From assembly GCA_003171335.1 (NCBI GenBank), contig PMYD01000080.1:1-47292 (forward strand): a DNA stretch of 47,292 nt, given 5' to 3'. The DNA comes from Phycisphaerales bacterium (GTDB lineage Bacteria; Planctomycetota; Phycisphaerae; SM23-33; FEN-1343). Below the pieces are notes generated by a model. It ran no database searches. It was not told the origin of the DNA and saw only the letters and a list, made by a program, of their open reading frames with translations. The position numbers and the translations under genes were made by a program. This document shows positions 1-47,292 of this stretch, one piece after another. Each line of letters begins with the position of its first letter. Within the stretch, counting starts at the first letter, position 1.

Positions 1-207
1 CGTTTGGGGGGCGGGGGGCCCTGCACGCACATGTTCTGCGCTCCTGATTTCCGCCGAATCGAGAGTCTGGGATGCCCGCTGCGGCCTCGCGCAGGACAGG
101 ACATAGGCGCCAAGACCCGATTCAGTCACCATGTGCGCATTATACCCCAGTCGTCGGCACTGTCAACTGACGATCTGGCAAGATGTTCTGGCAGGAATTG
201 CGGGCGA

Positions 208-735
208 TCAGGGCTCCCAGGTTGGCTCAACTTCATCGAGGTCTTCACGGCGGGAGAAGTCGAGGAAGTCGCCATCCTCCTGGCACGTATAGCGCGAGGC
301 CGGCCCGCGGCCGGTCAGGCCGGCAGAAGCTGCCGAAGTTGTCGGTGGCGGGGACCGCGACGGCGGATCCTGCCAAAGGCCGCAGTGCTTGAGGATCTTG
401 CGGATGATGTCATCCTGTCGGGCCTCGATGAAGGCGAGGATCTTCATGGTCCCGCCGCACCGGGGGCATAGCAGCGGGTCAGCCTGGTAGATGCGCTTGA
501 TGAGCATGGCCCAACGGCGGCGGTCCATCCGGGCCGAAGGGACGGCGAGTTTCTGCTTTGGGTTGATGTCGCCCTGCCCTTGCGGGGAACAAGCGGTGGC
601 CTTCCTGGCTGTGATGCCGCGCGCCTTGTTGGAATAGCGGCCGTAATAGCGGATGAGGTGCTCGCCCTGATTGGGGATGTGCTGGGTCAGCTCTGCCAGG
701 AAGTCCAGGGGTGCAAAGAGCTGGTAGTTACGCGC
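208..735 (-). pseudogene. IS91-type (Y2) transposase, C-terminal fragment
   Basis: The frame encodes the C-terminal part of an IS91/IS801-type transposase, the rolling-circle Y2 family. Visible signatures are the FLAELTQHIPNQGEHLIRYY stretch, then RYSNKARG, and a late WAMLIKRIYQ followed by the zinc-knuckle-like LLCPRCGG. All of these are usual near the C-terminus of this family. The N-terminal two thirds, including the HUH and catalytic tyrosine regions, are absent. The open frame runs to 822, but residues upstream of about 735 do not look like the family, so the break probably lies there. It stands 3' of the S53 peptidase gene on the same strand. This is a relic and cannot mobilise itself. 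Family assignment is from remembered motifs and is fairly firm; the exact break is not. Confidence 0.75.
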
Positions 736-888
736 CACGCCGCCGAGCAGGTTCCCGCTGGCCGGCTTCCAAAAGCGACCGCCAAGCCAGGGCGGGCAGG
801 CGGGCCAGCAGGCCCGCGACAAATCGCGACACGTTGGCCCACGTTTTAAGCCTCGCGTCGTGCCGTCCGTAACAGGGAACGGACGGGA

Positions 889-2481
889 TCAGACTATCTC
901 CAGGACACTGCCGGCAAGGACATCGCCCGCCACAAGAACATCCAATGCAACTCTTGGCAGACTGCTGGGGGCGGCAGCCGCAGGAGGGTCTGAAGCGGAG
1001 AAGTCCTCGATCCTGAATGCAGTTCCGGATGTCTCGGCTGGGACAGGAGCCGGTTGCATCGGTTCGCCCCAAGGCATGAGGTCGGGGGCGCTGCCGCTTT
1101 GCGCAAAGGGTGTCGCAAAGTCTGCTTGAACTCCGGGTGCAGCGGCTGACACCGGTCCCATTGGCAGCGACGACGCCACAGCCATGCCCGTAACCGGCGA
1201 TATCGCCCCCAGGACTCCGGCTGGCGCCATCACGGTAGAAGTCGCGCTGAACGCTGCCAAATCCTGTACCACGAGGTTGGCCTTCGGGCTGCCCAAACCG
1301 GTCACCAGGTCGTAACCCGGGCCAGCAGAGTAGCCGTTGCTGCCGCTGATGATGTCGTGGAAGTCGCCAGGCAGCCCGTACAGCGCGGTCAGGACATCCT
1401 GGGCCCCGTTTAACGGCGCTTTGCCAGCCAGAACGCGGGCCTGATCGGCGGTGGCAACAAGGGCAGCCCATTGAGGCGCTCCTATGCTTGTGCCGCCCAC
1501 CTGGTACCACTTGCCGCGACCATTGGCGAGAGAATAGACAGCCACACCGGTAGCAGGGTCGGCATCATAGGCCACGTCGGGGTTCGTACGCGATGCACCG
1601 CCTAATGTCACGCTGCCCTGGTAGGAAGGCTTGGATTCATACAGGCTGATGCCGCCTCCGCTGTCGTTCCAAGCCGTCTCGCTGACGTACTGCCCTGAAG
1701 GCAGTCCCAGGGTGAGACTTGTTCCACCCACCGCGATTACGCCGGGCGACGTGGAAGGATATTCCGCCGGGGCACCGTAGTCGCCGGAAGCCGAAAGGAA
1801 GGTGACGCCCATCTGCTGGAAGTGGCTGTCGTATGCGGTCTCACCAGAGAATTCCTTACCGCCCCAACTCATCGAGACAGCTACGACATTCGGTTGGGCC
1901 TTGGCGTAGTCCACGGCGGCTATCAGATCGGCCATGCTGCTGGACTTGGCCTCGACCAGGAGAATGTGGGCACCGGGGGCAATGGCGTGGGCCCACTCTA
2001 CATCCAGAGCGGTTTCCAGGGCCCAGCCTGAATTGGTCGGAATCTTGCGGGCCATCATGAACGTGGTAACGGCAAGAACACCGTTGCCATCGGTGTTGGA
2101 AATACTAAAGGGAGAGTCGAACGTGGCTAGTTCAGTGGCGATGTTCGGGTCCGCGTAGGCATCGACAATGGCGATTGTCTGGCCTGTCCCTAGAAGAATA
2201 GGCTTCCCATCTTTGCCCGTGAAACCCAACTGATCGATCCCGTACGCATGGGCCATCTGGGCCGGCGTGTAGCCTGGTATAATCACCGTGCCTGCACCCC
2301 CTCCTCCGTGATTGGCAGGGCCGATGCCGCTAGTCACCACCAGCAGAGGGCTGCACTCCACCATGTCCGGCATCCCCGAGGCGGAAAGCAGTTGCCGAGG
2401 TTCCAGCCGCTCAAAGTGCGCGTGAGTGGCCTTGGTCGGCGGGGTAGAAACGTGATCCTGAACTGTAGACTGAGTTACCAA
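889..2481 (-). CDS. Secreted S53 (sedolisin/kumamolisin-like) serine peptidase
   Basis: This is a serine-carboxyl peptidase of family S53. With the start used here, the Glu156/Asp160 pair lies in ETALDVEW, the oxyanion Asp234 in SASGDYG, and the nucleophile Ser332 in GGTSIGAPQ. The C-terminal calcium-site pattern (FHDI, GYSAGPGYD, TGLGSP) is also present. Residues 26-34 read LEPRQLLSA, the planctomycete N-terminal surface-protein motif. The usual S53 activation prodomain (about 150-190 residues) is missing: the catalytic domain starts about 50 residues after the motif. About 120 low-complexity residues follow the domain. The open frame extends upstream to a TTG at 2559 with no ribosome site. 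I prefer the TTG at 2481, which has AGGAG at 2489-2493 with 7 nt spacing and places the motif at the usual distance from the N-terminus. The protein is probably exported and may degrade protein at acidic pH, as the family does. Confidence 0.85.
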   Translation of the reverse strand: MVTQSTVQDHVSTPPTKATHAHFERLEPRQLLSASGMPDMVECSPLLVVTSGIGPANHGGGGAGTVIIPGYTPAQMAHAYGIDQLGFTGKDGKPILLGTGQTIAIVDAYADPNIATELATFDSPFSISNTDGNGVLAVTTFMMARKIPTNSGWALETALDVEWAHAIAPGAHILLVEAKSSSMADLIAAVDYAKAQPNVVAVSMSWGGKEFSGETAYDSHFQQMGVTFLSASGDYGAPAEYPSTSPGVIAVGGTSLTLGLPSGQYVSETAWNDSGGGISLYESKPSYQGSVTLGGASRTNPDVAYDADPATGVAVYSLANGRGKWYQVGGTSIGAPQWAALVATADQARVLAGKAPLNGAQDVLTALYGLPGDFHDIISGSNGYSAGPGYDLVTGLGSPKANLVVQDLAAFSATSTVMAPAGVLGAISPVTGMAVASSLPMGPVSAAAPGVQADFATPFAQSGSAPDLMPWGEPMQPAPVPAETSGTAFRIEDFSASDPPAAAAPSSLPRVALDVLVAGDVLAGSVLEIV

Positions 2482-2599
2482 GTCAGCACTCCTATCCGGA
2501 ACTCCCGGTTGCCTCTCACTCGCGACCGTCGCGGACGTGTAAACATGATTATACCTCAATTCTCAGATCTGACAAGATGGCTGGACATGACCGAGTGGC

Positions 2600-2970
2600 G
2601 TGATTGGTTCTGGCTGCCAGGAAAACCGTGAGGTTTAGCCGCCGTCCGTACCGGTTAGCGCGAGGGTGGACTTCTGCGCGGCAGACGGCTGGAAAGTGGG
2701 CAGGGTCGACCGCCCCGTCGATGTCCAGCAGCACCGGGTCGGTGTAGTAGTTCATCGTCAGTTCGATCCGGCTGTGCCGCATCGCCGCCATCGCGGTGCG
2801 AGGGTGGACGCCAGCGGCTGAAAGGTGCGTGCCGAACGTGTGCCGCAGGGTGTGGATGTCCGCCACGCGGTCGCGCCCATCCCGTTTGGCGATCCCGGCG
2901 GCCTTGAGGTCAGAGTCGAAAACGCGGATGGCCAGCGCGTGATGGAAGAGTTTCTCTTCCAGCCGTTTGC
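2600..2970 (-). pseudogene. Tyrosine recombinase/integrase, C-terminal fragment
   Basis: The frame carries the C-terminal catalytic box of a phage-type tyrosine recombinase: HTLRHTFGTHLSAAG with the catalytic Arg and His, then MRHSRIELTMNYYTD with the second His and the nucleophilic Tyr nine residues later. A family-like stretch (HALAIRVFDSDLKAAGI) precedes it. The first catalytic Arg and the whole core-binding domain are missing. The reading frame stays open on both sides (2549-3319), but the flanking residues are not integrase-like. The relic overlaps the 3' side of the S53 gene promoter region and ends against the divergent sigma-domain gene. It is a remnant of a mobile element with no attachment site recognised. 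Confidence 0.75.
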
Positions 2971-3075
2971 TTGACGGAATGGACCCTGGTCGAAGACAAT
3001 TGCATGTCGAAGGACATGAGGATTGCCGCCGGAGTAGCGAGTCTGCCAGACCGGACCACATGAGCAGGAGGGTGA

Positions 3076-3795
3076 GTGTTGACGGAGGCTGCCGTGCGCC
3101 TCGAGAATCTGGCCAGTCGCGACCGCGTGGAGGAAACGTACAAACTCCATGCCGCCGCGATTTGGCGATTCTGTTTTCGCCTGCTTCTCGACCGACATGC
3201 CGCCGAAGATGTGATGGAACGCGTTTTCGTGCGTATGGCCGAGCGATGGAACAGCCTGGAGAGCAGGGACGATGTGGGGTTGCGGAATTGGCTCTACGGG
3301 GAGGCGCGGAACGTCGCACGTTCTCATCTCCGGGAGGCGCATAAGCATTTTGAAGCTTTGCACGAAATCTGGCGGCTGGGGCATGGACAGTACCAAGGGA
3401 ATCCGGGGCCGCCAGTCGAGATCGATCCGCCGTTGGTGTACGAAGCCATGGCAGAGTTTGTGGAAGCCAAGCTTGAGGCGACAGGCAAAGGGTTTGGGGT
3501 CGATGTCGGCGGTTCCAAGAGCCAGGTATATGAGCCGGAACTGGCGCCAGCCGGGAAGCTGGTGATTGCGGCCAGGCCCAGTCTGCGGTTCATCAAGAAA
3601 GTGGCCGACAGCGACTGGCACTACCAGGGTGCCGGGATCAAGTTGGGCGATGCCGCCTCCGCGCTGTGCTGGTGGCGAGATGCCAACAACAGCGCATACC
3701 AGGTGGTCTATGGCGACCTGACGATCAAGACCCGCGACCCGCAAGACCTGCCAAGCCTTCTGGTGCCGCACAAGGATGCGCCGCCATTGCCCTAG
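3076..3795 (+). CDS. Sigma-70 region 2-like protein with unrelated C-terminal domain
   Basis: Residues 15-90 resemble region 2 of an ECF sigma factor: an acidic/aromatic helix (AAAIWRFCFRLL), the DRHAAEDVMERVFVRMAERW segment matching the region 2.2-2.3 pattern, and then NWLYGEARNVARSHLRE as in region 2.4. No sigma region 4 follows. Instead there is a roughly 110-residue domain with DVGGSKSQVYEPEL and YQVVYGDLTIKTRDPQDLP, which I cannot assign. The start is GTG at 3076, with AGGAGG at 3066-3071. A TTG immediately after, at 3079, would give better spacing. Without region 4 it should not recognise a -35 element in the normal way, so it may be a fusion made by recombination next to the integrase relic, or a regulator that binds core RNA polymerase. 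The region 2 call is moderate; the function is not known. Confidence 0.6.
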   Translation: MLTEAAVRLENLASRDRVEETYKLHAAAIWRFCFRLLLDRHAAEDVMERVFVRMAERWNSLESRDDVGLRNWLYGEARNVARSHLREAHKHFEALHEIWRLGHGQYQGNPGPPVEIDPPLVYEAMAEFVEAKLEATGKGFGVDVGGSKSQVYEPELAPAGKLVIAARPSLRFIKKVADSDWHYQGAGIKLGDAASALCWWRDANNSAYQVVYGDLTIKTRDPQDLPSLLVPHKDAPPLP

Positions 3796-4190
3796 GATCA
3801 GCCGATGAAAGAAGCTTGCTACGCCGCCCTCGGGTTTGACAAGTACTGGTGGAGCCAGGATGTGATAAGGTACTTGACCAGGGCCCAGCGGTCAGTAGAA
3901 TGCTGCGGCTAAGGCGCGCTGGTTTGCAGGCGAGCCAATGTTGAGCAAGCTAAGTATCTGGCGGCACTTGAGGCAGCCTGAGTTGCTGGGTGCCGAAACG
4001 CGCATCGGCGGTGCGCGAATCTTTGTAAGTACTGCATAATGCAATACTTAGAACTATGCCTGCTGCTTCGGCCCGAGAACGAGAGCATCACAGTGAGAAC
4101 AGTTCTCCCTCGGCTCCTCAGCCGTGTTGCCCCCCAGCCGCTTTGTGCGGCCAGGCGCAATCGCGTTTTTTGCAATGAAGGGGAACGCTA
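3796..4190. other. Intergenic region with an inverted repeat
   Basis: No gene is convincing here. A 35-codon frame at 3805-3912 lacks a good ribosome site and any recognisable sequence. At 4026-4050 there is a 25-bp near-perfect inverted repeat (TAAGTACTGCA and its complement with one mismatch, around a 3-nt centre). It lies about 140 bp before the glycosyltransferase start and could be an operator or a small hairpin. The base composition is less GC-rich than the flanks. Confidence 0.4.
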
Positions 4191-5351
4191 GTGCGCTTGC
4201 TTGTCGATGCAGTCATGATGCAGAGTCCAGGGGGCGTCCAACTGGTCGAAGAGTTGATCCGGTCAGCGCACGAGTCCGCGCCTGAGCAGTGCGATGTGGT
4301 GGCCTTGATGCGGTCGGACTGGCGGCCATGGCCGGGATCCGAGAAGTTGAACATTGTCTCCGTGGCCCCCCCGAAAGGCCGCTGGTTCGGCAAGAGGCAA
4401 TGGTATGACGTGCTTCTGCCCAAACTGGCCAAGGCGCAGAAGGCGGATGTTCTTTATTCGATGAGCGGAATCGTCTCGGCGGAGATGTGCAAGTCGTCCG
4501 GGGTCGTCACCACGGCCAACAACATGATGCCTTTTACGCAGGAGCGGCTGCGCACCTACCCGCTGACCTCGAGGACCCGGTGGCGTTACGCGGTGCTGCG
4601 GCACGTGCTGGTGGCCAGCATGAAGAAGGCCGACGCGATCGTGCTGCATTCCAGGCATGCCCAGAACATGATCGAGCCCCATTCCGGGGACCTGTCGTCA
4701 AAACTGTTCGTGGTGCTGACCGGGGTGCCCCGGGATGTGAAAGTCGATCCGGCTACTCCGCCTCCTCATCCCTACGAAAAGGCCCCGTACTTCCTGTATC
4801 TATCAGCCATTTACGCGTACAAGAACCACGTGAAGTTCATCGAGGCTTATCGCCACGCTCTGAACGAGGAAGCATCGCTGCCGGACCTTCTCATCGCCGG
4901 CCCAAAGGCCGAAGAGCACTATTTCGACGAGATTCTTGCGGCCATCAAGCAGTGGGGCCTTGAGAGCAAGGTAAAGTACATCGGCTATCTGGACCGAAAA
5001 GACGTCCCGGCATGGATCTACCACGCGGACATCAATTTTTTTCCCAGCCTTTGCGAAACCAGCTCCCTGGTTGTGGTCGAAATACTAGGATCCGGCGGCG
5101 TGCTGGCGTGCTCCAATGTGCCGCCGATGCCGGAAGTCGCCTCGTACGCGGCCGAACTGTTCGATCCCTACTCCGCCGAGACGATGAAACCGGCAATCCT
5201 GAAGCTCTGGCGCGACCGCCGGCGCAAAGAGGAATTGAGGTCCCTGGCGTTCGCACGGGCGGCAGAGCTTTCATGGAATGCGTGCGGCAAAGTGATTTGG
5301 CAGGCGGCCGCGAAAGCCCATGCCGCTTTTATCGCCAGATCGAAAGAATAG
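4191..5351 (+). CDS. Glycosyltransferase family 4 protein
   Basis: This is a GT-B fold glycosyltransferase of the GT1/GT4 superfamily, 386 residues, the usual length. The N-terminal half has the Rossmann-like start (MRLLVDAV, then SPGGVQ). The C-terminal half has the donor-binding signatures: YFLYLSAIYAYKNH, LLIAGPK, then KYIGYLDRKDVPAWIYHAD and FFPSLCETSSLVVVEILGSG. The last is a variant of the E-x7-E motif that binds the nucleotide sugar. The start is GTG at 4191 after a purine-rich GAAGGGGAA. The sugar dehydratase begins 4 nt after its stop, so the genes are probably co-transcribed with the nucleotidyltransferase. It likely adds a sugar made by its neighbours to a surface glycan. Donor and acceptor cannot be told from sequence. 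Confidence 0.88.
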   Translation: MRLLVDAVMMQSPGGVQLVEELIRSAHESAPEQCDVVALMRSDWRPWPGSEKLNIVSVAPPKGRWFGKRQWYDVLLPKLAKAQKADVLYSMSGIVSAEMCKSSGVVTTANNMMPFTQERLRTYPLTSRTRWRYAVLRHVLVASMKKADAIVLHSRHAQNMIEPHSGDLSSKLFVVLTGVPRDVKVDPATPPPHPYEKAPYFLYLSAIYAYKNHVKFIEAYRHALNEEASLPDLLIAGPKAEEHYFDEILAAIKQWGLESKVKYIGYLDRKDVPAWIYHADINFFPSLCETSSLVVVEILGSGGVLACSNVPPMPEVASYAAELFDPYSAETMKPAILKLWRDRRRKEELRSLAFARAAELSWNACGKVIWQAAAKAHAAFIARSKE

Positions 5352-5355
5352 CTGG

Positions 5356-6345
5356 ATGCTCAAGAACAAGAAAGTCCTGGTGACCGGAGCGGGCGGCTTC
5401 ATCGGCTCGCACCTGGTGGAGACACTGCTGGCCCGCGGGGCCGCCGTGCGGGCGTTCGTCCGCTACAATGGGCGCGACGACTGGGGCATGCTCGCCGACC
5501 TGCCGGCCCAAAGCCAGAAGAGCATCGAGGTGATCAGCGGGGATGTCCGCGACCCCTTCTTCGTCCGCAAGGCCGTGGAGGGATGTGACTGTGTCTTTCA
5601 CCTGGCCGCACTGATCGGCATCCCGTACAGTTACGTCGCCCCCAGCGATTACGTGGCCGTGAACGTCCAGGGAACGCTGAACGTGCTGCAGGCCTGCCGC
5701 GATGTCCGCACGCCCCGCGTCGTGCACACTTCCACGAGCGAGGCCTACGGCACGGCCTTGTATGTCCCCATCGACGAGAAGCACCCGCTGCAGGGCCAAT
5801 CGCCCTACTCGGCCAGCAAGATCGGCGCTGACAAGATGGCCGAATCCTACTACAACAGCTTCGAGCTGCCCGTGGTGACGGTTCGGCCGTTTAACACCTT
5901 TGGCCCCCGCCAGTCGGCCCGGGCCTTCATGCCGACGGCAATCACCCAGGCCCTGACCGCCGACAAGATCACGATGGGATCGATGGACCCCATCCGCGAC
6001 ATGACCTTTGTCAAAGATACGGCGGAGGGCTTCATCACCGTGGGCCTGTGCGACAAGGCCCTCGGCAAGACGGTCAACCTCGGCGTCGGATGCGGCCAGA
6101 CCATCGGCACGATGGTCCGAACGATCCTGCGGGTGCTGGGCAAAGAGAACATGCCCATCGAGGAGGATGCTTCGCGCGTGCGGCCGCCCAAGAGCGAGGT
6201 GATGCGCCTGGTCAGTGACAATCGCCTGGCGCACGAGCTGTGTGGATGGGTGCCAAAGTACTCCCTTGAAGAGGGCATCGCCCAGACGGTTGAGTGGGTG
6301 AAGAAGAATCTTCACCGCTACCGCCCTAACCGCTATGGTGTATGA
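5356..6345 (+). CDS. NAD-dependent sugar-nucleotide 4,6-dehydratase, LegB-like
   Basis: This is an extended short-chain dehydrogenase/reductase of 329 residues. The NAD-binding GxxGxxG is at residues 11-17 (GAGGFIG), TSTSEAYG at about 125-132, and the catalytic Tyr151/Lys155 in YSASK. VRPFNTFGPRQS and the RDMTFVKDTAEGF segment are typical of the dehydratase/epimerase group that includes LegB, which acts on GDP-GlcNAc in legionaminic acid synthesis. A start further upstream at 5320 is open, but ATG at 5356 gives a protein that begins directly with the Rossmann strand and lies 4 nt after the glycosyltransferase stop. A nucleotidyltransferase follows. Together they probably activate a sugar phosphate and convert it to a 4-keto-6-deoxy sugar. 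I infer LegB-like rather than assign the name, because the rest of a legionaminate pathway is not in the window. Confidence 0.82.
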   Translation: MLKNKKVLVTGAGGFIGSHLVETLLARGAAVRAFVRYNGRDDWGMLADLPAQSQKSIEVISGDVRDPFFVRKAVEGCDCVFHLAALIGIPYSYVAPSDYVAVNVQGTLNVLQACRDVRTPRVVHTSTSEAYGTALYVPIDEKHPLQGQSPYSASKIGADKMAESYYNSFELPVVTVRPFNTFGPRQSARAFMPTAITQALTADKITMGSMDPIRDMTFVKDTAEGFITVGLCDKALGKTVNLGVGCGQTIGTMVRTILRVLGKENMPIEEDASRVRPPKSEVMRLVSDNRLAHELCGWVPKYSLEEGIAQTVEWVKKNLHRYRPNRYGV

Positions 6346-6367
6346 AACCCACGCGGCAGGTCCCTGC

Positions 6368-7084
6368 ATGAAAGACATTCGCGTCGTCATCCTGGCGGGC
6401 GGCAAAGGCACGCGGCTGCGGCCTTACACCACGGTGTTCCCCAAGCCGCTCATGCCGATCGACGATATGCCGATCCTCGAGGTGGTCCTGCGGCAACTCA
6501 AATTCTTCGGCTTTCGGAAGATCACCATTTCAGTGAATCACCTGGCCGACCTGATCCGGACCTTCTTCGGCGATGGCCGCAAGCTGGGCCTGGACATCAG
6601 CTACTGCGTGGAAGATAAGCCCCTGGGCACGGCCGGGTCGGTCTCGCTGGTCGAGGATATTACCGAGTATTTCCTGGTGATGAACGGCGACCTGCTGACG
6701 ACGCTCGACTACGGCGCCATGATGCGATGGCACATGGAGAGCCAGGCCACCGCGACCATCGGCGTGTTTCCGCGGGTCGTCAAGATCGACTTCGGCGTTC
6801 TGGAACTCGGCCCCGCCGGCCAGCTTGACCAGTACAAGGAAAAGCCCACGCTCGAGTTCCTGGTCAGCATGGGCGTGAACGCCTTTCACAAATCGGCGAT
6901 GGAGTTCATCCCGCGCGGCCAGTACCTCGACATCCCCACCCTCATGCTCAATCTCAAGAAGGCCGGCAAGACGGTGCTCGGCTATCGCTCGGACTGCCAG
7001 TGGCTGGACATCGGCAGGCCGGATGACTACGAGGAAGCCTTGTCGATCTTCGAACAGAACCGGCGTTTTTATCTCCGGGAGTAA
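6368..7084 (+). CDS. Sugar-1-phosphate nucleotidyltransferase
   Basis: This is a 238-residue member of the nucleotidyl transferase family, which joins an NTP to a sugar 1-phosphate. The signature loop LAGGKGTRLRPYT is at residues 9-21, with KPLMPIDDMPILE next and the metal-binding NGD in VMNGDLLT. The late SDCQWLDIGRPDDYEEA is typical of mannose-1-phosphate guanylyltransferase and GlcN-1-P guanylyltransferase relatives. An ATG at 6335 overlaps the preceding gene, but ATG at 6368 follows GGCAGG and starts just before the conserved first strand, so I chose it. It is the last gene of the three-gene glycan cassette and probably makes the nucleotide sugar used by the dehydratase. The base (G, U, C or dT) cannot be fixed from sequence. 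An IS66 relic begins directly after its stop codon. Confidence 0.85.
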   Translation: MKDIRVVILAGGKGTRLRPYTTVFPKPLMPIDDMPILEVVLRQLKFFGFRKITISVNHLADLIRTFFGDGRKLGLDISYCVEDKPLGTAGSVSLVEDITEYFLVMNGDLLTTLDYGAMMRWHMESQATATIGVFPRVVKIDFGVLELGPAGQLDQYKEKPTLEFLVSMGVNAFHKSAMEFIPRGQYLDIPTLMLNLKKAGKTVLGYRSDCQWLDIGRPDDYEEALSIFEQNRRFYLRE

Positions 7085-7332
7085 CCACGCCTGACAACGC
7101 CGCCGAGAACGCCCTGCGCCGCATCGCCATCGGCCGCAAGAACTGGCTGTTCGCCGGCAGCGACAACGGCGGGCGCACCGCCGCGGTCCTCTTCAGCATC
7201 ATCGCGACCTGCCAACGCCATGATGTGGAATCCTTCGCCTACCTTGGGGACGCGCTGACCTGCATTGCCAGCCATCCGTATCGTCGCTTGACCGAGCTAT
7301 TGACGGGACGATGGAAGCCGGCGGAGTCATGA
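7085..7332 (+). pseudogene. IS66-family transposase (TnpC), C-terminal fragment
   Basis: No start codon is present, but the frame ending at the TGA of 7330-7332 translates to the typical IS66 C-terminus: DNAAENALRRIAIGRKNWLF, then AGSDNGGRTAAVLFSI, YLGDALTCIASHP and LTELLTGRWKP. The conserved first Asp of the DNxxE motif is at 7093-7095. The fragment begins within 10 nt of the nucleotidyltransferase stop, so the rest of the element was lost at that junction. Its stop codon overlaps the stop of the convergent Cys-rich gene in a shared TCATGA (7327-7332). It is an inactive relic. Confidence 0.85.
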
Positions 7333-7611
7333 CCGGTCCTGTATCCGCTGCAATTGCTTGACCTGATCCCAGCCTGCGGGAGGGTCTTGGGCCGTCGAGT
7401 GCCACTTCGTCCCGCCTTCGATCCAATTCCTTCGCCAAGCCCTGTAAATCTCCTGACGGCGTGCCGGGCTTCCGGGGGCGGCGTCAGCATATCCGAACTG
7501 AATCCCGCAGCTCGGACAGATATCATCCGATGGCAAGTCCCCGACCCACGCCGGGGCGTGCAGGAGGTAACCACATACTGGGCATAACGGCTCTTTGCTC
7601 ATGGTGTCCAT
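7327..7611 (-). CDS. Small Cys-rich (CPxCG) protein, possible immunity protein
   Basis: This 94-residue protein has two zinc-ribbon half-sites, CPVCGY near residue 10 and CPSCGIQFGY near residue 32. RRNWIEGGTKW follows, as in small conserved proteins of the Cys-rich CPCC type. The ATG at 7611 has AGGAG seven nt upstream; a second ATG lies at 7602. The upstream toxin-like frame stops at 7599, so its stop overlaps this start and the two would be translationally coupled. Small Cys-rich proteins of this type often lie directly 3' of polymorphic toxin genes. I infer an immunity or antitoxin role from position only. The zinc-binding prediction is firm; the function is not. Confidence 0.6.
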   Translation of the reverse strand: MDTMSKEPLCPVCGYLLHAPAWVGDLPSDDICPSCGIQFGYADAAPGSPARRQEIYRAWRRNWIEGGTKWHSTAQDPPAGWDQVKQLQRIQDRS

Positions 7612-8017
7612 GGTGCTGCTCCTGCCTGGTGATTCCAGTAGTCGAGGTTCGTGGGATACTGGGGCCCGCCTGGGATGCCCGGGACGGCTGGACGTAGCTT
7701 GAAGAAGGTGCGTGTGGCACCGTCCGCCGTGTAGGAGCCGAACGTGTTTGTTGCCGGGTCATAAACACGGATCGTCCCATCTGACGCAATCTTCGTAAAC
7801 CCTGCGCCTGCGAATCCCGAAGGAAGTCCGATGCCATCTGCGAATATTCTTCGGCTGACTGGGCACCGAAATCTGCGCCATGATTGGTGAAGTGTTCTGC
7901 AAGGGTACTCTCATTCGCCCACGTTGCCGGCCCGCCCTGTACTCCGCCGGACGGATACCTTTCATCGGCGACTGAAGATCTCGTGGACCTGCCTTCCCGG
8001 TCGCTCCCATCTTCCTT
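7599..8017 (-). pseudogene. Polymorphic (RHS/CDI-type) toxin C-terminus, frameshifted
   Basis: Two overlapping minus-strand frames read as one C-terminal toxin module. The upstream frame gives PSGGVQGG, then LAEHFTNHGADFGAQSAEEY. The downstream frame gives FTKIASDGTIRVYDPATNTF, then GSYTADGATRTFF and YPTNLDYWNHQAG before a stop at 7599. The H-x3-HG-x-DFGA pattern and the IRVYDPATNTFG strand are familiar from C-terminal toxin domains of RHS and contact-dependent inhibition proteins. The join between frames lies at about 7810-7845, so there is a frameshift. The delivery part (RHS repeats or filamentous domain) is missing and a stop precedes the fragment near 8018. I see a broken cassette that kept its toxin tip and the next small gene. 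Toxin activity (probably nuclease) is inference. Confidence 0.6.
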
Positions 8018-8451
8018 TTAAAAAAAACAAGAATCCCTCTTGTCAAAACCTGCAAATAGGATATAATGCTTAGCCATATGGTAAGCACGGTTCACACTTT
8101 CTCTATCCGGCAATTGGGCTTTTACAATTCTCCATCCGTGGCTTCGAAAGCCGCTTCTAGAAACATCAGCAAGAGTAGGGATGGCCTGGGGTACATTGCG
8201 TGTGAAAATGGGCAAGTTGAGTTGAATCAGAATCATGTGAATCATGACTATTCCTTAAATTACAAGTACTTACGGTGATTCACAGGTGAATCAAGCCGTG
8301 AATCAGTGACTATTCCTTAAATTACAGGCACTTATGGTGAATCAAACTGACTTAAGCCGTGTGAATCAGTGACTTAGCGGGCATGAGCGAGACAGAATGG
8401 GGCAAATGCATAAGATAGGTAATCTTGGGCATCACCCGCCAGGAGCGGCCG
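8018..8451. repeat. AT-rich intergenic region with 61-63 bp tandem repeat
   Basis: A sequence of 61-63 bp is repeated two and a quarter times from 8238 to about 8376. Units begin at 8238, 8299 and 8362 with TGAATCA. The first two share GACTATTCCTTAAATTACA and then a variant of CACTTATGGTGA, and GAATCA recurs several times within them. The composition is much more AT-rich than the surrounding genes. A 70-codon frame at 8066-8278 has no recognisable content and I do not call it. The repeat could be a regulatory array upstream of the GH20-like gene or a mobile-element end; I see no evidence to decide. Confidence 0.6.
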
Positions 8452-10542
8452 ATGAATGCGTGTGACCTGCTCTTCCCCCATCCGCGGTCGATCCGCCGGC
8501 GCGAGGGAACCGTGCGGCTGCCGCACAGGTGCTGCCTTCGCGGACACGACATCCCCCCCTGGCTCCAGGAAAAGCTGCGCCGCTCGCTCAAGCGCGCGGG
8601 CGTGATTCTCGTGCCGGCGGGGGCAGCGACCATCGACCTGGTCTGCCGCGCCGGGAATTTTGCAGGGCTGAAAGATGAGGCGATCTCCAAAGACGCCTAT
8701 CGCCTCCAGCTCAACGCCGATGGCTCCATCGCCATTCGCGCAGCCGCCCAGGGCGGGCTTCGCCACGGACTGCTCACGCTTTGCCAGCTCCTGGAGGCCC
8801 GCGCTGCCGGCGCGAGCCTGACCCCATTAATCATTCGAGACTATCCCGCTTTCAAGGTGCGCGGCGCCCAGATCGACCTGGCCCGGGGGTACTTCCCGCC
8901 GCTGGAGAAGTTGCGGACCTTTGTCGATCGCGCGGCCGCACTCAAGCTCAACACGCTGTGGCTCTACCTTGAGAATCATTTTCGCGCACCGGGGATTGAG
9001 GACCTCTCGCCCCCGGCCGGGCTGACGCCGGCCGATGCCCATGCCATCAGCGAGTACGCCGCCCAGCGCGGGATCGACATCGTGCCGGGCACGAACGTCT
9101 TGAGCCACATGGAAGGCTGGTTCCGCCTCGAGCGGCACAGCGATTTTTGCGATGGGGCCAGCCGCTCGTACCCGGTCTTGACCGATGCGCGGGCTTGGAA
9201 GCTCGTGCGGCAGTACATCGATGCCATGGCCCGTGCCTTCCCCTCGCCCAACTTCCATGCCGGCCTGGATGAGATGCTCTTCGTGGGCGCTAACCCCAGG
9301 GCCGCCGCCGCGATCCAGGCGCACGGCAAGGCCGCGTATTTCGCCGCATTTGCCACCCGCATCATCGAACATCTGCGCCGGCGGGGCAAGACCGTCTGGC
9401 TCTGGGACGATATGGTCATCGGCAAGAACGTGTATCGCCAGGTCGGCTTCCAGGATGACTGGCCCAAGGCGCTGCGCGCCATCCCGCGCGATGCGGTGCT
9501 GGTCCACTGGTGGTACTGGGGACCGTACGACTACCCCGCCACCGACCTGTGGGAGACCCATCCGCGGATGATCCGGCGGGTGGCGCGGGCCCGCCGGCCC
9601 TTCGTCGTCGCGGCTTGCAACAGCTCGTACATGTATCACTACGGGCACATCGAGCGCGCGGTCGAAAACCAGGTGTACCTGGCGCGGGCCGGCAAGCGCC
9701 ACGGCGCGATGGGCTTTATCTGCACGCAGTGGGAATCGCACAATGGCTCCAGCGCCGAGGCGGCCTGGGCGCTGACCGCCCTGGCGGCCGAGCAGGCCTG
9801 GAGCGGCGGCCGCGCGATGGATGAAGACCGCTGGCGCGCCTTCTCCTTTGCGCTGACCGGCGAAAACAACAACGCGCTGACCGACTACCTGCGAACGATC
9901 GCCCGTATCGAAGATTTCCTGCGCGCCAGAAACCTGCACATCCGCGGCGACATCTTCCAGCGGCACCCCTATTGGTTCTGGCGGCGGGCGGCGCCGGTGC
10001 TGCCGCCGACAGAGCGCAGGCGGCTGTCCGCGCTCCTGCGCGCAGCGCGCGACCGCTACGGCCGCATCGGAACCGGCGATGCCAGCCTCAAGCGCGCGCT
10101 GGCTCTGCCGCTGGTGATATGGGAGGAGGCGATGGCGATCCTGGCCGCGTTTGATAAAGCGTGGAGCCGGTATCATCGCGCGGCGCTGCTGGAACGCCGG
10201 CCCGGCCGCCGGGTGCAGTTCGAACGTTGTATCCGCGAAACTCTGGATGCGCTGGCCGCCGCGGGCACTCACATCCGGCAGATCGCGCGGACCTGCAAGG
10301 CCCTGGAGCCATCGGGGCAAAGCCCCTATGATAGTTTCGTTCTGCAGCGCCACGCGGCGGCGATGGCAGATGTGACTCGCCTCATCCGCGATGTCGTCGC
10401 TGATGGAAGCGGCCTGCCCTATTTCGAAAAGCTCTTCAACTTGCCCGACAGCTACGGCATCTCCAATCTGAAGCAGTTCCAGTTCAAGAGCGAATTTGCC
10501 CCGCAGCCGGCCGATCTGCCCTGGCCCGTTCGTCGCGACTGA
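8452..10542 (+). CDS. Glycoside hydrolase family 20-like (beta-N-acetylhexosaminidase)
   Basis: This is a 696-residue cytoplasmic-looking enzyme with a GH20-type layout. An N-terminal alpha/beta domain contains AYRLQLNADGSIAIRAAAQG and GLRHGLLTLCQLL. The TIM barrel follows, starting at FKVRGAQIDLARGYF. The barrel carries the key FHAGLDEM motif with the catalytic Asp273-Glu274 pair, plus VWLWDDM and VHWWYWGPYDY. Family members remove terminal N-acetyl-hexosamines by substrate-assisted catalysis. A long helical C-terminal region of about 230 residues is unassigned. There is no signal peptide. The ATG at 8452 has AGGAG at 8441-8445 with 6 nt spacing, which decides against the TTG at 8425. It converges with a secreted glycosidase-like gene, which suggests processing of imported oligosaccharides. 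Confidence 0.8.
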   Translation: MNACDLLFPHPRSIRRREGTVRLPHRCCLRGHDIPPWLQEKLRRSLKRAGVILVPAGAATIDLVCRAGNFAGLKDEAISKDAYRLQLNADGSIAIRAAAQGGLRHGLLTLCQLLEARAAGASLTPLIIRDYPAFKVRGAQIDLARGYFPPLEKLRTFVDRAAALKLNTLWLYLENHFRAPGIEDLSPPAGLTPADAHAISEYAAQRGIDIVPGTNVLSHMEGWFRLERHSDFCDGASRSYPVLTDARAWKLVRQYIDAMARAFPSPNFHAGLDEMLFVGANPRAAAAIQAHGKAAYFAAFATRIIEHLRRRGKTVWLWDDMVIGKNVYRQVGFQDDWPKALRAIPRDAVLVHWWYWGPYDYPATDLWETHPRMIRRVARARRPFVVAACNSSYMYHYGHIERAVENQVYLARAGKRHGAMGFICTQWESHNGSSAEAAWALTALAAEQAWSGGRAMDEDRWRAFSFALTGENNNALTDYLRTIARIEDFLRARNLHIRGDIFQRHPYWFWRRAAPVLPPTERRRLSALLRAARDRYGRIGTGDASLKRALALPLVIWEEAMAILAAFDKAWSRYHRAALLERRPGRRVQFERCIRETLDALAAAGTHIRQIARTCKALEPSGQSPYDSFVLQRHAAAMADVTRLIRDVVADGSGLPYFEKLFNLPDSYGISNLKQFQFKSEFAPQPADLPWPVRRD

Positions 10543-10576
10543 TGCGGCGGCCGGCGGAGTTTTTGAGGCCGATGCG

Positions 10577-13153
10577 TCAAGGTTTGAAGCGTGGATCGTT
10601 GGTGATCGCAATCCGCGCCAGCATCGCGCCCGGCTCGCGCCCTTGAAAGGTGACAGTATGTTCGCCCGCCACCAGCGGGAAGACACGCGGGTCGATAGCC
10701 CGCGGCGTGCGGCCGTCCCGGCCGTTCACCACCGTCCAGCGCCAGTTCTGGCAGCGCGCCAGGTCCTTTTCTTTCTGCCTGGCCGGGTCGGAGTCGTAGT
10801 CGCCCTCTTCGGGCTCCATGGCGTCGAAGACATCCTTGCCCTGGCCGTCGATCATCACGTAGAAGGAGTCCTGCGATTCCGTCGGGCCTTTCACCAGCGC
10901 CCAGATGTAGTAGTCCCCCGCGCTGGGCGCACGGAACCCAAAGCCGATGGAGCCTTTGTCCTTTTCGGGCGAGCAAGCGTGCTTTCGCAGCGATGGCCCG
11001 GCGCCCTCGGTGGCGATCATCATCGGCGGTTTGAGGGCCCCATCCTGAACTTCGTATCGGGCGGTGAAAGGCTGCGTGCGAGCATCGGCGACCACAAACG
11101 AGATGCTGTAATCCTCGCAGATATTGCCGGCCTCATCGCGCGCCTTGATGTACAGGGTGCATGCAGCGCCATCCTTGAGGCCCGACACCTTCGTCGTGTG
11201 GAGAAGCCCGCCGGTGTTCGTGAACGCGTGGTCCATCTTGTCGAACAGCACACCGGCCTTCAAAGCGTAGCGGCAAACGACCGGCTCGTCCGATCGCACG
11301 GAGATGCTCACCTCGGTCGTCCCGGCCTTCTGTGCCTGCCTGGGCGAGCCCTTGGCCAGGAACGGGGCGGTCTTGTGCGGCAGCGGCGGCTGGATGTCTC
11401 GGTAGGCTGCTTCGCCCACAGTATCGGTTGGCCCTGTAAGACCCTGCCCGCCGGCCGCCACATAGCCGCCCGAGGCCCCCGAAGCATCGGGGCTGACCCA
11501 GAAGGCGTAGAGCTTGCCCTGTCTCAGGTGGAAACGGAACCGCACGATCCGCCCTGCCAAGGATGACAGGTCTGCCGCCCCTTTCCAATTCACCGGCTGG
11601 AGCGTCGAGTCGCCGGCTGCCCGCGCGCAGTTGGCGCGGGAGAAGGGGGCGATCACGTTGCCCTGCTCATCGAGAATCTCGGCCGCCAATTCGCCATTCG
11701 CGGCATCGACATTCACGAAGAGCCGGCAGCCCGCAAAGCGAACGGGCCGCGTGGTCAGGCTGCCGCCTTCGCGGCCTCCATCCATGGAGGCAAATCCATC
11801 GCGCCGCAGGAAGGCCACGCCGGTGGCGTTGCCGACCGGGCTTCGCCCGCTGCAATAGAAGTACAGCCGGTCGCCCATGACCAGACAGCCGCCGCCGGCG
11901 GACTGGACGTTGGTGTAGTTCCACCGCTCCGGCCGGCCGTTGGATCGCGGCAGGAACGGCTGGCGGGCCTCGGCCGGACGATGCCAGTGGAAACCATCCC
12001 GGCTGAAGCCGACAAAGATCTCGTTGTGCCACGAGAACGTTTTGACGCTCTCGCCGCCGCGCCAGATTGAAAAGAGCCCCAGCATGAGGCTCTCGTACGG
12101 CGTGGCGTCGAGGTTATACAGTTGCGGAAACGACTCGCCGCCCACATCGTCGCTGCGGGGGTCGAGGTTATCCGCGTGCGCCCACACGGGCAACTCCGTG
12201 CGGCCGGCGGCGCCTTCGGCGATGGAGAGGACATCATCCCACTGAAGCGGCTTTCCCCCGGCTTGCGCGCGCTCCAGGTCGCGCTGATGCCAGATTCCGC
12301 AGGTAGTCGCCGTGTCGGGCCACTGCGCCGCGGCGAGGAAGTCGGCGTTCTCCGAGTACCGCCGGAAGCGCAGCAGCTCCTGGCTGGCAGGCCCCAGATC
12401 GCGGATGCTGAACACCCACACCTTGCGGAACGGGTTGTAGAAAAAGGTCGACCGGTCGCCGAGCTGACCTGAACGGCCAAACTGCGTCCAGTGGATGCCA
12501 TCGGGCGAAGCATAGAGGCGAAGGAACCACTTGTGGCCGCTCACGTCGCATTGGCTCATCTTGAACCGCTGCGATGGATCGGTCGCGTTGGGGTCCAGCC
12601 AGACCAGGCCCGAGTCCCGGCTTTGGGTCAGCAGGACGTTGGTCCCCGCGCCGAGGCGATTCTTGACGAGGTCCAGTGCGGGCTTGTCCCACGTCAGACC
12701 ATCCTTGGAGGTGGCGTAGCAGGTGCCGCTCACATCCCCGGCGGCCGCCCGGCCCACGTACCACATCTTGAAGCTCTGGCCGTTCGGGTCCCACCAGACG
12801 CCATCGCTGAAGGGGATGCCCGAGGTGATGACGGGGTTCTTGTCGTAGTAAACCGGCAGATGCCAGGTGCGCTTCAGCGTGGTCTGCTCGATGAGAAAAT
12901 CATCCACGAAAAGCTGTCGCCCCACATCAATCGGAATCACCGCCGGCGGGCTCACCAGGTACGGCGGCAGCGGCGGCGGCTCGGTGGAAAGCGGGATATC
13001 CCGCGGCGGCCACAGCGCGGGCAGAACAATGCCGTTGTACAGCACCTCGCCCGCCCCTGCGGCGGCGGCGGCCGAAAGCATGCACAGGAAGCCGCTCATG
13101 GCCGCTGTGGCCAGAACGACGACCATCACGCAAGGCGGCAATCCTTCAGGCAT
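10577..13153 (-). CDS. Secreted beta-propeller glycosidase-like protein
   Basis: The 858-residue protein has an N-terminal signal peptide or anchor: a hydrophobic run from residue 9 to about 34 ending in small residues. The next part resembles the five-bladed propeller of GH32/GH43-like proteins common in planctomycetes. It has RQLFVDDFLI, DGVWWDPNGQSFKMWYVGR, CYATSKDGLTWDKP, a second SPDGIHWT and a later FVGFSRDGFHWHRP. Each S/R-x-DG-x-x-W motif marks a blade. The last 300 residues hold beta-rich modules of unknown family; the very end resembles a carbohydrate-binding domain (YYIWALVKGP, then AGEHTVTF). Catalytic acids cannot be named with certainty. It probably cuts or binds polysaccharide outside the cytoplasm. 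AAGGGAAGG lies just before the ATG. Confidence 0.7.
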   Translation of the reverse strand: MPEGLPPCVMVVVLATAAMSGFLCMLSAAAAAGAGEVLYNGIVLPALWPPRDIPLSTEPPPLPPYLVSPPAVIPIDVGRQLFVDDFLIEQTTLKRTWHLPVYYDKNPVITSGIPFSDGVWWDPNGQSFKMWYVGRAAAGDVSGTCYATSKDGLTWDKPALDLVKNRLGAGTNVLLTQSRDSGLVWLDPNATDPSQRFKMSQCDVSGHKWFLRLYASPDGIHWTQFGRSGQLGDRSTFFYNPFRKVWVFSIRDLGPASQELLRFRRYSENADFLAAAQWPDTATTCGIWHQRDLERAQAGGKPLQWDDVLSIAEGAAGRTELPVWAHADNLDPRSDDVGGESFPQLYNLDATPYESLMLGLFSIWRGGESVKTFSWHNEIFVGFSRDGFHWHRPAEARQPFLPRSNGRPERWNYTNVQSAGGGCLVMGDRLYFYCSGRSPVGNATGVAFLRRDGFASMDGGREGGSLTTRPVRFAGCRLFVNVDAANGELAAEILDEQGNVIAPFSRANCARAAGDSTLQPVNWKGAADLSSLAGRIVRFRFHLRQGKLYAFWVSPDASGASGGYVAAGGQGLTGPTDTVGEAAYRDIQPPLPHKTAPFLAKGSPRQAQKAGTTEVSISVRSDEPVVCRYALKAGVLFDKMDHAFTNTGGLLHTTKVSGLKDGAACTLYIKARDEAGNICEDYSISFVVADARTQPFTARYEVQDGALKPPMMIATEGAGPSLRKHACSPEKDKGSIGFGFRAPSAGDYYIWALVKGPTESQDSFYVMIDGQGKDVFDAMEPEEGDYDSDPARQKEKDLARCQNWRWTVVNGRDGRTPRAIDPRVFPLVAGEHTVTFQGREPGAMLARIAITNDPRFKP

Positions 13154-13244
13154 GGCCTTCCCTTCTTCGCCGCGGCAATCTCAAAGGAATCGGGCATTCC
13201 TGCAAGCGGTTCGGCAGCACGCTGCATCATCAGGTCAGTCGCCT

Positions 13245-14321
13245 CTACGCCTGCGCCCAGCACATTCGCTCGGCCTTTACGGGCTGGCCGGTCTCCATCG
13301 CGCGTTCGCCCATCAGGGACAGATACGCATCCTGTGAGGCCTCGGGCAAGCTGTAGAAGCTCTTGCCAGTTCGCAGGTACTCATCCATCCCAAGCAGGCA
13401 GGCGCCCACGGCGATCTCATCATCGGTCAGCGGCGCCGGCGCCAGCGGGTTGGTGTAAACCCATTCGGAGCCCGCCTGGATGCCCTTGAGATACTTGCCC
13501 TCCAGGTTGCCGTCGGGCCCCGCCTCGTGGCGCACCAGGTCCAGCCGGATGGGCGTGCGGAAATCCTTCAGGTAGGTCACCTGGTGATTCACGATTTCTC
13601 CGCGCTCGCCGCGGACCAAGAGCCGCTGGCCGCGGATCCAACTGAAGTATTGATCGCCGGTGAAGTCGAAGATCCCGAGCTTGTCCCCGAAATCGAGCCG
13701 GAGGAACCCCTGCTCGGAATCCGCGATTCGCTGCGCTGTCGGCGGGCCCGACCGGTCCGGCCCGGCAATGAGGGGCGAAATGAACCGGCGCGCCTCGATC
13801 GTCGGGGCCGCAAATCCCGCGTTCAAAAACCGGCGGATCAGGCTGATGCCGTGGAAGCCGTGGGCCACCGACACCTGCGCCTGGGACACCGTGCCCAAGA
13901 GCCCCGCCCGCACCAGCGCCAGGCGCGCGGCGTGAGCGGGCTGGAGGTGGTACTGCTCGGCCACCTGGACCTTGGCCCCCTGCTCCATCAGCGCGTGCAG
14001 GCGGACCAACCCCGCCACATCGGGCGCCGGCGGCGTCTCGCACAGCGCCGGCACGCGGCGCTGCCACAGGTCGGCCACCACCGCGTGATTGTCCGTCCAT
14101 TTGGCACTGACAACGACGAACGCAGGCGATGATGTCTTGAGCAGCTCATCCAGCGCGCCGAACGTCTTAACGTCCCAGCGGGCCTGGAAGGCCGGCGCCT
14201 TGGCGGCGTTGCGGACCACCACGCCGGTCACCTCGAACCGCTCGGGCAACGCGCGGGCGAGGCGCAGGTAGAACTCCGTTCGCCAGCCCGCCCCGACAAT
14301 GCCGAATTTGATTGGGGACAT
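13245..14321 (-). CDS. Gfo/Idh/MocA family oxidoreductase (second of pair)
   Basis: This 358-residue NAD(P)-dependent dehydrogenase has an N-terminal Rossmann fold, KFGIVGAGWRTEFYLRLARA. The family's usual EKP motif is replaced by ETPPAPDV, so the canonical active-site lysine at that position is missing. The C-terminal domain has the open beta-sheet with VAEQYHLQPAHAA in place of the usual HxxRF segment. The ATG follows the stop of the upstream paralogue with no gap (TAA then ATG), so the two are in one operon. Members oxidise or reduce sugars, inositols and related polyols. The loss of the EKP lysine suggests an altered reaction or a partner role. It could act with the first gene as a heteromer. 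Confidence 0.8.
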   Translation of the reverse strand: MSPIKFGIVGAGWRTEFYLRLARALPERFEVTGVVVRNAAKAPAFQARWDVKTFGALDELLKTSSPAFVVVSAKWTDNHAVVADLWQRRVPALCETPPAPDVAGLVRLHALMEQGAKVQVAEQYHLQPAHAARLALVRAGLLGTVSQAQVSVAHGFHGISLIRRFLNAGFAAPTIEARRFISPLIAGPDRSGPPTAQRIADSEQGFLRLDFGDKLGIFDFTGDQYFSWIRGQRLLVRGERGEIVNHQVTYLKDFRTPIRLDLVRHEAGPDGNLEGKYLKGIQAGSEWVYTNPLAPAPLTDDEIAVGACLLGMDEYLRTGKSFYSLPEASQDAYLSLMGERAMETGQPVKAERMCWAQA

Positions 14322-15407
14322 TTAATGTGCTCCATCCTCTTGCGGAAGTTTCCGTCCATCGCGGCCGCCGCCGGTGCCGCTATAGGGCTGGCCGGGGCTC
14401 CAATTCCAAGGCGCCCCAACGGTGAAGCCGCTCAGCGGCAGGTCCACCCGGCAGCGGTTCATCCCGGAGATATACGCGCCCTCGCACAGCTCCAGGGCGA
14501 TCAGCGAGCTTTCCGCGACCCAGTAATCGTTCTTGCAGCGGTCCATCTGCTCGGCCATGGCCTCCAGATGAAGCTGGTGCGGCTTGACCGAACCGGGATC
14601 CACCTGGAACAGCCGGCCCTGGGGGAACTCGGCGTTGACGATGTTGTACGCGCTCTCCCAGCCCCAGAATTCGATCACGCCGGCGGTGCCCACCAGGCGG
14701 AAGAGCGCGCCCTTGTCCTTGCGGAAGACCTTCACGTAATCGCCCGTGTGCATGATGACGCGGATGCCGTTGGCGGCCTGGGCGTACGTGGCCGCCATGG
14801 TCTCGACCTGCATGCCGTCGCGGTAGGTCCGCGTGCTGCAGTCGACGGCGGCCATTACGAATTCCATCGGGCCGCCGCCGGCCAGCGCCACGAAGTAGTT
14901 CAGCCAGTGGATGCCGGCGTTGATGATGTCCCAGCCGGCACATTGGATCTCCACGAGGGCCAACTGGCCGATCTCGCCGCGGCGCACGCGCTGGAGGATT
15001 TCCCTGCCGTGCGCCACCACCAGCAGACTGTGCGGCACGGCCATGGGTATGCCCTTGGCCTTGACCGCGGCAACGATCTCGCGACCCGCCGCCGTGGTGT
15101 CGCCCAGCGGCTTTTCGACCAGGATGCCCTTGAGCGGCCCCTTCAGCGCATCCAGCGCGATGGGCTTGTGCGAAGGCGGCCAGGTGGATACGCACACCAC
15201 ATCCGTCGGGCAGGCCTTGAACATCTCCTGGTGCGAGGTGAAGGTGCGGATGCCCGGGTATTCCTGCTTCCGCTGGGCGCAGGTCTCTTCGCGCAGATCG
15301 CAGATGGCGACCAGCTCGAATCGGTCCGACGCCGCCAGCGATGCCATGGACAACCCGCCGCCCCATCCCCCGCCGACGACACTGGCCGTGTAACGTTTCG
15401 CCGCCAC
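14322..15407 (-). CDS. Gfo/Idh/MocA family oxidoreductase (first of pair)
   Basis: This is a 361-residue dehydrogenase. It has an N-terminal nucleotide-binding segment (ASVVGGGWGGGLSMASLAAS), CVSTWPPSH, and the hallmark VEKPLGDTT with the active-site lysine. A later CAGWDIINAGIHWLNYF contains a GxHxxD-like position with Asn in place of Asp. Such enzymes use NAD(H) or NADP(H) on sugars or polyols. The start is GTG at 15407 with AAGGAGG five nt upstream, a strong ribosome site. It leads a two-gene operon with the next Gfo-type gene. Genes for glycoside cleavage lie downstream on both strands, so sugar catabolism is the likely setting. The substrate is not predictable. Confidence 0.85.
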   Translation of the reverse strand: MAAKRYTASVVGGGWGGGLSMASLAASDRFELVAICDLREETCAQRKQEYPGIRTFTSHQEMFKACPTDVVCVSTWPPSHKPIALDALKGPLKGILVEKPLGDTTAAGREIVAAVKAKGIPMAVPHSLLVVAHGREILQRVRRGEIGQLALVEIQCAGWDIINAGIHWLNYFVALAGGGPMEFVMAAVDCSTRTYRDGMQVETMAATYAQAANGIRVIMHTGDYVKVFRKDKGALFRLVGTAGVIEFWGWESAYNIVNAEFPQGRLFQVDPGSVKPHQLHLEAMAEQMDRCKNDYWVAESSLIALELCEGAYISGMNRCRVDLPLSGFTVGAPWNWSPGQPYSGTGGGRDGRKLPQEDGAH

Positions 15408-15508
15408 GACAACCTCCTTCGAAATGAGATTGCAATGCCTGAACCAGACCTGCCTGATAGATTATGGCCTGTAGTCGCCGCGGCAAGACGAAACTGGCGG
15501 CGGTGTCT

Positions 15509-15531
15509 CAGGGGCGAAACTTTCGCCCCTG
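15509..15531. promoter_or_regulatory. 23-bp perfect palindrome between divergent genes
   Basis: CAGGGGCGAAA and its complement flank a single central base. The palindrome lies in the 227-bp divergent region between the oxidoreductase operon and the peptidase gene. It could be an operator for one or both, or a hairpin in the peptidase leader. No T-run follows, so it is not a terminator. Confidence 0.45.
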
Positions 15532-15634
15532 CGCAAAGTGCCAAACCGATATCAACCAAATCTCATTGACGACCCTCGGCCGGCGCAATAGCCTCATGGC
15601 CACGCGATTTAAATGTTTTTTTGGAGGCTGTTAC

Positions 15635-16753
15635 ATGGCGGATCCCAAAGACACCAGTAAGCCGGCAGGCCAACTGCCCCAGCCCGGCGTCGACCTCACC
15701 GCCGCCCCGGATTGGTGGCTGACGCGGCCGCAGGAGATACGCGACTTCCTGGAATCGCTGGATGGGGTGGTCGTCGAGGAAATCGGCAAGACCGCCGGCG
15801 GCCGGCCGATCATCGCCGCCGGGTGGGGCGCGCGCGAAAACCTGCCGGGGCGGACCTCGCAGAGCCTGTGCTCGGCCCTCTCGACCGGCATCCCATCGGC
15901 CTTCTACGGCAAGGGCCGGCGCCAGCGGCAGTCGATCCTCTTTATCGGGGCCGCGCACGGCACGGAATTCGACGGCACCGTGGCCGCGCTCAACTGCCTG
16001 AACATCGTCGTCACGGGCAAGGACCTCGTCGGCCGCGCGCAACCGAAGATGGCCGAGAACATGCGGCGCTTCCGCTGGGCGGTCATCCCAATCCTCAACG
16101 TGGATGGGCGCGAAAGGGCCGCCGACGTGCGGCACTGGATCGGCTGCAATGACCAGTACTTCTTCATGCGCTCGCAGGGCCTGTGGGCCGATGGTAAAAT
16201 CGCCGATTGGGCCCCGAGCAAGGCCACCTGGCCGATGGTGCTGGACCAGGTCAAGGTGCTGGGAACCTACTACAACGACGCCGGCTATAACCTGGTCTAT
16301 GACTTCCCCTGCCCCGAGTGCCAGAGCGAAACGGCGGCGCTGATGCGCTTCTGCCGGCGCGAGATGCCCGATGTGGCGATTCTTTCGCATTCCAACGCCG
16401 GCTCCCTGGTGTTCGGGCCGGCGGCGACGATTCCCTCCAACTACAAGCAGCGAGTCAACGTGATCGGCGGCGCGGTCGTCATGCGCTGCCTGCACGATGG
16501 TTTTACCAAGGGTGGCCTGCCGCAGACGCCTTACACTGCCGGCAGCCTCGACGGCAGCGGGTCCTTTTACCAGTCGGACCTGGTGTACCAGACGTGCGGG
16601 GCGCTGCCGCTGGTGATCGAGTTTCCGGCGGGCTGGCAGGGTTATCCCGACAACCACCTGGCCCTGCTGGATATCGGCCTGGGAGTCCTCGACGAGCTGT
16701 GCGCCTTCGGCGCCCGCTACCAATTTAGACCTTACGAGAAAAACGAGGTGTAA
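15635..16753 (+). CDS. M14-type zinc carboxypeptidase-like protein
   Basis: This 372-residue protein keeps the M14 zinc site and catalytic acid. His108 and Glu111 are in AAHGTEFDG, His252 is in ILSHSNAGS, and Glu329 in LVIEFPAGW is at the general-base position. NVDGRERAADVRHWIGCND is the substrate-side loop of the family. There is no signal peptide. The open frame extends to 15464, but ATG at 15635 has GGAGG with 7 nt spacing and precedes the first family-like residues, so it is the probable start. Members remove C-terminal residues or cleave peptidoglycan peptides (gamma-D-Glu-diaminopimelate). The cytoplasmic location suggests use on imported peptides. It is transcribed alone. Confidence 0.78.
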   Translation: MADPKDTSKPAGQLPQPGVDLTAAPDWWLTRPQEIRDFLESLDGVVVEEIGKTAGGRPIIAAGWGARENLPGRTSQSLCSALSTGIPSAFYGKGRRQRQSILFIGAAHGTEFDGTVAALNCLNIVVTGKDLVGRAQPKMAENMRRFRWAVIPILNVDGRERAADVRHWIGCNDQYFFMRSQGLWADGKIADWAPSKATWPMVLDQVKVLGTYYNDAGYNLVYDFPCPECQSETAALMRFCRREMPDVAILSHSNAGSLVFGPAATIPSNYKQRVNVIGGAVVMRCLHDGFTKGGLPQTPYTAGSLDGSGSFYQSDLVYQTCGALPLVIEFPAGWQGYPDNHLALLDIGLGVLDELCAFGARYQFRPYEKNEV

Positions 16754-16790
16754 TCTCGGCCCGGCCGGCGGGCGGCGCGGCGGCGGGGTT

Positions 16791-17954
16791 TCAGTCTCGG
16801 CGGATTTCGGGCGCCGCTGCAGCGCCTGGCGCGCTCCCAGCGGCGCTGCCCGCAAGGCATCGCCCCAGCAGCAAGCCCAGGATCATCGCCGCAGGAAGAA
16901 CGGACAGGACAATCGCCGTTCCCAGCGCGCAGGTGGTCGAGTTGAGCGACTCATGCGCCAGCGTGTACACGCGGCTGGCCACGGTGGCATCGGCTCGGCT
17001 GTCCAGGTGAAGCGGCAGATCGAGGTTTGCCGCCGCACACAGTGCGCAAAGCCAGCCGGCCGCCAGGGCAGGCATCCAGAGTTTCTTCCATCCGGACGGA
17101 CGAGCACGGAGTTCGCCGTTTTCCCCTTCGGCGGCGCCGCCGGCTGAAAGAATGAACAGCGCCAGCAATCCCACCGGCCCGAATCGCACCACCCAGCCGG
17201 CCAGCAGGGCCGGAATATCGGTGCGGGCCAGACTGGCCGGCAGGAGCCAGCCCAATCGGCTTAGCCCGACCGCCAGCAAGGTGGCGGGCACCGCCGCGTT
17301 TAGCGACAGGACCGCAAGGGGCCTGGCCCATCCCGCGTGGCCCTCCGGCCGGCCGGACCGGAGCAACACGCTCGCCAGAAGCGCGACCACAGCGCCGGCC
17401 GCCGCCGCCAGCAGGACCGTCTTGATAATCTGGGGACGGATTTGGATGAAGGCTGCTCCGATTGCCGACCAGGAGCCCGCTTGCAGGCCCATGGAAACCA
17501 GAGGAAGCGCCACCGTTACCGCCAGTACGCCCAGGGCGCCCGCGGCCAGGGCAGCGCGAGTGCGAGGATGAAGGCGGCAGGCGGAAGCCAGAGGGAATGG
17601 CCGCAAAAGAGCCTCGGTTTTTTCGTGCCATCCGGCCGCCAGACCATCTTGACCGGTGCGCGCCAGCAATCGCCAGATGGCCAGCAGCGCCAGACTGCAC
17701 ACCACCGACGGCGGGATCAGCCGCTGCGGCTTGAGATAGCGGAAGCTGTCGATCACGAGGGCCGCGCTGAACACGCTCAAGGCGATGATCGTGTAGCCCA
17801 CGATGCCGCCGGCCCGGATGAAATCGAGGATGCCCTTCTTCTGGGGGGCGGCGGCCGCGCTATCCGGCATCTGCGCGAGCACCGGCTGGACCACCGCGGT
17901 CACGAACAGCGTGCCGATCATGACAAGCAGGAGGATTCTTGCGTACCGACGCAT
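16791..17954 (-). CDS. Chimera: ExbB/MotA-like N-terminus fused to ABC-permease-like C-terminus
   Basis: The first 85 residues look like the start of an ExbB/TolQ/MotA proton-channel protein: an N-terminal membrane segment, then GILDFIRAGGIVGYTIIALS, a hydrophobic run, and RYLKPQRLIPPSVV. The conserved cytoplasmic loop and the last two channel helices never appear. From about residue 135 the protein reads like the second half of an iron/thiamine-type ABC permease, with TVALPLVSMGLQAGSW, multiple membrane helices, and ASRVYTLAHESLNS near the end. The frame is uninterrupted for 387 codons. The ATG is preceded by AAAGGA at 7 nt. It starts 15 nt after the TPR gene stop, the place an exbB gene takes in planctomycete TPR clusters. 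I infer a deletion that joined two genes; neither function can be assumed. Confidence 0.6.
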   Translation of the reverse strand: MRRYARILLLVMIGTLFVTAVVQPVLAQMPDSAAAAPQKKGILDFIRAGGIVGYTIIALSVFSAALVIDSFRYLKPQRLIPPSVVCSLALLAIWRLLARTGQDGLAAGWHEKTEALLRPFPLASACRLHPRTRAALAAGALGVLAVTVALPLVSMGLQAGSWSAIGAAFIQIRPQIIKTVLLAAAAGAVVALLASVLLRSGRPEGHAGWARPLAVLSLNAAVPATLLAVGLSRLGWLLPASLARTDIPALLAGWVVRFGPVGLLALFILSAGGAAEGENGELRARPSGWKKLWMPALAAGWLCALCAAANLDLPLHLDSRADATVASRVYTLAHESLNSTTCALGTAIVLSVLPAAMILGLLLGRCLAGSAAGSAPGAAAAPEIRRD

Positions 17955-17969
17955 GATGAAGTCCTTTCC

Positions 17970-20417
17970 CTATCGGCCGCCGGTGTTGTGAACGGCCTCG
18001 GCCTTGGCGTACGCCTCTCGGGCACGGATCAATTTCGCCTTCAGTTCGGCGCTGCCGAACTCCGGGTATAGCGCCTCCGACACGCGCAGGATGTCATCCG
18101 CGGCGGCGGGGTGGTTCTGCTGGTTCAGCGCCTCGGCCAGCAGGAGCGTGGCGGAACACCAGTCGGCCTGGCCAGCCTTGAGGAGTTGGCGGGCCTGGCG
18201 GAAGCTCTCGGCCGCCTTGTCCGGCTGGCAGGAGCAGCAGGGTCTGACCCCGCGCCACCTGGATAGCGGGCGAATGGGGAAACTGTGCGGCCAGATCGTC
18301 GGCGGCCTTGAGGGCCTGCTCAAGCCGGCCGCCCTGGCGCAGCGCCTCGATCCTCAGCAAGGAGTCGGTCCAGCCTGGGCTTGTCGGCCTGACCGGCGGG
18401 ATTCTTCAACAAGGCCTCCGTGACAAGCATGGCCTCGCCCGGCGCTTCTACACGAATCTCCGCCGCGGCCACGCCCCGCCAAATGGCCACCGAATCGTTC
18501 TGCGACAGCGACAGCGAGCGACTCATCGCCAGCGAGCAAAGCTGGAGCGCCTGCTGGCGAATCCGCTGCCTGGCGGCGGCATCGGCCAGTCCATAGCGAT
18601 CCGCCAGCGCCTCGGCCAGGCGCAGCGGCACCCGGGGTGAGCCGGGGCGCTGGGCCGGGGCGCTGGCCGGCGTGGCTGGACATAACTCCGCCGCAGCCTC
18701 GTCGATCAAGCCCAGATCCAGCAACGCCTGCGCCCGCAGATCCGCCGCCTGGGCGGCCCAGACGGAGCTTGACTCCAGCAATTGGTGCTGATCGCGAAGA
18801 AGCAGCAGGGCCGCCTTGGGATCGCCCATGGCGGGCCCGCTCAGGTATTGCGCCTTGGCCAGAACGATCCGACAAGTCAAATCCGGATCGTCTTGCCCCG
18901 CCCCTTGGGCCGCATCCAGGTCTGCCAGCACCTCGTTGGCGGCGGGCGTGCCGGGTTGAGTTGCCGCCGGGCGAGATGTGGAAGGATTTGGACGGCACAT
19001 GGCCCGCCAGTAGAGCAGCGTCGGACTGCCTTCAACCAGCGCCTGCTGCTCCGTCAGAACTGTCAGAATTGTCGCCTCCGAGGCCTCCTGTCGGGCCAGC
19101 GGCACCCACGCCGTCAGGGCATCGCGGCGCACGGGGATGGGCAAGTCAGTCAGAAATGCCTCTGACAAAGCCGCCATCACCCGACGGCGAAGCTCCGGTT
19201 CGGCATTGGCCGCATCGGCCGGCAGCGCCGACATGAGCGCCGCCACTCGCAACTGAATCGCCGCGGCCCGCTCGGCCGCCATCGCCGAACCCGCGTGAAG
19301 CACCAGGTCGCACAGGTCGGCCGCTCGGAGGGGCTGACCGTTCTTCAGGATCAACTGGGCGCAGCGCAAGGCGAGCATCGCCGGCGGCGCATCCCCTGGC
19401 ATCGCCGCGGCCCGGTCGTAAACGGCGCAGGCTTTCATCCGACCGACCTGGGCCAGCAACTGGGCATACGCGAACAGCTCCTGGCGGGTCATGACGGTTT
19501 GGCCCGCGCGTTCATCCAGGTCGCTCAGTGCCTCCAGGCGTTCAAAGGCCGCCGCCGCCTTGATCACGCCCGGCGTCCGCAGCGTTTGGGCGGCCTGGTC
19601 CAGCCGCGCATCTGGCGCATGCAAGTCGAGCTTACGGATCTCGGCCAAGCCAGCGCGGGCCACCAGCCAATCCACCGCGCCGACCCAATGGGGCTGGTTC
19701 GTTATCTCCGGCGAGGCACGCCACAGTCGAGCTTCCCGGGTTGCCGCCGCCGGATCGGTCACCAGGAGCGATTCCAGTTTCTCCATCATGGCCAGTCGGC
19801 GAAGGTCGCCGATTCCCACCGCGGCCGTCGGGGGGAGCTTCAACACCGGCTCCAGCGCCGCCAGGGCGGCCGCCGGCTCGCCCAAAAGCCGCTGGCTCCG
19901 GGCCTCCAGAACGTAGCCCATCATCGCCAGCGGCTGCGTTCGATACTCCACGCGCAACGCGCGAAAGGCGACAATCGACTCATGCAAGTATTGTGAGGCC
20001 TCCTTGGGCACTTCCGACGACCCGGTCAGCGCGATTGCCGCCGCCTGAAAAAGCTGTCCGCGCGCCAGAGCCACTCGGCAGGCGTCTTCGTTTTCACGCC
20101 CGCTGCCATTGCCGTGCGGCCGCGTAGCCGGCGCTGCGCCCGTCGGCTGGGGGCTCCTATCTGGATGCACGGCCGCCAGTGCATCGAGGCCCTGCCCAAG
20201 CACCCGTGCCACTTCCTCAGTCTTGGGCGGCGGGACGTACTGGAGCAGCGTCAGACGATCGACACATTGCTCCAGGGATGGGGCCGCTCGGCTGGGACGC
20301 TGCCGGGGTCGGCGCCGCTTCCTGCCCGCCGAGTGCACGGCCAGGCGCCTGGGCCGCGGCGAGGCAGGCCAGCGTGGTCAAGGCGATCGCCCATCGGGCC
20401 GGCGGGTTCATTGCCAT
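17970..20417 (-). pseudogene. Secreted TPR-like protein with three apparent frameshifts
   Basis: Read across three frame changes this is one protein of about 815 residues. The N-terminus is a signal peptide from 20417 (MAMNPPARWAIALTTLACLA, cleaved near AAQAPGRA). The frame changes near 20285 into a long helical body with TPR-like helix pairs (for example AAALAALEPVLKLPP and LLAQVGRMKACAVYDRAAAM). It changes again near 18370 and near 18230 before the last TPRs (KAAESFRQARQLLKAGQADW, then YAKAEAVHNTGGR). Each change equals one extra base, which suits either assembly error in short homopolymers or gene decay. The start overlaps the HEAT gene stop in ATGGCAATGA, so the two are coupled. A role in the cell envelope is likely from the signal peptide and the ExbB-like neighbour. 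Confidence 0.7.
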
Positions 20418-22462
20418 TGATTCCCGAACATTGGCAGGAGGTACTGGTACAAGAACTCATTGGCGATAGCGCGGTACGGCGCGAGGCTGTTGTTCCGAAT
20501 CGTGTAGTTGCTGCCGTTGATCAGCGCCGCCAGCCGTGATGGCCGCTTGTCGCTGTACAGCTCGCCCAGGCATTGTGCGGCGAACGCCTGGCCCAGCGGG
20601 CTGGGCGATTCCTTCAGCAGCTTTACCAGTTGCTCGGTGACACTGGTGGCCCGGCAGAGCGAAAACGCCAGCACCACCTCGCGGCTGACGTAATAGCTCA
20701 GGTCCCACGAAGTGACCAGGATGGGAATGCCCTCCGTCTTTCCCAGGACGCCCACGCCCAGCCCGGCCGCCCGGCGGGCGAGAATGCCGGCCGTATCCTC
20801 CCGGTCCCGGGCCACGGCCAGGAACTCCTTGGCGGCCGGCAGAATATTGGTATCGCCCAGCATGCCCCTCGCCAGCAGCGTGTAGCCGACGATGACTTCG
20901 TTGTTTGTCGCCACGTTCAAGCTTGCCGGCTGGAGCAACTGGAGCATCTCCGTGCGCCCCGTCAGCCCCAGGGCCATCGCCGCCGCCGCACGCACTTTCG
21001 GCTCCTCGTGCATATCGGCCATCCGCGCCGCCAGCAGTTTGCAGGCCTCCTGGTAGTTGGGCGGGTCCTGCGAGCCTTGGGGCGTCTGGATCGGCCGTGC
21101 ATACAGGCCCAGCGCCAGCGCCGCGAAGCCGCGAAGCGGAGAGGTTCGTACCTCCTTGGAGGCCACCACGTGCGCGCCCTGGTACGCGTTGAGCACGTTG
21201 GCCAGTGCGTTCATCGACTCCGTGTCGCCCAGTTGCCCCAGCGAGATGATGACGAAGCCCTTGTACAAATCGCTGTAATCATCATCCGGCAGGGCCAGGG
21301 CCTGGCGGAGCGCCTGGCGGGATTGCGGCGTGTCGGTTTGCCCTAGAGCGATCGCCGCCGAGGCCCGAAGGCTGGACATGTAGATCCGCTCGGACCCCAG
21401 AAGGATCGCCACGGTCGCCGGCATGTTGTTCACCGTGACGTTCGGGCCCGGGATTGGCTTGGGTAGTGGCGGGTTAGGGTTTGTCTGCTGCTGCAGGTTA
21501 TTGGCGATGTGGTACTTTTCGCACCATTTGCTGTAGGCATCGCCGTATTGGGCCTTCCATTCACGCACAGCTTCCGGATACTGGCGCACACTCTCGTGAT
21601 ATTGGTTCAATTGCTGCTGCCATTTTAGCTGGGCATCCTTCAACGCCTGTTCGTAGTTGGCCTTGGCCTGGTTGACTTCGGCCTGAAGAAGCAGCCACTC
21701 GTCATCGCGGGCCTTCAGCTCGCGCCAGGCGGGAACCGCCTTGGCGCCGTTCGCGGCCAGGAGGATATCGGCCAGCAGTCCCACGGCATCCTCGTGGCCC
21801 GCCAGGCCGAGAATAGCCTCGCTGGCAACCCACGGGCTGGCGGCCTGGGTGAGCGCCTGCCCGAGCCCATTGGGCCCGCCGGCGGCGGCCATCTGCCGCA
21901 ACGCCCAGGCGGCCGCAGTGGCAGGACCCGGGCCGCCACTCTGCAGGGTTCGCTGTACGGCTCCGATCGATAGGCCATCCGGATGCTGCGTCAGCCCCAG
22001 TGCCAGCGCGTCCACCTCGCCCAGAGGGCCGCCGGCCTCTCCGGCCAAGAGCTGCCGATTCTCGGCCGTATCGAACAGCCCCAGGCCCACCCGCGCATAG
22101 GCCCGCACCACATCGGCCTGATCGCCCATCGCCAAAACACGCACCGATTCAATCGCTGAGAGGTCGCCAAGGCGCCCCAGCGCCAAGGCCGCGGCAGCGC
22201 GCGTTTGCCCGTGTGGAGATTGCGTAGCTCCAATCAGGGCGTTGACTGCCTGACGGCGATATTCCTCCTGCACCTTCTGATCCGATTTTTGCGCGAACTG
22301 GTTTTGGAGAAGGACCGCCAGGTACGGATCGCGATTGGCCTCCCACCAGTGCAGCCAACTCCATCGTGGAGGCAGGATGTGAGAAACGACCCCCGTCGGC
22401 GGCGCTGCCGGGTCAGGCTGGCTTTGAGGAGGGACTACAACCGGCGGGCCGGGAGGGCGATG
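20408..22462 (-). CDS. HEAT-repeat protein, N-terminus truncated
   Basis: This is a helical repeat protein with many HEAT units, such as TRAAAALALGRLGDLSAIES, VRAYARVGLGLF, VRAAAAMALGLTGRTEML and AFAAQCLGELYSDKRPS. A coiled-coil insertion of about 90 residues (Gln/Lys/Ala-rich, then NPNPPLPKPIPGPNV) interrupts it in the middle. The only standard start codon in frame is GTG at 22273. Upstream, the same frame carries a proline-rich stretch and WSWLHWWEANRDPYLAVLL, a segment I know from planctomycete HEAT proteins, up to a stop at 22463-22465. So the coding part continues past 22273 and the true start and signal peptide are missing. The divergent cytochrome gene occupies that DNA. The gene leads an operon with the TPR gene. 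The repeats suggest a scaffold role; the function is not known. Confidence 0.72.
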   Translation of the reverse strand, partial: HRPPGPPVVVPPQSQPDPAAPPTGVVSHILPPRWSWLHWWEANRDPYLAVLLQNQFAQKSDQKVQEEYRRQAVNALIGATQSPHGQTRAAAALALGRLGDLSAIESVRVLAMGDQADVVRAYARVGLGLFDTAENRQLLAGEAGGPLGEVDALALGLTQHPDGLSIGAVQRTLQSGGPGPATAAAWALRQMAAAGGPNGLGQALTQAASPWVASEAILGLAGHEDAVGLLADILLAANGAKAVPAWRELKARDDEWLLLQAEVNQAKANYEQALKDAQLKWQQQLNQYHESVRQYPEAVREWKAQYGDAYSKWCEKYHIANNLQQQTNPNPPLPKPIPGPNVTVNNMPATVAILLGSERIYMSSLRASAAIALGQTDTPQSRQALRQALALPDDDYSDLYKGFVIISLGQLGDTESMNALANVLNAYQGAHVVASKEVRTSPLRGFAALALGLYARPIQTPQGSQDPPNYQEACKLLAARMADMHEEPKVRAAAAMALGLTGRTEMLQLLQPASLNVATNNEVIVGYTLLARGMLGDTNILPAAKEFLAVARDREDTAGILARRAAGLGVGVLGKTEGIPILVTSWDLSYYVSREVVLAFSLCRATSVTEQLVKLLKESPSPLGQAFAAQCLGELYSDKRPSRLAALINGSNYTIRNNSLAPYRAIANEFLYQYLLPMFGNQWQ

Positions 22463-23749
22463 CTAGCCGACGAGAATTGGCGTCTGCGCGCTGCGGCGTG
22501 CGAAATCCTGGCGGACCGCCCGGGCGCCGCCACGCTGGCGCCGCTGGTGGGCCGTGCCGCGGACATCGACTGGCGCGTCCGTGCGGCCGCCGTCGCCGGA
22601 CTCTCCAAGATCCACCCGCTGCCCAACGACCTGGCGCTGCGCGACAAGCCGTTGGATGACCGCCAGCGGGCGCTGCTCGCCTGGCTGGACGCCTACGACG
22701 CCGCTGCGCCTGGGGCTACATTGAAGCCCGAGCTGTGCGAGCTTTTTGCCGATGGGAGCTACCTGGAATTCGGCCGGCCGCTGGTGGAGCGGTGTTTGAC
22801 CTGCCATGTCGGCTATAAGCAACACCCCATGGCCGACAGCGGTGCTTGTGCCTCATGCTACCCATCCATTTACGCCGACTGGTACGGCTCCGCCCACGCG
22901 CAGAGCCTGTCGCACCTGCAGTTGCGCACCGTCCGGGCGGAGGATCGCCAGGTGGCGTGGGTGAGTTTCGGCGAGCTGCGCGGCATGAGCTGCGTCGAAT
23001 GCCATGCCGTTTTCGAGCGGGCCGCCACGAATCCGGCCGCCTCGCCGCCGGCGACATCGTCCGGGCCTGCGGCCTCCAAACCCGGCTGCCCCTCCGCCAC
23101 AGGCCCGGCGGCCGCGGCGGATGAATCGTGCGCCCGCTGCCACGGCGAAGTCGATCGGCAATGGCGGCAATGGCTGGCCGGCCGCCAGCCGCACCGGGCG
23201 GACTGGCCACCAGGCCAGGTGGATCTGGATGGAAGCCGTGACACGCGCACGTGCGTCGATTGCCACATGACCCTGGTTTCGACATCACCCGCCGAGCTAC
23301 CTCATCGCGACCATCGCTGGCGTGCGCGGCGCGATGCGGCGCTCTTAGCGGATGGAATTGCCCTGGAGATTCAGCCCCACGCCGATTCCGCCGGCGCAAC
23401 GTGTGTGCGCTTCACGCTGACCAATCTGGCCGGCCACGACTACCCCACCGGCACGGCCCGCCGGGCCATTCGGCTCTATGCCGGCCCCGCCGGCGCAGAC
23501 GACTTGCCGCTCCTGGCCGCGATGAGCCCCCGCCGGCCGGGTTGGCTGTGGACCGATACCCAGCCCCCTCTGGCCCCCGGCGAACAGCGGCACTACGACC
23601 TGATGTTGCCTGACAGCGCGCAAAGCGTTGACTACCGCCTGGTCTTCTTCCGCAACACGCTGGATCCAAACGGCTTTACCAATGTGATCACCGTCGGCAC
23701 GGTGGCAGTGACACCATCGGCCAGTGCCGAGCAGGCCGCTGCCCCTTGA
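22379..23749 (+). CDS. Multiheme cytochrome c with N-terminal HEAT repeats
   Basis: Four CxxCH heme c sites are visible: CLTCH at residue 139, CVECH at 205, CARCH at 251 and CVDCH at 292. A fifth site-like CASCY at 157 has lost the ligand His. Residues 30-120 form HEAT-like helices (WRLRAAACEILADRPGA, then IDWRVRAAAVAGLSKIHP). The C-terminal 150 residues are beta-rich (GHDYPTGTARRAIRLYAG). Heme c attachment requires export, yet no signal peptide is seen. GTG at 22379 has GGAGG with 6 nt spacing; ATG at 22460 has one at 3 nt. Both lie within the coding frame of the divergent HEAT gene, so this 5' end is probably rearranged. Without export it would not mature. In the intact form it would carry electrons in the periplasm. 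Confidence 0.72.
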   Translation: MRNDPRRRRCRVRLALRRDYNRRAGRAMLADENWRLRAAACEILADRPGAATLAPLVGRAADIDWRVRAAAVAGLSKIHPLPNDLALRDKPLDDRQRALLAWLDAYDAAAPGATLKPELCELFADGSYLEFGRPLVERCLTCHVGYKQHPMADSGACASCYPSIYADWYGSAHAQSLSHLQLRTVRAEDRQVAWVSFGELRGMSCVECHAVFERAATNPAASPPATSSGPAASKPGCPSATGPAAAADESCARCHGEVDRQWRQWLAGRQPHRADWPPGQVDLDGSRDTRTCVDCHMTLVSTSPAELPHRDHRWRARRDAALLADGIALEIQPHADSAGATCVRFTLTNLAGHDYPTGTARRAIRLYAGPAGADDLPLLAAMSPRRPGWLWTDTQPPLAPGEQRHYDLMLPDSAQSVDYRLVFFRNTLDPNGFTNVITVGTVAVTPSASAEQAAAP

Positions 23750-23876
23750 CTGCGGAATCTCCGCAGCTCGCTCTCTTGCCCAGCTTATCAGTTCAGGCTT
23801 AGCCTGAACTGAAATCGGCCAGCAGTTTGGGCTTAACCGCAAGGGATTGAAGCGTAAATCCTTGCCTGTCTTAAAA
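23750..23876. terminator. Convergent-gene spacer with two hairpins
   Basis: A 7-bp stem (CTGCGGA and its complement, loop ATC) at 23750-23766 follows the cytochrome stop at once. At 23789-23811 there is an 11-bp perfect palindrome (CAGTTCAGGCT and its complement around one T). Neither has a proper T-run, so these are only candidate bidirectional terminators between the cytochrome gene and htpX. Confidence 0.45.
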
Positions 23877-24827
23877 TTACTGTTGCAGCGCCATCAATCG
23901 CTTGATGCGATCGCGGATGGGCGGGTGCGTGTCGAAGATGCTGCCCTCGGTGCCTTCCTGATCTTCCTGCGCCTTGAGCACAGGATGGACAATGTACAGC
24001 GGCGCGGTGGCCCGATTGGCCACCTGGAGCACCTCGTCATCGCCGGCCAGTTTCGCCAGCGCGGAGGCCAGGCCTTCCGGGTTTCGCGTCAACTGCACGC
24101 TGCCGGCGTCGGCCAGATATTCCCGCTGCCGCGAAATGGCCATCTGAATGATCTTGGCCAGCACCGGGGCCAGGATCGCCAGCACCAGCGCCAGCACCAG
24201 GAGAATCAGCCGCGCGCCGCCACCGCCGCCGCGGTCCCGGTCGCTTCGGCGCCCGCGCGAGCCCGCCCCCCACCACATGCTGCGCAGGAATACATCGCAC
24301 AGCATCACCAGCGTGCCGACCATCACCGCCACGAGCGTGGCGAAAAGGATATCGTAGTGGCGGATGTGGCTCAGCTCGTGCCCCAGGACGCCCTGCAGCT
24401 CATCGCGCGTCAGCCGCTGCCGCAGTCCCCGCGTAATGGCCACGAATGCGTGCGCCGGATTGCGGCCGGTGGCGAAGGCGTTCATGGCCGGCTCGTCGAT
24501 CAGGTAGATCCGCGGCATCGGCGAGCCGGCGGCGATCGAGAGCTCCTCCACCACGTTGAACAACTGCGGATCATCGCTTTTCTGGATCTCATGCGCCTGC
24601 GACATGCTCAGCAGCACCGAGCTGCCGCCGAAGTACCCGCCCAGCATGAGAAAGAACGCCAGCACCGCCGCCCCCGCGGCCACCGCGATGGCGAAAGTCC
24701 AATTGCCGACCCAGACGTAGCCGATCAGCAGGCCCAGGCCGATGAAGAACATCGCAAATAGCGCGATCAACAACCAGGTGTTGCGCTTGTTCCGGGCAAT
24801 CAGAGTTTGGAAGGTCTCGAAAGCCAT
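23877..24827 (-). CDS. htpX: HtpX-like M48 membrane metalloprotease
   Basis: This is a 316-residue zinc metalloprotease of family M48B. Two N-terminal membrane helices span residues 17-40 and 43-62. The zinc site is HELSH at residues 150-154 (GVLGHELSHIRHYD), and the third ligand is in REYLADAGSVQLTRNPEGLA. Two further membrane helices lie between them. The end FDTHPPIRDRIKRL is typical of HtpX. The active site faces the cytoplasm. The family degrades damaged membrane proteins. It is the last gene of the DUF350-Tim44/HINT-LemA-HtpX operon, a few nt after lemA. An insertion of Arg/Gly-rich residues (SRGRRSDRDRGGGGG) after the third helix is longer than in E. coli. Confidence 0.93.
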   Translation of the reverse strand: MAFETFQTLIARNKRNTWLLIALFAMFFIGLGLLIGYVWVGNWTFAIAVAAGAAVLAFFLMLGGYFGGSSVLLSMSQAHEIQKSDDPQLFNVVEELSIAAGSPMPRIYLIDEPAMNAFATGRNPAHAFVAITRGLRQRLTRDELQGVLGHELSHIRHYDILFATLVAVMVGTLVMLCDVFLRSMWWGAGSRGRRSDRDRGGGGGARLILLVLALVLAILAPVLAKIIQMAISRQREYLADAGSVQLTRNPEGLASALAKLAGDDEVLQVANRATAPLYIVHPVLKAQEDQEGTEGSIFDTHPPIRDRIKRLMALQQ

Positions 24828-24833
24828 CGGCTG

Positions 24834-25388
24834 CTAAAACTTCACCTTGGGGGCCTCGCCCTCCGCCGGCGCCGTCAGCTCGAAATACTCCTGCTTCTCG
24901 AAGCCGAACATGTTGGCCACCAGCACATTGGGAAACGTCTGCCGGGCGGCATTGTAGATGGCCGCCGAGTCGTTGTAGTACTGGCGGGCGAAGGAGATCT
25001 TGTTCTCCGTGCTGGTCAGCTCCTCCTGCAACTGGGCAAAGTTCTCGTTGGCCTTGAGGTTGGGATACGCCTCGGCCACCGCGAAAAGCTGCCTTAGCGC
25101 GCCGGTCAGCACATTTTCCGCCTGGGCCTGCTGAGCCACGCCCTTGGCCGCCACGGCCGTGTTCCGTGCGGCGATGACATTCTCCAGCGTGGTCTTCTCG
25201 TGGGCGGCGTAGCCTTTGACCGTCTCCACCAGATTGGGAATCAGGTCGTACCGCCTCTTCAGTTGCACGTTGATCTGGCTCCAGGCCTCCTGGCAGCCAA
25301 TCCGCCTTCGCACCAGACCGTTGTAGATTCCGATGAGAATCGCCACAACGACCAGGATGACGCCCAGAACGATGATGGCAGGAACCAT
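24834..25388 (-). CDS. lemA: LemA family protein
   Basis: This 184-residue protein has an N-terminal membrane anchor (residues 3-24) and the LemA signature: YNGLVRRRIGCQEAWSQINV, then QLKRRYDLIPNLVETVKGYA and a long helical body ending FEKQEYFELTAPAE. LemA proteins are membrane-anchored four-helix-bundle proteins of poorly known function that are often found next to HtpX or Tim44-like genes. The ATG at 25388 starts directly on the anchor. The neighbours on each side belong to the same operon, which suggests envelope-protein quality control or stress. Confidence 0.93.
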   Translation of the reverse strand: MVPAIIVLGVILVVVAILIGIYNGLVRRRIGCQEAWSQINVQLKRRYDLIPNLVETVKGYAAHEKTTLENVIAARNTAVAAKGVAQQAQAENVLTGALRQLFAVAEAYPNLKANENFAQLQEELTSTENKISFARQYYNDSAAIYNAARQTFPNVLVANMFGFEKQEYFELTAPAEGEAPKVKF

Positions 25389-25440
25389 GCGGCACCGTGT
25401 CCTTCCCTGTTTCCGGCTGTTTCTTTCCTCAGTTCGTTAA

Positions 25441-27693
25441 CTAGACCGCGCGTGTCTGCTTGTAGAACCACTGCATCTGGCCGCGGTTGCTGCCCTCATC
25501 CACATTCTCCGCGGCCATTTGCCGCTGGCCCTCAGCCGGCGGCAGCACTTCCTTGAGCTTCCACTGGTTCTCCTGGCGGCCGAACGACCAGTATTCGACG
25601 AAGGGCTTAACGTCCTCATCCCGCATGACAACGCTGCCCGCCTTGGAGATGGTCTGCTGCGCGTGGGCGCTGAAGCGGACCGTGAACTCATCCTTGCTGT
25701 TGTCGCTGTAGTTCCGCACCAGCACCAGTTCCGCCTTGCGGATGCACAAATTGCGGAACTCGAAGCTCATTGCCCCCGCGCGCTGACTCTGGATCTGCTG
25801 GCGCAGGCTTTCGGCCACCTCGGGGAATAACTCCTCATCGCTCACGGCGGCCGCATCGCCGCATTCGCGGGCGTGGTAGACGGACATGAAAATTGAGCGC
25901 GCCCGCTCCAGCATCGCCTGGCGGTCCCAGAGTTTGTCGGTCTGCACCAGGAAGTTGAGCAGGCGATCGATCTTCGTGGCCTTTAGCTCCATGCTCGAGT
26001 CCAGCCAGGGCCCCGCCGGGCCGGCCGTTCCCGCCGCCGCGCCGTAGATCTGATCCACGGTATGGTCGGTCATGGACTCGAAGAAGTTCTCCTCCTTGAG
26101 AACGTCGCTTTCGCGCGTCTGCTCAATCTCCAGCAGCAGCCACTGGCCCTGGTGGAACTGGAAGGTCCAGAATTCCTGGAACTTCTGGGCGGTGCGGTCG
26201 CCGCGAATGAATTCCCGGGTGCGATCATCGACGTAGTAGTCCCGCGCGTGGGCGGTGATCAACGCGGTAAACTGGCGATGCCCGGGATCGTTGGTGTAGC
26301 GCACGTTGACGATATCCACGCGCTCGACCGCCACGTTCTCCAGGACGTTGATCTCGTGCTGGTGGATCATGTTGGAGATCTGCCGGCAGTGGTCCACGTA
26401 GAGGTCGTCGATCAGCAGGGATTTCATGGGGTCGTATTGCCGCGCCTGCCAGCATTCCTGGAGTTTCAGAAACGTGGCCGTGGTTTTCTGCGTCAGCGCG
26501 TCGATGCTGAATGCCGTATCCTGCTTGGCGATGAACTCCACCAGCGTGCGCGTCTTGGCGGCCTTGGCCAAAACCATGGCGGGCGAATAGAGATAATCCA
26601 GGTTCTCATCATCGCCGTCCTGGTCGCCGCCTGAACGTGAGCCAAACCAGCGGAAGCCCAGATAAACAGCCACGATCCCGACGAGGATCAGGAAGAATAT
26701 GGGCGAATCCTCGGAACCGGACGATCCGCCGCCGTAGCTGTGGAACCCGCCCCCGCCGCCGAATCCCCCGCCGCCAAAACCGCCGCCGCCGCCCTTGTTG
26801 TGGACGGCGATGCCCTCGGCGAAGAAGGTGTGCGGCTGGTCGGTCTGAAGGTTATAGACGGTCACCGACTTATGAATGCGAGTGATGCGCGTGATGGCCT
26901 GGGGGCGAAGCCCCGAGCCGTCATAAGCATAGATGCAGTCGCCGACCTTCAGCGATTCGATCGCCTTAAACGTGCCGTTGCCGACGTAAAAGGGATGCTG
27001 CGGCGTGACATTCAGGACCGTCTGCTCCGTGACCACAACCAGGTATTCATCCACCTGGCGCGTCAGGATGTTTTGCACGGCCGCCGGAACAATCTCCCCC
27101 GCCTCCGTAAACGCCAGCAGCCGATCGCCCACCTGAACCTCGCGGATGGCCATCTGGCCGCCATCGGCCCGCAGGATGGGCGTGTCGCCCAGGAAACAGC
27201 CGCCGCCCTTGTTGTGCACGGCGATGCCATCGGCGAAGAAGGTGTGCGGCTCATCCGTCTGAAGGTTATAGACGGTGGCCGGCCGGCAAATGCGGGTGAT
27301 GCTCGTGATCGCCTGGGGTGACAATCCCGAGCCGTCATACCCAAACACGCAATCGCCCACCTGCAGCGATTCGATCGTCTTGAACGTGCCGTTGCCCACG
27401 TAAAACGGATGCTGCGGCGTGACGTTCAGGGTGGCCTCACCCGTGGCCACCACCAGGTACTCATCCACCTGCCGCACCAGCACGCACTGCACGGCCGCCG
27501 GCACGATTTGCCCATCGCTCGTGAAGGCCGCAAGCTGATCGCCGATGTGAACATCGCGGATCGCCACCTGCCGGCCGTCGGCAAGCAGGATGGGCGTATC
27601 CCCCAGGAAACAGCCGCCCCCGCCTCGCGCCAAAGCGGTCGAGGCGCAGGCCAAGGCGACAAGCAGCGACAGGATGATCGTACGGGTGTTCAT
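25441..27693 (-). CDS. Tim44-like membrane protein with two tandem HINT (intein-like) domains
   Basis: The 750-residue protein has a signal peptide (residues 1-22) and two HINT domains of 134 residues each, Cys28-Asn161 and Cys166-Asn299. A Gly-rich linker, a membrane helix at about 331-350 and two Tim44-like domains (about 375-525 and 590-735) follow. Each HINT copy starts with CFLGDTPIL, has the block B TPQHPFYVGNG and ends in GIAVHN followed by Lys. The end His-Asn allows cleavage, but Lys at +1 in place of Cys/Ser/Thr argues against normal splicing, as in bacterial intein-like domains. Tim44-like domains bind membranes or partner proteins. The gene lies between the DUF350-like gene and lemA. 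The tandem copy is the unusual part; a single HINT in this position is the more familiar form. Confidence 0.85.
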   Translation of the reverse strand: MNTRTIILSLLVALACASTALARGGGGCFLGDTPILLADGRQVAIRDVHIGDQLAAFTSDGQIVPAAVQCVLVRQVDEYLVVATGEATLNVTPQHPFYVGNGTFKTIESLQVGDCVFGYDGSGLSPQAITSITRICRPATVYNLQTDEPHTFFADGIAVHNKGGGCFLGDTPILRADGGQMAIREVQVGDRLLAFTEAGEIVPAAVQNILTRQVDEYLVVVTEQTVLNVTPQHPFYVGNGTFKAIESLKVGDCIYAYDGSGLRPQAITRITRIHKSVTVYNLQTDQPHTFFAEGIAVHNKGGGGGFGGGGFGGGGGFHSYGGGSSGSEDSPIFFLILVGIVAVYLGFRWFGSRSGGDQDGDDENLDYLYSPAMVLAKAAKTRTLVEFIAKQDTAFSIDALTQKTTATFLKLQECWQARQYDPMKSLLIDDLYVDHCRQISNMIHQHEINVLENVAVERVDIVNVRYTNDPGHRQFTALITAHARDYYVDDRTREFIRGDRTAQKFQEFWTFQFHQGQWLLLEIEQTRESDVLKEENFFESMTDHTVDQIYGAAAGTAGPAGPWLDSSMELKATKIDRLLNFLVQTDKLWDRQAMLERARSIFMSVYHARECGDAAAVSDEELFPEVAESLRQQIQSQRAGAMSFEFRNLCIRKAELVLVRNYSDNSKDEFTVRFSAHAQQTISKAGSVVMRDEDVKPFVEYWSFGRQENQWKLKEVLPPAEGQRQMAAENVDEGSNRGQMQWFYKQTRAV
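26797..27612 (-). repeat. Tandem duplication encoding two HINT domains
   Basis: Two 402-bp copies lie at 27211-27612 and 26797-27198, separated by 12 bp that encode the KGGG linker. The offset is 414 bp, exactly 138 codons. Long stretches are almost identical at the nucleotide level, for example around the TPQHPFYVGNG codons and the VYNLQTD codons. Other parts have diverged, mostly within 20-60 bp blocks. This looks like an in-frame duplication that is not recent. Confidence 0.85.
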
Positions 27694-27705
27694 GGTCTAA
27701 CCGCG

Positions 27706-27975
27706 CTAGCCGTGCAATGCGGCAATCACGCCGGCGGCGACGGCCGCGGCCACCACGATGCTGACGCCGATGACGCCGGCCGCCACCACCCGCCCGAAAT
27801 ACTCGGCCACGGCGGTGTTGCCGCGGGCGATCTCCTTCTCTTCATCCAGATTGGGCGTCAGGCGGTCAATAATGTGCGGCAGAATGAACGAGGCCACCAG
27901 GACCATCACGATGCCGACCACCCCGCCGACGATGGCGAAAATGACGGCCCAGCCGATTCCCTGAAGCACGGACAT
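27706..27975 (-). CDS. DUF350-like small membrane protein
   Basis: This 89-residue protein has two hydrophobic segments (residues about 6-32 and 63-86) around the polar DEEKEIARGNTAVAEYFG loop, which matches DUF350 membrane proteins. The ATG at 27975 has AGGAG about 7 nt upstream. The open frame extends to 28035, but without a ribosome site. It is the first gene of the four-gene operon with the HINT/Tim44 protein, LemA and HtpX. The role is not known. Confidence 0.75.
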   Translation of the reverse strand: MSVLQGIGWAVIFAIVGGVVGIVMVLVASFILPHIIDRLTPNLDEEKEIARGNTAVAEYFGRVVAAGVIGVSIVVAAAVAAGVIAALHG

Positions 27976-28110
27976 GCCTGTCTCCTGTCTGGTCAGTACG
28001 CCCGATGAAATGGCGGGCTGGCGTTGGTTTGCCACCCGTCAGCCGCCGCATCAATCTAGCGGCCGCCAGGCAAGGTGTCAAAGGTGTGCATCGCAAGATT
28101 CGCCGGCCAG

Positions 28111-28249
28111 GTGGCAGGCCCTCACGTCCGTGGCGAAAGCACCGGACGGGTGGGCATGGTCGTTCACGTGCATTGCGAAGGCCCGCTCGCACCACACATG
28201 CCCACCCGCCTCGGCCGCCCAGGCGGCCTTTGTTGTGAGGGCATGCCAC
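28111..28249. repeat. 139-bp double-hairpin element, copy 1
   Basis: The element starts with GTGGCAGGCCCTCA and ends with TGAGGGCATGCCAC, which are inverted repeats with one mismatch. Inside, CGGGTGGGCATG and CATGCCCACCCG form a second inverted pair, so the RNA or single strand would form nested hairpins. A second copy of identical length lies at 33696-33834. No transposase is associated with it. It sits in the divergent region between the DUF350-like gene and the S8 peptidase gene. Confidence 0.75.
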
Positions 28250-28347
28250 CTAAGACAGCAAGTTTGGCGTGCGCCCGGTTACCCCCGCATTTATGCCATC
28301 TTAATAAATCTGTGGTAAAATGATTTCTCTGTATTAGGAGGCGTGGC

Positions 28348-31300
28348 ATGCGCAAGGCAGGCCAGGTGGAGGCATCGATTGGCAAGTTCTTGGCCCCCGC
28401 GCGGCCACTCGCCCCAGGTCTTGAGGGCAGCGTCGGCGCATGGCGGTGGGCGAATTGGGCCCCGATGGAGTTCCTGGAGCTGCGCACGCTGCTCAGCGCG
28501 GCCTTCGACATGACCGGCCTGACGGCCCTGCGCGCTGACCCCACGTACTCCGCCATCAACGGTCAGGGCATCGCTGTCGCTATTCTCGACACCGGCATCT
28601 ACGGCCAGCACCCCGACCTGGTCAAGAACGTGGAGGTGTGGTTCGACGCCGTCAAGTACGGCAACCAGTGGGCGACCAATCCCGGCGACACGAATATCGC
28701 CGATTCCTTCGACCCCGACGGCCACGGCAGCCATGTGGCCGGCACGGCTGCCTCCAGCAACCCGGCCATCGGCGTGGCCACGGGAGCCAAGATCGTCGAT
28801 GTGCGAGTCCTGCCGGCCAGCAACGAGACGCAGCCCAGTTGGGACCCGCTGCTGACGGGCCTGGAATGGGTGCTGCAGAACGACGCCAAGTACAATATCC
28901 GCGTCGTCAACATGTCGCTGGGCGACCCGTACGTCAACGACAACACGCTGCCCGCCTCGGATGACTACAGCACGGTCATTCAAAGCCTGGAAAACGCCGG
29001 GGTCACCGTCGTCTCGGCCGCCGGCAACGGATACACCGGCTATCAGGCGCTGGGGGAATCCAGCCCGGCCATCTGGTCCACGCTGGCCGTGGGCAACGTG
29101 TGGCAGAACAACGATCCCGGCGGGCAGCTTCCGGTGGAGGGCATCGACCCGTTGGGCAACTGGGTCTCCGTGGAGACCAGCCCGCAGGCCGACAACCTGC
29201 AGGCGGCCAGCCAGCGCAGCACGCTGCCCAACATGGTGTGCGCACCTGGCAGCGAGATTTACAGCACGTGGAACGGCGCCAACGGGCTCCTGTACAACAC
29301 CATCATGGGCACCAGCCAGGCCTCGCCGCTGGTGACGGGCATGGTGGCGTTGATGCAGGATGCCGCCTTCACCTTCGGCGGCCGGTATCTCACACCGACC
29401 GAGGTGCAGACCATCGCCCGCAATTCCGCCGATCACATCGTCGATGCCCCCAACCCCAACACCGAGCGATTCCCCGTGGCCACAAACTCCTTGGGCCAAT
29501 TGGTTCAGACCGGGCCGATCCAGGATTCGGTCGAGTCGGGCCTGACCTACGATCGCGTGAACATCTACCGCGCCGTGCAGGCGGTCCGCGCCCTGGTGAC
29601 GCAAAGCTCCACGACGGGCGGAGCAAACCTGGATACGAACAACACCATCGCCTCGAGCACCAGCCTGCCGGCCCTCAACGCCACCACGCCGGATGTGGCC
29701 CAGGGCAACATCGGCACGGATGGCCAGGTGCAGGTGGGCGCAAACGATGTGGACCTGTACAAGCTGGTCCTCTCCTCCCCCGGCCAGATCACCATCGCGC
29801 TTTTACCACTGACCGGCGGGCAGGCGTTCAGCCCGGTGGTCCGCCTGTTCGACAGCACCGGCACGCAACTGGCCGAGCAGACCGGCAGCCCCAGCGCGTA
29901 CCCCACGTTGACAACGTCCTCGACGCTGGCGGCCGGCACGTACTATTTCGGCATCTCCAGTCAGGCCAACACGCTGTACAACATCGTCAACGGCAGCGAC
30001 ATCGCCGCCGGCGGCTCGACCGGCGATTACCAGGCGACCGTCAGCCTTTCCAACCCCGACCCCAACGGCGTGGCCCAGGGCGCCGTCCAGGTGGACATGA
30101 CCCAGGCCGATGCGTTTGACCCCGACCTGAACGTGCCGGCCGAATACTTCCCCGGCACGATCGGCTCGGATCCCAACCTGGTGAACCCCAGCCTGCCACG
30201 CATCCAGATTGGCCCGACGGATGTGGACATGTTCAAGATGGTCGCCCCGGATACGGGCGTTCTGACGGTGAACATCCACTCCCAGGATGTGTACGGCACT
30301 GCCGGCATCGACAGCTTCGTGCTGATGTACGACCAGAACCTCACGCTGGTGGGCTACAACGACGACAGGAGCCGGTTCAACACGGATAGTTTCCTCCAGG
30401 TCAACGTGACCGAAGGCCAAGTTTACTACGTCGCCGTCACGACCTACGGCACCGCCGTCACCGCCCAGGGCACTCTCGGAATTGACCCCTCCACCCCCTA
30501 CGGCCGCCACTCCACCACCGGGCAAACGGGCAGCTATGACCTGTACCTGTCCTTCGATAACGGCGACAAGAACGGCACCGTCTTCAGCGCCACGCCCTTC
30601 CAGGGCAACGCCACCAATAACGTGCTGTCGGGCGTCATCGGCTCGGACTTTGGCACGCCGCTCTTGAGCTACTCTGCCAACGGCGGCAACAAGGATGTGG
30701 ATTTCTATTCCTATTCGCCCACGCAGAGCGGCCTGCTGGAAATCGCCGCCACCAGCCCGGACCACTCCATGATGTCGGCGGTCACGCTGTGGCAGTACGA
30801 CTCCACCGCCAACACTGTAAGCAAGATCGCCGACACCTCCGGCGCGACGGCGGCACTGGATTACCCCGTCACCTCGGGCCAGACCTATTACGTCTCGGTC
30901 ACCGGCCAGGGCAACCAGGGCTTCAACTGGTATGCCGTCGCTTCAGGCTCGGGCGGCCAGACGGGCAACTACCAGCTCCGCATCGTGGTGGGCCCATCCT
31001 CCGACGCCACCGCCCTGAACAACAACTCCATTCAGAACGGCACGCCCACGCCCATCGGCCTCAATCAGCCGATCCCGGGCGATATCGGCATGGACGGCCC
31101 GCTGGTGGTCGGGCCAACGGATGTCGACCTGTATTCCTTCACGCCCGCCCAGGACAGCACGTACTCCATCGGGGCCGATGCCTCGCGCACCGATAGCGCT
31201 GACACGTTCCTGCGGCTGTTCGACTCGACCGGCCATGAGCTGGCCTACAACGACAACCTGAGCGCCAGTTCGGCCTCCAGCCTGATCGTCCAGAACCTGA

Positions 31301-31986
31301 CCGGCGGGCAGACGTACTACATCGGCGTCGACGGCGCCGGCGCCGGCGCCCGCAACTACAACCCCTTGACCGGGGCCGGCGCCGCCGCCGGCAGCACCGG
31401 CACGTACACGCTGACGGTCAGCCTGGCGGCCGATTTCAATGGCGATGGGCAGGTCAACGGCCAGGATTTCCTCACCTGGCAAACCCACTACCCCACCAGC
31501 GGCGGGGCCACGCGGTCCATGGGCGATGCCAATGGCGATGGCCTGGTCAACGGCCAGGATTTTCTCATCTGGCAGACAAGCTACCACCCCCTCGTCCAGG
31601 GGTCTTCCGTAAGCCAACTGACTGCCCCGAGCGCCCCGACGGCCGCCCCGCCGCCCGTGGCGACAGCCGCGCTACCCGGTGCACCCGGCGCCAAGCCCAT
31701 CGATATTCTGGCGGCTTCACCCAATGTCATCAGTCCGGATTGGCTAACTCCTCTCGGCAATGCCAATATCCGGCATTACCTTGGCTTGGCCGCTTCGGTG
31801 ATATCCCCGTTGAAAGGCAAGCTCGCCGCACCGGCTGATCGGGAGCAGGCCCAAATCGCCGAGCCGCGACCGCCGGCGGTCTTAGCCGGCCAGGCTGCCC
31901 CGTTGCCGGATGCCGGCCGGCCTGATGGTCTTGCCACCGATGAACTCGCCGATGCCCTGGCCGGGCCGGGTGTCTTGGTATTTTGA
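28348..31986 (+). CDS. Secreted subtilisin-like (S8) peptidase with PPC and dockerin domains
   Basis: This is a 1212-residue surface or secreted protease. The N-terminus carries LELRTLLSA at residues 43-51, a variant of the planctomycete LEPRxLLSA motif. The catalytic triad is Asp81 (AILDTGI), His126 (GHGSHVAGT) and Ser323 (MGTSQASP). Four prepeptidase C-terminal (PPC)-like modules follow, each starting with a VDxY/F motif near residues 467, 625, 783 and 925. At about 1029-1080 are two dockerin-type calcium repeats (DFNGDGQVNGQDFLTWQTHY and DANGDGLVNGQDFLIWQTSY). A Pro/Ala-rich tail ends the protein. The ATG has AGGAGG with 6 nt spacing. The dockerin suggests attachment to a cohesin-like partner, which is not seen in the window. 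It may act with the S53 enzyme in extracellular protein breakdown. Confidence 0.92.
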   Translation: MRKAGQVEASIGKFLAPARPLAPGLEGSVGAWRWANWAPMEFLELRTLLSAAFDMTGLTALRADPTYSAINGQGIAVAILDTGIYGQHPDLVKNVEVWFDAVKYGNQWATNPGDTNIADSFDPDGHGSHVAGTAASSNPAIGVATGAKIVDVRVLPASNETQPSWDPLLTGLEWVLQNDAKYNIRVVNMSLGDPYVNDNTLPASDDYSTVIQSLENAGVTVVSAAGNGYTGYQALGESSPAIWSTLAVGNVWQNNDPGGQLPVEGIDPLGNWVSVETSPQADNLQAASQRSTLPNMVCAPGSEIYSTWNGANGLLYNTIMGTSQASPLVTGMVALMQDAAFTFGGRYLTPTEVQTIARNSADHIVDAPNPNTERFPVATNSLGQLVQTGPIQDSVESGLTYDRVNIYRAVQAVRALVTQSSTTGGANLDTNNTIASSTSLPALNATTPDVAQGNIGTDGQVQVGANDVDLYKLVLSSPGQITIALLPLTGGQAFSPVVRLFDSTGTQLAEQTGSPSAYPTLTTSSTLAAGTYYFGISSQANTLYNIVNGSDIAAGGSTGDYQATVSLSNPDPNGVAQGAVQVDMTQADAFDPDLNVPAEYFPGTIGSDPNLVNPSLPRIQIGPTDVDMFKMVAPDTGVLTVNIHSQDVYGTAGIDSFVLMYDQNLTLVGYNDDRSRFNTDSFLQVNVTEGQVYYVAVTTYGTAVTAQGTLGIDPSTPYGRHSTTGQTGSYDLYLSFDNGDKNGTVFSATPFQGNATNNVLSGVIGSDFGTPLLSYSANGGNKDVDFYSYSPTQSGLLEIAATSPDHSMMSAVTLWQYDSTANTVSKIADTSGATAALDYPVTSGQTYYVSVTGQGNQGFNWYAVASGSGGQTGNYQLRIVVGPSSDATALNNNSIQNGTPTPIGLNQPIPGDIGMDGPLVVGPTDVDLYSFTPAQDSTYSIGADASRTDSADTFLRLFDSTGHELAYNDNLSASSASSLIVQNLTGGQTYYIGVDGAGAGARNYNPLTGAGAAAGSTGTYTLTVSLAADFNGDGQVNGQDFLTWQTHYPTSGGATRSMGDANGDGLVNGQDFLIWQTSYHPLVQGSSVSQLTAPSAPTAAPPPVATAALPGAPGAKPIDILAASPNVISPDWLTPLGNANIRHYLGLAASVISPLKGKLAAPADREQAQIAEPRPPAVLAGQAAPLPDAGRPDGLATDELADALAGPGVLVF

Positions 31987-32074
31987 CCGCTTCTGGGCTA
32001 TTGAATGATGGCCCTTTTTCCGTGGATTCCCCAGCCGGCCAAATGGTTAAAATCTCTCGCTGGAGCTTGAGCGC

Positions 32075-33691
32075 ATGCAGCCCAGCAAGAAGAAGTTGGT
32101 CCTGGCGTACCCGCCGTACTCAACCGCCACCTCGCCGCCGGCGGGCGTGTGTTTCCTCAAGGGATTTGTCCAGCGCAGCGTGCCCGAGTGGTTGGTCAAG
32201 GTGCTGGACCTGAATCTCCTGGCCCATCAGCAGCTCCTGGCCCACCTGGATCAGCAGCTTTGCCCGCCGGGAGCGCGCCTCTCCGAGCGGCTCATGGCCC
32301 AGACCCTGCTGGCGCGGGCGGCCCAGACCTTCAGCGGCCAGAATGACCAGGAGTTCTACGGCCGGCCCGACCGCTGCCTGCTCTACTCCAGCATCTGGGG
32401 CCAGGAATTTCACGCGCGGCTGGCCAACCCCGAGCCGCTCGACAAGGCCTTCCGGGGCGCTACGCCCATGCCCGCCCAAGTGGGCCATTTCGCCGAACTC
32501 ATCCTGCGCGAACAGCCGGCGATGATCGGGCTTTCCATCTGCTACACGCAGCAGCTCTCGATGGCCCGCTGCCTTGCCCAGGAACTGAAAAAACGCAGTC
32601 GCACGCCCATCCTTGCCGGCGGCACGTTCTTCAACAGCGGCGGCGAGGAGTTCCTGGCCGCACACGCGGGGCTTTTCGATTACATCCTCGCCGGCGAGGG
32701 CGAAAACTCCCTGGCGGCGTTTCTCTCCAGCCGGCTGGGGCCCGAGCAGGTGCCGGGCATGATCTGCTGGCGAGAGGGCAAGGTCCACTCCACGCCGCCG
32801 GCCCTGGAAGAGGACTTAGACCGCCTGGGCCAGCCCGATTACTCCGACCTGGACCTGAACGCCTACTACAGCCCCCGGCCGGTGCTGCCCGTGATGACCT
32901 CGCGCGGCTGCTACTGGCGGCGCTGCGCGTTCTGCGCGCATTACAAATCCGCCGGCCAGACGTACCGCCGGCGATCCATCGGCCGCATCCTCGAGGAACT
33001 CGCCGGCCATGTGGCCCGCGGCATCCATCACTTCGCGCTCATCGACGAGATGATCTCGCCGGCCCACTTCGCCGAGCTGGCCGAGGCCATCACGGCCTCG
33101 GGCCTCAAGCTCCACTATTACGCCATGGCCAAGCCGGTCAAGCAGTTCGACCGGCCGCTCTTAAGCAAGATCCATCAATCCGGCTGCCGCTTCATTCTCT
33201 GGGGCGTCGAAAGCGGCTGCCAGCGCGTGCTCGACCTGATGGACAAAGGCACCACGGTGCCCCAGATCGAGCAGGTGCTCCTCGATGCCCACGCCGCCGG
33301 CCTGAAAAACCACGTTTTCATCATGTTCGGCTTTCCCACGGAGACGCGGGCTGAACTCCAGCTCACGCTGGACCTCCTGGCGCGGCATAAAGCGACGATC
33401 GCCCAAGTGCACCGCGGGCTTTTCCAGCTCGAACGCAACTCGCCCATCTTCGACAAGCCGCAGGCCTATTCCATCACGCGCATCCAGCCGGCGGCCACGC
33501 CCGGCCTGTACAGTTTCGACTGCAGTGCCGGAATGACCCGCCAGGACGTGCGGCAGGCGTTCTCCGAGAACATCCCCTTCCTTCGTTCCTTCGCCAGTTG
33601 CCGGCTGGAACTGGGCGATTTCTGGTTCCGCGATCACCTGCTGCTGATCTACAGCCACCGCGATGGCACGGACCGCCCGCCGGCCCGGTGA
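32075..33691 (+). CDS. B12-binding-type radical SAM protein
   Basis: This is a 538-residue protein of the cobalamin-binding radical SAM layout. The N-terminal part resembles a B12-binding fold without an obvious DxHxxG, and contains IGLSICYTQQLSMARCLAQ and PILAGGTFFNSGGEE. The radical SAM part begins PVMTSRGCYWRRCAFCAHYK, in which the cysteines are spaced C-x4-C-x2-C rather than C-x3-C-x2-C. A GVESGC motif and FGFPTET follow. This spacing occurs in some radical SAM groups, so an iron-sulfur cluster is still likely. The start at 32075 is the first ATG, with a weak ribosome site. No precursor peptide or lipid gene is adjacent, so the substrate is unknown. Confidence 0.85.
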   Translation: MQPSKKKLVLAYPPYSTATSPPAGVCFLKGFVQRSVPEWLVKVLDLNLLAHQQLLAHLDQQLCPPGARLSERLMAQTLLARAAQTFSGQNDQEFYGRPDRCLLYSSIWGQEFHARLANPEPLDKAFRGATPMPAQVGHFAELILREQPAMIGLSICYTQQLSMARCLAQELKKRSRTPILAGGTFFNSGGEEFLAAHAGLFDYILAGEGENSLAAFLSSRLGPEQVPGMICWREGKVHSTPPALEEDLDRLGQPDYSDLDLNAYYSPRPVLPVMTSRGCYWRRCAFCAHYKSAGQTYRRRSIGRILEELAGHVARGIHHFALIDEMISPAHFAELAEAITASGLKLHYYAMAKPVKQFDRPLLSKIHQSGCRFILWGVESGCQRVLDLMDKGTTVPQIEQVLLDAHAAGLKNHVFIMFGFPTETRAELQLTLDLLARHKATIAQVHRGLFQLERNSPIFDKPQAYSITRIQPAATPGLYSFDCSAGMTRQDVRQAFSENIPFLRSFASCRLELGDFWFRDHLLLIYSHRDGTDRPPAR

Positions 33692-33695
33692 GGCG

Positions 33696-33834
33696 GTGGC
33701 ATGCCCTCCCATCTGCCGACGCGGTAGCGGCGGCAGGCGGGTGGGCATGTGAAGGCGAGGGGATGTTGCGGCGCGAAAGCCATGCCCACCCGCCCGGTCC
33801 GCCCTCGGCGGCCCGCGGCGTGAGGGCATGCCAC
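33696..33834. repeat. 139-bp double-hairpin element, copy 2
   Basis: The ends are GTGGCATGCCCTC and GAGGGCATGCCAC, a perfect 13-bp inverted repeat. The inner pair is CGGGTGGGCATG and CATGCCCACCCG. The length equals that of the copy at 28111-28249, while the middle sequence differs, so the ends and the spacing are what is conserved. It starts 4 nt after the radical SAM gene stop and could form the 3' end of that transcript. Confidence 0.78.
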
Positions 33835-33944
33835 CTCGTATGAAATCCGCCTCCGCGCTGTCCGTCTTTTTGTCCCGCAAAGATCATGGCGTGATTTTCG
33901 CATGCCGGCTATACTCAGGTATGGACCCTGCCAGGAGAGCCCCA

Positions 33945-34940
33945 ATGAAGCACGCTGCAATTCTCGCGATGATCGTGGCGGCCTGCGCCGTCGGCTGCGA
34001 CAAGCCCCAGCCCACCCCTCGCCAAACCCGCTACAGCAAGACCGTGGATGGCCCCCTGCCGCTGCCGGATGCCCCCGCGGGCAAATCCATCCTCACCGGC
34101 GCCGGCCTGCCGTATACGCCGCTGCCCCGCTTCACCGTGGCGGCAGCCGCCTCGGCTCCCGCCGCCGGCGGCGATAACGTGGCCAAGGTGAAGGCCATCA
34201 TCACGGAACTCGATGCGGCCATGATGGCCGGCCAGTCGGACAAGGTGCTGACGTACCTCACGCCCGAGGAGGTCAAGGTCGTCAAGCCCATCCTGGACAT
34301 CGTCGATGCGACCCCCGCCGCCCGCGCGGAGCTGGAGAAGCTCATCACCTCGCGCTTCGGCGAGAATTACGTGTTCAACTTAAGGTCCCAGGTGGCCATG
34401 GTTTCACCGCTGTTTCCCCTGTTCCCGGCGATGTCCGTGGAGCGGATGGTGTTCTCCGCCGCCCCCCGCGATACGGTCGAGGTGCGTGCGGCCGAATCGC
34501 TTGCCCCCGAAAAGCCGGTCACCTTCATCCTGACCAGCGGCAAATGGCAGATGCACATCCCGCTGCTGGAGGAGCCGGCGGCGGTGCAGACGCTGGACCC
34601 CAACGGGCCGAGGGTCAAACCGCTCAAGGCCATGGCCGAGACCAACGTGCAGACCTACAAGACCATCACCCAGGGCATCCAGAACGGCACGATTTCCACG
34701 GCCAATTTTGACAGCCGCCTGGCGGACATCCGCCAGCAGATGATGCACCCCGCGACCGGGCTGACGCCTCTGCCGCAGGGTCCGACCGCCCCCGCCGGCC
34801 AATTCCCCGCCCCGCCCGCCCAGGCGCAGGCCGGCGCGGCGCCGCGGCCGAATCTGCCGCCGGCCAGCAACGGCGGCGCCAGCCAGCTCGAAGCGGATAT
34901 CAACGTCCAGAGCACGCTGCACGTGATGGGAGCGCCGTAA
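33945..34940 (+). CDS. Predicted lipoprotein of unknown function
   Basis: This 331-residue protein has a lipoprotein signal: MKHAAILAMIVAACAVGCDK, with lipobox AVGC and Cys18 as the acylated residue. The mature protein has an early Pro-rich part, a helical domain (residues about 60-140, DAAMMAGQSDKVLTYLTPEE), a beta-rich part (VTFILTSGKWQMHIPLLEE) and a Pro/Ala-rich C-terminus. The middle resembles small stress-type domains that pair a helix with a sheet, but I do not recognise a family. ATG 33945 has AGGAG with 9 nt spacing and begins right at the signal; an open frame extends to 33828 without support. Export is well supported; the function is not. Confidence 0.75.
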   Translation: MKHAAILAMIVAACAVGCDKPQPTPRQTRYSKTVDGPLPLPDAPAGKSILTGAGLPYTPLPRFTVAAAASAPAAGGDNVAKVKAIITELDAAMMAGQSDKVLTYLTPEEVKVVKPILDIVDATPAARAELEKLITSRFGENYVFNLRSQVAMVSPLFPLFPAMSVERMVFSAAPRDTVEVRAAESLAPEKPVTFILTSGKWQMHIPLLEEPAAVQTLDPNGPRVKPLKAMAETNVQTYKTITQGIQNGTISTANFDSRLADIRQQMMHPATGLTPLPQGPTAPAGQFPAPPAQAQAGAAPRPNLPPASNGGASQLEADINVQSTLHVMGAP

Positions 34941-34962
34941 GGGCGTTGGGTTTGGTGAGCCT

Positions 34963-35052
34963 GGGTGCCGTGGTTGCGTTCTTGTGCAACCACACATCTC
35001 GGAAGGGGTCCTTCACTTACGCGTGGCTGCAACGGCGCAGCCACGGCACCCG
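34963..35052. repeat. 90-bp GGGTGCC double-hairpin element
   Basis: The ends GGGTGCCGTGG and CCACGGCACCC are inverted repeats. Two internal hairpins are GTGGTTGC/GCAACCAC on the left and GTGGCTGC/GCAGCCAC on the right. The left 35 bp (from 34959) recur almost unchanged at 35610-35644, just after the next gene. It lies between the lipoprotein gene and the small membrane protein gene. Confidence 0.7.
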
Positions 35053-35124
35053 ACGCCGGTAGACCGGGGTATCCGAGGGCCCTCCAGAGTCATCTGGAGA
35101 CCTCCGGATTGAAAGGAGAACAGC

Positions 35125-35610
35125 ATGTCCGATCGCGAGGTATCAACCGCGGCCGATTGGGACTACCGGGAAACGTGGACTCGGGGGCTGGGCACTCGAC
35201 ACATGGCCTCGCGGATCCTGCAGGTGGTAGCCGCCGCAGTGCCGGTGGCCCTGTGTCTGTACCTGCTCATCATCGCCAGGTCGGCCAGTGAGGATATAGC
35301 GAGGCGGTTGAGAAGCTGGGGCCCGGTCATGGCGGGGGTGTCGGTGCCATGGCTGGCTTACAGCCTATGGCGTTTGTACCGGGACGAGCGGTTCTCCGTG
35401 GGAATGAGCGATGACGGCATTCGCGTGGATACCACGGCCTACCGGTGGGACGAGGTGGAGAAAGCGGAATTTGTGGTGGCCTGGGGAGCGGCCCCCGCGA
35501 TCTTCCTGCACATGAACGACGGGCGAAAAATCGGGGTCCCGAACGCCATAAAGGACATTCTCGTCCTTTGGGCGGCCATCAAGGAGCATGTCCCGAACGT
35601 GGTGGAATAG
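35125..35610 (+). CDS. Small membrane protein with PH-like domain
   Basis: This 161-residue protein has two membrane helices (about residues 31-50 and 68-85), followed by a short beta-rich domain with the pattern RFSVGMSDDGIRVDTTAYRW then DEVEKAEFV, as in bacterial PH-like domains. AAAGGAG lies seven nt before the ATG. It stands alone between copies of a hairpin element. The function is not known; related domains are regulatory or structural. Confidence 0.65.
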   Translation: MSDREVSTAADWDYRETWTRGLGTRHMASRILQVVAAAVPVALCLYLLIIARSASEDIARRLRSWGPVMAGVSVPWLAYSLWRLYRDERFSVGMSDDGIRVDTTAYRWDEVEKAEFVVAWGAAPAIFLHMNDGRKIGVPNAIKDILVLWAAIKEHVPNVVE

Positions 35611-35783
35611 CCTGGGTGCCGTGGTTGCGTTTTTGTGCAACCACGCGTCCCGGAGGCTCCTCCCCTTGCCAGCGCCGGCTGCACGCGAAATTCCAAATCC
35701 CAAATTCCAAATAGGCACCAAATTGCAAATTCCGGCTGTGCCACATTTACGAGGTCCCGGGGCCGGGATTTGGAATTTGCTTC
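35610..35783. repeat. Partial GGGTGCC hairpin element and AAATTCCAAAT repeats
   Basis: The stretch begins with a left half of the 90-bp GGGTGCC element (GTGGTTGC hairpin at 35620-35643), without its right half. It continues into short repeats of CAAATTCC/AAATTCCAAAT at about 35687-35780. A similar run of AATTTGCAATTTGC occurs near 46880. These are genome-repeat debris with no gene. Confidence 0.55.
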
Positions 35784-38240
35784 TTACGGCTGTGCCTTCT
35801 GCAGCCAGGCCTCGACGACCCGCGTCCGCTCATCCAGCGGGGCGGCGGGGTCGTAGCCGCTGAAGCGGCCGTCGATCGTGGACAAGAGCGCCGGCACGGT
35901 CTTTTCCATGGCCCCGCGGGCGGCATCATCGCTGATGGAGGTGCGGAACTGCTCCACCATGGGCAGCGCCGCGCGCTTGCCCATGGCCACCAGCTCGCGC
36001 CGGGCCTGCTCGGCGGCGGCGGCATCGGCGCTGTTGAGCGCTTTTAAGAGCCCGGCCACGCGGGTGGCGTCGGCCTCGCGGCCGCGGCGGTCGCAGTCGG
36101 TGCGCCAGGCGGTGATGCCCTGCTGCGCGGTGGATGACAGCCGCTCGCCCAGCTTGGCCAAGGCCTGGTCGGCCAGCGCGATGGCCGCCTGGTAGCGCTC
36201 GGCGGCCCGCAGCACTTCCAGCCGCTGGCAGAGCCGTTCCACGGCCGCGGCGAACAAGTCGCCATCGGTCTGCTGGCTGATGTGCTCCAGGGCGTTGGGG
36301 TCGTCGGCCCGCAGTTGGGCCTCCACCCACACCAGCCACAGCCGGTCCTTGCGGCCTTCCGGGGCGGCCGCACGGGCGGCACAGAGCACCTCGGCGGCCC
36401 GGGCGGGCTGATCGGCGGCCAGCAGCAGCTCCCCGAGCTCGGCCTGCGTGGCGGTGCGGGAACTTTCATCGTTCTTATAGCGCTCGGCCAGCAGCGTCAG
36501 CACGCGAATGCGGTACTCGCGGGCCTCGGGCCGGTCGGCCAGCAGCTTGGCCACGGAAGCCACGCTGGCCGTGTCGGCCTTCTCCAGCAGGGCCACCACG
36601 GTCTCCCAGGCCTTGGTGCGCAACGCCGGGTCGGTTTCGGCCGCCGTGGTCCGCTCCAGCACGGCGGGAATGCTCTTGGCATCACCAATCACCGCCAGGG
36701 TCTCGATGGCCGCCTGGCGGACGCCGCGGTCGCCATCCTGCCTTAAGGGGGCGATCTCCTCGGCCGTGGCCGCGCGGATCACCGGCAAGGCCCGCAGGGC
36801 CTCCAGCCGCACCGCCGCCGCCTTGTCGGAGAGGGCCGAGCGGATGACCGGGGCGAAATCGCCGCGGCCCAGCACGCGCATGACGGCCAGCAGGGCCGTG
36901 CGCAGAGATTCGGAATCCTGCGCGGCCCGGTACCGCCGGCTGATGGCGGCGCCGGCCTTGTCCACCTGGCTGTCGCTCAGCGCGCCCGACTCCTTCAGCC
37001 TGCCGATGGCGGCGGCCGCGGCGGCGGCCTGGCTGTCGCCCGGGCCGGCCAGCTCGGCCAGGATCGGATCATACGCCTCGGCCACGCGCATGGCCGCCAG
37101 CGACTTGATCAAGGCGATCCGCACTTCGGCCGCCGGCTCGACCTTCAGCCGTGCCAGCAGCACCGCGTCGGCGCTGGTGAGTTGCAAGGCGGCCATCAGC
37201 ATGGCCGCCGAGGCCCGCACCGAAGGCTCGGGATCATCCACCAGCGTGCGGACCGCCTCGGCCGCCCCGGGCGCCAGGGGCTCGCGGGCCGCCTGCTGGC
37301 GCGTCGCCAGCTCCAGCCCTAAGAGCCGCACCTCGCTCAACGGGTCGGCCAGCATGGCCAGCACCAGCTCGCCGTGCTTGGGCGCGGGCGTCGAGTCGTA
37401 GCAGGTGCGCATGGCCTCGGCCAGCCGCACGCGCAGGGCCGACAGCTCCACCTGGAGCTGGGCGTTCTGTCGCGCCAAACCCTGGGCCAGGTCCGTCAGC
37501 CACTGATCGTGCGGCTTGTCCTGGTTAGCAGTCCACCAGGCCCGCCAACTGGCGACATCGGCGGCAAAGGTGCGAATGCCGGTGAGCCGCGCTAAGGCGT
37601 CGGCAGAGGCCGAGCGAATCTCCGCGCTGGGGTCGGAAAGCAGGTTGATGAGGGTGTCGATGCAGGCGTTGTCCAGCATCCGCCCCAGGGCGGCGATGGC
37701 GGCCAGGCGCGGGCCCATGGCGGCGCCCGGGTCCGCCGCCATCTGGCAGAGTTTCTTGCGCACGTTGCCATCGCGCGACTGGCTGAGCGCCGCGGCCGCC
37801 GCCTGGCGGATGGCCGCATCAGAGTCGGCCAGCATGGCGTACAGCGGGGCCACGAATTCATCGCGGCAGGGTCCGCTTTCCGAAACCGCCTGCGCCACGG
37901 CCATGCCGGCCGGCCGGCGGAAACGGTCCGAGAGCACCTCCAGCAGGATCTGCCCGGCCCGCGGCTGCGACTTGCCCAGAAGCAGCCGGGCCGCCTGGTA
38001 GCGCGTCTTCGGGGGGCTGTCGGCCGCGCTGAGCATCTCCGAAAGCGTGTTCAGCTCGGCCTCTTGGGGCGTGGTCGCCGCCACCGGTGCCACCGGTGCG
38101 GCGGCGGGCGCAGCAGGGACCGCCTTGGCGGCTGCGCAGCCGCACAGGCACAGCAACAGCAGGTGGCATGTTGTCAGGACCGTCTGCCGTGGCACAGGCT
38201 TTCCAGCCTGTGTCCGCATTCGCCATTGCAGGTTGCTCAT
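35784..38240 (-). CDS. HEAT-repeat lipoprotein
   Basis: This is a protein of about 818 residues made almost wholly of HEAT-type helices: for example PAEVRIALIKSLAAMRVAEA, AVRLEALRALPVIRAATAEE and GVRQAAIETLAVIGDAKSIP. It begins with a lipoprotein signal, a hydrophobic run ending LCLCGC in which the last Cys would be acylated. A short coiled segment (RQNAQLQVELSALRVRLAEA) lies near residue 260. The end has TPR-like pairs. Candidate starts are ATG 38240 and ATG 38219; neither has a good ribosome site. The codons before the signal are supplied by a GTGGCACAGGCT hairpin element, so the original start may have been replaced. No partner gene is in the operon. It probably acts as an envelope scaffold. 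Confidence 0.8.
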   Translation of the reverse strand: MSNLQWRMRTQAGKPVPRQTVLTTCHLLLLCLCGCAAAKAVPAAPAAAPVAPVAATTPQEAELNTLSEMLSAADSPPKTRYQAARLLLGKSQPRAGQILLEVLSDRFRRPAGMAVAQAVSESGPCRDEFVAPLYAMLADSDAAIRQAAAAALSQSRDGNVRKKLCQMAADPGAAMGPRLAAIAALGRMLDNACIDTLINLLSDPSAEIRSASADALARLTGIRTFAADVASWRAWWTANQDKPHDQWLTDLAQGLARQNAQLQVELSALRVRLAEAMRTCYDSTPAPKHGELVLAMLADPLSEVRLLGLELATRQQAAREPLAPGAAEAVRTLVDDPEPSVRASAAMLMAALQLTSADAVLLARLKVEPAAEVRIALIKSLAAMRVAEAYDPILAELAGPGDSQAAAAAAAIGRLKESGALSDSQVDKAGAAISRRYRAAQDSESLRTALLAVMRVLGRGDFAPVIRSALSDKAAAVRLEALRALPVIRAATAEEIAPLRQDGDRGVRQAAIETLAVIGDAKSIPAVLERTTAAETDPALRTKAWETVVALLEKADTASVASVAKLLADRPEAREYRIRVLTLLAERYKNDESSRTATQAELGELLLAADQPARAAEVLCAARAAAPEGRKDRLWLVWVEAQLRADDPNALEHISQQTDGDLFAAAVERLCQRLEVLRAAERYQAAIALADQALAKLGERLSSTAQQGITAWRTDCDRRGREADATRVAGLLKALNSADAAAAEQARRELVAMGKRAALPMVEQFRTSISDDAARGAMEKTVPALLSTIDGRFSGYDPAAPLDERTRVVEAWLQKAQP

Positions 38241-38370
38241 GTCGTTACCGTATCCGCAAGAAGGCTTCTTTAGGATGTCTGCTGCTACATCCACAGGCTG
38301 GAAAGCCTGTGCCACAAGGCTTCCTTAGGATGTCTGCTGCCACGTGCACAGGCTGGAAAGCCTGTGCCAC
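38189..38370. repeat. GTGGCACAGGCT hairpin element with 55-bp tandem duplication
   Basis: The left end is GTGGCACAGGCT with an 8-bp hairpin at 38193-38212 (CACAGGCT, loop TTCC). Right ends with the complementary hairpin (CACAGGCT, loop GGAA, then AGCCTGTGCCAC) lie at 38292-38315 and again at 38347-38370. The right part is a 55-bp tandem repeat, 38261-38315 and 38316-38370, with few differences. The element overlaps the 5' coding part of the HEAT lipoprotein gene. Related hairpins lie at 43634-43677. Confidence 0.8.
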
Positions 38371-38616
38371 ACAGCCTCCTGGAAAAGGGCGATCCCTCCT
38401 CGCCCGTTTTGAACCTCTTTGATACCATTAGACAGTTGTCGGAACCAAACGTTTCGCGGATTTTTCGGAAGTTGCCGGGGCACTTATGGCCAAGGCCGAC
38501 GTTCGGCGGCTCCCAAAAACGTAGGGAAAACCGCCGCAAACGCGGCCAAATGACGGCACTGCCCGGCCCCAGGGCCAAACGGCGAGCACGGAAAGTTTTT
38601 TTTCGGAGGCGGCCTC
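38371..38616. other. Intergenic region, no gene seen
   Basis: The stretch between the divergent lipoprotein and deacetylase genes is less GC-rich around 38400-38480. It ends with a long T-run and CGGAGG just before the deacetylase start. I see no promoter I would assert and no small gene. Confidence 0.4.
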
Positions 38617-39348
38617 ATGGCGGAAGTGATGATTTTCTCCCCGCATCCCGATGATGCGGAACTGGGCATGGGCGGCACGATTGCCAGGCTGATCGCCCAG
38701 GGCGTTGGCGTGGCGCTGGTCGATGTGACCAGCGGCGAGCCCACCCCCTACGGCGATGAAGCCACGCGCGCTGCCGAGACGGCCGGGGCCAACCTGGCCC
38801 TGGGCTCGCCCCAGCGAGAAAACCTCGGCCTGCCCAACCGCTGGCTGGAGGAGACGATCGAAAACCGCAAGCTCCTGGCCGCCGCCATCCGCCGCCACCG
38901 GCCGCGGATTCTGTTCATTCCGTATGCCCTGGATGCCCATCCCGACCACCTGGCGCTGCACGTTCTGGCCACCAAGAGCCGCTTCGACGCCCAGCTCACG
39001 CACAGCGACATCCCCGGCGAGCCCCACCGCGTGGAGCGGATCGTGCATTTCTACTGCACGCATCTGCGGCTGGCGATCGTGCCGACGTTCCTGGTCGATA
39101 TCTCCGCGCACGCCCAGGCCAAGCGCAAGGCCATCGACGCCTACCAGAGCCAGTTCTACGCCCACCGCCCGCACCCCGGCGAGCTGCCCGACATGGTGAT
39201 GCAAACGTGCGCGTATTTTGGCAGCCGCGCGGGCGTCCGCTACGCCGAACCCTTCCACACCGATGAGCCGATCCTGGTCTCGGATTTGGGGACGATTGGC
39301 CCGGGCGGGGCCGGGGCCGGGGCCAGAGCAGGAGAGAATAGAAAGTAG
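38617..39348 (+). CDS. PIG-L/LmbE family deacetylase, BshB1-like
   Basis: This 243-residue zinc-dependent N-acetylglucosamine deacetylase has PHPDDAE at residues 9-15, with the zinc His and the catalytic Asp, and HPDHLALH with further ligands. Other family features are GMGGTIARL, VDVTSGEPT and ENLGLPN. The ENLGLPN motif and the length match the BshB1 group, which deacetylates GlcNAc-malate in bacillithiol synthesis. No other bacillithiol genes are present, so I leave the symbol empty. The ATG has CGGAGG seven nt upstream. The protein ends in a Gly/Ala-rich tail. It is monocistronic. Confidence 0.87.
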   Translation: MAEVMIFSPHPDDAELGMGGTIARLIAQGVGVALVDVTSGEPTPYGDEATRAAETAGANLALGSPQRENLGLPNRWLEETIENRKLLAAAIRRHRPRILFIPYALDAHPDHLALHVLATKSRFDAQLTHSDIPGEPHRVERIVHFYCTHLRLAIVPTFLVDISAHAQAKRKAIDAYQSQFYAHRPHPGELPDMVMQTCAYFGSRAGVRYAEPFHTDEPILVSDLGTIGPGGAGAGARAGENRK

Positions 39349-40036
39349 AAAGTTGATAAACGGCGGGAATCCCATCGAAATTTCTGTTAGAAAATCGGCA
39401 CCGCCTCCTGCGGTCTCCTTTCTCCTCTCTACTTTCTGCTCTTGGACAGGACCTCGGATCGGGAAATCCCTGACTTCAAGGCGTCACCGATTGTTTTTTG
39501 ACTCTTTTCCGCCACGTTTGACCCGCCCGCCGGGCCGCGCCAAAGCACCTCCTCGCCCCTGCGGGCACGGCTTGCCAAAAAAGCGGCCTTTTTCGCCCCT
39601 CCACCACGACCTGTCGTGCATAGGACGCCTATAATCGCTATAGGTAGTGGTTGGTGCCCTGCCAAAAGGCAGAACCAGGCTCTGCGCAAAGGCAAAATTA
39701 AGAATTGACAAAGAAATCGATTATCTGTTAGGATGCGGTAAGGTATTGAATGCTGTTGATTCATAAAAATCGATATCGCTAAGACCGGAAATGGGTTCAA
39801 CTTGTGCGCATACACAATATTTCAGGTAATGCAGCTTGACCACCCACTACATGTAGGGTACCTTTCCGCACCATCGGGCCAGATGGCGGGCGCGGGAGCA
39901 GATGAGACTCACATCGGTCGCCCCGATTCTTGGGGTATGAGTTTTTCGATGCAAGTCTTTCTTTTGCAGGCCCTTGTCGCTGTTTGAGCCCTTCAGGCAC
40001 GCATGCCGGCCGCCAGGCCGGTTTTGGAGTGAAGCA
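39349..40036. other. Intergenic leader of nrdJ with promoter-like site
   Basis: The 688-bp gap has no gene. A small CTGCC-AAAA-GGCAG hairpin lies at 39659-39672. A TTGACA at 39705-39710, followed 18 nt later by TAGGAT at 39729-39734, is a plausible sigma-70-like promoter. If it drives nrdJ, the leader would be about 300 nt. I looked for a cobalamin riboswitch in this leader because the downstream enzyme uses B12; I do not see the B12 box. Confidence 0.45.
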
Positions 40037-43000
40037 ATGAAGGCGAAAGCCTCAGAGCACATAGATGGATCCGGGGCAAAGTCCGTGGGTTCCGATCGAA
40101 AGGCCACCGGCGGGCTGAAGGTCGAACGCCTCTTTTCCACCGCCGGCGTTCACCCGTTTGACCAGATCGAATGGGAGAAGCGCTCGGCGGCCATCAAGGA
40201 TAGCGACGGCCGCATCATCTTCCGCCAGGATGATGCCGAAGTGCCGGCCGCCTGGAGCCAGTTGGCCACCAACGTGGTGGTGAGCAAGTATTTCTACGGC
40301 GCCCAGGGCGGCAGCGAGCGCGAAAGCAGCGTCCGCCAGCTCATCGACCGCGTCACCCGCACCATCGCCGACTGGGTCGCCGCCGACGGCGTCTTGGCCT
40401 CGCCGGCCGATGCCCAGGTGTTCTACGACGAGCTGACCTGGCTGTGCGTCAACCAGTACGGCTCGTTCAATTCGCCGGCGTGGTTCAACGTGGGGCTCTT
40501 CCAGGCGCATGGCGTGGAGGGCTCGCCGGGCAGCTTCCACTGGGATAAAGCCGCCAACGCCGCGGCCCGCACGCAGAAGGGCTACGAGTACCCGCAGGCC
40601 TCGGCCTGCTTCATCCAGAGCGTTCGCGACGACATGGAGAGCATCATGGACCTGGCCAAGGCCGAGGCCATGCTCTTCAAGTTCGGCAGCGGCACGGGCA
40701 CGGATCTTTCCACGCTGCGCTCCAGCCGCGAGAAGCTCGCCGGCGGCGGCACGCCCTCGGGACCCTTGAGCTTCATGCGCGTGTACGACCAGGTGGCCGC
40801 CGTGGTCAAGAGCGGCGGCAAGACCCGCCGCGCCGCCAAGATGCAGTCGCTGCGCTGCGACCACCCGGATATCAAGGAATTCATCGAGGCCAAGAGCCGC
40901 GAGGAGAAGAAGGCCTGGGCGCTCATCGAGCAGGGCTACGACGGCAACTACAACGGCGAGGCCTACGCCAGCATCCTGTTCCAGAACGCCAATCTCTCCA
41001 TCCGCGTGACCGACGAATTCATGCAGGCCGCCCAGGCGGACCAGCTCTGGCAGACGCGCGAGATCACCACCGGCAAGCCCTCCACGCAGTACCGCGCCAA
41101 GGAGCTGCTGGACCTGATCGCCGAAGGCACGCGGATCTGCGGCGACCCCGGGGTGCAGTACCACAGCACGATCAACCGCTGGCACACCTGCCCCGCCGCC
41201 GGCACCATCAACGCCTCCAACCCGTGCAGCGAGTACATGTTCCTGGATGATTCGGCCTGCAACCTGGCCAGCCTGAACCTGATGAAGTTCCGCCAGGCCG
41301 ATGGCGGCTTCAACGTCGCGGCCTTCCGCCACGCCGTGCGGCTGTTTATTATCGCCCAGGAAACGCTGGTCGATCACGCCAGCTACCCCACCGAGCCCAT
41401 CTGCCGCAACAGCCACACGTACCGGCCGCTGGGGCTGGGCTACGCCAACCTGGGCTCGCTGCTCATGAGCCTGGGCCTGCCCTACGACAGCAACGCCGGC
41501 CGCGCCCTGGCGGCGGCCATCACGGCCATCCTGACCGGCGCCGCCTACGCCACCAGCGCCGAGCTGGCCAGCCGGCTGTCGCCCTTTGACGGCTGCACCG
41601 CCAACCGCGACTCGATGCTGCACGTCATGGACATGCACCGCGAGGCGGTCGAGCACATCGATGCCGCCTGCCCGCCGGCCATGCTGGCCGCGGCCCGCCA
41701 GGCGTGGGAAGAGGCCCTTGCCGCCGGCAGCCAATTGGGCTACCGCAACGCCCAGGTCAGCGTGCTGGCCCCCACGGGCACCATCGGCTTCATGATGGAC
41801 TGCGACACGACGGGCATCGAGCCGGATATCGCCCTGGTGAAGTACAAGCTGCTGGCCGGCGGCGGCATGTTCAAGATCGTCAACCGCACCGTGGCCCAGG
41901 CGCTGCGGCAGCTCGGGTACGACGAGGCGGCCATCAAGAACGTCCTGGCCTACGTCGAGGCGCACGACATGATCGAAGGCGCGCCGCTGCTGCGCGAGGA
42001 GCACCTGCCGGTGTTCGACTGCGCCTTTAAACCGGCCGCCGGGCAGCGCAGCATCAACTACATGGGCCACGTGCGCATGATGGCGGCCGTGCAGCCGTTC
42101 ATCTCCGGGGCGATCTCCAAGACCGTGAACATGCCCAAGGAGTCCACCGCCGCCGATATCCGCGATGTGTACGTGCAGGGCTGGAAGCTGGGCCTCAAGG
42201 CCATCGCCATCTACCGCGATGGCTCGAAGCGCTCCCAGCCCGTCAGTACGAAGAAGGACGACAAGTCCTCCGCGGCGCAGCAGGAGCCTGCCACCGCCCA
42301 GGCCCAGGCGCTGCTGGAAGAGGCCATGCGCCGGCCGCACCGCCGGCACCTGCCCGATACGCGGCAATCCCTCACCCATAAATTCGACATCGCCGGCCAC
42401 GAGGGCTACATCACCGTGGGCCTGTTCGACGATGGCGCGCCCGGCGAGGTCTTCATCACGATGGCCAAAGAAGGCTCGACGGTCGGCGGCATGATGGATG
42501 CCTTCGCCACGGCCATCAGCCTGTGCCTGCAGTACGGCGTGCCGCTGGAGTCGCTGGTGAAGAAGTTCAGCCACCAGCGCTTCGAGCCCAACGGCATGAC
42601 GACCAACCGCGATATCCCCTTCGCCAAGAGCATCGTGGACTACATTTTCCGCTGGTTGGGCCTGCGGTTCCTGGATGGCTACCGCAAGAGCAACCTGCCG
42701 CATCGACCCGCCGCGGGCGGGGCGAACCCATCGTCTGCAGCACCCGAGAGCGTCACGGAGGACGGAACCTCGGACCCTAGCCGCGCCGGCGAGGCCTCCG
42801 ACACGGAGGTCCATAGGCCCGTCGGCGATATTTTGAGCCCGCCCGATGCCGGCGGCAACGGCGAGGCCGCCAAGGCCGCGCCCCTGGCACGGGCCGCGCG
42901 CATCCGCAAAACATCGACCCTGGCGCGGGCCGGGCGCATCGACCAGCAGTTCACGCATTTCCAGGAAGATGCCCCGCCCTGCGATTACTGCGGATCCATC

Positions 43001-43063
43001 ACGGTCCGCAATGGCAACTGCTACAAGTGCTATACGTGCGGCAATTCCCTCGGGTGCAGCTAG
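40037..43063 (+). CDS. nrdJ: B12-dependent (class II) ribonucleotide reductase
   Basis: This is a 1008-residue enzyme that reduces ribonucleotides to deoxyribonucleotides with adenosylcobalamin, without oxygen. Visible family features are FNSPAWFNVG, FGSGTGTDLSTLRSSRE, the active-site Asn-x-Cys-x-Glu in NPCSEYMFLDDSACNLASLN, and the PTGTIGF loop in the C-terminal half. A linker of over 100 Ala/Pro-rich residues follows. The protein ends with the zinc ribbon CDYCGS and CYKCYTCGN that carries the redox cysteines. The start is ATG 40037 with GGAG seven nt upstream, not the TTG at 39974. The length matches the long TIGR02504-type form. It is expected to supply DNA precursors under low oxygen. Confidence 0.96.
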   Translation: MKAKASEHIDGSGAKSVGSDRKATGGLKVERLFSTAGVHPFDQIEWEKRSAAIKDSDGRIIFRQDDAEVPAAWSQLATNVVVSKYFYGAQGGSERESSVRQLIDRVTRTIADWVAADGVLASPADAQVFYDELTWLCVNQYGSFNSPAWFNVGLFQAHGVEGSPGSFHWDKAANAAARTQKGYEYPQASACFIQSVRDDMESIMDLAKAEAMLFKFGSGTGTDLSTLRSSREKLAGGGTPSGPLSFMRVYDQVAAVVKSGGKTRRAAKMQSLRCDHPDIKEFIEAKSREEKKAWALIEQGYDGNYNGEAYASILFQNANLSIRVTDEFMQAAQADQLWQTREITTGKPSTQYRAKELLDLIAEGTRICGDPGVQYHSTINRWHTCPAAGTINASNPCSEYMFLDDSACNLASLNLMKFRQADGGFNVAAFRHAVRLFIIAQETLVDHASYPTEPICRNSHTYRPLGLGYANLGSLLMSLGLPYDSNAGRALAAAITAILTGAAYATSAELASRLSPFDGCTANRDSMLHVMDMHREAVEHIDAACPPAMLAAARQAWEEALAAGSQLGYRNAQVSVLAPTGTIGFMMDCDTTGIEPDIALVKYKLLAGGGMFKIVNRTVAQALRQLGYDEAAIKNVLAYVEAHDMIEGAPLLREEHLPVFDCAFKPAAGQRSINYMGHVRMMAAVQPFISGAISKTVNMPKESTAADIRDVYVQGWKLGLKAIAIYRDGSKRSQPVSTKKDDKSSAAQQEPATAQAQALLEEAMRRPHRRHLPDTRQSLTHKFDIAGHEGYITVGLFDDGAPGEVFITMAKEGSTVGGMMDAFATAISLCLQYGVPLESLVKKFSHQRFEPNGMTTNRDIPFAKSIVDYIFRWLGLRFLDGYRKSNLPHRPAAGGANPSSAAPESVTEDGTSDPSRAGEASDTEVHRPVGDILSPPDAGGNGEAAKAAPLARAARIRKTSTLARAGRIDQQFTHFQEDAPPCDYCGSITVRNGNCYKCYTCGNSLGCS

Positions 43064-43479
43064 ATTAACATCAGGGCGCCCGAGAGCATATCCCCCGCCG
43101 GCGGGTGACCGGCCCGGCGGACGAGAGCACCGAACGATTGAGATGTCATATTCAGGCGTCGGCGAGACAAGGATGGCAAGGAAGAAGACCGAAGGCATAT
43201 TCCTAATATGCTGAGGTTTTTCTGACGCCGCCAGCCGAAGTCGCAGCCAGCCTGAATGTGACAGATCAAGAGTGAGTTGCTCTAGATCGTGTGTCGAGGC
43301 AATCGATAGTCGTAACGGGTGGTTCATCTCTGCGGAAAGAGTGCAGCCGTAAGGTCGTCTGTGCCGAAAGATAGACATCTTGAGCGGCCGAGCCATCACT
43401 AGTGCTCGGCCGGCAAGAACAGTGCTTGTGCTGCGCGACCGTAAGTGCTTAATTTTTTTGCGTTTATGACTTTTTTCCG
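43064..43479. other. Intergenic region with hairpin and T-run
   Basis: No coding frame is convincing. A 9-bp perfect stem (CGGCCGAGC, loop of 10, GCTCGGCCG) lies at 43385-43412. A run of seven T follows at about 43453-43459, which could end a transcript coming from nrdJ or a separate RNA. The last 30 bp are AT-rich and would suit the upstream element of the next promoter. Confidence 0.4.
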
Positions 43480-43507
43480 TTGACATCAAAAGAGCCGTCC
43501 CTAGAAT
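43480..43507 (+). promoter_or_regulatory. Sigma-70-like promoter
   Basis: TTGACA at 43480-43485 is a perfect -35. TAGAAT at 43502-43507 matches the -10 consensus at five of six positions, with 16 nt between. An AT-rich stretch with T-runs lies upstream. Transcription would start near 43514 and run into a three-hairpin RNA. Confidence 0.7.
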
Positions 43508-43513
43508 CGCGAT

Positions 43514-43622
43514 TGTCCGCTGCACCCCGCGGATAGCAGGTCTCCCTCCACCTGCATCTGGGTTGCGGCAACTGAGCCCGATGCCCCAGGTCTCCCTCCA
43601 CCTGGGCATCGGGACTTTTTTT
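43514..43622 (+). ncRNA. Candidate small RNA with three C-rich hairpin loops
   Basis: Downstream of the promoter, about 109 nt fold into three consecutive hairpins. Hairpin 1 is TCCGC/GCGGA with loop TGCACCCC (43516-43533). Hairpin 2 is GCAGGT/ACCTGC with loop CTCCCTCC (43536-43555). Hairpin 3 is a 14-bp stem with one bulged C and the same loop CTCCCTCC (43577-43613), followed by seven T, and is a strong rho-independent terminator. Every loop is eight nt and C-rich, and the last two match the anti-Shine-Dalgarno sequence. CAGGTCTCCCTCCACCTG is identical in hairpins 2 and 3. No start codon with a ribosome site occurs in it. I infer a trans-acting regulator that pairs with ribosome-binding sites, similar in idea to alphaproteobacterial cuckoo RNAs. 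It could also be a leader attenuator of leuD. Confidence 0.6.
43577..43622 (+). terminator. Rho-independent terminator
   Basis: The stem CCCGATGCC(C)CAGGT pairs with ACCTGGGCATCGGG around an eight-nt loop. AC and then seven T follow at 43616-43622. It is the strongest terminator structure in the window and ends the small RNA candidate. Confidence 0.85.
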
Positions 43623-43801
43623 GGCATTGCTTGGTGGCACAGGCTTCCGGCTTGGTGGCACAGGCTTTTAGCCTGTGTCCCCGCTCGTCCTTCTGATACC
43701 GAATCGCAAATCCAGAATCGCCAACGCTCGCTCGCTGGCAACCGACCCAGGCCTTCAATACAATGTCTGGCGCTACGGGCGGAAACAGGAAAGGCGGAGA
43801 A

Positions 43802-44365
43802 ATGGAACCGCGGATTACCGGCAAAGTTTTTGTCCTGGGCGACAACATCGATACCGACCAGATCATTCCGGCCGAGTATCTCAGCTACAACCCGGCTCTG
43901 CCCGAGGAGCGGCGGCAGTTCGGCCGCCTGGCCCTTTCTGGCGTGCCGCTGGCACAATCGGGCCTGCCCAAGGGCAACTGCCGCTTCGTCCAGGAAGGCA
44001 AGTTCAAGACGGATTACGCCGTCATCCTGGGCGGCAAGAACTTCGGCTGCGGCAGCTCGCGCGAGCATGCCCCGCTGGCCATCGCCGAGGCGGGCGTGAA
44101 GGTGGTCGTGGCCGAGTTTTACGCCCGCATCTTCTACCGCAACAGCATCAACGGCGGCTACCTCGTGCCGCTGGAGACGCCCAGCCGGCTCGTCGAGCAG
44201 TTTTCCACCGGCGATGAGGTGGAGGTGGACCTGGCGGCTCCGGCCATCACCAACCGCACCACCGGCAAGAGCTTCGCCCTGAGCCCGCTGGGCCAGGCCG
44301 GCCCCATCATCCTGGCCGGCGGCGTTTTCGAATACGCCCGCAAGACGGGCCTCTTGGCCCGGTAA
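43802..44365 (+). CDS. leuD: 3-isopropylmalate dehydratase small subunit
   Basis: This 187-residue aconitase-swivel-domain protein has GDNIDTDQIIPAEYL at residues 14-28 and the hallmark GGKNFGCGSSREHAPLAI, then EFYARIFYRNSINGGYLVP. It is the small subunit of isopropylmalate isomerase in leucine synthesis and needs a LeuC partner, which is not in the window. Homoaconitase or citraconate-type relatives share the same fold. An ATG at 43763 is open, but ATG at 43802 follows GGCGGAG and starts two residues before the family's usual start. It is about 180 nt downstream of the small RNA terminator. A bidirectional terminator follows. Confidence 0.9.
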   Translation: MEPRITGKVFVLGDNIDTDQIIPAEYLSYNPALPEERRQFGRLALSGVPLAQSGLPKGNCRFVQEGKFKTDYAVILGGKNFGCGSSREHAPLAIAEAGVKVVVAEFYARIFYRNSINGGYLVPLETPSRLVEQFSTGDEVEVDLAAPAITNRTTGKSFALSPLGQAGPIILAGGVFEYARKTGLLAR

Positions 44366-44415
44366 GCCCGGGGCGGGCGCGGCGACTGGCGGTAGCTTCA
44401 CCAGTTCAAAAAGAA

Positions 44416-44454
44416 GAACCGCGCTTCGGCTGGACCGAGGCGCGGTTCGTTTTT
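44416..44454. terminator. Bidirectional rho-independent terminator
   Basis: GAACCGCGCTTCGG pairs with CCGAGGCGCGGTTC, with one mismatch, around a five-nt loop. Five T follow on the plus strand, and an A-rich stretch precedes it that would be a T-run on the minus strand. It separates leuD from the convergent membrane protein gene. Confidence 0.8.
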
Positions 44455-44483
44455 CACATTCACAACGCATCTTCGCTCATCCA

Positions 44484-45299
44484 TCAATCGGCCCGAATCG
44501 ACGGCTGGCGCACGCCCGCCGACGACTTGACCGACACCAACAGCCACACCAGCAGCGCCGCCACGGGATAGGCCCCGAAGCGCGTCCAATACCACACCTG
44601 ATCGGCCCAGTCCGGATGCGCGCCCCAGGTCACCGAGGCCGTGGCCGTGATCAGCTCATTCCGCAGGAAGAGCGCGCCGGGCACGATGGCGGATCCGAAG
44701 GCGAACTTCCACGGCACCATCACCGCCGCCAGCACCAGGCTCCAGGCCAGGGCGCTGGCCATGGAGCCGGCGTCCCCGATCTTTCCCACCAGCACGGTCA
44801 GCAGCATCAGCACCTGCATGGCCACGATCAATATCGCGCACACCACGCCCAGCGACAGCGCGAAGGGCATCGCCAGGCTCATGAGGGTGAACGCCAGCTC
44901 GGTCCGCGATTCGGCCGGCCGGCTGGCCGGGGCGCTGGCGGGCATGGTCGTAGGCGCAGCGCCGGACATGGCGGCGGGCATCGTGGCCGCTGCCGGCGCG
45001 GCGGCGGCGTTGGCATCAGCCGATTCCCCCGCCGGCGCGCTGGCCGTCGCGGCCGCACCGCGGCCACGCCATACCCGGCGCAGCGCGTTGGGCGCGCCCG
45101 CCCGGCCACGGTCGGCCAGCAGGGCCCGAACCGAGGGGCTATCCGCAAACTGCGGCAAGGTCCACACCGTCGCGATCGCCCCCAGGTCGATCAGCAGCAT
45201 GAGAAACAGCAGCGCGGAGAACCATCGCCTGGCCGCCCGCAGCGAGCGCAGGGCCCGGCGGTACTGGTTGTCGGAGGTTGTCGTAGGGGCCAGTTCCAT
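44484..45299 (-). CDS. Membrane protein of unknown function
   Basis: This 271-residue protein has four membrane helices, at about residues 26-48, 137-170, 180-210 and 241-258. An Ala/Pro/Thr-rich soluble loop of about 80 residues lies between the first two. I do not recognise a family. The ATG has GAGG eight nt upstream, and the gene follows hemL by 14 nt, so the two are likely co-transcribed. No link to heme is visible in the sequence itself. Confidence 0.7.
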   Translation of the reverse strand: MELAPTTTSDNQYRRALRSLRAARRWFSALLFLMLLIDLGAIATVWTLPQFADSPSVRALLADRGRAGAPNALRRVWRGRGAAATASAPAGESADANAAAAPAAATMPAAMSGAAPTTMPASAPASRPAESRTELAFTLMSLAMPFALSLGVVCAILIVAMQVLMLLTVLVGKIGDAGSMASALAWSLVLAAVMVPWKFAFGSAIVPGALFLRNELITATASVTWGAHPDWADQVWYWTRFGAYPVAALLVWLLVSVKSSAGVRQPSIRAD

Positions 45300-45313
45300 G
45301 TTTTCTTCCTCTC

Positions 45314-46627
45314 TCAGGTCAGTCGCGCCGCCGCGCTGCTAAAAGCGTCGGCGGCCGCATCCAGGGTATGGCGAATATCGCCGTCGCTGTGGGCCAGCGA
45401 GATGAACCAGCTTTCAAACTGGCTGGGCGGCAGGTTCACCCCGGCCTCCAGCATGGCGTGGAAAAACGCCGCGTACGCCCGCGTGTCGCAGGTGCGGGCC
45501 GCCTGGTAATTCGTCACCGGACCGGCGGTGAAGAACACCGTCAGCATGCTGCCGGCGCGCTGAATGCACACGCGGTCGGCGGCGACTAAGCCGGCCTTGG
45601 CCGCCGCCTGGCGCAGCCCCGCGGCCAGGTCGGCTCCCAGGCCTTCGAGCCTGCCGTAGGCAGCGCTGGTGCGCAGCGGGGCCAGCGTCGCCAGGCCGGC
45701 GGCCACCGCCAGGGGATTGCCGCTGTGCGTGCCCGCCTGGTACACCGGCCCGGCGGGCGCCAGCAGGTCCATCGTCGCCGCCGGCCCCACGACCGCCGCC
45801 AGCGGCAGTCCGCCGCCGATGATCTTGGCCAGCGCCGTCAGATCCGCCAGCACGTCGTACACCTCCTGCGCGCCGCCGAAGGCCAGGCGAAAACCCGTCA
45901 TCACTTCATCGAAGATCAGCAGCGCGCCGTGCGCGTGGCACGCCCGGGCCAGCGCCTGCAGGTAGCCCTTCTGCGGCGGCACGGTTCCGATATTCCCGCA
46001 TACCGGCTCGACAATCATGGCCGCCACATCTTTATCGGCTTCCAGCGCCTTGCGCACGGCATCAATATCGTTGAAGGGTACGACGATCGTCGTCGCCGCC
46101 GTCGCGGCCGGCACGCCGGGGGAGGAAGGCACGCCCAGCGTCAGCGCGCCCGAGCCGGCCTGCACCAGCATGGAATCGGCGTGGCCGTGGTACGCCCCCG
46201 CGCACTTGATAATCTTGTTTCGTCCCGTGGCCGCACGGGCCAGGCGGATGGCGGTCATGCAGGCCTCGGTGCCGCTGTTCATCAGCCGCACGCGCTGGGC
46301 CTGGGGGTAGGCCGTCAGCAGCACTTCGGCGAGCTGGGTCTGGTCCTCGGTCGGCGCGCCAAAGCCGCTGCCGCGTGTGGCCGCCTTGGTGATGGCCGTG
46401 ACCACCTGCTCCTGCGCGTGACCCAGGATCAAAGGCCCATAGCCGCACACGTAGTCGATGTACGTGTTGCCGTCGATATCGGTGATCTTGGCGCCTTCGC
46501 CAAACGCGATGACCGGCGGCGTGCCGCCGACCGCGCCGAAGGCCCGCACGGGCGAGTTCACCCCGCCCACCAGCACTCGGCAGGCCTGCTCGAAGGCCAC
46601 CTTGGATTTGGCCAGCCGCACCATCAT
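45314..46627 (-). CDS. hemL: Glutamate-1-semialdehyde 2,1-aminomutase
   Basis: This 437-residue pyridoxal-phosphate enzyme makes 5-aminolevulinate from glutamate-1-semialdehyde for tetrapyrrole synthesis. Features are GGVNSPVRAFGAVGG, RLMNSGTEACMTAIRLARA, GAYHGHADSM, LIFDEVMTGFR and the lysine that binds the cofactor in ALAKIIGGGLPLAAV. The C-terminal domain ends SQFESWFISLAHSDGDI. Start options are ATG 46675 and the ATG pair at 46627/46624; AGAGG and GGGAGG lie before the latter, and the protein then begins at the family position, so I use 46627. It heads an operon with a small membrane protein. Confidence 0.94.
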   Translation of the reverse strand: MMVRLAKSKVAFEQACRVLVGGVNSPVRAFGAVGGTPPVIAFGEGAKITDIDGNTYIDYVCGYGPLILGHAQEQVVTAITKAATRGSGFGAPTEDQTQLAEVLLTAYPQAQRVRLMNSGTEACMTAIRLARAATGRNKIIKCAGAYHGHADSMLVQAGSGALTLGVPSSPGVPAATAATTIVVPFNDIDAVRKALEADKDVAAMIVEPVCGNIGTVPPQKGYLQALARACHAHGALLIFDEVMTGFRLAFGGAQEVYDVLADLTALAKIIGGGLPLAAVVGPAATMDLLAPAGPVYQAGTHSGNPLAVAAGLATLAPLRTSAAYGRLEGLGADLAAGLRQAAAKAGLVAADRVCIQRAGSMLTVFFTAGPVTNYQAARTCDTRAYAAFFHAMLEAGVNLPPSQFESWFISLAHSDGDIRHTLDAAADAFSSAAARLT

Positions 46628-46758
46628 CGACGCCTCTGGACCTCCCGAAGGCGAATTTGCCCGAAGGCGAATCATCCGAAAATGCCCGCACCGATCGAAC
46701 GCACAGCCTAGCCCGTCGGCCGCCGCTTCTCAATCCCAAAAATACTCACGCCTCGCAC

Positions 46759-46953
46759 GTGGCACGGGCGTCCCGCCCGTGAGTCTCACGGCCATCTTGG
46801 CCGTGATCCGGCCGTTTCTTGCGTACGCCATGGGCGAGACGCCCATGCCACGGTCTCCGGTCGATCTCCGGCCGTTAAATTTGCAATTTGCAATTTGCCC
46901 TTCGACAGGCTCAGGGTGCTGAGCGAAGTCGAAGCACAATTGGCAATTCCCCC
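46759..46953. repeat. GTGGCACGGGCG hairpin element and TTCGACAGGCTCAGG repeat
   Basis: The left hairpin GTGGCACGGGCG with CGCCCGTG lies at 46759-46781. The inner CACGGCCA hairpin is at 46788-46806. The right hairpin CATGGGCG with CGCCCATGCCAC is at 46829-46851. The ends GTGGCA and TGCCAC are inverted, as in the other elements. Next come an AATTTGCAATTTGC run and a palindromic block that contains TTCGACAGGCTCAGGGTGCT. No gene is present. Confidence 0.65.
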
Positions 46954-47292
46954 TCACGCCACCTCCACCGGCGGCGGCAGCACCAGCGCAGTCGGCGGCG
47001 GATCGATCTCTTCCATCCGCTCCTTGGTCAGCCACCCGCGGTTATCGCAGGTCTCGCAGCCGGCGCCTTGGCACAGGGGGCAGAAGCAGTGCGGGCAGAT
47101 CATGCCCAGCCGCACGAGGAGTTGCTCGAGCATCTGGTCGCACCAGGCCCAATCAAACTGGCGGAAGAGCGGGCTGCGGCGGGAGAAGTTCATCAGAAGG
47201 TCTTCCTGCAACCACTTGGCCCGCTTGATCATACGGTCGATTTCGTGGCGAAAGTCGAACGCGTACGCCAGCCGGTCCTGCACGCCCTTGGG
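46954..47292 (-). CDS. Cys-rich zinc-binding protein, partial at window edge
   Basis: The C-terminal 112 residues of a protein whose frame continues beyond the window. Two zinc-finger-like pairs occur close together: CPHCFCPLC, then CETC, giving a DnaJ-type CxxC arrangement (CPLCQGAGCETCDNRGW). A GTG at 47283 could be a start, but the frame is open to the end. The rest is helical (FRHEIDRMIKRAKWLQEDLL). The protein ends Pro-rich. I do not recognise the function; it could be a small chaperone-like or regulatory protein. Confidence 0.55.
   Translation of the reverse strand, partial: PKGVQDRLAYAFDFRHEIDRMIKRAKWLQEDLLMNFSRRSPLFRQFDWAWCDQMLEQLLVRLGMICPHCFCPLCQGAGCETCDNRGWLTKERMEEIDPPPTALVLPPPVEVA

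Follow-up and report, generated by a model that had tools for sequence, protein, structure and literature searches.

What might two back-to-back intein-like domains be doing in a membrane protein, five residues from the start of its exported N-terminal part? The question is raised by a gene at 25441-27693 on the minus strand of the window, by which we mean the whole 47,292-nucleotide stretch of Phycisphaerales DNA analysed here. The original prediction read it as a Tim44-like membrane protein with two HINT domains whose cleavage would release the HINT modules and free the membrane-anchored part. Our analysis indicates that the HINT array is a real, conserved feature, and that it is a novel form of bacterial intein-like (BIL) domains and not a separate category.

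Architecture of the protein and its locus

The open reading frame encodes 750 amino acids, to which both Pfam and NCBIfam profiles apply, and a protein search finds one copy in the window's own genome. All coordinates below lie on the minus strand unless marked otherwise. Hydropathy predicts a Sec signal peptide at residues 1-22 (27628-27693), ending ..ASTALA before RGGGG; its cleavage site was placed by analogy with the junction between A/G and RAGGG that is conserved in 20/20 HINT-free homologues. Comparison with homologues delimits the RGGGG flank, or N-extein (residues 23-27; 27613-27627). HINT domain 1 follows, from C28 to N161 with T92, H95, H160 and N161 (27211-27612), then a KGGG linker (residues 162-165; 27199-27210) and HINT domain 2, from C166 to N299 with T230, H233, H298 and N299 (26797-27198). 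Each domain is 134 residues long, belongs to the lineage called B below and is directly followed by Lys. The domain boundaries, the spacer and the +1 Lys given in the original prediction are thus correct on the translation, the profiles and the structure model.

Downstream of the array lie a Gly-rich flank (KGGGGGFGGGGF.., residues 300-328; 26710-26796) that is disordered in the model, and a transmembrane helix at residues ~331-351 (26641-26703; structure model and hydropathy). The identification as a Tim44-like membrane protein stands on the Pfam Tim44 match and the one helix, but there are two Tim44 domains where one had been described, at residues 388-525 (26119-26532; Pfam, with a fold matching human Tim44, 2cw9) and ~569-714 (25552-25989; profile and model). 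The signal peptide and the single helix suggest a topology with the HINTs outside and Tim44 inside.

Among the profiles, PT-HINT (PF07591; 1.6e-24, 87.1 bits against a cut-off of 27.7) and Tim44 (PF04280; 5.2e-24, 85.5 bits against 29.6) score far above their thresholds, and Pfam Hint and Intein_splicing as well as TIGR01443 and TIGR01445 also exceed theirs. The protein falls below the NCBIfam TimA/adaptor cut-off (NF033779; 56.5 bits versus 80), as family members do for NF033778/NF033779. AlphaFold2, given the family alignment as input, builds two complete HINT folds (mean pLDDT 90.3); its model of the membrane part (pLDDT 85) has the transmembrane helix followed by two Tim44-like domains, for which human Tim44 is the best solved match.

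The gene is part of an apparent four-gene operon (23877-27975) with gaps of 12, 52 and 6 bp. A small DUF350 membrane protein (27706-27975; Pfam) lies 12 bp upstream; DUF350 denotes a domain of unknown function. A LemA family protein (24834-25388; Pfam) lies 52 bp downstream, and an HtpX-like M48 peptidase (23877-24827; Pfam/NCBIfam) is the last gene. Among the best 80 loci of a genome-collection scan, DUF350 is directly upstream in about 69, with 48-72% identity to the window's DUF350, and LemA is near the HINT-Tim44 gene in about 20. In the window's class, 20 loci without HINTs have neither gene within the short flanks examined, and clustering of neighbouring ORFs revealed nothing else clearly conserved across the family. 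HtpX was rejected as a conserved partner, a close homologue adjoining the gene only in the window and a single weak, distant match occurring elsewhere (L082). On the plus strand, divergent from the operon, 28348-31986 encodes a subtilase of 1212 aa that carries PPC repeats and a type I dockerin domain. Three candidate long ORFs on the minus strand have no Pfam match at 1e-5 (40052-44470, 10577-13153 and 18320-20338; 1472, 858 and 672 aa).

An ordered array in a widespread family

The window protein is one member of a wider tandem-HINT Tim44 family, whose members carry one to four HINTs. Within the window's class, where HINT-bearing proteins are patchily distributed, three matches have three HINTs (G026, G055, G231), one has two (G021), and in two others contig ends interrupt the array (G014, G056). 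Among 392 genomes sampled across the phylum, searched at E 1e-20, the family protein was found only in the window's own genome. The collection scan took two Tim44 motifs as query and kept the best 80 loci, the majority of which have HINTs; its counts do not measure prevalence. Among the sources of these 80 loci are Planctomycetota, Verrucomicrobiota, Lentisphaerota, Kiritimatiellota, Desulfobacterota, Nitrospirota, Myxococcota, Elusimicrobiota and Riflebacteria, as well as three cultured Legionella species (L. massiliensis, L. saoudiensis and L. rowbothamii). The 47 Tim44 parts placed in a tree carry 13 different phylum labels, although the bin label of an individual entry may be in error, and Tim44 is the only Pfam match downstream of the HINTs in all 47. 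In that tree a contig binned as Anaerolineales (Chloroflexota; L056) nests within a Syntrophales clade, through either transfer or mis-binning. A plasmid search returned matches only in other proteins, none spanning most of the query.

We extracted 152 complete HINT domains from the family by a rule that allowed for the loss of end residues. All 152 have Cys1, the block-B His and the terminal His-Asn, and 150/152 have the block-B Thr. Between lineages, domain identity is only about 30%, and few non-catalytic positions exceed 95% conservation in each lineage. Since the active-site residues are invariant in these homologous domains, the window's array is not a product of chance. The original prediction had named poor conservation of the key residues as the finding that would count against it; the homologues instead uphold the proposed competence for autoprocessing at Cys28, Asn161, Cys166 and Asn299. 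The residue after the domain is Lys in 145 of 146 cases and Met in one, and the next is always Gly (146/146). These positions draw on both Lys codons and on every Gly codon, so the constraint acts on the protein and not on the DNA. Other, single-HINT proteins of the window's class have Lys at +1 in roughly one third of cases, and it is the commonest +1 residue in this background too. The Met belongs to a single-HINT Elusimicrobial member (L100:5761-7317).

In a FastTree phylogeny the 152 domains fall into three groups, A (46 domains, support 0.95), B (62, weakly supported at 0.37) and C (44, 0.91). Arrays are of type AB (21), ABC (21), ABCC (2) and ABB (2), with a few B or incomplete ones and 14 single-C arrays, mostly in Elusimicrobia. 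The array is thus an ancient family trait whose order is almost always A-B(-C), which the original prediction, otherwise partly supported, had missed. AB and ABC arrays interleave on the host (Tim44) tree, from which it follows that C was gained or lost more than once; recombination within the Gly linkers is the probable route. In Legionella (L071, L072, L073, L099), arrays are AB or ABC, and gain or loss of C is visible within one genus.

The window alone has a BB array, which means that A disappeared or was overwritten and that B was duplicated. The two B copies share 76% identity in protein and 79.9% in DNA, and their differences fall mostly at third codon positions (22/16/43 at first, second and third); with dN 0.16, dS 0.50 and dN/dS of about 0.32 (NG86), the substitution pattern indicates that both have been under purifying selection since the duplication. 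The earlier suggestion that the duplication could allow recombination agrees with a recent B-B duplication here and with AB, ABC, ABB and ABCC arrays in homologues.

The flanks are as regular as the domains. Exactly RGGGG precedes the first HINT in 54/54 readable homologues outside Elusimicrobia, the A-B linker is exactly KG (46/46), and the B-C linker is K followed by three to seven Gly, with one KGGS. HINT-free Tim44 proteins of the same class have a predicted mature chain that starts RAGGG after A/G (20/20), so the short N-extein is part of the host protein, conserved with or without the array. An Elusimicrobial-type relative that keeps the DUF350 neighbour and has no HINT (L115) reads AFARAGGSGGGFSGGGG. 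The array thus interrupts an N-terminal Arg-Gly-rich segment that is kept whole in relatives. Mean pairwise identity is 43% for A, 53% for B, 43% for C, 57% for Tim44 and 32% for the Gly-rich segment plus transmembrane helix. Between A, B, C and Tim44, distances show correlations of 0.61-0.70, which argues that the array travels with its host protein.

Proposed self-excision and its alternatives

With every active site intact, the array very probably undergoes some form of autoprocessing. Canonical intein splicing is excluded because the +1 residue is Lys, and without Cys, Ser or Thr at this position the canonical branched intermediate cannot form. We lean, modestly, towards a tandem array of type-A BIL domains, placed five residues into the exported N-terminus of what would be a Tim44-like protein of the inner membrane, that would excise itself, most likely with ligation. 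Each HINT would form a thioester at the Gly-Cys1 junction and would cut its own C-terminus by Asn cyclisation between His-Asn and Lys; the freed Lys amine would most likely attack the upstream thioester. This would remove the array and join the exteins into RGGGG-KGGG-KGGGGGF.., so that the Arg-Gly-rich N-terminus encoded as such in HINT-free relatives would be re-created, with cleavage products as side products of ligation. Such a route is reported for type-A BILs lacking a +1 nucleophile, in which the freed C-terminal amine attacks the thioester (PMC4031507). Ligation is favoured because the short RGGGG does not vary and agrees with how HINT-free relatives begin; this invariance suggests that the N-terminal piece is kept. 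It could also have another cause, if signal peptidase and the N-terminal HINT junction, and not a function in the mature protein, require this sequence. The conservation of lineage B, nearly as high as that of Tim44 (53% versus 57%), is beyond the needs of self-excision alone and speaks against this reading as a whole. That ligation is the main outcome of processing we regard as evenly balanced.

The original reading considered cleavage only, in which thioester hydrolysis and Asn cyclisation would release free HINT modules, leave a mature KGGGGGF..-transmembrane-Tim44 protein and discard RGGGG. The invariant cleavage residues agree with it, as do the non-nucleophilic +1 residue and the mostly cleaved products that BIL domains, including those without a +1 nucleophile, yield in vitro (PMC7664689; PMC4031507), but type-A BILs are also reported to splice. 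A discarded RGGGG should drift, yet outside Elusimicrobia it does not, and it resembles the RAGGG of HINT-free relatives; we consider cleavage alone unlikely, though worth keeping in view. The thioester might instead pass RGGGG on to the side chain of a Lys, at +1 or on a partner, in an ATP-free isopeptide bond, much as Tetrahymena BIL2 does with a ubiquitin-like protein. BIL2 of Tetrahymena BUBL1, which is reported to form isopeptide bonds with the epsilon amine of Lys (PMC8616854), is among the top solved relatives of the window's HINTs by sequence and the first by fold, and the near-universal +1 Lys stands well above its share in other HINTs of the same class. The array would then be an ATP-independent acyl-transfer device that attaches RGGGG tails at the cell envelope by isopeptide bonds, and would be the bacterial equivalent of BUBL conjugation; the number of domains would set the number of transfer steps. 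We find this improbable, as the N-extein is just five residues without a ubiquitin-like fold, no partner is known, Lys is already the commonest +1 residue among background HINTs, and the sole exception has Met.

Very improbable, in our judgement, are degenerate mini-inteins that maintain themselves as parasitic insertions, tolerated through self-excision and of no gain to the host. The patchy distribution within the window's class and the coming and going of C copies between relatives, such as AB versus ABC in Legionella, would suit such elements, but these domains have no homing endonuclease and a +1 Lys, keep a fixed A-B-C order at always the same site, are co-inherited with the host and, in the case of B, are nearly as conserved as Tim44. 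That the HINTs are retained as structural or binding domains without processing is barely credible: B is highly conserved across phyla, but the catalytic residues are invariant in all 152 domains while few other positions exceed 95% in any lineage. Self-excision with ligation is the preferred reading.

Relation to known HINT systems

BIL domains are usually described as scattered in variable, non-conserved proteins, with unclear benefit. The HINT-Tim44 family has an ordered, anciently inherited BIL array in one conserved membrane protein, with active-site residues always intact, and so offers a clear natural setting in which to ask what purpose BIL chemistry serves. Because cultured Legionella carry the gene, processing can be sought in the native protein. 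Abutting HINTs with KG linkers would also make a natural tool for multi-step splicing or ligation. In the literature covered, which included few subscription papers, we found no description of Tim44 with an intein or of tandem HINT/BIL domains.

Several known identities were rejected. A canonical class 1 intein is at odds with a +1 Lys in place of Cys, Ser or Thr, with domains of this length that contain no homing endonuclease, and with the position of the array in a Gly-rich exported segment instead of a conserved motif in an essential enzyme. A defence system was also dismissed, PADLOC giving only weak homing-endonuclease-like (HINT) and CARF matches. The domains resemble the PT-HINTs of polymorphic toxins in scoring above the profile cut-off, and many PT-HINTs also end in HN-K; but a pretoxin HINT would need a C-terminal toxin module, and here a transmembrane helix and two Tim44 domains follow instead. 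Among the proteins examined, PT-HINTs of the same class from outside the family all occurred singly. The rest of the protein resembles bacterial TimA/Tim44-like proteins in its signal peptide, RAGGG-type Gly-rich start, transmembrane helix and Tim44 domain, and differs from the HINT-free ones found here in the array, the second Tim44 domain and, judged by the short flanks of HINT-free loci of the class, the DUF350 neighbour.

Compared by fold and by pairwise matches, the window's HINTs are best read as type-A BIL domains: they have the HINT fold, the N-terminal Cys and the C-terminal His-Asn of that type, in which no Cys, Ser or Thr is needed at +1. Foldseek placed BIL2, inteins and 2lwy at the top for the HINT pair, and VIA-align gave Z scores of about 20-22 against solved BIL domains and inteins, with hedgehog and mini-inteins close behind the BIL structures. 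The Clostridium thermocellum BIL (2lwy; Z 20.7) shares the fold, Cys1, the block-B His, the terminal His-Asn, the lack of a +1 nucleophile and a length of about 130-135 residues. BILs have been described in variable regions of non-conserved proteins (PMC7765530), unlike the abutting arrays of up to four domains seen here, whose order is set and whose place in a conserved protein is constant. The closest solved fold is BIL2 of Tetrahymena BUBL1 (6y75, 6tmm; Z 22.0), which lies between ubiquitin-like domains (PMC8616854). Both are HINT units, self-processing in BUBL1, within a multi-domain polypeptide, with Lys as a possible acceptor. In our family, however, KG or KGGG alone separates the domains, the N-extein is five residues long, and the array sits in a bacterial membrane protein of the Tim44-like type.

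Follow-up and report, generated by a model that had tools for sequence, protein, structure and literature searches.

An order-wide family of putative small RNAs with repeated C-rich loops in SM23-33 planctomycetes

In the 47,292 nt contig PMYD01000080.1 of the Phycisphaerales bacterium assembly GCA_003171335.1 (the whole of which is referred to below as the window), the DNA between nrdJ and a leuD-family gene had been suggested to encode a small RNA (sRNA) with C-rich loops complementary to ribosome-binding sites. This raises the questions of whether such a gene exists at this locus and, if so, what its loops might recognise. The near-consensus promoter and strong terminator on which the original prediction was founded are both present (Table 1), the latter consisting of the hairpin at 43577-43613 and the T-run that follows it. 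As had also been claimed, the unit contains no conserved coding frame, and the fold of the locus has a z-score of -3.6 relative to dinucleotide shuffles. The bounds assigned to the sRNA are the limits of the block conserved in 28 aligned homologues.

Table 1. Features of the sRNA locus, its neighbours and the second-family copy in the same genome; positions refer to the window unless another contig is named.
Feature	Position	Strand	Basis or remark
nrdJ, vitamin B12-dependent class II ribonucleotide reductase	39974..43063	+	NF005122, 1410 bits; exact start codon uncertain
Sigma-70-like promoter, TTGACA-16-TAGAAT	43480..43507	+	11/12 consensus matches; 4 nt before conserved RNA start
Type I sRNA, 111 nt	43512..43622	+	Full-length match to covariance model R1, 100.5 bits; exact 5' end predicted
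P1 5' strand, GCUGCACCC	43519..43527	+	Partner is 43560-43569; near-invariant in nrdJ-linked copies
P2 stem 5' strand, GCAGGU	43536..43541	+	Alignment of 28, pair counts
Loop 1, CUCCCUCC, 8 nt	43542..43549	+	Near-invariant; unpaired probability 1.0
P2 stem 3' strand, ACCUGC	43550..43555	+	Alignment of 28, pair counts
P1 3' strand, GGGUUGCGGC, one bulged U	43560..43569	+	Conservation, pair counts, ensemble
P3 terminator stem 5' strand	43577..43591	+	13/15 pairs with compensatory changes
Loop 2, CUCCCUCC, 8 nt	43592..43599	+	Near-invariant; unpaired probability 1.0
P3 terminator stem 3' strand	43600..43613	+	Alignment of 28, pair counts
U-run, intrinsic terminator (seven T)	43616..43622	+	Sequence
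leuD-family gene, downstream neighbour	43763..44365	+	TIGR02087, over cut-off
R3 copy, own genome	C118:40329-40406 (L234:1501-1578); further loci L227-L246		Model match

These signals recur in related genomes. Good promoters lie directly upstream of the element at 20 of 64 family loci, and at none of the 64 in a control region 100-160 nt upstream, with shuffled sequences giving an average of 1.3; the 3' end carries TTTT at 26 of 29 primary loci. Judged by sequence only, the element thus has the promoter and intrinsic terminator of its own that mark an independent sRNA gene, and 43512-43622 almost certainly represents one. A promoter-like arrangement is common to several of the upstream regions (L004, L007, L009, L011, L020, L023 and L026), in which a TAAAG-type box precedes CCGA(A) by approximately 17-18 nt and TATAAT often comes next; the box is retained in L004 and L026 although the -10 sequence has decayed, and could be the mark of a particular sigma factor or activator. 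Downstream of the sRNA, at 43629-43680, is a short dispersed palindromic repeat (GGTGGCACAGGCTT..AGCCTGTG), similar pieces of which occur near the sRNA loci of other genera.

When 60 related genomes were compared by BLAST, most of those belonging to the window's own order, SM23-33 of the Phycisphaerae, a fermentative and uncultured group (PMC11266412), proved to carry the element, at 73-85% identity, and it was not found elsewhere. The covariance search of planctomycete genomes that had been suggested was carried out with a model (R1) of 111 positions and 33 pairs, built from 28 homologues. Matches were found in all 38 genomes of the order, most scoring 98-123 bits and usually in one to five copies, this total including two genomes (G003 and G031) with only weak, diverged matches that belong to the second family described below. 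Outside the order, approximately 640 other genomes from the class and phylum yielded no convincing member. A survey of around 260 further genomes of the class gave four weak matches, all below 28 bits, of which two (L097 and L099) lie inside what reads as one protein-coding sequence and two (L096 and L098) look like chance; a broader model applied to 392 genomes of the phylum had no match outside the window's own genome. An exact scan of a named genome collection for the double motif returned 30 contigs, every one from a metagenome assembly of a planctomycete or a member of the Phycisphaerae; bacterium SM23_33 and fen_1344 are among them. At the gathering threshold, Rfam had no match in the window, and more permissive thresholds added no family. 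The literature, too, yielded no account of small RNAs from SM23-33; the family is an undescribed one, distributed across the order, of a known kind of regulator.

The presence of several copies per genome might be expected of a functionless dispersed repeat or mobile element, a concern that prompted the suggestion to count copies of the 18-mer shared by the two hairpins. That count found one more, diverged copy in the genome of the window, which is a full-length type I paralogue (C100:14639-14748). Given that copies number one to five and are diverged, that their stems covary and their synteny is conserved, and that viral contigs, phages and plasmids contain no family member, this explanation is refuted, and can be regarded as vanishingly improbable. 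A type I paralogue retains its place between a lptD-like gene and a gluQ-like one in three genomes belonging to a single genus (L067, L069 and L073). Another genome (G018, contig 140; L085:2375-3090) has a tandem array of a C-rich RNA with two hairpins, whose four copies have diverged and are spaced at intervals of approximately 195-236 nt, reminiscent of CcsR1-4 arrays.

The position of the primary copy is itself conserved. The same-strand upstream neighbour is nrdJ at 25 of 29 primary loci, with the sRNA 170-580 nt downstream of it, and five more genomes (L065, L068, L111, L113 and L121) have an nrdJ-linked copy, making at least 30 of the 38; leuD is downstream at 11 of the 29, about a third of genomes. 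With a terminator at its end, the element might therefore be a structured terminator or 3' untranslated element acting on nrdJ in cis, or an sRNA derived from the nrdJ 3' untranslated region. However, promoters are found at the 5' end of the sRNA itself, and many paralogues lie away from nrdJ, such as the second copy in the window's own genome and those beside the lptD-like and gluQ-like genes. The spacer between nrdJ and the sRNA cannot be aligned between genera apart from short pieces, nor does it hold a second element conserved beyond the genus level other than such pieces, whilst the RNA is 73-85% identical; hence the sRNA is a unit of its own, and a role as part of nrdJ is very unlikely.

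RNAalifold and pair counts agree on an architecture in which P1 (GCUGCACCC/GGGUUGCGGC) encloses the hairpin P2, followed by the terminator hairpin P3. Of the three consecutive C-loop hairpins originally described, those at 43536-43555 and 43577-43613 are upheld, their identical 8 nt CUCCCUCC loops being fully unpaired in the ensemble. The first (UGUCCGC/GCGGAUA) has a partition-function probability of approximately zero and a 3' arm that is not conserved; instead GUCCGCUGCACCC, the conserved 5' element, pairs with GGGUUGCGGC, the outer pairs having probabilities of approximately 0.97. The RNA is therefore predicted to carry a pair of C-rich loops together with a closing stem, rather than three successive hairpins with such loops. 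Across 54 primary and paralogous copies, changes on both sides are seen in 28 of the 33 pairs, including seven of the nine in P1, and the observed covariation was reached by none of 500 shuffles; this 54-row alignment was fitted to the covariance model, and a 28-row MAFFT alignment also exceeds 500 of 500 shuffles in covariation score. Whilst the stems covary, both loops are near-invariant, exactly 8 nt long in nearly all copies and unpaired in the ensembles of all 28 homologues, and the two G-C pairs adjoining each loop are essentially invariant in the 54 sequences.

The make-up of the base pairs distinguishes the two strands. The reverse complement has GGA within hairpin loops, and CsrA is present in 33 of the 38 genomes, so an RNA transcribed from the opposite strand, with two GGAGGGAG loops, might be imagined to sequester this protein. 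Yet base-paired cells on the plus strand comprise 202 G-U and 24 A-C combinations, the reverse of what is expected for a minus-strand RNA, and the promoters and U-runs are also on the plus strand. The covariation hence shows that the predicted transcript is the C-loop strand, making a CsrA sponge encoded on the other strand extremely unlikely.

A second conserved RNA, approximately 80 nt long and here termed R3, came to light through weak matches of the type I model; it has the consensus AGGCUCCUCGGYC..CUCCCUCC..GRCCGAG..GGCGUCAGG CUCCCCUCC CCUGACGCC UUUU. It consists of two hairpins with CUCCC-type loops and a terminator, and has no Rfam match. Strong matches to it were found in approximately 30 of the 38 genomes, including that of the window; in the loci that were read, it is flanked by a nadD-like gene and a coaD-like one. 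R3 and type I have only the CUCCC-type loop in common, and differ in loop size and in the GGU/ACC stem context. This recurrence of the loop type without the stem context indicates that the loop sequence is the functional element, and that a C-rich-loop sequence code is used at least twice in SM23-33 genomes.

The reading that we favour, to which we assign a probability of roughly 0.58, is that type I is a trans-acting sRNA that pairs with G-rich mRNA segments independently of a chaperone, in the manner of 6C/B11 or NfeR1; that it pairs through the CUCCCUCC loops is judged a little better than an even bet. It is suggested by the near-invariant, unpaired loops and the covarying stems, by the same loop type in R3, by the precedent of B11, and by the complement of host factors: neither Hfq nor ProQ was found in any of the 38 genomes, with positive controls. 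The two fully exposed loops would serve as redundant seeds for G-rich segments, with a core of GGAGGGA or GGGAG, in a restricted group of mRNAs, at or near the points where their translation begins. This pairing would keep ribosomes from entering, leave the mRNA open to decay, or both. The strength of G-C pairing alone would suffice, making Hfq or ProQ unnecessary. P1 would hold hairpin 2 in an accessible position and shield the 5' end, and P3 would act as both the terminator and the second seed.

The original prediction envisaged a broader effect, in which an anti-Shine-Dalgarno RNA damps the translation of many genes led by GGAGG. The loop does contain CUCC/CCUCC, and the four ribosome-binding sites named as examples within the window exist (GGAGG at 15623 and 22368; AGGAGG at 28336 and 3066). 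However, the dominant Shine-Dalgarno sequence of this genome is AGGAG, with which CUCCCUCC pairs over only 4 nt. Target statistics were calculated from 0.92 Mb of the genome together with pattern counts, using 586 genes identified by a simple codon-usage script rather than a trained annotator, on which the anti-Shine-Dalgarno positive control works: complements of the 16S anti-Shine-Dalgarno are found at the start regions of 84 genes, against 31 for shuffles, with one of 300 shuffles as high. Complements of the loop occur at 18, against 16.9, and 166 of 300 shuffles are as high. Any C-rich octamer gives some excess at starts, and amongst 28 permutations of its own letters CUCCCUCC ranks only 14th as an anti-Shine-Dalgarno; CTCCTCCC, the permutation that resembles the cuckoo motif, would come first. 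The exact octamer complement GGAGGGAG precedes ATG five times in the whole genome, against seven for the reversed control. With the loop unenriched relative to shuffles, average among its permutations and matched no more often than a control, broad action on Shine-Dalgarno sequences is not supported, and we consider it decidedly improbable.

The lack of enrichment at the starts of these 586 genes also counts against the favoured pairing mechanism, as do the near-invariant G-C pairs next to the loops, a constraint not needed for pairing by the loops alone. Targets may be limited in number, or the G-rich sites may lie outside Shine-Dalgarno sequences; the authors of the B11 study noted that computation predicts targets of this kind poorly (PMC12395582). 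Across the order GGAGGGAGA precedes ATG approximately threefold more often than the control, once sites antisense to the sRNA itself are taken into account, and among approximately 30 sites that were read no recurrent gene lies behind a perfect loop complement before ATG. A DksA/TraR-like gene in the window's own genome (L195; C135:29243) has a start region with GGAGGGAGAAATG, a 9 nt perfect complement of the loop region. It is the best candidate target in this genome on the basis of sequence, and its recurrence in other genomes was not seen.

The same invariant pairs could alternatively reflect recognition by a protein. Each RNA has two near-identical 14 nt hairpin tops, GGU-CUCCCUCC-RCC, with invariant loop-closing G-C pairs and 8 nt loops that are exact in nearly all copies; several copies are found per genome, and complementarity to ribosome-binding sites is not enriched, all of which would suit a sponge that titrates an RNA-binding protein, as a C-rich mirror of CsrB/RsmZ. 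CsrB-type sponges carry many sites, though, and here there are only two per RNA; R3 also retains the CUCCC loop without the GGU/ACC context or the loop size. We regard this explanation as unlikely. Unlikely, too, is a wider scheme in which at least two unrelated sRNA families sharing a CUCCC(U)CC loop would form an order-wide, chaperone-free riboregulatory network, read by a putative RNA-binding protein specific for the invariant GG-loop-CC hairpin, as a C-rich counterpart of Csr.

The original prediction of an independent C-rich-loop sRNA, analogous to cuckoo RNAs but without a known planctomycete family, finds strong support in conservation, covariation, the family's own promoters and the lack of an Rfam match. 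The model is searchable in metatranscriptomes, and the link to nrdJ and the presence of R3 in the same genomes make the targets and the shared code testable. As regards systems already characterised, the resemblance to CsrB/RsmZ sponges is that identical hairpin loops are repeated within one small RNA; however, the SM23-33 loops carry the complement of GGA instead of GGA itself, number only two, and are on the strand that excludes a CsrA sponge. The CcsR1-4 RNAs of Rhodobacter (RF02791) are similar in their C/U-rich loops, and their tandem copies have a parallel in the four-copy array in G018. Nevertheless, the sRNA locus scores just 12 bits (E 5.8) with the CcsR1 model, against a gathering threshold of 65.3, and none of the 38 SM23-33 genomes contains the DUF1127 gene family associated with CcsR (at the CIN1 locus).

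The alpha-r14 or cuckoo RNAs of Rhizobiales (NfeR1, SmelA075/A099) likewise place an identical, near-invariant pyrimidine loop in successive hairpins with variable stems, and are Hfq-independent (PMC10746234, PMC3927594); the three loops of NfeR1, all of them CCUCCUCCC, serve as redundant seeds (PMC10746234). Their motif occurs in three or four loops, and fits the Shine-Dalgarno sequences of this genome better than does CUCCCUCC, the motif in nearly all of the homologues described here. In the case of 6C/B11, from actinobacteria including mycobacteria, the likeness extends to C-rich-loop hairpins, one of which is the intrinsic terminator, and to hosts without Hfq and ProQ, in which B11 uses its C-rich terminator loop to base-pair with G tracts adjoining ribosome-binding sites (PMC12395582); extra copies are also found in some genomes (PMC9569102). 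The loops of the SM23-33 sRNA are exposed and may act in this way, with an enrichment at ribosome-binding sites that does not rise above shuffles. The differences are the lack of an Rfam match, the 6C model having no match at gathering in the window and none at E≤10 in the locus, the phylum, the use of CUCCCUCC rather than C runs, the closing stem P1 and the synteny with nrdJ. By sequence the sRNA is related to neither 6C/B11 nor NfeR1, and it would represent a further, independently arisen case of the C-rich-loop strategy of mycobacteria and rhizobia, order-wide, with the strongest constraint on the loops, and in hosts that lack both Hfq and ProQ.
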